A stretch of DNA of 28,404 nt from a virus: positions 1 through 28,404 of the IMG/VR virus record IMGVR_UViG_3300031721_000034; one strand, given 5' to 3'. The notes below the pieces were generated by a model. The model was given only the letters and a program-made list of their open reading frames with translations, did not search any database and was not told the DNA's origin. This document shows positions 1 through 28,404 of the stretch, one piece after another. Every line of letters starts with the position of its first letter. The stretch's first letter is position 1. The translations under genes were made by a program, and so were the position numbers.

Positions 1-327
1 GCTACCTACCTTGCAAACAACAAAATTAAATTTGAATACGAAAAGGATAAGTTTAAGTATCTTCCTAAGATAAGAACTTACAACCCTGACTTCTACATAC
101 CAGAGACGGATATTTACATAGAAGCTAAAGGGGAGTTCACCACTGCTGACAGGGTTAAGATGGTTCTTGTGCAACAACAACACAAAGACTTAGATATACG
201 CATGGTGTTTATGAACGCAAAGAATAAAATATATAAAGGAAGCAAGACTACCTACGCTGATTGGTGTGACAAGCACAACTACAAGTGGGCGAATGAAACA
301 ATCCCTGCAGATTGGTTAACGAAATGA
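1..327 (+). CDS. T7-like endonuclease I (5' end outside window)
   Basis: The reading frame is open from base 1 to a TGA at 325-327, giving 108 C-terminal residues. The core motif YNPDFYIP followed by IYIEAKGEF matches the PD-(D/E)XK active site of phage T7 gp3: Asp in PDF, then Glu-Ala-Lys eleven and thirteen residues later. T7 has ten and twelve, so there is one extra residue in the loop. The next part (LDIRMVF, IYKGSKTTYADWCDKH, IPADWL) also follows the T7 protein to its C-terminus. The family resolves Holliday junctions and branched DNA and helps degrade host DNA in the cytoplasm. The N-terminal catalytic Glu lies outside the window. The stop overlaps the next ATG as ATGA, so this gene probably shares an operon with the following genes. 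Identification is from motif recall, with high confidence. Confidence 0.9.
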   Translation, partial: ATYLANNKIKFEYEKDKFKYLPKIRTYNPDFYIPETDIYIEAKGEFTTADRVKMVLVQQQHKDLDIRMVFMNAKNKIYKGSKTTYADWCDKHNYKWANETIPADWLTK

Positions 328-659
328 AAAAGAAAAGCACAGATCAAAGTATGCTCCTAGAGAAGAACAAGTACTACATAGTCTTGTCTGACCTAGAAGA
401 TGATAAGTTCCACATGGTAACTTACGATACCACTGGTAAAGTATATGATTGCCACGAGGATCATTCTGTTGCGTCAATCATGTACGAAGGATTGCTTGCT
501 CTTCTAAGACGAAAGGGAGACACAGTGTTTCGTTGTGGTGAGACTGAGATAGAGTTTAACTTTAATGCAGATGAGATAGAGATAGATTTTGATGAAGACT
601 TAGGTGAAATACTTGACACATCGGAGAATGTTGTTAAAGTAGATTTCAGAAAAGATTAA
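324..659 (+). CDS. acidic conserved-type hypothetical protein
   Basis: This encodes 111 residues. I chose the ATG at 324 because it overlaps the upstream TGA (ATGA). A longer reading from a TTG at 312 would run further back into endonuclease I. The N-terminus is Lys-rich and the C-terminal half is strongly acidic (IEIDFDEDLGEILD). There is no signal peptide, membrane segment or Cys pair. I do not recognise the family. Its place between endonuclease I and DUF3310 suggests a role in the DNA-metabolism phase, possibly as a small regulator or DNA mimic, but nothing in the sequence proves that. The stop TAA overlaps the next ATG (TAATG). Confidence 0.75.
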   Translation: MKKKSTDQSMLLEKNKYYIVLSDLEDDKFHMVTYDTTGKVYDCHEDHSVASIMYEGLLALLRRKGDTVFRCGETEIEFNFNADEIEIDFDEDLGEILDTSENVVKVDFRKD

Positions 660-931
660 TGTTAGGTTATAAAGAGTTCATGTTAAAGAGAATAAAAGAA
701 GAAGAAAGTAGTATGGTTGACCATCCTGCACACTACAATGCGTCAAGCATAGAGACTATAGATATTATAGCTTCTATAACTGGCGATGGTTTTGAATCTT
801 ACTTACAAGGAAACATCCTTAAGTATTTAGCTAGGTATAAATACAAGAATGGTGTAGAAGATTTAGAAAAAGCAAAATGGTATTTAAATAAACTAATTGA
901 GACAGTAGGAGAAGACGAAGATGGCATCTAA
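659..931 (+). CDS. DUF3310 family protein
   Basis: This 90-residue protein carries the two DUF3310 signatures: DHPAHYN at residues 21-27, then SIETIDII, and GNILKYLARYKYKNG at 51-65 followed by DLEKAKWYLNKLIE. DUF3310 is common in tailed phages of many hosts. It is often labelled nucleotide kinase because a related region occurs in T7 gp1.7, but this short form has no P-loop and its activity is not established. The start at 659 is supported by TAATG overlap with the upstream gene. An internal Met19 just before the motif is an alternative. The 3' end overlaps the RNR start by 11 bases, so it is coupled to dNTP synthesis, which fits a nucleotide-metabolism role by context only. Confidence 0.88.
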   Translation: MLGYKEFMLKRIKEEESSMVDHPAHYNASSIETIDIIASITGDGFESYLQGNILKYLARYKYKNGVEDLEKAKWYLNKLIETVGEDEDGI

Positions 932-2849
932 TATGTTACCAACTTCTTATCAGGAGTTCATACACAAGTCTAGGTATGCACGTTGGTTAGAAGCAGAAGG
1001 AAGAAGAGAGAACTGGGGCGAGACAGTTGGCAGATATGTAAACTTCATGGAGAAGTCTTTACTTGATAAGCACAACTACAAGCTAGACAAAGTTGATAAA
1101 GAGATGATGGAAGAATACATCACAGGTCTTAGAGTTATGCCATCCATGAGAGCTATGATGACTGCAGGGGAAGCCCTTGAAAGAGATAACACGTGTGGAT
1201 ATAACTGTAGCTATTTGCCAGTTGATAGTCCAAGATCATTTGATGAAGCTATGTACATACTTATGTGTGGAACTGGTGTGGGATTTAGTGTGGAACGTGA
1301 GAACGTAGACAAGCTACCTATCATCAGCGAGAACATGCAGAAGTCTGACGTTGTGATTTCAGTAGAAGATAGTAAGGCAGGGTGGGCAAAAGCCTACAGA
1401 GAGTTAGTAGCTTTGTTGTACTCAGGTATGATACCATCGTGGGATGTGTCTAAGGTTAGACCTGCTGGTGCAAAGTTAAAAATTATGGGTGGTCGTGCAT
1501 CAGGTGCTGATCCTCTCGTTAACTTATTTAAGTTTACCATAGAGAAGTTTCAAAGTGCTAAGGGAAGAAAGCTATTTCCTATTGAGTGTCACGACCTTAT
1601 GTGTAAGGTAGGAGAAGTTGTAGTTGTAGGTGGTGTCAGACGATCTGCTCTAATCAGCTTATCTAATCTTAATGATGATCAGATGGCACACGCTAAAACT
1701 GGTCAATGGTGGGAGAATGAAGGACAAAGAGCCTTAGCAAACAACTCTGTATCTTACAAGGGCAAGCCTAGTATGGAAACGTACATGAGAGAATGGTTAG
1801 CTTTGTATGAATCTAAGTCAGGTGAACGAGGTATGTTTAATAGACAGGCTGCAGATGATCAGGTAGCTAAGAATGGTAGACGACAAACAGGTCACATGTG
1901 GGGAACTAATCCTTGCAGTGAGATAATACTCAGACCTTACCAATTCTGTAACCTATCTGAAGTTGTTGTCAGAGAGACTGATGACCTAATGGAACTACGA
2001 TCTAAGGTTAGGATTGCTACCATGTTAGGTACATTCCAATCAACTCTCACAGATTTAAAGTACCTGCGAAAGATATGGAAAACAAACACTGAAGAGGAAA
2101 GATTGTTAGGTGTGTCACTCACGGGGATCATGGATCATCCTGTGTTAGCTAGACACGTTGACTCTAAGATATGGCTACAAGAAATGAAGCAAGTAGCAGT
2201 GGATACAAACAAGGAGTATGCAGATAAGATAGGGATACCAAGAAGCACAGCTATCACATGTGTAAAACCAAGTGGTACTGTATCTCAGTTGACTGACTCT
2301 GCATCAGGTATTCATGCCAGACACAATCCGTTTTATATCAGAACTGTACGTGGTGATAACAAAGACCCACTAACACAGTTTATGAAGGAAGAGGGAATAC
2401 CCTTTGAGCCTGATATCACAAAACCTGATAGTGTTACTGTCTTCTCGTTTCCTATGAAATCTCCTAGTGGTGCTATCACTAGAACTGAGATGAGTGCAAT
2501 AGAGCAACTTGAGTTGTGGAAAATCTATGCACTTAACTGGTGTGAACACAAACCGTCTGTGACTATTTCTGTGAAGGAAGAGGAATGGATGGAGGTGGGT
2601 ACTTGGTTGTATGATAATTTTGATATCGCTTCTGGCATATCGTTCTTACCATTCTCCGATCATACCTACCAACAAGCACCGTACCAAGACATAGAGTCTG
2701 AAGATTATCTGGAGTGGAAGGGTCGTGTACCTGCTTCACTTGACTGGGATAAGTTTTCACTGTATGAAAAGGAAGACAATACGAGTGGTTCTCGTGAGTT
2801 GGCTTGTACTGCAGATGCCTGCGAAGTTGTAGACTTGAGTTCAAGCTAA
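921..2849 (+). CDS. class II (adenosylcobalamin-dependent) ribonucleotide reductase
   Basis: This 642-residue single-chain reductase converts ribonucleotides to deoxyribonucleotides for phage DNA synthesis, using a thiyl radical generated with coenzyme B12. Visible catalytic features fit the monomeric Lactobacillus leichmannii type: Asn330, radical Cys332 and Glu334 in the motif NPCSEI; Cys343 eleven residues after Cys332 in FCNLSE; the partner Cys96 in the N-terminal NTCGYNCSY; and the C-terminal shuttle pair Cys629/Cys634 (CTADAC, the same C-x4-C spacing as the model enzyme). KPSGTVSQLTDSASGIHARH at 449-468 is a phosphate/substrate-loop type motif. No separate small subunit gene or ATP-cone is seen, as expected for class II. 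The length is shorter than the bacterial enzyme (about 740) but usual for phage versions. An AGGAG lies about 12 bases before the ATG. It sits between DUF3310 and a nuclease-like gene, overlapping both. Confidence 0.93.
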   Translation: MASNMLPTSYQEFIHKSRYARWLEAEGRRENWGETVGRYVNFMEKSLLDKHNYKLDKVDKEMMEEYITGLRVMPSMRAMMTAGEALERDNTCGYNCSYLPVDSPRSFDEAMYILMCGTGVGFSVERENVDKLPIISENMQKSDVVISVEDSKAGWAKAYRELVALLYSGMIPSWDVSKVRPAGAKLKIMGGRASGADPLVNLFKFTIEKFQSAKGRKLFPIECHDLMCKVGEVVVVGGVRRSALISLSNLNDDQMAHAKTGQWWENEGQRALANNSVSYKGKPSMETYMREWLALYESKSGERGMFNRQAADDQVAKNGRRQTGHMWGTNPCSEIILRPYQFCNLSEVVVRETDDLMELRSKVRIATMLGTFQSTLTDLKYLRKIWKTNTEEERLLGVSLTGIMDHPVLARHVDSKIWLQEMKQVAVDTNKEYADKIGIPRSTAITCVKPSGTVSQLTDSASGIHARHNPFYIRTVRGDNKDPLTQFMKEEGIPFEPDITKPDSVTVFSFPMKSPSGAITRTEMSAIEQLELWKIYALNWCEHKPSVTISVKEEEWMEVGTWLYDNFDIASGISFLPFSDHTYQQAPYQDIESEDYLEWKGRVPASLDWDKFSLYEKEDNTSGSRELACTADACEVVDLSSS

Positions 2850-3355
2850 TGATAGAGATACCAATCAGCGAAGATTATATGCGTCATGCGAGGGAAAAGG
2901 CTTCTTCTGTTGGCATACTGCAGGGAAGTATTACAGGTGGCACTAGCAATATAGTAGGTGCGATAGGCGAGATAATTGTAGCTGATACCATTGGGGCAAC
3001 TGAAGCGAACACAGTTAATTATGATTTAGTAAAAGACGGAAACCGAATTGATGTAAAAACCAAACGGTGTAATACTAGACCACAACCAAACTATGATTGC
3101 TCAGTTGCATCTCATGGAACTAAGCAGGACTGTGACAGTTATGTGTTCGTGAGGATACTGACTGATCTCAGTAAGGCTTGGATTCTAGGTAGCATACCTA
3201 AGAAAGATTACTACGATAAAGCTACCAGATACAAGAAAGGTCAAGTTGACCCAAGCAACGGTTTTACGTTTAGAACCGATTGTTATAATTTACCAATAAG
3301 TAATTTAGAGCCGATCAATGAAATCAAAAGTCAAAGCAAAACTGTTCTCGATTGA
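2849..3355 (+). CDS. putative PD-(D/E)XK-fold nuclease-like protein
   Basis: This 168-residue protein starts at the ATG overlapping the RNR stop (TAATG). An in-frame start 15 codons upstream lies wholly inside the RNR gene and is less likely. A PD-(D/E)XK-like arrangement is visible: Glu41 in GAIGEIIVAD, Asp59 in NYDLV, and Asp68-Val-Lys70 in NRIDVKTK, followed by a strand with SYVFVRI and AWILGSI. This is the usual helix-strand-strand-strand layout of restriction-enzyme-like folds. Phages use such proteins for host DNA breakdown, recombination or packaging, and I cannot tell which applies here. I found no DNA-binding domain. It is the second nuclease-like gene in the operon after endonuclease I. 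The fold call is inference from the motif. The gene itself is well supported. Confidence 0.75.
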   Translation: MIEIPISEDYMRHAREKASSVGILQGSITGGTSNIVGAIGEIIVADTIGATEANTVNYDLVKDGNRIDVKTKRCNTRPQPNYDCSVASHGTKQDCDSYVFVRILTDLSKAWILGSIPKKDYYDKATRYKKGQVDPSNGFTFRTDCYNLPISNLEPINEIKSQSKTVLD

Positions 3356-3539
3356 AGCGTTCCTGACTAGGGATGGTAATGTCGAAGTACTCTACGATGT
3401 AGTAAACCACGATGAGTTTGAGAAGACTATGAACTTGGGGTTACCAATGTACGAGGGAACTACAAAGGTAACCCAATTCATAAAGTTTCTTGAGTCCAAA
3501 GCTAAAGAGATAATGGACAAGTCAGGTGGGTATCTGTGA
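3318..3539 (+). CDS. small hypothetical protein
   Basis: This encodes 73 residues with no recognised family. It overlaps the nuclease-like gene by 38 bases in another frame, an unusually long overlap for this genome, so the true start could be later. The only ATG near the 5' end is the one used. The sequence looks like a small mixed alpha/beta protein with a Lys-rich start (MKSKVKAKLFSIEAFL) and an amphipathic C-terminal helix (IKFLESKAKEIMDK). No membrane segment or Cys is present. Its stop overlaps the GTG of the following microprotein as GTGA, which supports it being a translated member of the operon. Confidence 0.6.
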   Translation: MKSKVKAKLFSIEAFLTRDGNVEVLYDVVNHDEFEKTMNLGLPMYEGTTKVTQFIKFLESKAKEIMDKSGGYL

Positions 3540-3661
3540 TACAGTGGTGGGAGATGTGGTTAGTTGTAGCCATAACAATAAACACCACTATCAACACGAT
3601 AGTATTTTTTAAGGGTCGTAAGATATCGAGGGCTAGGGATAAGCCTACTTCATTATCTTAA
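3536..3661 (+). CDS. 41-aa single-pass membrane microprotein
   Basis: A short reading frame opens at a GTG overlapping the upstream TGA (GTGA) and ends with TAA at 3659-3661. It encodes a Trp-rich start (MIQWWEMW), one hydrophobic span at about residues 8-25 (LVVAITINTTINTIVFF) and a basic tail (KGRKISRARDK), i.e. a positive-inside single-pass layout. It closes the + strand operon and runs 17 bases into the 3' end of the last - strand gene. I do not know the family. A role in the membrane, for example a late holin-like or host-takeover peptide, is only a guess. A terminator-like hairpin sits inside this frame, which lowers certainty that it is translated to the end. Confidence 0.5.
   Translation: MIQWWEMWLVVAITINTTINTIVFFKGRKISRARDKPTSLS
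3587..3610 (+). terminator. possible rho-independent terminator of + operon
   Basis: ACTATC at 3587-3592 pairs perfectly with GATAGT at 3598-3603 around a five-base loop, followed by A and six T (3605-3610). The stem is short with only two G-C pairs, so it would be weak, but it lies where two operons converge. It is inside the 41-aa frame. The same hairpin read on the - strand has no T run. Confidence 0.4.
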
Positions 3662-3989
3662 AGTCTTTACCAGATATTTTACCGTCTTTATTCTTATCCA
3701 ATTTAGATTGGTTGCCTACTAAGCCACCACTTTTGTAAGATGCCATTTTAGGTTTCTTAACCTTACCTCCTGCCATCATACCCATGCTGAACTTCTTCTT
3801 CTCAGTCATGCTACCCATAGGACTCATCATTGATGCTTGACCTGTACTGGATTGTCTGTTGCTTTCGGCTAACCCACCCATGTTATATGAAGGTGCTTTT
3901 GCACTTCCCCCCATCATCATAGGTTTTCTCATGGATACTCCACCCCCATAATTCATGCCTTTACGTGGTCCGTTGTAATAAGTTTTCAT
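3645..3989 (-). CDS. Met/Gly-rich small protein with EF-hand-like loop
   Basis: This encodes 114 residues, the last gene of the late operon, starting at the base where the 1686-aa gene ends (TAATG). Residues 1-95 are low complexity: 16 Met in the whole protein, repeated Met-Gly-Gly runs (KPMMMGGSA, YNMGGL, SMGMMAGGKV) and many Lys. Residues 98-109 (DKNKDGKISGKD) match a 12-residue calcium-binding loop, with Asp1, Asn3, Asp5, Gly6, Ile8 and Asp12. Asp rather than Glu at 12 resembles dockerin-type loops. Only one loop is present, so calcium binding would need pairing or a partner. Position after the putative ejection proteins suggests a virion component, by inference. Similar Met/Gly-rich proteins ending in a DxNxDG loop occur in other marine phages as far as I recall. 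Confidence 0.75.
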   Translation of the reverse strand: MKTYYNGPRKGMNYGGGVSMRKPMMMGGSAKAPSYNMGGLAESNRQSSTGQASMMSPMGSMTEKKKFSMGMMAGGKVKKPKMASYKSGGLVGNQSKLDKNKDGKISGKDFKIMK

Positions 3990-6900
3990 TATCTATTTCC
4001 TCTTTGTTCTTTTACTGTTGTTGGGTACACTACATTTTTAGATTTCCAATAGTTCTCGGCATTGTAGTGGGTGTCGTGTTCTAACTGTAAAGTGTTTCTT
4101 AAAGCAGTAGCTGAGTTTTTTATAATAGCTTTTACAAAATAATCTGCGTCTGCTTCTAACACTCTTGTCGGGTCGTTCATAAGATTCAAGATAGTTGAAG
4201 CAACTCTCTCATCATTCATTATTGTATTTAGTATTGCACCATCTGCCATTGCTGAGTATCTTATAGCCATCTCTGCCATGACGTATTCTTTACTGACCAT
4301 ACCCCTAGCTATGTTAAAAGCTTTAGACAAAGTGTTGTTTAATGTGAATCCCGGATTAGGACCTACAGCACTTACCCCACTCTGACTGGCTCGTCTTAGA
4401 ACACTCTGGGCATCCATCTTAGTTCCGTGCCTATACATAGCTACAAGAACTTCTTTTTGTACAGAAGTTACTCCTGCTGAATCCATTAGCTTATTAAATT
4501 TTTCTGATTGAAAAGACAAAGCAGTTCTTACTCCTGTTTCACTTACTTCATCAAACCCAGTTAAAATAGCAAAAGGTATTTCAGGAGTCTCGTAGGAACT
4601 TATAGGTATTTCCTTGCCTGTGTAACTTTTCCACATACTACCATTCTTCTCTTCTCCTCCTGCATACCTTAATACGTCAGCCACAAGAGATTGTAGTGTT
4701 TTATCTTTTTGTTCTAACGTCATTCTTCCTTCGTCAACTAGCCTACTGAGATCATCTACGTATTTATCTACTGAGTTAGGATTACCTTGCATTATAATAT
4801 CGTTGTAAAAAGAATCACCTGTCATGTTATCTTTGTATAACCTACTATTTTCATAAGCTTTAATTCGTTCTTCTTCAAACAATTTAACAGTGGAGTTTTG
4901 GTTAACAGCCTGTTCGTTTTTAACTAATTTAACAAAGTCCTTGTGAGTGTCTTCAAATTTCTTAGATGACATTATGGCATTAGTTATGTGTTCTTCTGAT
5001 CTTAACATGTCTGTAATATTAAAAGCTGGCATAGGAATAATTTCACCGTCTGGCATCTTAACGTTAACCGTTATAAGTTCTTCCATTTTTCTAATGTATT
5101 CATCCCAGTTTTTAAATTCCCCACCACTAGGTAAAGATAAAGCTTTAGGTACGTTTAGCTGACCCTTATCTTTTATTATTATACCACCCAAATTTGTTTG
5201 TTCTAAATTAGGAACTTGCCCTTTTTTTATTTGGGCAGCCACATTGCTAAGACCTTTTGACGAGACAAACTTGCTGTACATAAGGGATTGTAAAATTTCG
5301 GATAATGCGTTTAGCCCTGCTTCTCCTTCAGGACTGCTTAAATCAAACACAGGCTTAACCATAGAACTTAACTGATCAGCAGTAGGCTCTACATATCTAC
5401 CATTTACTTTTACTAACAAGTTCTCTGGGAGAGTGGTTGCAGTCGAGGCAAAGGTAGCAACCAGTCTTTTCATTTCATTTTCAACAAACATTGCCGATTT
5501 ATCATTGGGATTTATAATGGCGTTAATCAAGGGATCAAAAATCTTAGTTGCATCTTTTGAAGTTATAGTTGTTGTTTTTCCATCCATGCCTATAAATTTG
5601 ATAGGAGAACCATCACTCAAACTTAATATTTGATCTCCTACAGTATTTTTATCAAACCTTTGTTTTTCAAGTCTGGCTATAGTCCTTGCATTTATCACCC
5701 CGTTAAAAGCTTCATCGTTAGTGGCATTACCCCAAACTCTAAAGTCTTCATCCATTAAATTAACAATCTGTATTCCCAAAGCTTTTATTGTTGGGTTTTT
5801 ATTTTTTGCATACACTTGCATTGTTTGTCGAAGATTCTCAAATTGCTGAGGGCTTGCTACAAAACTTAAATCTTCTGCGTTAAAATCTAAACCTTCTTTA
5901 TTTTTCAAGTAACTTAAAAGTTGAAAGTTAGTCATACTTTCTGAGTCAGTTAAACCATACTGTCTACGTATAGCACCGTTGTTATTAGCTTCTAATCTAA
6001 ACGACTCAAGAACTTCATTACCATTTTTAAATTCAGTACCCCCAGATTTATTTATTATGCTTATAATTTCAGGGTCATTAAACAACCTTAACATTCCTGT
6101 TTCTGCTGCCCCATTTAAATTATCTAATAACTTTCCCCCTGTGCTACCTCCTAATACAGAACTAATACGAGGGTTACTTAAGTCTGTAACACTCATCTTT
6201 GTTTCTACAGAATAAGCTTCAAACAAATCAAATATCTTAGTGCCTGTGTTACTAAAATCTATCGTTTCTGTTTTATCCACTTGGCTGTAAGCATTTATTA
6301 TCTTGGCTTGCGAAGAAGATTCTATAATAGATGCTAAAGAAAGAACAGTCTTGTTAGCATTGTCTATAGAATTACTTTGGTTGCTAGTTAACTTTAATCT
6401 TCTATTAGATTCTGTTAAAGTTTTTACAAGGTTAGCAGCGGACTTTTGTACATCCCCTTGTTTTATAAGTATATCAGCTTCACCTGAAGAAGTAGTTTTA
6501 CTACCTGTTAAATAAGCTACGGACTTTGCTCTTAACTCAAATAGTTTAGTTAGCATGTTCTCAGGTCCTGCCCCTGAAGTCCAATAGGTTAATAAGTCTG
6601 CGTTAGAGGAGTTCTCAAGTTCACTTATAAAGTTATCTATATTAGAAACCTCTATTGCTTGTTCTCTTTTAAATTGACTTATAGCATTTAAGTTAATTGA
6701 ATCGTACATGCCAGCCATTTTTTTTAATCTTGATATCACCTCTGGGGCAACACCCCCTACGTTCTCCATATTTAAAATGTCTGCTTTTAAACCATCAATA
6801 GTTTCACTTAAAGCTGCTATTCGTTCTTCTCCAAACTTCTGAGTTTTTATAGAATTTCTAACATTTCTTTGAAAGTTTTTTATATCTTTTTTAGAAAAAG

Positions 6901-9049
6901 CATTGTCTTTTAATTTTAAATCTTGGGCGTATCCGTGAAAAACACTTATGCCTGCTGAGTCGGCTAAACTTAACACAAGCTTATCTTGTATTCCTTTTCG
7001 GAATTGTTCAGGTATATCCTTAGTAATTGTGTGAATGTCTTTAATAGACTCCATCATGTTCTTAACTAGGATGTCAGATTCAACTTTATCAAGTTTTAAA
7101 GCGTTTTTTGTAAATTCATCTATCGTTCTTATTCCTGAAGTGGTTATTGACAGAGAATCTTTTATTTTGTTTAAGGCAGTTAAGTCAGGGTTTAACAACA
7201 TACCCTTACCGTATCCAAATAGTACAATGTTAGCGAGACTTTCTATTCCTAACTTAACTTGAAAAGCTTTATTCTCTACTGCGTTTGTGATTAAAGGTAC
7301 TTTAAGAACAGATTGGTAACTATAAAACTTCTTAACTCCCCCAAAAAGTAGATAAGCCGCCACAGCTACTCCTTCTCCCATAGCCCCATCTCTACCTTCT
7401 TCCTGATTAGCCCACAAGCTTCTACCTGTGGCTTGTACCATAGCTATTGTTAAATCTTGTCTTGGGTTAAGACCAAAGTTAATAGCATTTGCCCCAGCTA
7501 ATTTATACATCTGGTAGTTTCTGTTATTTTTTAGAACAGCTAGTTCATCACTTAACTGCTCTGCATATTTAGTTTGACCACTAACCCTTGCATCTTTTAG
7601 AGCAACGCTCTTTTCACTTATCTTTGTTTGTAGCCCAGACATATTAATTTTTACACTTTCGTAATTAAACCTTTTGTTTACTGTGTTGGCTATTCTATTT
7701 GCACTAAATCTAGCAAGCCTACCCCCATTTGAACTTTGTAAGGCTAATTCTCTTGCTGCTTCGGTTATAGATACGTTGTGAGTTAAAGCGTAGCTACTGG
7801 AAGCTGCTAGCTTCTTATCTATAGTATTAAGTTTAAATGGTATCTGGCTATTAGCACCATATTTTTTTGTATGAAGAAATCTTTGTGTGGCATTGATACC
7901 ATCATTTACTCTTTTTGCAAAAACAAAAGGGGCAGTTACAAACTTGTAAGATACAGCCGCTTCAGCAATAAACACAGCCACTTGTTGAAAGAACCCCATC
8001 TCATCTACTGCGTATTCAAATACTTCGTTTGCAAATTTAGGAGTTACAAAATTCTTTTCATACACTTCCTCCCCATCCACATTAATTTTTTTATTGTAAC
8101 CCTGTCTTTCAAATTCTTCAGGAGATAGTTTTCTACGATAATCATCCCTGACTAACTCATTGACAATCCTGTGCCTGTCTGCATCTGGTAATAACTTTGA
8201 AAGACCAAATGCACCGTCTCTTCTAAATTCAACTAATTCTTTTTCCATATCAGCAGAAAACCATGTGTCTCTACTTTGGTCAGCCCCTAACAACCCTGCA
8301 GCTTTATTGTATCCCCCCTCCATAATTTCAGGAAGATAAAATCCCATACCTTCTTTTAAGAATCCTATAAGTTCGTAGCTTCTTCGGGCAAGGTTTGCTC
8401 CCATAGTAGGGTTAAGTCTTCTTGCAATGGACTTTAGTATGTTCTTATCAACTGGTGCATCAGCTTTTGTCTTTGACCATGTCATAAAGTTAGCTTCACT
8501 CAGTGACTTTTTTTCTAAGATAGTTCTAGTGTTAGGCATAAGAGTTCTTGTAAAAACGTTCTCTTGAACAGGAACATTATCCATAGACTCAGGAGCAATC
8601 ATTTTATTTGTAGAAGCATCTATTGGAAATGCTCCCGTTTCATACACTCCTGTACTTAACTTTTCACTTGTAGGTACAGAACGGGTATACATACTTTTAA
8701 ATAGATTAATTTTTTCATCTAGTGTTTGTTGGTTAGGAAGGGTTTGTCCTGTTGTGTTCGCACTTTGTATAGTTTTGTAAGCTTCAATACCTTCTTGAAC
8801 AACTGAAGCATCTATCTTGTTACCAGCTTGAAACATAGAATTGATGTCAACTTCTTCTCGTAGAGCCTTTTGAAAAAACTCATCTTGAATACCTCTAACG
8901 TCAACTTGGACACTATCACTTTCTTCTGCTTGGAAGTCAACAATGTTTCTTTTGGGGTCATTAACGTCTGCTCCCGGAAACCTGTTAGCTACTCTTCCAC
9001 TTTCTAAAACTTCAGGGCCTGCCCCTAGATAATCTATAACTGTTGCCAT
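3989..9049 (-). CDS. giant virion protein, probable internal/ejection protein (T7 gp16 position)
   Basis: At 1686 residues this is the largest gene in the window. I recognise no domain by sequence. It is the distal long gene of the late operon, directly after a 963-aa protein, echoing T7 where gp15 (747 aa) and gp16 (1318 aa) close the internal-core series. By that analogy it would be packed in the capsid and ejected with the DNA. It is mostly helical with Lys, Glu and Asn-rich segments. Amphipathic or hydrophobic stretches occur at about 353-378 (VAVFIAEAAVSYKFV) and about 560-625 (AVAAYLLFGG, ANIVLFGYG), which could enter membrane. I see no lysozyme or transglycosylase motif at the N-terminus, unlike T7 gp16. 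The start overlaps the upstream stop (TAATG). Gene certain, role inferred from size and order. Confidence 0.8.
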   Translation of the reverse strand: MATVIDYLGAGPEVLESGRVANRFPGADVNDPKRNIVDFQAEESDSVQVDVRGIQDEFFQKALREEVDINSMFQAGNKIDASVVQEGIEAYKTIQSANTTGQTLPNQQTLDEKINLFKSMYTRSVPTSEKLSTGVYETGAFPIDASTNKMIAPESMDNVPVQENVFTRTLMPNTRTILEKKSLSEANFMTWSKTKADAPVDKNILKSIARRLNPTMGANLARRSYELIGFLKEGMGFYLPEIMEGGYNKAAGLLGADQSRDTWFSADMEKELVEFRRDGAFGLSKLLPDADRHRIVNELVRDDYRRKLSPEEFERQGYNKKINVDGEEVYEKNFVTPKFANEVFEYAVDEMGFFQQVAVFIAEAAVSYKFVTAPFVFAKRVNDGINATQRFLHTKKYGANSQIPFKLNTIDKKLAASSSYALTHNVSITEAARELALQSSNGGRLARFSANRIANTVNKRFNYESVKINMSGLQTKISEKSVALKDARVSGQTKYAEQLSDELAVLKNNRNYQMYKLAGANAINFGLNPRQDLTIAMVQATGRSLWANQEEGRDGAMGEGVAVAAYLLFGGVKKFYSYQSVLKVPLITNAVENKAFQVKLGIESLANIVLFGYGKGMLLNPDLTALNKIKDSLSITTSGIRTIDEFTKNALKLDKVESDILVKNMMESIKDIHTITKDIPEQFRKGIQDKLVLSLADSAGISVFHGYAQDLKLKDNAFSKKDIKNFQRNVRNSIKTQKFGEERIAALSETIDGLKADILNMENVGGVAPEVISRLKKMAGMYDSINLNAISQFKREQAIEVSNIDNFISELENSSNADLLTYWTSGAGPENMLTKLFELRAKSVAYLTGSKTTSSGEADILIKQGDVQKSAANLVKTLTESNRRLKLTSNQSNSIDNANKTVLSLASIIESSSQAKIINAYSQVDKTETIDFSNTGTKIFDLFEAYSVETKMSVTDLSNPRISSVLGGSTGGKLLDNLNGAAETGMLRLFNDPEIISIINKSGGTEFKNGNEVLESFRLEANNNGAIRRQYGLTDSESMTNFQLLSYLKNKEGLDFNAEDLSFVASPQQFENLRQTMQVYAKNKNPTIKALGIQIVNLMDEDFRVWGNATNDEAFNGVINARTIARLEKQRFDKNTVGDQILSLSDGSPIKFIGMDGKTTTITSKDATKIFDPLINAIINPNDKSAMFVENEMKRLVATFASTATTLPENLLVKVNGRYVEPTADQLSSMVKPVFDLSSPEGEAGLNALSEILQSLMYSKFVSSKGLSNVAAQIKKGQVPNLEQTNLGGIIIKDKGQLNVPKALSLPSGGEFKNWDEYIRKMEELITVNVKMPDGEIIPMPAFNITDMLRSEEHITNAIMSSKKFEDTHKDFVKLVKNEQAVNQNSTVKLFEEERIKAYENSRLYKDNMTGDSFYNDIIMQGNPNSVDKYVDDLSRLVDEGRMTLEQKDKTLQSLVADVLRYAGGEEKNGSMWKSYTGKEIPISSYETPEIPFAILTGFDEVSETGVRTALSFQSEKFNKLMDSAGVTSVQKEVLVAMYRHGTKMDAQSVLRRASQSGVSAVGPNPGFTLNNTLSKAFNIARGMVSKEYVMAEMAIRYSAMADGAILNTIMNDERVASTILNLMNDPTRVLEADADYFVKAIIKNSATALRNTLQLEHDTHYNAENYWKSKNVVYPTTVKEQRGNR

Positions 9050-11940
9050 TATAATCTAAACCCTCTTTCTTGTAGCTCTTTAGATGTTAACATTTTGCCC
9101 GAACTATCTGTGTAGATAGGTAAATCTATTGCTACATTACTACGCTCGTCATTTTTATTTTTTACTTCATACACTTGGTTGTTAGTGTTAGCAGGGGTAT
9201 GACTTCGTACAACGTCTAATACGTAAAGGTTTCTTGGTAAGCTATTGTTAGTCTCATATCTGTCCTTGTACTTTCTTACCATATTTATAGAGCTAGTCAT
9301 TTGCCTTACCTTTTTAAAAATTGGTATTGCTTTTATAGCTCTAATGTTTTTCTTTAGTACAACGTTTTCACTATTTGCATCTACGTTTGTAAAGACTTCA
9401 AGAATGTTGTCATTTATTGTTTGTGCGGCTAGGGCATCGTTTCTAAAGCCCATTAGAAATTCTTTAGTGATATTGTTAGTCGCAAAAAAGGAAGCTGTAA
9501 TACTTTCTAAAGCAGCTTTAAAATCTCTGTCTGATATTCTACCGTTGGGGTCAAGGTTTTTTGCTCTGTTATACGCTATTGTTATTAGACCTGATTTTAC
9601 TTGGGCATCAGCAAGTCTAGCATCTGTCCGTTCCATAAATTTGTTCATGCTTTTTACAACACCAACTCCTTCACCTTCTTCAAAAGCTGAAACTCCAAAC
9701 TTTTCTAGTACGTATGTACTCCCTGCTATAACAAGCCCCGAATCTGCCAGAACTAAATCTTGCACGATACTTTTAAAACTTGTTGTTAACTGGGATTGGT
9801 TGGCGTTTACAGCTATATTGTTGATTGTTTTGTTTAAAACTCCTATGTAAGCGTCAAGCCTATCTGAATTTTCTATTATAGCTTCTCTATCTAATTGACC
9901 TTTACTTAACTTTTGTATTGCTACATCAATTTGCTCTTCTGAATATCCCAACTTTCCAGCATCTTTTTCTATTTTAAAATCATCACTCATAAGAGAAGAC
10001 ACCACTTGAAACACATCAGCATCACTGTCTATGTCTTGGTTAATTATAACACGAGCCATAGCAGCGTAGTCTTTTTTTCTTAACCTAACAACACTTTTAA
10101 TGTTAGGTACTTGTTTAAAAATAGCGTTGCTGGCTTTGTACAAATTGACAGCACCTTGTGCTACACCATTACTATTCATACTAAACCCATTTTCCCCGAA
10201 GAATTGTTCGTAGTATCCCTCATCTTTCATCATATCAACAACACTGTTAAACCCTTGTGCTTTTGAAAATTCTATAATTTCAGGGGTAACAGAGACAGTT
10301 TGATCTTGACTACCATTCCTTAATCTTATTTGAGTTACAGGTAAAGGTGTACCTGTTTCTAATCCGTTTGAAGTCTGATGGGTAGCCACGTTTTTATTCA
10401 TGCTATACCCTGTTACCACTTGTCCCATAGTAGTACCATGTATAAAAGCTTTTATCTCTTCTATCTTATACAAGTTCGGAAAACTACCTGCATAGTCCTC
10501 CTCATTCTCTTGTATTTTATTCCCATCTTTATTATAAGTTGCTGTAGTTACTAAAGTGTTATGATTTTTTATTACAGCCATAATATCTGTTTTAAGGTTA
10601 GCCTTTTCTTCTTCAGGTAGGGATTCTATAAACCCTTCAATATCTACTACTTTGGTTGAATCCCCAACTTTTATTCTAAACTTTCCTTTATTAAGTTTTA
10701 TTAAAAATTGATTTGCTGTCTGCCTGTTTTTACCTATCTCCCCTATAGTTTTAGGAAAAAGATTTTGACCCCCATAAGTTACGCCTGATTTACCTTTTCC
10801 TTCACCAGTTTTGTTCATAGCTTTAGACATGGCTGTAAGGGTCATATAGTCAGCATATATTTTTTGTTCTGCTGCTTTGTTAGACTTAGAGTACTCTTTA
10901 ATTTTACCCCCTTTTACCATCTTTTGTACAGCTTCATTATTAATTATAGACTTTGCAAAAATACCTTTTGACGCTTCAGTAGTTAAATAATCTTTGGTGT
11001 TGGTTACAGCAATGTCAAGAAGGTCCCCTACACTCATCTTACTTCCTTTTTCTGAAGCAAACATTGTCTGAAAGCCCTTAAGAAAGAACTCAGCTTTAGT
11101 GTCTATAATAGATTTGTCTTCATTTCTAGGTAGCCCATCTAAAAACTGTGTAACTGTTGCTAAAGGGTTCTTTGAAGCTTTAATTGCATCTTTCATAGTA
11201 TTTATGTTTGTATCTGATAGCCCATCAGCTTCAGTTCCTTGCTCTGCCTTATTATCTAAAGCCCAAAACAAAGCACTCTTTGTGGCATTGTTACCTCTGT
11301 ATTCTGTGATATTCCCTGCTTCTATAGGTTTTCCTGTGTTTTGATCTACAGGTCTTCCTCCATCAATGGTTACACTTAAAGGACCTTCAAACGCTTCTTT
11401 AGTTGTCACTATGGGAAACAGATTGTCCCTAAGGGCTATAGCTTGCTCACTAGTTTTAGCAGTGCTAAACAATTTGTTTTGCCCTTCAGTCAACGTTTGA
11501 GTTGCTGCAGTTGCTTTCAGTAATTTGTATAGCTGAGGTTGGTCATCTTTAAACTTTGGATTAGCAGCTATGTAGTTTGCAGCATAAGTGGAGTTACCTG
11601 AACTAGCTTGAACAAGTTGTTTGTCTATCTCAGTCATTTCCACGTTGCCCATAGCTTTTAACATAATAGAGGAGTATATATCAGGACTTTGTTGATACAA
11701 ACCTTTAGCTCTATTTGTAAATGCAGGTCTGGTTAAAAATTTGTATGCTAAACTTTGACTGCTAAGGGCAGTGTTTGTCAATGAGTCTTGGTCTTCTTTT
11801 TGTTTTAACGCGGCAGCTTCTGCCTTAGCTCTTGCATCCTTTTTTTCTTGGGTTCTACCCATCACAAAAGATTCCATAGCTCCATTTAACACACCAAATG
11901 CAACAGGTGAACTACTTAACTTATCAAAAATATTAGCCAT
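9049..11940 (-). CDS. large virion protein, probable internal/ejection protein (T7 gp15 position)
   Basis: This encodes 963 residues with no recognised domain. The N-terminus (MANIFDKLSSSPVAFGVLNG) is followed by a charged, probably coiled-coil segment at about 31-53 (EKKDARAKAEAAALKQKED). The rest is a long soluble helical protein without clear membrane spans or Cys clusters. It lies between a 169-aa structural-type protein and the 1686-aa protein, matching the place of T7 gp15 in the internal core that forms the periplasmic conduit for DNA entry. That assignment rests on order and size only. It abuts the upstream gene without a gap and overlaps the downstream start by one base, so the two large proteins are likely made at linked levels. 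Confidence 0.78.
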   Translation of the reverse strand: MANIFDKLSSSPVAFGVLNGAMESFVMGRTQEKKDARAKAEAAALKQKEDQDSLTNTALSSQSLAYKFLTRPAFTNRAKGLYQQSPDIYSSIMLKAMGNVEMTEIDKQLVQASSGNSTYAANYIAANPKFKDDQPQLYKLLKATAATQTLTEGQNKLFSTAKTSEQAIALRDNLFPIVTTKEAFEGPLSVTIDGGRPVDQNTGKPIEAGNITEYRGNNATKSALFWALDNKAEQGTEADGLSDTNINTMKDAIKASKNPLATVTQFLDGLPRNEDKSIIDTKAEFFLKGFQTMFASEKGSKMSVGDLLDIAVTNTKDYLTTEASKGIFAKSIINNEAVQKMVKGGKIKEYSKSNKAAEQKIYADYMTLTAMSKAMNKTGEGKGKSGVTYGGQNLFPKTIGEIGKNRQTANQFLIKLNKGKFRIKVGDSTKVVDIEGFIESLPEEEKANLKTDIMAVIKNHNTLVTTATYNKDGNKIQENEEDYAGSFPNLYKIEEIKAFIHGTTMGQVVTGYSMNKNVATHQTSNGLETGTPLPVTQIRLRNGSQDQTVSVTPEIIEFSKAQGFNSVVDMMKDEGYYEQFFGENGFSMNSNGVAQGAVNLYKASNAIFKQVPNIKSVVRLRKKDYAAMARVIINQDIDSDADVFQVVSSLMSDDFKIEKDAGKLGYSEEQIDVAIQKLSKGQLDREAIIENSDRLDAYIGVLNKTINNIAVNANQSQLTTSFKSIVQDLVLADSGLVIAGSTYVLEKFGVSAFEEGEGVGVVKSMNKFMERTDARLADAQVKSGLITIAYNRAKNLDPNGRISDRDFKAALESITASFFATNNITKEFLMGFRNDALAAQTINDNILEVFTNVDANSENVVLKKNIRAIKAIPIFKKVRQMTSSINMVRKYKDRYETNNSLPRNLYVLDVVRSHTPANTNNQVYEVKNKNDERSNVAIDLPIYTDSSGKMLTSKELQERGFRL

Positions 11941-12450
11941 TTATTTACCTTTTCGTATGGTGCTATTTAACTCTTCTCTTAAAGTTTCAAACATAGCAGG
12001 GTTATTATTTTTCATTAACGTAAATAAAGATTCATCATCTATCCTATCTTTATTCATTCCACCATCATCTTTTTCAAACATGCGATAGGCAACGTCTTCT
12101 TCTTCGGCTATGTAAGCAATGTAAACTCCAAGAGGACCTTTTGTTAATAGTCCTACATCTAAACTAAACTTGCCACTTTCAAACCCGTCTATAACCCAAG
12201 TCTCTACAATGTGTTCCACCGACACTCCTGCCAACAACAACTTCATCATGTCCCCTCTAAATCTAGGATCATCTAATCGATCTGTAGCTTCTTGTAAAAC
12301 AACATCTGGGTCAGACATTTCAGGGGGGTTTCCCCACGCCCATTTTTTATTTTCACTAGTAAGTGAGGTTCCCGGAATAGATTGTGCAAAAGGGTCTTTT
12401 GCTTCTATAGACCCTGATCTTACGTTTGTTTGTGTTTGTATATTATCCAT
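11941..12450 (-). CDS. conserved-type virion-associated protein, unknown role
   Basis: This encodes 169 residues. The N-terminus is disordered and ends in IPGTSLTSENKKWAWGNPPE, a Pro/Trp-rich stretch I associate with short proteins next to structural genes in marine phages. A helical domain follows, with VSVEHIVETWVIDGFESGKF and LDVGLLTKGPLGVYIAYIAE, then an acidic region (AEEEDVAYRMFEKDDGG) and a Lys-ended tail. No catalytic motif, signal peptide or Cys is seen. Its place between the 129-aa and 963-aa genes suggests a head- or core-associated protein or an assembly partner for the large ejection proteins. I do not know its function. Confidence 0.72.
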   Translation of the reverse strand: MDNIQTQTNVRSGSIEAKDPFAQSIPGTSLTSENKKWAWGNPPEMSDPDVVLQEATDRLDDPRFRGDMMKLLLAGVSVEHIVETWVIDGFESGKFSLDVGLLTKGPLGVYIAYIAEEEDVAYRMFEKDDGGMNKDRIDDESLFTLMKNNNPAMFETLREELNSTIRKGK

Positions 12451-12459
12451 TGTATTACC

Positions 12460-12849
12460 TTAAGCTGTGGGTACACCCGATGTTTTATAAGACGCTGTAA
12501 ACCCTTTGACATTTGCATCACCTGCTACTGTCATGGTTGACTTTAACGCTGGTCTTCTTTTTGCAACGTAATTTTCTGCTTGTACTTGTCTTAAGTTGTT
12601 ATCCCGTGAAAGATTGTTTGAAAAGTATCGGTAGGCTGTCTCCATGTTAGGTATCCCTAATCCAATAGGCTGATCCATACTTTGCAAAGATGCTTTTGCT
12701 CCACCCCCACTTGTTCTTGTACTCATTTTACTTGGAGTAGCAAACCCAGCAGATTCTTGTTTTTCAGAAAGTGAATTATAAACCTCTGCTCCTTTTTTAG
12801 CCACACCAAGTACCGTTATAACTGTATCTAAAAAATCAAATCCCGACAT
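12460..12849 (-). CDS. small hypothetical virion-associated protein
   Basis: This encodes 129 residues. Its start directly follows the stop of the 445-aa gene (TAG then ATG). The N-terminus is an amphipathic or mildly hydrophobic helix (FDFLDTVITVLGVAKKGAEVYNSL is its core region), then a Ser/Gly/Thr-rich linker (SGGGAKASL), then a basic, polar C-terminal half with LSRDNNLRQVQAENYVAKRR. T7 gp14 is similarly short, has a hydrophobic segment and is ejected into the outer membrane, so this protein or its 445-aa neighbour could fill that place. This is inference from operon order. No family is recognised. Confidence 0.65.
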   Translation of the reverse strand: MSGFDFLDTVITVLGVAKKGAEVYNSLSEKQESAGFATPSKMSTRTSGGGAKASLQSMDQPIGLGIPNMETAYRYFSNNLSRDNNLRQVQAENYVAKRRPALKSTMTVAGDANVKGFTASYKTSGVPTA

Positions 12850-14187
12850 CTACCAAGCTCCTATTACTTTAATTATATTTGATGCTAACGTTGCTTTATT
12901 AGCTGCAGAATAAGCATCAGAATTTGCCGCAGCATCTAAAGCTTGAATAACCTGCTCATGTCTTCTTTGTAATTCTGATTCAGAAGCTGTAAAGTTAAAC
13001 GTAGCATTGTCTCTGTATTTTTGCCACAAATCATTCATAGCAGTCGAACTAACATTATACATAAGCTGTGTGTTTATACGATTAGTTTCATTTGCAACTG
13101 CTGTGTTGGCTGTGTTAACTTCTCTACGCCATTTAACATTTGATTGATCAATTATGTTTCTCATATTAGCATTAAACTTTTCACGTTGGTCTTTCATACT
13201 AGCGTTGTACTCTGCAAATGAGTTTTCTTGATTTATGTTGTTTTGTTTAATTGCAACATCCCTGTTTATGTTGGCTGTATCAACTTGAACTCCCAACTCT
13301 GCAAAATACTCTTCTACTTGAAGTTCGTTCTTTGCATTAAATTGTTGTTTAGCATTTTCAGCCGCAGACTCCGTTAGAGCTGCCTGAGCTAAAGCATTAT
13401 ATTTTATAGCGTTAGATTGTTGTTGAGCATCTAATTCTTTTATATCTATTGACAATAAAGCTTGTGCGTTGCTTATTGCACCTTTAGTACGTGCATCTGC
13501 GTTTTGCCTGTCCATTGTAGCAATTTGTAAAGCATTTTGCAAGGCTGCTTGTTGCCTGTTATCTAAATTTTTAAGTTGTATATTACCATAAGCACCTGCA
13601 TCTCTAGCAGCAATAGAAATACCAGATTCCATAACAGCCTGAGTTAAAGCTGCGGCAGCCATGCTGGATGCACCTAGCCCCCTAGACTGCATTATAGCAG
13701 TAACTTTTCTTGCCGCAGGGGATGCCCAAGCAGGGAGAGGTTCTCCATCTTCTATGCCACCTAGCAAAGATTCTAGTTGGTATTTTACTGTAGCTTTCTC
13801 ATCCAGTGCTTCTTGAGCAGGACTTGCTGTTGCACCTGCAGATAATGTTGCATCTGATATATCATCTAAGTCAATTAAATCAGAAGAACTAAAATCAGAG
13901 GTAGCTCCTGTATATGTTTGACCTTCTAAAGTAGTTGTAGCACTTGCAACAGGGTCTGTTATTTGACCTAAATTTTCAGTCGCTGTTGGCTTAGTTATTT
14001 TTTCTATTGTAGTTGGGTCTAAAGTTTTAGGAGTTACAGACGGAACATCTGTTTCTGACAACGTTTGACCTTGCGTACCCAGTAGTTCATTCTCTTGAAC
14101 TCCTTGCGTAATTGGCGTTACCTGAGTTTCTGCAGTTCCTACTTTACCTGCTAAGTCTTCAGTTTTAGTTTCTAAATCTATCGCCAT
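12850..14187 (-). CDS. long helical virion protein, probable internal/ejection protein
   Basis: This encodes 445 residues. Residues 1-130 are Thr/Ser/Asp-rich and look disordered. From about 165 the motif QSRGLGASSMAAAALTQAV starts a long Ala/Gln/Asn-rich helical region to about 400, with recurring near-repeats such as NIQLKNLDNRQQAALQNALQ and ISNAQALLSIDIKELDAQQQ. A short C-terminal part ends in IIKVIGAW. I see no Cys. Proteins with this SRGLGASSMAAAA plus helical Q/N-rich layout are common beside the tail and core genes of marine podoviruses, but I can cite no experimental function. A role as a capsid-internal or ejected protein is inferred from composition and position before the 963- and 1686-aa proteins. 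Nine bases separate its start from the broken small membrane gene upstream. Confidence 0.75.
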   Translation of the reverse strand: MAIDLETKTEDLAGKVGTAETQVTPITQGVQENELLGTQGQTLSETDVPSVTPKTLDPTTIEKITKPTATENLGQITDPVASATTTLEGQTYTGATSDFSSSDLIDLDDISDATLSAGATASPAQEALDEKATVKYQLESLLGGIEDGEPLPAWASPAARKVTAIMQSRGLGASSMAAAALTQAVMESGISIAARDAGAYGNIQLKNLDNRQQAALQNALQIATMDRQNADARTKGAISNAQALLSIDIKELDAQQQSNAIKYNALAQAALTESAAENAKQQFNAKNELQVEEYFAELGVQVDTANINRDVAIKQNNINQENSFAEYNASMKDQREKFNANMRNIIDQSNVKWRREVNTANTAVANETNRINTQLMYNVSSTAMNDLWQKYRDNATFNFTASESELQRRHEQVIQALDAAANSDAYSAANKATLASNIIKVIGAW

Positions 14188-14196
14188 ATCTGTTTC

Positions 14197-14375
14197 CTAT
14201 TTCATAACTATTGCGACTACTAAAGCAACTACACCTAAAGTTCCTACCATAGACATAGCTTCTATTCGCCACATTCTTTTGTCTAGTGCTTCTAGTTTAT
14301 CGTTGACTGCTAACGGATGGCACATTCTTTCTCGTGAGCATCAAGTTCTAGCTGTACTTTTAGTTCAGGTTGCAT
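14197..14375 (-). pseudogene. frameshifted small C-terminal-TM protein gene
   Basis: Two overlapping short frames together read like one gene. Frame A runs from ATG 14375 to TAG 14310 (MQPELKVQLELDAHEKECAIR). Frame B runs to TAG at 14197-14199 and contains AVNDKLEALDKRMWRIEAMS, then a hydrophobic span TLGVVALVVAIVMK. Small phage proteins with an HEKECAIRY-like start, a coiled coil and one C-terminal TM are familiar. Here one base is missing right after the Arg codon: adding one base after CGTTA would give Arg-Tyr-Ala-Val-Asn and fuse the frames into a roughly 59-aa protein. Frame B also has its own ATG at 14325, giving 42 aa. It may be a real deletion, a sequencing or assembly error, or less likely a -1 frameshift (no classic slippery heptamer is present). 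Family role is probably membrane- or tail-associated, XhlA-like, and uncertain. Confidence 0.6.
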
Positions 14376-14386
14376 GTTTAACTTCA

Positions 14387-14572
14387 TCAATCAGCATCTG
14401 CTATTGAGTTGCCATCTATTGCTGCCCACACAAGGATTGCTTTGTAGTATCTGTTGTTAGGGTCTAGTGGTATATGATACAAAATTCCATCAATAGTAGC
14501 TTGAATATTGTTGATTTCATTTTCATTATTAGGAAATAACTTATTATAATATTTTGCATTTTCGAAATTCAT
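14387..14572 (-). CDS. small fibre-associated protein (possible chaperone/adaptor)
   Basis: This encodes 61 residues: MNFENAKYY, then a beta-hairpin-like stretch QATIDGILYHIPLDPNNRYY, then a helix KAILVWAAIDGNSIADAD. The pattern of a short acidic beta segment followed by DPxNRxYxAIxxW is typical of small proteins encoded next to tail-fibre genes in marine phages, and resembles the start of tail-fibre assembly or adaptor proteins. It follows the 352-aa receptor-binding protein by nine bases and is probably its partner. No enzyme motif is present. The role is inferred from context. Confidence 0.65.
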   Translation of the reverse strand: MNFENAKYYNKLFPNNENEINNIQATIDGILYHIPLDPNNRYYKAILVWAAIDGNSIADAD

Positions 14573-14581
14573 TTTAATCTC

Positions 14582-15640
14582 CTATAATTCTGCATCTAAT
14601 GTTAAAGCCCTAATATCAGAGTATTTACCTTCAGCACTAGTATCTCCAGCCAATCCAATATAATGTCTATGGTCATTCCCTTCTATAGCAGGATGACCAT
14701 TTACAAAAGTACCATTAGTTGCACCAGTAAGAGTAGCAGTAGCGTCTGCTCTCATTGTGGTAGGCAGAAGATAACTTGCTCGTCTATACTTCCCTGTACC
14801 ATCAGTAACAATAGGGTAAAGCCAAAGATAATTACCAGAAGTTAACTTGGGGTCTTGAAAATATCTCTGGCACAAAGCTAGTTCTTCTCCAAACGACCTA
14901 TGCTCAAATGGTGTGGCTTGATTGCCTAATTCAATTTGTAATCCAGTAAGAAAGAATGTTCTATTTGTGCTGTCAAAGAAAGATGTTTGACTGTCACCAA
15001 TTCTTAAATTGTTTGTTGCATGCCAAGTATTTTCAGCAAATGTACCACCACTAAAAGTTGTTCCACCATGTAACCAAATACCTAAAGTAAAAGCATGAGT
15101 GTTATCATCATCTACTGCCGCACCTGCTGTATCACCTGCAAATGTAATTGATACTCTTGTCCAATCTGTAGTTACATTAAATGTTTTACCAGTATTTCTT
15201 CCATCTTCTTCATTTCTCCACTCAAGAGTATAAGTAGCACTTGCATTACCCTTTACATAAAATGAAACTGTTATTGGTTGGGCAGAAGAAGAACCATACA
15301 TTAATTGTTGTACATCTTGACCTTCAAATTTTGTTTGTAAAATCAATGCTTCTGAAGCTGAAATAGATGTATCTGCTGTAGTGCAGTCTAATTTCATACA
15401 GTTAGCAAAGCCAGTAGGACCATCAGCAGTTTGTGACATTGTAAAACGACCTGCTGATGTCGTTGTAAAATTAAACCTATCAATAGCAGGATATGCTTCA
15501 TTTGTTGCACCAACACCAGTAGTAGTTGTTGCTCTCTGCGATATTTGCATCGCCCCATTGATGACAAGATTCCGTCTCCCACCAATCTGGCTATTGGTTG
15601 CGACTTCACCTATCTTTGCTAATTCTGCTGCTTTACTCAT
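14582..15640 (-). CDS. jelly-roll receptor-binding / tail fibre protein
   Basis: This encodes 352 residues. A short N-terminal attachment segment is followed by the characteristic phage fibre motif RRNLVINGAMQISQRAT at 22-38, AYPAIDRFNF at 49-58, a beta-sandwich domain of roughly 60-240 (VSFYVKGNASATYTLEW, FAGD, FFLTGLQIELGNQATPFEHR), and the EELALCQRYF motif at 252-261 that closes this type of carbohydrate-binding-like domain. A variable C-terminal beta part follows to 352. Such proteins sit at the tip of tail fibres and are thought to bind host surface glycans. It is one of four adjacent receptor-binding-type proteins. The 61-aa gene downstream is probably its helper. The two Cys near 81-86 could pair but need not. 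Confidence 0.82.
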   Translation of the reverse strand: MSKAAELAKIGEVATNSQIGGRRNLVINGAMQISQRATTTTGVGATNEAYPAIDRFNFTTTSAGRFTMSQTADGPTGFANCMKLDCTTADTSISASEALILQTKFEGQDVQQLMYGSSSAQPITVSFYVKGNASATYTLEWRNEEDGRNTGKTFNVTTDWTRVSITFAGDTAGAAVDDDNTHAFTLGIWLHGGTTFSGGTFAENTWHATNNLRIGDSQTSFFDSTNRTFFLTGLQIELGNQATPFEHRSFGEELALCQRYFQDPKLTSGNYLWLYPIVTDGTGKYRRASYLLPTTMRADATATLTGATNGTFVNGHPAIEGNDHRHYIGLAGDTSAEGKYSDIRALTLDAEL

Positions 15641-15656
15641 TTGTTATTCCTTTTGT

Positions 15657-16649
15657 TTATGCTACTAAATATCCTGAAAAATGTGTGTAGTGGATACTTC
15701 CAATAATGTCTGTTTGTGCAGTACCAGCATTTTGGTTTATAATAATATTTGCTGTATCAGAAGCATCCATATCTGCAAATATTGAATAGGATACAGAATA
15801 ATAAACTAAATCAGCAGTAAACTTAGGGGCAAATATATAATCATATGACCTATTACTTGTATTAATATTTATTGAGTAAAAATTAGCTGCTGTGTCAAGG
15901 GCCCCTAATCTCATTGAAATATTAAAAAAATATCTACCAGTAACTGGTGCTACAAATCTATTATTGCCTAAATCAAAGTCTGCGTTTTGGTCGAAGTGTT
16001 CAGCCGCCCACACTACAGTTTCTCCACCAATAGCTACGTTAGATTGGTCTGTGTTATTTTTAGTGGCATGAAAAGCAGGTTGTAGTGGTTTGGTTATAAT
16101 ACCAGCTGCATCAAACCTCATAGAGTCTGTTGTTCCAAGAGTGCCACCTAAACCTATAACTAAGCTATCATTGGTATCATCCACTCCTATATGATAATCT
16201 TGAGCATTGCCATCAAATACAATCTTTGCATCTTCTGCTCCAGCATCACCAATAGTAAGAGTTGGAGTTGTACCACCTAAAGTTATAGGACTAATCACAT
16301 TACCTGTTACACTAAGAGTACCACCTATTCCTATGTTACCACCAAATGAACCACCACTTCCTGCACTTACTGTGTCAGCTACGGAGAATACATCAAAGGC
16401 TATTATTTCAACTACGTCATCAGCCGATGCACCCTGTACTAAAACTACAGATGTTCCTGTTGTTGATGCGTAATCATCTACTGCTTTTAACTTTACACCA
16501 TTTTGATAGACATCAAGATATGCAACGTCTACATAGACAAGGCTGATGTTATTTTCATCATTGCCACTAAAGCTAGTTTGATTAGCTGTAGCTACATAAA
16601 CAAATCGTCTACGCACTCCATTTGAAGGGGATGTTCCTATATATGCCAT
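15657..16649 (-). CDS. tail fibre protein with C-terminal C1q-like domain (copy B)
   Basis: This encodes 330 residues. The N-terminus MAYIG is shared with the 335-aa paralogue at 17829-18836. Residues about 35-90 form a beta domain (YLDVYQNGVKLKAVDDYAST) common at the base of phage fibres. Residues 95-185 are Gly/Thr-rich shaft repeats (GGNIGIGGTLSVTGN). From GIITKPLQPAF at 183-193 the rest reads as a C1q/TNF-type jelly roll: NRFVAPVTGRYFFNISM is the diagnostic Phe-x-Ala-Pro-x-x-Gly-x-Tyr strand. C1q-like tips are trimeric and bind ligands at their outer face. The protein is likely a host-recognition tip. No enzyme motif is present. It lies seven bases upstream-to-stop from the 91-aa helper gene before it and 16 bases from the 352-aa gene after it. 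Confidence 0.8.
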   Translation of the reverse strand: MAYIGTSPSNGVRRRFVYVATANQTSFSGNDENNISLVYVDVAYLDVYQNGVKLKAVDDYASTTGTSVVLVQGASADDVVEIIAFDVFSVADTVSAGSGGSFGGNIGIGGTLSVTGNVISPITLGGTTPTLTIGDAGAEDAKIVFDGNAQDYHIGVDDTNDSLVIGLGGTLGTTDSMRFDAAGIITKPLQPAFHATKNNTDQSNVAIGGETVVWAAEHFDQNADFDLGNNRFVAPVTGRYFFNISMRLGALDTAANFYSININTSNRSYDYIFAPKFTADLVYYSVSYSIFADMDASDTANIIINQNAGTAQTDIIGSIHYTHFSGYLVA

Positions 16650-16655
16650 ATTTTT

Positions 16656-16931
16656 TTATTCCTTTGGATACTTGTCTTTGACTGCTTTAATAGTCTTCTT
16701 CCACTCATCTACACCATTGTGGTATATGTCATCTAGTTGGTTTGCAATAGTTGGATAATCTGTTGCTCTATCTCTTTGATATTTTTTAGCTTCCCATTCT
16801 GATTTAAGAGTTGCCATATGCTCTGTTCTTTTTGTTTTGTCATCATAATCAGATTGACCAAAGCGAGAAACTATTTCTCTCCAAACTGAACTGTGTGAAT
16901 CTTCCCATGTTTTTAATTCTAAATAATTCAT
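16656..16931 (-). CDS. small fibre-associated helical protein
   Basis: This encodes 91 residues, strongly charged and helical, rich in Lys, Asp and Trp. The C-terminal part DYPTIANQLDDIYHNGVDEW followed by KKTIKAVKDKYPKE is a recognisable motif. The same DYP...QLD.I.hnG...W...I..vk..yP pattern ends many small tail-fibre-associated proteins, and the XkdW family is similar. It lies between two C1q-type fibre genes and is probably a chaperone or attachment partner for one of them. The function is inferred from this pattern and the location. No signal peptide or membrane segment is present. Confidence 0.72.
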   Translation of the reverse strand: MNYLELKTWEDSHSSVWREIVSRFGQSDYDDKTKRTEHMATLKSEWEAKKYQRDRATDYPTIANQLDDIYHNGVDEWKKTIKAVKDKYPKE

Positions 16932-16940
16932 AATAATCTC

Positions 16941-17477
16941 CTATGCCAATCGGCAACCTCCCCATTTACTATGTCCTTTATAATAATCTGATGCTGTTGC
17001 AGCACAAACTGCTATGGTATCTCCACTTGCTAAAGGAATAATGTGTGTTGCTGTGTGAACATGGTCATTGTCAAAATCATCAAAAAAACTCGCAAATTCA
17101 CTGGATGAATTACCAAAATTAACTTTTGCTGAGTTTTTTAAAAAGCCAAAACCATTGGTAGCATCATTCTGTGCCGAATAAATAGAAAACCAAAACATAT
17201 AAACACCTGCTGCAGGAGCAGTAAATTTATAGGTTGATGTGTTATAACAACTATCTGTATCAAAACTATCACCAGTAGAATCGTCAGCAAATTGAACAAT
17301 AACACCATCCGAAATTGCAGCCCACGCATCAGCATTTCCTCTAGCTGAAAAAGCATTAGTGCCACTTACTGTTCCACTTACAGTTCCTGTCAAAGCATAG
17401 TCATCATCTAGTTTTAATATGGTATTGTCTACAGCATCTAGTGCAAGTCCACCTGTTAATACTTTTGTTAATGCCAT
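16941..17477 (-). CDS. stand-alone C1q-like tail tip protein
   Basis: This encodes 178 residues. A short N-terminal segment (MALTKVLTGGLALDAVDNT) resembles the fibre-attachment start of many phage tip proteins. It is followed by a Thr/Gly linker (TGTVSGTVSGT) and, from residue 41 (NAFSARGN), a C1q-like jelly roll to the C-terminus: TYKFTAPAAGVYMFWFSIYS carries the Phe-x-Ala-Pro-x-x-Gly-x-Tyr signature, with later strands ATHIIPLASGDTIAV. The shaft region present in the two longer C1q proteins is absent, so this is a minimal version. There are three Cys in the jelly roll. AGGGAG lies just before the ATG. It is probably a receptor-binding tip that assembles on a fibre base. Confidence in the C1q fold is moderate to good. 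Confidence 0.78.
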   Translation of the reverse strand: MALTKVLTGGLALDAVDNTILKLDDDYALTGTVSGTVSGTNAFSARGNADAWAAISDGVIVQFADDSTGDSFDTDSCYNTSTYKFTAPAAGVYMFWFSIYSAQNDATNGFGFLKNSAKVNFGNSSSEFASFFDDFDNDHVHTATHIIPLASGDTIAVCAATASDYYKGHSKWGGCRLA

Positions 17478-17487
17478 TCTTTACTCC

Positions 17488-17784
17488 CTAAAGTGCGTTT
17501 GCATCATCTCTCTCTTTACGAGTTTTATAGTCATCTCTTGCAATTACAAGTGCAACAAAGTCTGCTTGATTAGATGGTATGCTATCTGTAAAGCTAGAAT
17601 CTTCCATCAACTTAGTTGTCCACTCTCGTTGCATACGCTTCCAACAGTTATTTATCTTACCAGTCATTGCACCATCAATCCATTCATCTAAGCCTGAATT
17701 ATCAGCTGGGTTGTTGTATAAGTCATTGTCTAGTATATTCTGTTGTAAGTCTGTTAGTGTTATCGTCTTATCGTGATTTGCCAT
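17488..17784 (-). CDS. small fibre-associated protein
   Basis: This encodes 98 residues: ITLTDLQQNILDNDLYN at the start, then LDEWIDGAMTGKINNCWKRM, REWTTKLMEDSSF and YKTRKERDDANAL. The arrangement of a hydrophobic ITLTD start, a helix with GKIN-x-C-x-x-R-M, and a basic RD-rich end is familiar from short proteins found beside fibre genes in cyanophages and other marine phages. AAGGAG lies seven bases before the ATG, one of the better ribosome sites in this block. It follows the 335-aa C1q fibre and is probably its partner. The molecular role is unknown. Confidence 0.72.
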   Translation of the reverse strand: MANHDKTITLTDLQQNILDNDLYNNPADNSGLDEWIDGAMTGKINNCWKRMQREWTTKLMEDSSFTDSIPSNQADFVALVIARDDYKTRKERDDANAL

Positions 17785-17828
17785 TTTGTCTCTCCTTTAT
17801 GATTGAGTTATTTCACTCTTGGCTTATG

Positions 17829-18836
17829 CTATCCTAATAAATAGCCCATGAATATTGAGTTTGTAGGTATATCAGCCTGAGCTGTTCCACCACCTTGACT
17901 AAATCTGACGATTGCTGTGTCACCAGCATCCATATTATTAGTAACACCTATATTTGCAGGATAATAGTTTAAGTCAGCACTAAAGTTAGGGTCTATAAGG
18001 TCATAAAAAGTTCTATTTGAAGTTTTAATATCAAGCTGAATAAAAGTGGCTGCACTATCAACATTCTGAATGTATGTGGAAAAACCTAAAAAATATATGC
18101 CTGCTACAGGAGCAGTAAATGTATTACTAGCAAAGTTTGCTCCTACATCATATCTTTCTGTGCCAAATACCACAGTCGTTGTAGCAACAGCCATATTTGC
18201 TTGTTCAGAAGATGGTTGCACTAAAAAAGCAGGTTGTCTTGGCTTGGTGATTATGCCATTGACATCCATCTGCATTGTTAAAATATTGTTGTTAAAAAAG
18301 GTCATTATCTCATTGTTTTGCTCGTAACTAATCTGACCCTTTCTTGAGTTAGCAGCATCGCCTGCGGCTGTGTCAGCAAAGAATATTGAACCTTTATCAC
18401 CAGCATTACTCCCAGTAAAAATTGTTATACCATTATCGCCACTACCAGTTCCTACAATTAAATTATTAGCTACAGGGTCAAAGTCAGTATTGGTTGTACC
18501 AATAGTAGTATTACCTGTAAACGTACCTGTTGTTGCAGTCAATCCTTGTGTGCTTGGATGTCCTACAGTTCCTGCTTGAGATGCTAAGTAATACACAAAT
18601 ATATTATTACCTGAGTTTGTACTAGGAGCAGCACTAAATGTTAATGTTGTTCCACTACTAACTGCATAACCTACTGATGGCTCTTGAACTACACCATCAA
18701 CAGATACGAGTACGTCTTCATCTTGGGTTACAACTTGCTCTAAGGTAAATGCTACAGTAGAACCATCACCCGAATAAACAGATGCAGCTCTATTAGACAC
18801 AAACCTACTAGCAGCAGTATTACCTATATATGCCAT
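17829..18836 (-). CDS. tail fibre protein with C-terminal C1q-like domain (copy A)
   Basis: This encodes 335 residues and is paralogous to the 330-aa protein at 15657-16649. It has the same MAYIG start. The N-terminal beta domain at 28-85 (AFTLEQVVTQDEDVLVSVDG, then GYAVSSGTTLTFSAAPS) is the type that begins many phage fibres. A Gly/Thr-rich shaft at about 90-190 follows, then GIITKPRQPAF at 194-204 and a C1q-like jelly roll (NTFTAPVAGIYFLGFSTY). The junction GIITKPxQPAF and pairs such as TSNRTFYDLIDPNFSADLNY versus TSNRSYDYIFAPKFTADLVY show recent enough duplication to align by eye. It likely forms a trimeric host-recognition tip. The two copies differ most in the shaft and in surface loops. 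Confidence 0.8.
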   Translation of the reverse strand: MAYIGNTAASRFVSNRAASVYSGDGSTVAFTLEQVVTQDEDVLVSVDGVVQEPSVGYAVSSGTTLTFSAAPSTNSGNNIFVYYLASQAGTVGHPSTQGLTATTGTFTGNTTIGTTNTDFDPVANNLIVGTGSGDNGITIFTGSNAGDKGSIFFADTAAGDAANSRKGQISYEQNNEIMTFFNNNILTMQMDVNGIITKPRQPAFLVQPSSEQANMAVATTTVVFGTERYDVGANFASNTFTAPVAGIYFLGFSTYIQNVDSAATFIQLDIKTSNRTFYDLIDPNFSADLNYYPANIGVTNNMDAGDTAIVRFSQGGGTAQADIPTNSIFMGYLLG

Positions 18837-18837
18837 A

Positions 18838-19203
18838 TTATGTTATCTCCATTATACTCAATGTACCTGAAAGTTTATCTGCAACACTACAGTCTACAGT
18901 AAGTTGGTCTGTTGTTTCTAACACGACCTTACTGCCTGTAAGTATTTCCAAACTACCACCGACAGGGATTGGTGCATCTTTTACAAGAAGACTTGTTCCG
19001 TTTGCTGTGTTGTTTGTAATTGCTCGGTTAGCTGTATCACTCACTAGTCTAACAATAGTTGTTACTTGAGCAGTATGTATGTTGGTCAGTATTAAACCAA
19101 GAACCACTGTTGTTGTACTACTTGCTGCAGTGTATATAACGTAGGGAGTACCTGAAGCGTTTGGCTCAGCTGCAAAGTTAACTACCTTAAATGTATTTGC
19201 CAT
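18838..19203 (-). CDS. small beta-rich tail/virion protein
   Basis: This encodes 121 residues, rich in Thr, Val and Ala with alternating beta-strand pattern (TTTVVLGLILTNIHTAQVTT, IPVGGSLEILTGSKVVLETT). It looks like a single beta-sandwich without enzyme motifs. Similar stand-alone proteins lie beside tail-fibre genes in many marine phages and are found as minor virion proteins in general knowledge, but I cannot name a family. It lies between the long 679-aa fibre and the first C1q fibre, with one base separating it from the latter, so a role as a linker or small decoration on the fibre is plausible. Confidence 0.7.
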   Translation of the reverse strand: MANTFKVVNFAAEPNASGTPYVIYTAASSTTTVVLGLILTNIHTAQVTTIVRLVSDTANRAITNNTANGTSLLVKDAPIPVGGSLEILTGSKVVLETTDQLTVDCSVADKLSGTLSIMEIT

Positions 19204-19213
19204 CTCTTTTTCC

Positions 19214-21253
19214 TTATCCTAATGCTATTGCAAGAGCCACTGCCGAATCGGCTGCACTTGCATCTGTTAATGCTGTTAGTACACTAACATCCATTCTTTT
19301 AAGTGTGCCACCGTCACTTACTAGTAATTCATCTGTTGTAGCAAGACCAGAAGTAAGAGCAGTCTGTCCTGATATTACATTATTATTTAACATAGAACCT
19401 TCAACTGAAGTTGCAGCAATTGTAACTGCACCAGTGTTTGCTATTGTTACGTCACCACTTATAGCAACTTCTTGAAAGCTAGTTCCATCAGCTACTAATA
19501 TCTTAGTAGACGTAACATCGGGCATAATAAGTTGGGCCCCTAATGTTAAGTTACCTGTGATAGTAGCAGTAGTAGCCATGTTAACTGCACCATCAATATC
19601 AACTACATCTAAGTTTGTAGTACCGTCTACGTCTATATCCCCAGAGATATCAAGACTTGCTACTATGGAAGTTCCCGTTAGGGTTGGTGTAGTAAGTGTT
19701 TTGTTTGTTAATGTGTCTGCTGATACAAGAGATACAAGAGTTGAGTTAGCCCCAGCAGGTAATAACATAGTGTTTGTAACCCCAGCAGAGTGTGGTTGCC
19801 CTTGTACTATTTGCCCATGACTATTACTTTCACAATTAAACTGTACTGCACCAGAAGCACTGTTACCCCTAACAGCTATTACTCCTGTACCTTTTGCTAT
19901 TAAATTTAAATCAATATTAGAATCGCCACCAGTTGCTTGTAATATTGGTCCTTGCAAGAAAGCTGTAGAAGATGCAGAGTTTGTAATGTCAAATTGATTT
20001 ACTGCACTGCCTGTAGTCTGAAATATTATCTGCTCATTACCATTCTCATCACCAATAAAGTGAGCATCATCTATTAATATGTTCTGTGAGTTAGTATCTA
20101 AATTACCACCTAGTTGTGGCGATGTGTCTTCTACTACATTAGAGATAGCACTATCTGAAGCAAGTCCTGCTGTTAATGTAGACCTAGTAATCTTTTTAAG
20201 ACCCCCACCAGAAGCATCTATTGCTAACAGTATATCACCACTAGCAGCAGTTCCTATCTCAGATAAGTCTGTAATCACAGTAGGGTTAAAATTAGTACCA
20301 TCTGCTATAAGTAAAGCACCTGCTGTGTTAGTACCCATAACTAAGTCATCGCCTGATATAGTTAAGTCACCACCTACAACTAAGTTTCCTGATACATCAA
20401 CAGCACCATTAATATCAACAGTTGTAGCTGCAATTTGTATTTCTGTATCTGCGACAATATCCAATTGCCCATCTGCACTGGAATTAATAAACAATCCCGT
20501 ATCACGAAACAATATTTTTTTATCTGTAGCTAAAGTAGTGTCTGCCGCAATACTAGTAATAGTGGCAGAGTCAATAGTGGCAGAGTCAATAGAAGCAACA
20601 TCAATGTTTGCAGTACCATCTAAAAACAAGTTACGCCACTGTTGACCTGCCGACCCAAGATCAAATGTGTCATCTGTGTTAGGTATAATGCTTGAATTTA
20701 TATCTGCACCAAAGACTACGTTGTCACTAGCAGCATCACCCATAGTGATTGTACCACCATTGAATGTAGTTGTTCCTGTTACAACAAGATTACCACCTAC
20801 TCCTAAGTTACCTGAAATATCTACAGCACCATTCATGTCAATAGTTGTAGCAGCTATCTGTATCTCTGTATCGGCTACAAGGTCTAGTTGTCCATCTGCA
20901 CTGGAATTGATGTATATTGCTGTGTCTCTGAACTGTAGCTTCTCTGTAGTAGCAATAAGTATGTCATCACTAAATTCAAAATAGTCCTCGTCTTCCATCC
21001 ATTTCATTACACCATCGTTGGTTTCGCCATCGTAGGTGATTGTTATATCCGTGCCTGCAGTACCATTACCTATAGTAATAGCAGTACCTAATAACTTAGT
21101 TATAGGTCCTCCTTCTGCAGTTGTACCATCGTGGGTATGACCTGTATTTATTGCAAACGCTGCTAATAGTTGGTTAAACTCGTCATTGGTATGTGCTGAA
21201 GTAATCGTATCTCCGTCAGCATATGAGGACTGTCTTGTATATGTTGCTCCCAT
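19214..21253 (-). CDS. long modular tail fibre protein (beta-helical shaft)
   Basis: This encodes 679 residues. The N-terminus contains INTGHTHDGT at 36-44, the motif of short phage collar or fibre heads. A shaft follows, built of Gly/Asp/Thr-rich repeats such as DISGNLGVGGNLVVTG and FDLGSAGQQWRNLFLDGT. A 56-residue block occurs twice, at 105-160 and 246-301 (FRDTAIYINSSADGQLDLVA and FRDTGLFINSSADGQLDIVA). I see no Peptidase S74 chaperone or C1q tip at the C-terminus, which ends ALTDASAADSAVALAIALG. This suggests that the shaft is made here and that the tips are supplied by the separate downstream proteins. It starts right after the stop of the 503-aa tail hub gene, consistent with attaching to it. 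Confidence 0.82.
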   Translation of the reverse strand: MGATYTRQSSYADGDTITSAHTNDEFNQLLAAFAINTGHTHDGTTAEGGPITKLLGTAITIGNGTAGTDITITYDGETNDGVMKWMEDEDYFEFSDDILIATTEKLQFRDTAIYINSSADGQLDLVADTEIQIAATTIDMNGAVDISGNLGVGGNLVVTGTTTFNGGTITMGDAASDNVVFGADINSSIIPNTDDTFDLGSAGQQWRNLFLDGTANIDVASIDSATIDSATITSIAADTTLATDKKILFRDTGLFINSSADGQLDIVADTEIQIAATTVDINGAVDVSGNLVVGGDLTISGDDLVMGTNTAGALLIADGTNFNPTVITDLSEIGTAASGDILLAIDASGGGLKKITRSTLTAGLASDSAISNVVEDTSPQLGGNLDTNSQNILIDDAHFIGDENGNEQIIFQTTGSAVNQFDITNSASSTAFLQGPILQATGGDSNIDLNLIAKGTGVIAVRGNSASGAVQFNCESNSHGQIVQGQPHSAGVTNTMLLPAGANSTLVSLVSADTLTNKTLTTPTLTGTSIVASLDISGDIDVDGTTNLDVVDIDGAVNMATTATITGNLTLGAQLIMPDVTSTKILVADGTSFQEVAISGDVTIANTGAVTIAATSVEGSMLNNNVISGQTALTSGLATTDELLVSDGGTLKRMDVSVLTALTDASAADSAVALAIALG
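20351..20518 (-). repeat. second copy of 56-residue fibre shaft repeat
   Basis: This encodes residues 246-301 of the 679-aa fibre and matches residues 105-160 (20774-20941) in most positions. Examples are NSSADGQLD, VADTEIQIAATT and GAVD-x-SGNL. DNA is more diverged than protein, so it is an old or selected duplication of a shaft unit. Confidence 0.8.
20559..20603 (-). repeat. 15-bp tandem repeat inside fibre gene
   Basis: The + strand shows ATAGTGGCAGAGTCA twice in a row (20559-20588), then a third diverged copy (20589-20603). Each encodes the five residues IDSAT or a variant, at about residues 217-231. In-frame units let the shaft length change by slippage. Confidence 0.85.
20774..20941 (-). 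repeat. first copy of 56-residue fibre shaft repeat
   Basis: This encodes residues 105-160 of the fibre, the partner of 20351-20518. It begins KLQFRDTAIYINSSAD and ends GNLGVGGNLVVTG. The unit reads as several turns of a beta-helical or beta-solenoid shaft. Confidence 0.8.
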
Positions 21254-22765
21254 TTAACGTCTAGCTCCTAATTGGTATTCTAACTGAAATCCCTTGATTG
21301 AATAGGGGGCAGTGACACCTCCATCGTTAATTCTTAATGCCACAGCAAACCCTGACCCCTCAACTGCTTGTCTAACTAGGGGCTGAGAAGGACCTCCGTA
21401 TACACCTGATCCATACTTTGATGTTCCATAAATAACTGCAACTTCTGCTGAATCAAGGGGATACGCTGCAGGTCTAGAAGATGTGGCACTCTCGTAGTCA
21501 TATCTAACAAACATATCTGCATCAATAACTGATTCAGGTTTATAGTTTATTATTACTTTTTGCATGTGCTTACGTATTCCCGGATCATTCATTGTAAGAT
21601 CAGGGCTACGGTATTTTCCATTTATAGTCACGCCATCAAAATCATTGCCTTGCTCTTGTCTTTGAATAAACCCTGACACTGCTCCGTGAAGAGCAATAAC
21701 ATCCCCATCATCTACAAATGTATCTGTGCAAGTGGGCTTAATACCTTTTATCTTAGAAAACTCAAAAGCTTGACCTTTCATTACACTTATAACTCCTGTA
21801 GTTCCGTTTTCGGCTACATTGTCTTGTGTAAAAAATATTCTGTATTGTGTTTTATCAGGTATTACTATAGATTGAAAATTAGTAGAGTTAGCTATTTGTG
21901 TGTCAAATAAAGATTGCACGTTAGAACTTATAGTTCCCAACTCAACGTCACCAATCCTAGCAGTACCAGCAATAGTTCTTAAACCATCAGGACCTAAGAA
22001 TATTAAGTCACCTGCAAATTCTTGAATTGTGTTACCGTTTATACAACCAATGTTTCTTGTAACTGGGACAACAGCAAAGTCACTTAGAGAGCTACCACCA
22101 AGTTTAAATATTCTATTCTCACAAAAGATAAATAAATTATCACGGAAAACTTTAAGTCCTACAATAGTATCATCAACTTTAATACTTCCTGCACCATCCC
22201 CAGCGTCAAAACCATCTTCGTCAAAGGGTTCACTAAAGACTACTTCTTGTTTAGTTGTTGCCTTACCTGCGTAAAACATATGATTCTTAAAAGCTGTTAC
22301 AAACTTAGAACCTGCTACAGAACTAGTACTTACATCTGTTGCACTAAAAGATGTGTTAAATACAGTAGGGGCATTTGCCCCATCTACAACTATAAGTTTA
22401 TCGTTGCCATCAAAGTTAAATCTTTCAAAGGCATATTTACCTGCACTTGTTCTACCACTGTCTATGCTTGTCCAAGATGATCCAGCAGGAGTTGCTTGGA
22501 AGATGCTTGTACCTCTGGCTGCTACAACTTTGTCTGCAAATGATGCAACCATAAGAACTTCTTCACCTGCGTTAGATGTAAAAGGAACAATTGCAGATAC
22601 GTACTTACTAAAACCATTTATTCTTTTGTAACCACCATCAATGTCAGGCTCAAAGTTTTCTAACTCCAAAGCCTGTCCCGGTTTCATTATAAACGTAGAT
22701 TGGTTAAGAACTAACCCACCTTCACAAACAAATGGAAATGCAGCAGTTTCACTTAAGTCAGCCAA
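21254..22765 (-). CDS. tail hub/nozzle beta-propeller protein (T7 gp12 / P22 gp10-like)
   Basis: This encodes 503 residues. After FIMKPGQALELENFEPDIDG and YKRINGFSKY, repeated four-strand blocks follow in which short beta strands alternate with turns: NHMFYAGKATTKQEVVFSEP, IVGLKVFRDNLFIFCENRIF, GDLIFLGPDGLRTIAG. The pattern (a value read, then a feature that shows where it is read) is that of the beta-propeller in P22 gp10 and other podovirus tail hubs. CENRIF...VVPVTRNIGC matches the P22 segment with the strand after the linker. The protein should form the hexameric nozzle below the adaptor ring and anchor fibres. It is shorter than T7 gp12 (794 aa) and close to P22 gp10 (472 aa). It is preceded by the adaptor gene and followed by the fibre gene, the expected order. 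Confidence 0.75.
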   Translation of the reverse strand: MADLSETAAFPFVCEGGLVLNQSTFIMKPGQALELENFEPDIDGGYKRINGFSKYVSAIVPFTSNAGEEVLMVASFADKVVAARGTSIFQATPAGSSWTSIDSGRTSAGKYAFERFNFDGNDKLIVVDGANAPTVFNTSFSATDVSTSSVAGSKFVTAFKNHMFYAGKATTKQEVVFSEPFDEDGFDAGDGAGSIKVDDTIVGLKVFRDNLFIFCENRIFKLGGSSLSDFAVVPVTRNIGCINGNTIQEFAGDLIFLGPDGLRTIAGTARIGDVELGTISSNVQSLFDTQIANSTNFQSIVIPDKTQYRIFFTQDNVAENGTTGVISVMKGQAFEFSKIKGIKPTCTDTFVDDGDVIALHGAVSGFIQRQEQGNDFDGVTINGKYRSPDLTMNDPGIRKHMQKVIINYKPESVIDADMFVRYDYESATSSRPAAYPLDSAEVAVIYGTSKYGSGVYGGPSQPLVRQAVEGSGFAVALRINDGGVTAPYSIKGFQLEYQLGARR

Positions 22766-23830
22766 TTATACTGCCCTCATGTAATTTTTCCTGTTTATTA
22801 ATTCCACCCTCATCCGTTTAATACCGTCTTCGTATTCCTTAAGGGCATATTGTGCTGTCTGTACATCTGACCTAAACATGTAGGTGTAGTACTTTGCACG
22901 AGCATTTATTATTGATTCAAATCTTGTAGGTATAATGCCTGTGTCAGTTGCACCAGTTAAATCTGTATTAGTTACGTAATAATCAAAACTTATTGTTCTG
23001 TTACTTGAATCTGGTATAGGTGTCAAACCTATTTCATCGTTGTAAGTGGTGTATACAAACTCAGGATCGGCAAACTTATTTGTGTCGGGTCTAGAATCTC
23101 TTTCTCTAAACTTTTCGTTGTACTCTTCATATGATATGTACTTAAGAGCTATAGATTCAACATTCTCCATTAGCTCAATTAATTTAACAAAAGCTGCAGA
23201 ACCTGCAGACTCTGTAAAAGTAACAAAATGGGTTATCGCTGTGGCTACAAAAGTAACTTCAGATATTAACACTTCGTTACCACTTGCTATAGTAAGGGTA
23301 GATGATTTAGTCTGTGTGCCACCTGAGCTAGTGCCTATATCTAATGTAAGTGTTGAACCACTTGTTTGAACAAGTATAGTGTACGTTCTTCCGACAATCA
23401 GATCACTAACTTGTTGTGTTGCCTTTGCACTAGTAAGTAACAACGTGTTACCAAACTTAGAACTTGCAGCAGGAGAACCTGATACTGCAGTCCAGTTTGT
23501 TATACTAGCTGCACCCTCAATCTCAAAGTCACCGTTCCTTATATAATCTTTTGGCTCAAGAAATACATTGTCGTAGTCTATGTACTTAAGAGTGGAAGCA
23601 ATAGACGCAAAACTATATAGCTGTTTACCTGCTATTGCATCTTCTGCACCCTCTGCTCTAGTAAAGGGCCAGTTAAGCTCTGAGTTAAGAATGTCTGAGA
23701 TAGATCGGTTGATGTAATCTTTTACAGTAGTTTGTACACCTCTAGAACTTGTAAAGTTAGAGCTAGTAAGCTCCACTTCGTTCATGTCCCTAAGTACGTT
23801 GTTTACTAATGTTAGATACGAACTTGCCAT
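22766..23830 (-). CDS. tail adaptor (T7 gp11-like) with inserted jelly-roll domain
   Basis: This encodes 354 residues. Residues 1-97 (LTLVNNVLRDMNEVEL, VKDYINRSISDILNSELNWP) and 224-354 (SFDYYVTNTDLTG, FESIINARAKYYTYMF, YEDGIKRMRVELINRKNYM) look like the helical core and C-terminal helices of podovirus tail tubular protein A, which forms a 12-mer ring under the portal. Between them, about 98-223 is a beta-rich insert starting IRNGDFEIEG, with TNW, then QQVSDLIVGRTYTILVQTSG, resembling a CBM-type jelly roll. Without the insert the protein is about 228 residues, near T7 gp11 (196 aa). It follows the 71-aa gene directly and precedes the hub, as in T7 (11 then 12). Assignment is by motif and order. 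Confidence 0.78.
   Translation of the reverse strand: MASSYLTLVNNVLRDMNEVELTSSNFTSSRGVQTTVKDYINRSISDILNSELNWPFTRAEGAEDAIAGKQLYSFASIASTLKYIDYDNVFLEPKDYIRNGDFEIEGAASITNWTAVSGSPAASSKFGNTLLLTSAKATQQVSDLIVGRTYTILVQTSGSTLTLDIGTSSGGTQTKSSTLTIASGNEVLISEVTFVATAITHFVTFTESAGSAAFVKLIELMENVESIALKYISYEEYNEKFRERDSRPDTNKFADPEFVYTTYNDEIGLTPIPDSSNRTISFDYYVTNTDLTGATDTGIIPTRFESIINARAKYYTYMFRSDVQTAQYALKEYEDGIKRMRVELINRKNYMRAV
23162..23539 (-). other. jelly-roll domain inserted in tail adaptor
   Basis: This encodes residues 98-223 of the 354-aa adaptor. It has its own domain-like start (NGDFE, then NW) and a strand series ending ITHFVTFTESAGSAAFVKLI, a layout seen in carbohydrate-binding module 4/9-like domains. 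The flanking helical parts join well without it. Confidence 0.6.
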
Positions 23831-24046
23831 TTATTGTTTGCTTTCAGAATCTTCTGCAATCTCTTTGGGACTGTTCTCTTCTACAATCTTATTAAGGAGT
23901 TGCAATTTTTGATTAGCTAAAACCATGTCACCAAGTGCTTTGTCTATCTGGTCAAGTGGTCTATTGTTTGTGTTAATTAATGATGTTGCATTTTCTAAAA
24001 TTAACTTGTACTGGAACGCTAACGCTTGTGCTGCTAAATTCTTCAT
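23831..24046 (-). CDS. small helical protein, first gene after internal promoter
   Basis: This encodes 71 residues from the ATG at 24046. That start has AGGGGG six bases upstream. A GTG ten codons earlier is in frame but overlaps the promoter -10 region and has no ribosome site. The protein is all helix with heptad-like Leu/Ile spacing (QAFLAFQYKLIL type start, IDKALGDMVLANQKLQLLNKIV) and an acidic end. No family is recognised. It directly precedes the tail adaptor and would be the leader gene of the tail transcript if the promoter works. It may be a tail-assembly or head-tail joining helper, by context only. Confidence 0.7.
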   Translation of the reverse strand: MKNLAAQALAFQYKLILENATSLINTNNRPLDQIDKALGDMVLANQKLQLLNKIVEENSPKEIAEDSESKQ

Positions 24047-24052
24047 ATTAAA

Positions 24053-24058
24053 CCCCCT
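24053..24058 (-). promoter_or_regulatory. ribosome binding site for 71-aa gene
   Basis: AGGGGG lies six bases before ATG 24046 and decides this start over the upstream in-frame GTG at 24076. Confidence 0.7.
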
Positions 24059-24067
24059 GTTGTATAA

Positions 24068-24096
24068 ATTATACACATAAAATACACAAATAGCAA
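24068..24096 (-). promoter_or_regulatory. sigma70-like promoter before tail genes
   Basis: On the - strand a perfect TATAAT (24068-24073) lies 17 bases after TTGCTA (24091-24096), which matches four of six bases of the -35 consensus. Initiation would fall near 24061, giving a leader of only about 15 bases with AGGGGG in it. The -10 is embedded in the palindrome TGTATAAATTATACA (24061-24075), so a repressor or activator could bind here. It lies in the 25-base gap between the DUF1289-like gene and the 71-aa gene. Confidence 0.6.
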
Positions 24097-24101
24097 GAAG
24101 T

Positions 24102-24209
24102 TTATTTAGTTAACTTTTTAAAAGCTTCTTTTATTTCTTCTATCGATCTGTTACACCCGACACAGATATTATTGTTATCTAACTTACAGACACCTACGCA
24201 GGGACTCAC
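24102..24209 (-). CDS. DUF1289-like Cys4 microprotein
   Basis: This encodes 35 residues from a GTG that overlaps the stop of the 246-aa gene as GTGA. The sequence SPCVGVCKL, then NNICVGCNRSIEEI closely follows the DUF1289 pattern (SPCIxVCxLD...CxGCxRTxxEI). Cys4, Cys8, Cys16 and Cys19 are positioned to bind one zinc or form two disulfides. The basic helix at the end (KEAFKKLTK) resembles bacterial members, which are short conserved proteins of unknown function. It is the last gene before the internal promoter. A phage copy may be a regulator or a metal-binding accessory, by inference. Confidence 0.75.
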   Translation of the reverse strand: MSPCVGVCKLDNNNICVGCNRSIEEIKEAFKKLTK

Positions 24210-24946
24210 TTAGCAATACTTCTCAAACTATCCATAACATCGTCTATTGATGGCTCTTTAGAATTAGGGTTGTGTATACATTTATACTGCTTAGGGCAAC
24301 CTATCCTGATGTCAGTAAATTCCATCTCGAAAGTTTTGTTTGCACCTTCGTATATGCAAGCCATCTTATCTTTCCATACTTTTTGCGACTTTAATCGGCA
24401 AGTAACATAAACTGGTTTAACGATTAACTTCTGCCACAACTTCTGTTGATCAGTCCAATCTTTAGAATGTGACTGTTTAGAAAGCACCCCTACTAATAGT
24501 AATAAGAATCCACCTATCACAAGAACTAGAAATAACCATCCTATTCCTTCGCCTATCTGTTTTCTAAGGGCTTGTTGTTTATAGATAGTTCGTTGTCTTT
24601 CTTTTCTAATTTCACCTTCCATCTGAAGGAGTTCATCGTAGGCATTAGGTCCTATAGTCAAATTCAAATACATCTTTAGTTCATAACGTTGTTCTTCTAG
24701 TTTCTTCTTAGCAGAGTAAGCTTGTAAAGCCATTGTCTCAATGCTCCCTGCACCGAAGATTTGACTAAACACTCCCGGATTCTTTGCTTGCTTCTCTGCA
24801 TTGTCCACATCTGAAGCTGCTCCCATCCAGCGACCTATGTCACCCGACATTTGTTCCAAATCACGACCCATTGCAAAGCCCGACTTAATTGCACTAAAAG
24901 CTTTTCCAGCTACCCCTACAGCAATGCTGATGGTTAATGGGTCCAT
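24206..24946 (-). CDS. membrane protein of the lysis region with Cys-containing C-terminal domain
   Basis: This encodes 246 residues. The N-terminus (MDPLTISIAVGVAGKAFSAI) and a helical stretch to 130, with basic EIRKERQRTIYKQQALRK, precede one strong TM at about 134-154 (GWLFLVLVIGGFLLLLVGVL). The C-terminal 90 residues carry Cys183, Cys197, Cys217 and Cys223 (CRLKSQKVWKDKMACIYEG, RIGCPKQYKCIHNPNS). If the basic pre-TM segment stays inside, the Cys domain would be periplasmic and could form two disulfides. Proteins with this layout are frequent in marine phages near lysozymes. I know of no proven function, and a spanin-like or superinfection-exclusion role is only a hypothesis. It starts in overlap with the 60-aa gene (TAATG) after AAGGA, and ends in overlap with the DUF1289-like gene. 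Confidence 0.75.
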   Translation of the reverse strand: MDPLTISIAVGVAGKAFSAIKSGFAMGRDLEQMSGDIGRWMGAASDVDNAEKQAKNPGVFSQIFGAGSIETMALQAYSAKKKLEEQRYELKMYLNLTIGPNAYDELLQMEGEIRKERQRTIYKQQALRKQIGEGIGWLFLVLVIGGFLLLLVGVLSKQSHSKDWTDQQKLWQKLIVKPVYVTCRLKSQKVWKDKMACIYEGANKTFEMEFTDIRIGCPKQYKCIHNPNSKEPSIDDVMDSLRSIAK

Positions 24947-25128
24947 TAGTTTTTCCTTACTGGTTTACAATACGCTGTTATTTGTAAATTAGGTCCTTGT
25001 TTTTGTGGGACAGAAGGTTGTCTGTGTAATCTCTCTGCAAAGTATAAGCAACGATCTATGTCGTTAAAGGTTTGTGTTTGGTCTATAACTCGTAATCCCA
25101 TCATAAATACAAGTACAAACTCAACCAT
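24946..25128 (-). CDS. 60-aa protein with hydrophobic N-terminus
   Basis: This encodes 60 residues: a short hydrophobic start (MVEFVLVFMMGL), then a polar region with DIDRCLYFAERLHRQ and QITAYCKPVRKN. Two Cys (27 and 54) could pair. The N-terminus is short for a TM, but could act as a signal anchor placing the rest in the periplasm. Its stop overlaps the start of the 246-aa gene, so the two are likely made together, as are i-spanin/o-spanin pairs. I recall small proteins with this FAERL...C pattern beside the 246-aa type in other marine phages, with no known function. It lacks the lipobox of an o-spanin. Confidence 0.68.
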   Translation of the reverse strand: MVEFVLVFMMGLRVIDQTQTFNDIDRCLYFAERLHRQPSVPQKQGPNLQITAYCKPVRKN

Positions 25129-25132
25129 TCAC

Positions 25133-25243
25133 TTACACAGGTACTCCTTTTACCTCTTCTTCTTTGTGGCAAGTGCAAGTACATTCTTCGCAATCACACT
25201 CATAACATGTGCAAGTGTCACACCTTTTCTTTTCTTCGGTCAT
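25133..25243 (-). CDS. 36-aa Cys-rich microprotein
   Basis: This short frame overlaps the lysozyme stop as ATGA and ends four bases before the 60-aa gene. It encodes 36 residues, eight of them Cys, all within residues 8-25 (CDTCTCYECDCEECTCTC), flanked by charged ends (MTEEKKR and HKEEEVKGVPV). A run of alternating CxC units is typical of metallothionein-like metal clusters. Disulfide-rich peptides usually have wider and more varied spacing. No signal peptide is visible. Acidic residues in the cluster and a His after it would help metal binding. No family is recognised. Coding support comes from the exact overlap, the GGGGAG site about eight bases ahead, and tight fit between neighbours. Confidence 0.65.
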   Translation of the reverse strand: MTEEKKRCDTCTCYECDCEECTCTCHKEEEVKGVPV

Positions 25244-25725
25244 AGCCACTCCCCATTTTTCATTGCTAAGGATAGCTTCATAGCTCTGCCTTTTACTTGG
25301 TCTGCCCACCTAGAATCAATCATCTCTTCACAAGCTGAGATGTAATTTACTTTTTCTATGGCTAACCACATATCCTTAAATTTCATTAATCTTGGAACAC
25401 CCATATTAAATGCCATGTCTATAAGTACCATTTGTCTTACAGCATTTACCTGATTTACTATTGGCTTGTTGGCAAGGAGTTCTTTTTCTACGATGGCTAT
25501 GTCATTCATACAAAGATAATACGCTTCTTCTTCTGTAAGACCCACTTCGTATATTTCTTCTGTGGTCTTATTCATGTAGGATAGCTCACCGTCTGTGATA
25601 CCCCTGTCTTCAAGATTACGACCAATTCCCACTGTATCTATGCCTAAGTGGTCTTGGTAGACGTTAAGTCGTAGACCTTCATGTAAAGCAATCATCTTGA
25701 CTAGTTCATCAGCATCGTATTTCAT
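25240..25725 (-). CDS. T4-type lysozyme (endolysin, GH24)
   Basis: This encodes 161 residues that hydrolyse the peptidoglycan glycan chain to lyse the host. The catalytic triad fits T4 lysozyme exactly: Glu16 in LHEGLRL, Asp25 in VYQDHLG and Thr31 in DTVGIG, spaced nine and six residues, as Glu11, Asp20 and Thr26 in T4. The second lobe has AVRQMVLIDMAFNMGVPRL and SRWADQVKGRA. The length matches T4 (164). There is no signal peptide or signal-anchor, so release needs the holin found four genes upstream. AAGG lies before the ATG, and the stop overlaps the Cys-rich microprotein. Confidence in the activity is high from the motif. Confidence 0.93.
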   Translation of the reverse strand: MKYDADELVKMIALHEGLRLNVYQDHLGIDTVGIGRNLEDRGITDGELSYMNKTTEEIYEVGLTEEEAYYLCMNDIAIVEKELLANKPIVNQVNAVRQMVLIDMAFNMGVPRLMKFKDMWLAIEKVNYISACEEMIDSRWADQVKGRAMKLSLAMKNGEWL

Positions 25726-25727
25726 TG

Positions 25728-25904
25728 TTAAACCTTTTTCTTTTTCTTAGGAAAGCCTGCTTGCATATTAGCATATGCTTTAGGAGATATAGTTGACTTC
25801 TTCTTAGTAGCACTGTCGCCAGCCTTCTTCTTCTGGTTAATGTTGTAATACAAACCCTTCTTAGCTGTTTTACCAGACTTAGTTTTGTGTGTTCCTACTG
25901 CCAT
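25728..25904 (-). CDS. 58-aa Lys-rich basic protein
   Basis: This encodes 58 residues ending two bases before the lysozyme start. It is very basic: GTHKTKSGKTAKKGLYYNIN, KKKAGDSATKKKSTISP, then AYANMQAGFPKKKKKV. The GLYYNIN and KKKSTISPKAYANMQAG segments look like a conserved core found in other marine-phage small proteins. It has no Cys and no membrane segment. It may bind nucleic acid or pack in the virion. The role is unknown. Confidence 0.7.
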   Translation of the reverse strand: MAVGTHKTKSGKTAKKGLYYNINQKKKAGDSATKKKSTISPKAYANMQAGFPKKKKKV

Positions 25905-25909
25905 TGTCT

Positions 25910-26080
25910 TTAACCCTTCTTTGCTTTAGCTTGTGCTGTTTTAGATAAGTCCTTTAAATGAGATAAAGGTTTGCTCGTCTTAGTGTGAGTTTTGCCAGTA
26001 TGCAAAGTGCCATCCTTCATCTTGTGTGATGCACCTGTATACAACGTTCCGTTCTTTAGATAATGCTTTACGCCCTTCAT
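25910..26080 (-). CDS. 56-aa Lys/His-rich basic protein
   Basis: This encodes 56 residues, starting one base inside the stop of the 107-aa gene (TAATG) after AGGAAA. The first half holds a twofold pattern, HYLKNGTLYTGASHKMKDGT then LHTGKTHTKTSKPL, with repeated GTLxTGxxHK units. The second half is a short basic helix (LSKTAQAKAKKG). Many marine phages carry a short protein with this GTLYTGxxHKxxGTLxTGKTH signature near structural genes, from memory. Function is unknown. Virion or nucleic-acid association is a guess from its charge. Confidence 0.72.
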   Translation of the reverse strand: MKGVKHYLKNGTLYTGASHKMKDGTLHTGKTHTKTSKPLSHLKDLSKTAQAKAKKG

Positions 26081-26403
26081 TACTTTTTCCTAACAATTTT
26101 TAATTTTTTACTTCTGGCAATAGCTGCTTTTACAGCTTCATCTTTTGTTTTATGAACACTCGTAGCTTTTTTAGGATTCTTTTTGTACATTCTTAATAGT
26201 TGATCTTCATTAAAAATTTTATTACCTTGAACACTTGGTATGTTAATCCACTTGCTAGTTTTAATATTCTTAGGGTCAAGAGGTATTGTTCTTGATTTTT
26301 CAGAGATATGTTCTAGAGGAGCAACAGGAGCAGATTGACGTTTAAATACTGGCTTTCCTGTTTGCTTTACTTTTAAATTAGTTTTTACTCCTGCAAATGC
26401 CAT
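26080..26403 (-). CDS. 107-aa basic hypothetical protein
   Basis: This encodes 107 residues. It has a basic disordered start (VKTNLKVKQTGKPVFKRQS), a central motif SKWINIPSVQGNKIFNEDQL, and a basic helical end with TSVHKTKDEAVKAAIARS followed by KKLKIVRKK. The WINIPS...G...F.EDxL.....TSxHKTKxEAxxAAxxRS pattern recurs in small marine-phage proteins from memory, with no assigned function. It has no Cys or membrane span. The start overlaps the holin stop (TAATG), and its stop overlaps the next gene, placing it in a coupled run between holin and lysozyme. Confidence 0.72.
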   Translation of the reverse strand: MAFAGVKTNLKVKQTGKPVFKRQSAPVAPLEHISEKSRTIPLDPKNIKTSKWINIPSVQGNKIFNEDQLLRMYKKNPKKATSVHKTKDEAVKAAIARSKKLKIVRKK

Positions 26404-26795
26404 TACTTTTTCCCCATAATTTTCATTGCAGCTCCTGCCCCCTTAATTCCAAACGATGCACTAATTGCTATAAACAAAAGATACTGATACCATTCAGGAA
26501 GTGTATTAAGAACTTCAAAGCCTATCCTAACGTACTCAGTCATACTAGGAATGAAGACTAAAATCGCTGGAGCTAATAAGACAACTAAAGCAAATTCATC
26601 CTTCCAGCTTGAATCTGTAGCGTCTGCCATAGACTTCTCCCATTGGACTTCGCCTGTTGCTACTTTCTCTGCAACAACTGCTTTAGCTCTAGCTTGGGCT
26701 ACCTTAGCTTGCCCGTCAGCTTTAACTTTCTCAACTTTGCTGCTCATCCAGCTTGAAGCTAGATTAGCAATAGGACCTATTAATGCACCAAACAT
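26403..26795 (-). CDS. holin of the GTA three-TM type
   Basis: This encodes 130 residues. A short hydrophobic start (FGALIGPIANLASSW) is followed by a charged helix at 18-45 rich in Lys and Ala, then two strong TMs at about 66-84 (EFALVVLLAPAILVFIPS) and 104-122 (QYLLFIAISASFGIKGAG). WKDEFALVVLLAP and LPEWYQYLLFIAISASFGI fit the gene-transfer-agent-type holin family (GTA_holin_3TM). The protein would form inner-membrane lesions that let the lysozyme reach peptidoglycan. It overlaps the microprotein before it by one base (TAATG). Lysis function is inferred from family and the nearby lysozyme. Confidence 0.85.
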   Translation of the reverse strand: MFGALIGPIANLASSWMSSKVEKVKADGQAKVAQARAKAVVAEKVATGEVQWEKSMADATDSSWKDEFALVVLLAPAILVFIPSMTEYVRIGFEVLNTLPEWYQYLLFIAISASFGIKGAGAAMKIMGKK

Positions 26796-26902
26796 TATAC
26801 TCTCCCTTGACTCCTGTGCAACTGATTTACGTAACGTCTGTAAAAGTTGTTGCCTATCTTGTTAAATAATTTAAATAACTTAAAATTAATTGCTCTTAAC
26901 AT
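26795..26902 (-). CDS. 35-aa basic aromatic microprotein
   Basis: This short frame encodes 35 residues (MLRAINFKLFKLFNKIG, then NNFYRRYVNQLHRSQGRV). It forms an amphipathic helix with Phe and Leu on one side and Lys and Arg on the other. Its start lies seven bases inside the end of the 92-aa gene in another frame and its stop overlaps the holin ATG (TAATG), so it fills the gap exactly. Similar NFKLFKLFNKIGNxFY peptides occur before holins in other marine phages as I recall. A membrane-surface role coupled to the holin is possible but not shown. Confidence 0.62.
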   Translation of the reverse strand: MLRAINFKLFKLFNKIGNNFYRRYVNQLHRSQGRV

Positions 26903-27174
26903 TTCCATCTTTTTCTAGCCTGTCTTAATCGGCTGTTAGGGTCTTTTGCTGCTTTAGGAAACTTCTTCATTTGCCCTAAGCTTCTTGCACAATAGGACTT
27001 TCTACGTTTAGCAGCTGTGCTTCCAGCCTTTACTTTGCCAGTTACTGCTGTCTTTAGTTTACTTCCGGGATTGTCCTTCTTGTACTTAGCCACACCTTTG
27101 GCTGTCATACCTGCACCTTTTTTGGTTGGGCGTTTATGACCACCTCCAATTGTATGACCTTTCATACCTCCCAT
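26896..27174 (-). CDS. 92-aa very basic phage protein
   Basis: This encodes 92 residues, nearly a third Lys or Arg. The Gly-rich start (MGGMKGHTIGGGHKRPTKK) is followed by GMTAKGVAKYKKDNPGSKLK, then AAKRRKSYCARSLGQMKKF and SRLRQARKRWKC at the end. The KGVAKYKxxNPGSKLxTAV...RRKSFCAR...KRWxC layout is a recurrent phage family of unknown function, from memory. Cys62 and Cys92 are in conserved positions. The charge suggests DNA or RNA binding, perhaps packaged with DNA. AGGGG precedes the ATG. It is the first gene after the hairpin that follows the decoration protein. Confidence 0.75.
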   Translation of the reverse strand: MGGMKGHTIGGGHKRPTKKGAGMTAKGVAKYKKDNPGSKLKTAVTGKVKAGSTAAKRRKSYCARSLGQMKKFPKAAKDPNSRLRQARKRWKC

Positions 27175-27191
27175 TAGCTACCCCTATATTG

Positions 27192-27221
27192 TTAAGAGGG
27201 CAAGTTGCCCTGCCCTCTCAA
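27192..27221 (-). terminator. hairpin after capsid/decoration genes (partial terminator or RNA stabiliser)
   Basis: On the - strand TTGAGAGGGCA and TGCCCTCTTAA form an 11-bp stem with one G-T wobble and an eight-base loop, between the stop of the decoration gene and the next start. There is no T run after it, so read-through is likely. It could act as an attenuator or protect the 3' end of the abundant capsid message. Confidence 0.6.
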
Positions 27222-27233
27222 GTTTAGTTATTA

Positions 27234-27695
27234 TTAGACACCAGTTCTAACTGAAGCAGTCTGAGCCACTGTAAGCTCTGGATCACCAAAATCAGCAATC
27301 AAAGCAATAACTCTGAATCTACCTGCACTACATGCTGCACCCAAAGCTTTAACTTGGATAGCATCGGCAGCAATAACAATATTGATACCTCCTGCTGTAG
27401 GATGAAAGTTGTAGATGGCATCGGCATTTCCATCAACGCCATCACAGAAAGCGTCAATGTCAGCAGATGTACCTACATCAAACACCAAACTAGAACCACC
27501 AGCTTCCAAGACATCCAAACAACCACCAAGAACGATGGAGTTGTCAGGCAGGTCAATCATCTTAACGATGTCGTTTTGTGCTAGGTTTTCGTCTGCTGAG
27601 TCAAAGATTTTAGACTGCACAATGTACGGTCTAAGGGCATGAGCAGGATGCCCTACAGTCCCACCACCAATGGTAGTAAAGTCGAAAGTAGTCAT
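27234..27695 (-). CDS. probable head decoration / minor capsid protein
   Basis: This encodes 153 residues directly after the major capsid gene. Beta-rich, Gly/Ala/Asp-rich sequence (GGGTVGHPAHALRPYIVQSK, IVKMIDLPDNSIVLGG, SLVFDVGTSADIDAFCDGVD) without enzyme motifs fits a capsid decoration or head-stabilising protein, or a small virion protein with the DLPDNS...GG...D.GT pattern seen beside capsid genes in marine phages. It is acidic overall, unlike its basic downstream neighbours. AGGAGG seven bases before the ATG is the best ribosome site in the window and implies high expression. The role is inferred from position and expression signal. Confidence 0.72.
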   Translation of the reverse strand: MTTFDFTTIGGGTVGHPAHALRPYIVQSKIFDSADENLAQNDIVKMIDLPDNSIVLGGCLDVLEAGGSSLVFDVGTSADIDAFCDGVDGNADAIYNFHPTAGGINIVIAADAIQVKALGAACSAGRFRVIALIADFGDPELTVAQTASVRTGV

Positions 27696-27702
27696 TAAGT
27701 AT

Positions 27703-27708
27703 CCTCCT
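27703..27708 (-). promoter_or_regulatory. strong ribosome binding site for decoration gene
   Basis: AGGAGG lies seven bases before ATG 27695. Its 5' base touches the last base of the capsid stop codon, so ribosomes ending capsid translation may restart here. Confidence 0.85.
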
Positions 27709-28404
27709 TATGCGAAATCTATAACGCCACGAACAATTGCTTCTTGTCTTAGGACTTTTCTTCCAAAAACATGCAATCCTCGAATAACGTCAGAGAATGA
27801 TTCAGTTGAACGTACCACTTCAGTCTTAGCGATGTGAGACGCTGTAGCCATAGCTGAGATGTGACCTGCAAGAACAACATTCTCAGAAGCGTCTACAGCT
27901 AGTGTAGCTGAGCCATCTGTTAATGTTACTTGGTCAGTTCCACCTGTACTATTTAAAGCTGTAGACTTATAACATCTAAAGCCTGCTAAAGTACCAACTA
28001 TTGCAAGACCATTTCTCAAAGGAGAAGTGCCATCGCCTGTGATATTTATTTCAGAAATTTTATTTCCAGCTTGGAAAGCTTTCTGATAGAATATCGGAGG
28101 AGCAACAAACCACCTGTTCTCTTCTGGAACAGATTGGTCATCGAGGAGTCTAGCCATCGCAAGCATCATATTGATACCATTGTCGTCTGTCTCAACATTG
28201 ATAGGAGCATTAGCTGTTCCTATATCACCAGCTGCAGCAGTAACTGTTAAAGTTGTCCCTGCCACTGCAGAAGCTCCAATACCAGCAGCATCAGACATAT
28301 TCTGAAGAATGTTGGCATCAAATTTTCTCTTTAAAGAATAAGCACCTGAAGAAGTTGCTAACGCTTCAAAGTTGACATGTGAATGTCTCTCTTCGATGTC
28401 ATCT
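27708..28404 (-). CDS. major capsid protein (N-terminal part outside window)
   Basis: The frame is open from the window edge (first full codon ends at 28403) to TAA at 27708-27710, giving 231 residues of the C-terminal part. A Met at 28298 is internal: the upstream codons read on as EERHSHVNFEALATSSGAYS, then LKRKFDANILQN, which is coding. The visible part contains NRWFVAPPIFYQKAF, ISEINITGDGTSPLRNGLAI and FRCYKSTALN, then ASHIAKTEVVRSTESFSDVI and a C-terminal LRQEAIVRGVIDFA. The pattern of P22/T7-type (HK97-fold) capsid proteins is Trp-Phe-Val-x-Pro-Pro, a Gly-rich beta turn, and an end with VIRGLHVFGRKVLR. Position before the decoration gene and tail genes supports this. It forms the icosahedral shell. 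Fold is inferred. Confidence 0.82.
   Translation of the reverse strand, partial: DDIEERHSHVNFEALATSSGAYSLKRKFDANILQNMSDAAGIGASAVAGTTLTVTAAAGDIGTANAPINVETDDNGINMMLAMARLLDDQSVPEENRWFVAPPIFYQKAFQAGNKISEINITGDGTSPLRNGLAIVGTLAGFRCYKSTALNSTGGTDQVTLTDGSATLAVDASENVVLAGHISAMATASHIAKTEVVRSTESFSDVIRGLHVFGRKVLRQEAIVRGVIDFA

Follow-up and report, generated by a model that had tools for sequence, protein, structure and literature searches.

An apparently undescribed, conserved cassette of four cysteine-containing genes in marine podoviruses of the HMO-2011 type

Between the lysozyme gene and the tail genes of a virus in IMG/VR lie four small, closely coupled genes whose products all contain cysteines, and the locus raises the question whether these genes belong together and what they could do late in infection. 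The initial annotation had proposed an undescribed cassette that acts jointly at the envelope, perhaps replacing spanins or handling metal or redox during lysis. The window, i.e. the whole stretch of DNA that was analysed, comprises 28,404 nucleotides (record IMGVR_UViG_3300031721_000034) and covers about half of a genome of ~55 kb. By the coat and tail genes within it (DNA polymerase, portal and TerL are encoded elsewhere in the genome), the window belongs to a marine podovirus of the HMO-2011 type. Its coat fragment and 503-aa tail protein are closest to phages of this type; the tail protein is 56% identical to that of Puniceispirillum phage HMO-2011 and 49% to that of Pelagibacter phage HTVC033P, and the coat is related too. 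The features that matter here are the following.

22766..23830, minus strand: tail adaptor (SU10_adaptor), downstream of the cassette
24102..24209, minus strand: d35, 35 aa, DUF1289 (PF06945), GTG start
24206..24946, minus strand: p246, 246 aa, one transmembrane (TM) segment, 4 Cys; 'MDP'-type, phrog_32327 superfamily
24946..25128, minus strand: p60, 60 aa, 2 Cys; predicted beta-beta-alpha-beta fold
25133..25243, minus strand: cys36, 36 aa, 8 Cys; metallothionein-like peptide, CxxCxCxxCxCxxCxCxCH
25240..25725, minus strand: lysozyme (Phage_lysozyme, PF00959), same type as HMO-2011 gp56
26403..26795, minus strand: holin-like protein, 130 aa, phrog_2524, two TM segments by hydropathy; resembles HMO-2011 gp58

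The four coupled genes were found where they had first been described, all on the minus strand, 3' of the lysozyme gene and overlapping or nearly abutting. The lysozyme gene (25725-25240) and cys36 (25243-25133) share 4 nt, cys36 and p60 are separated by 4 nt, p60 and p246 overlap by 1 nt at 24946, and p246 and d35 by 4 nt. All four open frames recur in relatives, where substitutions fall mostly at codon position 3 and the cysteines are kept, which indicates that the ORFs are not there by chance. By hydropathy p246 alone of the four products has a TM segment. The three other products have neither a TM segment nor a lipobox, and inspection revealed no evident signal peptide in them, which speaks against the proposed joint action at the envelope. 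A hydrophobic stretch in the tail adaptor scored 1.65, near the threshold, and was not counted as a membrane segment. The 130-aa protein is holin-like by topology only, its PHROG match being to a family without an assigned function. Beside the lysis genes a cluster of small Lys-rich proteins is present (25728-27174, minus strand), which is also common in HTVC033P and other relatives. At 14200-14410 (minus strand) an XhlA-like one-TM coiled-coil ORF is split by a frame break, either a sequencing error or real; HMO-2011 and three cassette-bearing contigs have an unbroken counterpart. An XhlA-like gene ahead of the MDP gene occurs in several lineages, not in most.

The peptide cys36 has the eight cysteines that had been counted. 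Cys 8, 11, 13, 16, 21, 23 and 25 are 99-100% conserved among 105 distinct relatives and Cys18 in 59% of them; the His is invariant in 12 aligned sequences. No Pfam, PHROG or NCBIfam family and no PDB sequence match was found for it, short Cys-rich queries having little power in such searches, and a literature search found no paper on a phage metallothionein. The only cassette product that matches a named family is d35, whose assignment as a DUF1289-like Cys4 protein was confirmed by Pfam (47.3 bits, E=1.8e-12, above the gathering cut-off of 27 bits). Its cysteines 4, 8, 16 and 19 are 100% conserved in relatives.

For p60 a beta-beta-alpha-beta fold was predicted with high confidence. The hydrophobic start corresponds to predicted strand 1 (residues 2-10, mean pLDDT 93.5) rather than to a signal or membrane segment. 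Cys27 and Cys54 are 100% conserved in relatives. The best match in a fold search (Z 5.6) gives no function. Among the collections scanned p60 occurs in viral contigs only; a degenerate-pattern scan of 84,980 bacterial and archaeal genomes with a p60 profile detected no relative, one of the grounds on which a cellular origin was rejected. Cultured marine phages encode further small proteins that begin with a hydrophobic stretch and contain 3-4 Cys, close to lysis or terminase genes: HTVC033P gp47 (L091 5334-5555), CRP-9 gp68, CRP-5 gp31 and CRP-212 gp48.

The topology described for p246 was reproduced: one TM segment at residues 138-156 by hydropathy, followed by Cys183, 197, 217 and 223, all 100% conserved in relatives. 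The protein is composed of a predicted helical N-domain, the TM segment and a C-terminal beta-rich domain with the four cysteines after an AxA-like motif. It matches phrog_32327 with E=1.7e-4 over residues 10-130, and short relatives do so with values up to 4.4e-16. Two related types make up this family, the MLAEL-type and the MDP-type, which may or may not carry the C-terminal Cys4 domain, and all members tested match phrog_32327. Where cys36, p60 and the MDP gene are all adjacent, the MDP protein is short in 58 loci and fused to the Cys4 domain in 28. A small-x-small motif, often AxA, lies between the TM segment and the Cys4 domain in 59/59 distinct Cys4-type proteins tested; this loose pattern would suit release of the domain by signal peptidase. 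The AlphaFold model of p246 has a modest confidence of 71. A fold search matched its N-domain to helical bundles, syntaxin 6 among them, with Z values of about 10, which common helical arrangements also reach; the C-terminal domain was barely covered, and no function was taken from these matches.

Cultured members of the MDP family occur in HMO-2011-type, Cobavirus, T7-like and myovirus phages of Roseobacter, Limnohabitans and Pelagibacter. A plasmid scan for the MLAEL type gave no match, nor did a single-protein, degenerate-pattern scan of the 84,980 bacterial and archaeal genomes with CRP-9 gp60, which detects close relatives only. The weak HetE-N Pfam match of CRP-9 gp60 (E=0.14) was not used. 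Many p246 relatives (L021 at about 6001, L055, L063 and others) have no ATG, GTG or TTG at the conserved start and the frame opens with ATA-GAT-CCA, which suggests a rare start codon. Directly upstream of MDP in Roseobacter phages CRP-5, CRP-7, CRP-345 and CRP-212 lies an unannotated signal-peptide-like Cys ORF (L084 4780-4956, L089 2182-2358, L087 4846-4998, L313 3816-3968). Homology of this ORF with the p246 Cys4 domain was rejected: the spacing is similar and profile support is nil. In many contigs the gene for an EF-hand-like two-TM protein follows the MDP gene directly or lies close to it, in the neighbourhood of the holin (L036 3580-3891 and 54 other ORFs).

IMG/VR was scanned with p246, the short MDP family, p60 and cys36 as queries and the loci were annotated with profiles, which yielded about 300 loci that were collected through the cassette proteins and are related by descent, their counts not being independent. 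The order cys36-p60-MDP-DUF1289 recurred again and again. Among 107 distinct p60 loci with flanks, cys36 is directly upstream in 93, the MDP gene is directly downstream in 91 (directly upstream in 4), and a DUF1289 gene adjoins the MDP gene in 74. MLAEL-type MDP genes have p60 upstream in 48/53. Partial versions are common as well, with MDP alone, p60 after MDP or DUF1289 missing. The lysozyme gene lies downstream of the cassette in 58 of the 107 loci, upstream in 36 and on both sides in 1; a further 2 show only a holin-like gene, downstream, and 10 neither lysozyme nor holin in the available flanks. Lysozyme or holin thus flanks 97/107, in at least three arrangements. The downstream type of lysozyme is only ~30% identical to that of the window, and in G001 and G004, two contigs of 53-58 kb, structural genes surround the cassette, and holin and lysozyme are 20-odd kb distant. 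As the order is the same whether lysozyme is upstream, holin and another lysozyme are downstream, or both are 20-odd kb away, the block moves as a whole, usually though not invariably together with lysis genes. The proposal of an undescribed cassette thus withstood the comparison of the 107 loci, in which homologues were not scattered, and the cassette is real and conserved and has apparently not been described before. A defence system was considered and rejected, PADLOC giving no convincing match.

Linkage to lysis genes extends to the MDP family at large: of the 71 family genes for which 3 kb of flank is available on each side, 45 have an endolysin within 3 kb. In CRP-118 and ctEw122 the MDP-family gene directly precedes the endolysin gene (a lysozyme in ctEw122). 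In CRP-118, MLAEL is followed by the CHAP endolysin gene, an Rz-like gene and an Rz1-like ORF with a lipobox, and in CRP-171 the order is MLAEL, a two-TM protein and a u-spanin-like gene; u-spanin-like genes are also present in CRP-9 and contig L116. In Oceanospirillum phage GJ44, DUF1289 is ORF 9 and the amidase ORF 10 (PMC8451122). The claim that the window has no Rz/Rz1 spanin with a lipobox was borne out with a lipobox detector that finds spanins of known type in four control loci (CRP-9, CRP-171, CRP-118 and L116): neither the cassette nor the late strand of the window has a lipobox ORF, and no convincing spanin was seen in the window, which holds about half of the ~55-kb genome. With the same detector no convincing spanin was found in four cassette-bearing contigs of 53-58 kb or in HMO-2011; a few ORFs were flagged in HMO-2011 and one of the contigs, and these lack a TM segment after the Cys. 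Since HMO-2011, which has no cassette, also has no recognisable spanin, spanin absence does not track the cassette.

The suggested handling of metal or redox is compatible with the (nearly) invariant cysteines, and a further hint comes from NifU-like genes, which are rare. Such a gene (PF01106, 1.8e-25) is present in the DNA examined around 10/74 distinct cassette loci versus 0/60 loci with MDP only (Fisher p=0.002, uncorrected for kinship). In whole contigs the comparison was 2/30 versus 0/20, which is not significant, and none of the 50 contigs contained PF01521 (ErpA/IscA type). L245 (6416-6682) and 13 other cassette loci were noticed to carry a NifU-like (PF01106) gene downstream of the cassette, where it separates the holin-like gene from lysozyme. 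Fe-S genes have been described in HMO-2011-type genomes (PMC9038755), and the E. coli DUF1289 gene ydhL, when overexpressed, scored for resistance to H2O2 and HOCl in a screen (PMC8228696).

The explanation that we tentatively prefer is that the cassette is an inner-membrane-anchored metal/thiol accessory of the late/lysis module. The four genes would be co-expressed as a late accessory module. The MDP-family protein would reside in the inner membrane with its N-terminus in the cytoplasm and would organise a small set of cytosolic cysteine proteins, namely cys36 as a metallothionein-like metal binder, p60 with its fixed Cys pair and d35 as a DUF1289 Cys4 protein. At the membrane the module might bind metal ions or thiols late in infection, when holin and endolysin act, and could thereby provide late proteins with metal (Zn, Cu or Fe/Fe-S), keep such metal for them, or tune the lysis machinery. 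The gene-order counts, the 99-100% conservation of the cysteines in all four products except Cys18 of cys36, the lack of TM segments in three of them, the predicted strand at the start of p60, the lysis linkage and the NifU, Fe-S and DUF1289 hints argue for this explanation; the rarity of NifU, the absence of PF01521, the distance of the cassette from the lysis genes in G001 and G004, its absence from HMO-2011, the modest confidence of the p246 model and the fold matches that give no function argue against it.

It is nearly as likely that the MDP protein itself acts in lysis, either like a holin or as a lysis regulator that has a single C-terminal TM segment, the small Cys proteins then serving as regulators or partners and metal being secondary. 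The position of the gene in CRP-118, before endolysin, Rz-like and Rz1-like genes, is the slot where a holin often lies; ctEw122 has the MDP gene followed by lysozyme, and in C72C1, DC31 and L116 it is no more than about 1 kb away from lysis genes. In cobaviruses, one- and two-TM genes in the vicinity of spanin and endolysin have been named potential holins or antiholins (PMC6775973). However, other holin-like genes (two-TM or GTA_holin_3TM) stand beside the MDP gene in the window and in relatives, in G001 and G004 the gene is far from the endolysin, and several roseophages have it beside terminase instead. It is a good deal less probable that there is no joint function and that unrelated small late genes are kept by translational coupling and common descent. 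The frequent partial versions would agree with this, but the order persists while flanking lysis genes are exchanged or moved, and p60 keeps its place ahead of MLAEL-type genes.

Quite unlikely is a role as minor virion or ejection proteins, with the membrane protein entering the envelope at infection. The surroundings in G001 and G004 and the closeness of the window cassette to the tail adaptor fit such a role, and the helical N-domain and TM segment of p246 would suit an ejection protein; yet the usual neighbours are lysis and terminase genes, and proteins so small and Cys-rich are unusual in virions. The replacement of spanins, with the periplasmic Cys4 domain of p246 and p60 bridging or disrupting the outer membrane, seems very improbable. 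The predicted periplasmic Cys domain and the negative spanin searches in the window and the four large contigs would be in keeping with it, but most cassette MDP proteins lack that domain, no signal peptide is evident in p60, CRP-9, CRP-118, CRP-171 and L116 have spanins alongside MDP-family proteins, HMO-2011 has neither cassette nor recognisable spanin, and the cassette may lie far from lysozyme (G001 and G004).

The boldest reading, which we regard as improbable, takes the cassette as a new kind of phage late module, in which a complex anchored in the membrane handles metal or Fe-S, is tied to the holin-endolysin step and is widespread in one of the dominant groups of marine phages. A four-gene unit that is kept while the surrounding lysis genes are exchanged is in any case a concrete and testable target, be it for a metal or redox step during late infection or for a component of lysis not characterised before.

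Compared with known systems, cys36 resembles metallothioneins in its dense CxC/CxxC pattern, with seven near-invariant Cys and a His within about 19 residues; the likeness is one of Cys content and spacing, and homology to any family was not detectable. With DUF1289 (E. coli YdhL) d35 has the four-Cys motif in common, but at 35 aa it covers only positions 1-27 of the 47 of the model. The profile of phrog_32327, a phage family without an assigned function, is 152 aa long, and p246 adds the C-terminal Cys4 domain to it. Like two-component or unimolecular spanins, p246 is a one-TM late protein near an endolysin; unlike them its set has no lipobox lipoprotein and no paired overlapping Rz1, and its TM segment is internal, after a predicted cytoplasmic domain of 130 aa. 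In HMO-2011, gp46 and the tail gene come directly after the coat gene, the genes for lysozyme and the holin-like protein are located upstream of terminase and there is no cassette, whereas in the window the lysis genes and the cassette are placed between coat and tail.

Follow-up and report, generated by a model that had tools for sequence, protein, structure and literature searches.

The question raised by this locus is whether a reading frame of 36 codons, lying between a lysozyme gene and the next gene of a marine virus, encodes a protein, and if it does, whether the dense array of cysteines in that protein serves to hold metal, as an earlier note on this DNA had supposed, or plays some other role. 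The window, i.e. the whole stretch of DNA that was analysed, is a 28,404-base virus contig. The closest matches to its capsid fragment are the pelagiphages HTVC033P, HTVC103P, HTVC104P and HTVC115P together with Roseobacter phage CRP-345, all at less than 60% identity, and the closest match to its lysozyme is that of Puniceispirillum phage HMO-2011, at 57%. Because of these capsid and lysozyme matches, the record can be called HMO-2011-related and assigned to a marine podovirus that has not been cultured, with the microprotein gene in its late operon. A ribonucleotide reductase gene is present on the opposite strand (921-2849, plus strand; phrog_367, E=3e-180), and a region matching phrog_15750 is common to three ORFs that stand beside tail-fibre matches (15657-16649, 16941-17477 and 17829-18836, minus strand) and are probably duplicated tail-fibre modules.

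The frame extends from 25133 to 25243 on the minus strand and encodes MTEEKKRCDTCTCYECDCEECTCTCHKEEEVKGVPV, a protein of 36 amino acids followed by a stop. The pattern that had drawn attention to it is present in the translation: eight Cys within 18 residues (positions 8, 11, 13, 16, 18, 21, 23 and 25), arranged in CxC and CxxC steps with the overall spacing CxxCxCxxCxCxxCxCxC, and then a His at position 26. Residues 8-26 make up a 19-residue core, C-D-T-C-T-C-Y-E-C-D-C-E-E-C-T-C-T-C-H (25166-25222, minus strand), which is delimited on the basis of the 35 distinct DNA cores described below, and no membrane or secretion signal was seen by eye in the microprotein. The close fit of the frame between its neighbours also holds up. 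The upstream neighbour, a 161-aa phage lysozyme (25240-25725, minus strand; Pfam PF00959, E=1e-9; PHROG 7, endolysin), ends in TGG CTA TGA, and the ATG of the microprotein gene sits inside this end to give an ATGA overlap; on the 3' side the stop codon ends at 25133 and the ATG of the next gene lies at 25128, which leaves a gap of 4 nt. A Shine-Dalgarno-like GGGGAG read from the sequence within the lysozyme 3' end (25249-25254, minus strand), 5 nt 5' of the ATG, is a putative ribosome-binding site for the microprotein, and the gene layout as a whole is a translationally coupled arrangement with the neighbours. A segment with eight Cys in 18 amino acids occurs once in the window, where the next best has six, and when the window was simulated 300 times under a first-order Markov model, only one run attained this density in any of the six frames; chance is excluded far more firmly by the conservation of the frame in relatives.

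This conservation was evaluated in a set of relatives composed of IMG/VR contigs picked by their lysozyme alone and not by the Cys motif, from which the best 80 of 108 were taken. The Cys-rich frame is present in 70 of the 80 virus contigs and missing in six (L055, L056, L057, L060, L063 and L064), and the other four (L046, L066, L067 and L068) end before the site of the gene. The 70 carriers reduce to 35 distinct DNA cores and 19 protein cores. Numbered along the core, positions C1, C4, C6, Y7, C9, C14, C16, C18 and H19 show no replacement among the 35 distinct DNA cores (the Tyr is thus kept in 35/35), and T3 is unchanged in 35/35 as well, while the codons used at the invariant positions vary (TGT/TGC, TAC/TAT and CAC/CAT). 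For the seven Cys, the Tyr and the His, there are 0 replacements against 1918 synonymous differences summed over all pairs. The check by low dN/dS that the earlier note had proposed is borne out by a pN/pS of 0.11-0.15: pooled across all pairs the ratio is 0.15, and for 17 disjoint nearest pairs it is 0.115. The expectation of conserved Cys spacing stands for seven Cys and the His, which are invariant, and fails for the eighth Cys, at core position 11 (residue 18 of the window protein), which is often lost in relatives and kept in only 28 of the 35 DNA cores. This loss is sometimes offset by a new Cys flanking the core (L008, L052). The invariant set therefore consists of seven Cys and a His plus a Thr and a Tyr, neither of which had been flagged in the note. 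Nearly all of the core positions besides the ligands, the Thr and the Tyr vary freely among acidic or polar residues, and the N-terminus preceding the core is rich in Lys and Arg in most family members.

Judged by these codon comparisons, purifying selection acts at the protein level and is concentrated on the putative ligand residues, and the frame at 25133-25243 (minus strand) is a real protein-coding gene, of a size often skipped by gene callers as the note had supposed, which is strongly conserved in many uncultured ocean phages. The contrary case, in which the frame encodes no functional protein and is kept open through RNA or overlapping-gene constraints alone, can appeal to the fact that the 3' end of the gene bears signals belonging to the next gene. 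It is scarcely credible given the abundant synonymous changes and absent replacements at ligand residues, the position of the core outside the lysozyme overlap, and the existence of clean empty sites, and the codon comparison can be taken to have refuted it for practical purposes.

The signals at the 3' end bear on how the tail of the peptide should be interpreted. Immediately downstream lies a gene for a 60-aa protein with a hydrophobic N-terminus (24946-25128, minus strand), which occurs within 4 kb in 125 of the 134 motif loci introduced below and has no match among phage records. In many relatives the microprotein ends in GVPV or GAPV, written in the DNA as GGAG(T/C)ACC(T/A)GT, so that a GGAG falls 7-11 nt before the GTG or ATG of the next gene, and a tail of the form KGND or KGDD overlaps that gene's ATG. 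The spacing varies across 98 distinct junctions and the site is poorly placed in some of them, including that of the window, where the distance from GGAG to ATG was read by eye as 15 nt. The possibility that the conserved tail is a docking motif was considered and rejected, since in many junctions GVPV/GAPV and KGND encode the ribosome-binding site or start codon of the next gene; conservation of the tail is thus, at least partly, a translation signal. The long HHNDRVSTDLHDR tail found in some rows appears by eye to be the coding sequence of the next gene read in another frame, and in rows with this tail the automated junction scan did not recognise the start of the next gene. In the loci L069-L080 a long tail of the Cys gene seems, again by eye, to read across the beginning of the 60-aa gene in a different frame, as a long overlap. 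Because the tails vary and follow the start of the next gene, it is the Cys core that selection on the peptide keeps.

The distribution of the core was mapped with the family motif C-x-T-C-x-C-Y-x-C-x4-C-x-C-x-C-H. The degenerate form C-[DE]-T-C-x-C-Y-[DE]-C gives at least 120 matches in viral_contigs, with translations that clearly represent one family, and the general motif is found in at least 184 virus loci, at least 134 of which are distinct after the removal of near-identical neighbourhoods. The gene is single copy in nine of nine large contigs. A direct profile search places it in none of 13 relatives that are in culture or carry a name (HMO-2011, HTVC033P, HTVC103P, HTVC104P, HTVC115P, six Roseobacter CRP phages, phage C72C1 and Limnohabitans phage DC31), 12 of which have no match and one of which has a match at E=0.56 that contains an internal stop and was taken as chance. 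When loci are instead anchored on the 246-aa gene described below, with at least 400 bp of upstream sequence (n=72), the motif is present in 25 and missing in 47, and in lysozyme-bearing loci that lack the Cys gene, the lysozyme stop abuts the start of the 60-aa gene, leaving a clean empty site. Four state changes of the Cys gene are counted on a 97-row tree of a 130-aa neighbour. On this distribution it is an accessory gene, stable within lineages and dispensable for the lineage at large. The general Cys/Tyr/His pattern matched five genome contigs among 84,980 prokaryote species; these were rejected as cellular relatives, being poly-Cys, His-rich, Arg-rich or two-codon frames with no ORF that resembles the family. 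A cellular source of the gene is accordingly not evident from a search that could miss a diverged cellular relative because it required the exact pattern, and within the collections searched the family is found solely in viruses.

The neighbourhood of the gene is conserved to differing degrees. The earlier note had singled out the lysozyme as the companion of the peptide, and this adjacency turns out not to be fixed: an extra small gene intervenes in several loci, and an ORF of the lysozyme cluster lies within 4 kb in 118 of the 134 motif loci, as against 125 for the 60-aa gene. The loci with such a further small gene between lysozyme and Cys gene include L032, L043, L051 and L053. Next in the operon is a 246-aa protein with a hydrophobic segment (24206-24946, minus strand), whose single-linkage cluster has a member in 129 of the 134 motif loci and whose N-terminal half finds matches in Roseobacter phages, CRP-9 among them. 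It is followed by the second Cys microprotein of the operon, a 35-aa DUF1289 protein (24102-24209, minus strand; Pfam PF06945, E=1.8e-12); phage DUF1289 is the subject of PMC8451122. In addition, a direct tblastn scan detects a NifU-like ORF in 13 of 278 sequences (e.g. L192, L115 and L120), so that some related phages have this Fe-S scaffold type of protein encoded near the Cys gene; one such ORF matches PF01106 at E=1.7e-24.

These neighbours lead to a different assignment of the conserved Cys, which would fit Fe-S roles as well: the peptide may handle iron or Fe-S clusters together with the DUF1289 microprotein and, in those relatives that encode one, with a NifU-like scaffold of the phage. 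Profile searches of 151 deduplicated loci with enough flank, partly chosen by the Cys motif, find both the Cys gene and DUF1289 in 72, the Cys gene only in 40, DUF1289 only in five and neither in 34. On the 97-row tree DUF1289 undergoes 13 state changes, against four for the Cys gene, and only two supported independent contrasts are available, so that this association and common ancestry cannot be told apart. DUF1289 is also present in three Roseobacter phages, all without the Cys gene. NifU is found in none of 22 full records, of which nine have the Cys gene, nor is it encoded in the window. Given the motif-chosen loci and the two supported contrasts, no functional link between the Cys gene and DUF1289 is claimed, and an iron or Fe-S role is improbable. 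A metal module made up of Cys peptide, DUF1289 and NifU was likewise set aside: its raw co-occurrence looks striking, the independent tree contrasts are too few, and it is retained as a lead only.

The peptide very probably binds metal ions in one way or another. The reading preferred here, to which about an even chance is given, is that the gene encodes a virus-specific, metallothionein-like metal-thiolate microprotein which would act late in infection, holding metal either for buffering or for phage proteins. A small cytosolic peptide without a predicted fold of its own would fold around two or three d10 metal ions, namely Zn(II) or possibly Cu(I), with the seven invariant Cys and the one invariant His as ligands, usually joined by the eighth Cys; with eight or nine ligands, there would be room for two or three Zn(II). 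The metal would be held in thiolate clusters in the manner of metallothioneins, late in infection, in order to buffer metal freed in the dying host or to keep it available for phage proteins, and the metal-loaded form would also make a defined contact through the invariant Thr and Tyr. The invariance of these two residues suggests a specific partner or fold, since a plain metal buffer would not need such a contact, and the location of the gene among those for lysis and structure points to late expression. That metal is bound is what we infer, and likewise the stoichiometry, the timing and the purpose. AlphaFold2, run on 27 sequences, gives a pLDDT of 56 and no secondary structure; such a low-confidence model is as expected of an apo metal-thiolate peptide, and equally of any badly modelled one. 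Held more tentatively, at somewhat less than even probability, is the proposal that the peptide represents a new virus-specific metallothionein-like family, encoded by a single-copy late gene of many uncultured marine podoviruses, that would take over host zinc or copper late in infection or load phage proteins, e.g. DUF1289.

Alternatively, two Zn(II), with the seven Cys and the His as their ligands, might produce a tiny rigid knuckle from which the Thr and Tyr engage a single specific protein of the host or the phage, for instance a transcription, lysis or assembly factor, so that the peptide would be a metal-dependent adaptor. The number of invariant ligands, eight, is what two tetrahedral Zn sites call for, the N-terminus preceding the core is rich in Lys and Arg in most members, and the Cys are equalled in their invariance by Thr, Tyr and His. 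Patterns that require a residue other than Tyr at core position 7, or one other than His behind the last Cys, each give 0 matches in viral_contigs, although both also fix other residues and could miss more diverged forms. The adaptor is nevertheless rather unlikely, because no fold is predicted and because nearly all of the non-ligand positions besides Thr and Tyr vary freely, so that few residues are left to build an interface. A thiol redox or disulfide-exchange peptide, in which the Cys would form reversible disulfides rather than act as ligands and would shift the thiol balance late in infection, is highly improbable: the CxxC and CxC steps could form disulfides and the gene is located in the late lysis and structure region, but no signal peptide or thioredoxin-like fold is seen, and an invariant His with an odd number (seven) of strict Cys suits metal ligation better than paired disulfides.

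Whichever role is correct, a conserved and unannotated gene family is added to ocean phages, of the kind that gene-calling size limits tend to hide. If metal binding is true, then phages encode metal-buffering peptides of their own, a finding that would matter for the way viruses deal with trace metals that are scarce in the sea, and the sharply defined set of invariant residues makes the metal idea directly testable with a 36-residue peptide.

The supposition that the peptide had not been described before is consistent with the family searches, which yield no annotated family at the cut-offs used: there are 0 families for the microprotein in Pfam or PHROGs at E<=10, in NCBIfam at E<=0.01 and in PADLOC at E<=0.1, and its profile matches 0 of 177,635 PDB chain sequences at E<=10. 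A blastn search with the 141-bp region returns chance-level matches only (best E 0.4). A tblastn search of phage records with the peptide of one relative gives no match, a weak result because the BLAST low-complexity filter can mask a Cys-rich query. No report of a phage or viral metallothionein was found in the open-access literature searched, and in PMC11323111, on phage small proteins, the main text mentions neither metal, zinc nor cysteine.

The description of the peptide as metallothionein-like holds for its form, a short and Cys-dense chain with CxC and CxxC steps, and not for homology to known metallothioneins, given the Pfam result and the absence of any match to PF02069 (bacterial metallothionein) at E<=10 in the record itself, in a search whose control picks out Synechococcus elongatus from four genomes. 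The sequence comparisons thus do not support placing the peptide in a known metallothionein family, and the resemblance is one of outline. Metallothioneins have little or no aromatic residues, bacterial members being the exceptions, and invariant Thr and Tyr or dense Asp and Glu between the Cys are not known to be typical of them. The phage family shares the class trait of a short chain with very high Cys content as CxC and CxxC (8 Cys in 36 aa, conserved) and departs from the trait of little or no aromatic content, with its Tyr in all 35 cores.

Three known systems provide the closest points of reference. The DUF1289 protein (PF06945) is also a tiny Cys protein, is encoded about 1 kb downstream, and is carried along with the Cys gene by many relatives, but it has another motif and matches a named Pfam family, whereas the Cys microprotein matches none. 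SmtA/BmtA (PF02069) is likewise small and Cys-rich, with CxC and CxxC steps, His, and presumably a cytosolic metal-thiolate cluster. SmtA has about 56 aa, a zinc-finger-like fold and several His; the phage peptide, in contrast, has no sequence match to this group, is 36 aa long with a single His, combines a densely acidic core with an invariant Thr and Tyr, and occurs in viruses only, in the collections searched. Short metallothionein domains are known from fungi and animals, as in the Neurospora Cu-metallothionein and the mammalian beta domain, M3Cys9. Here the likeness would be in cluster size, in that eight Cys and one His would provide nine possible ligands, close to those of the three-metal beta domain, whereas the phage peptide is set apart from these domains by the lack of a Pfam match, its acidic linkers, its invariant Tyr and its place in a phage late operon.
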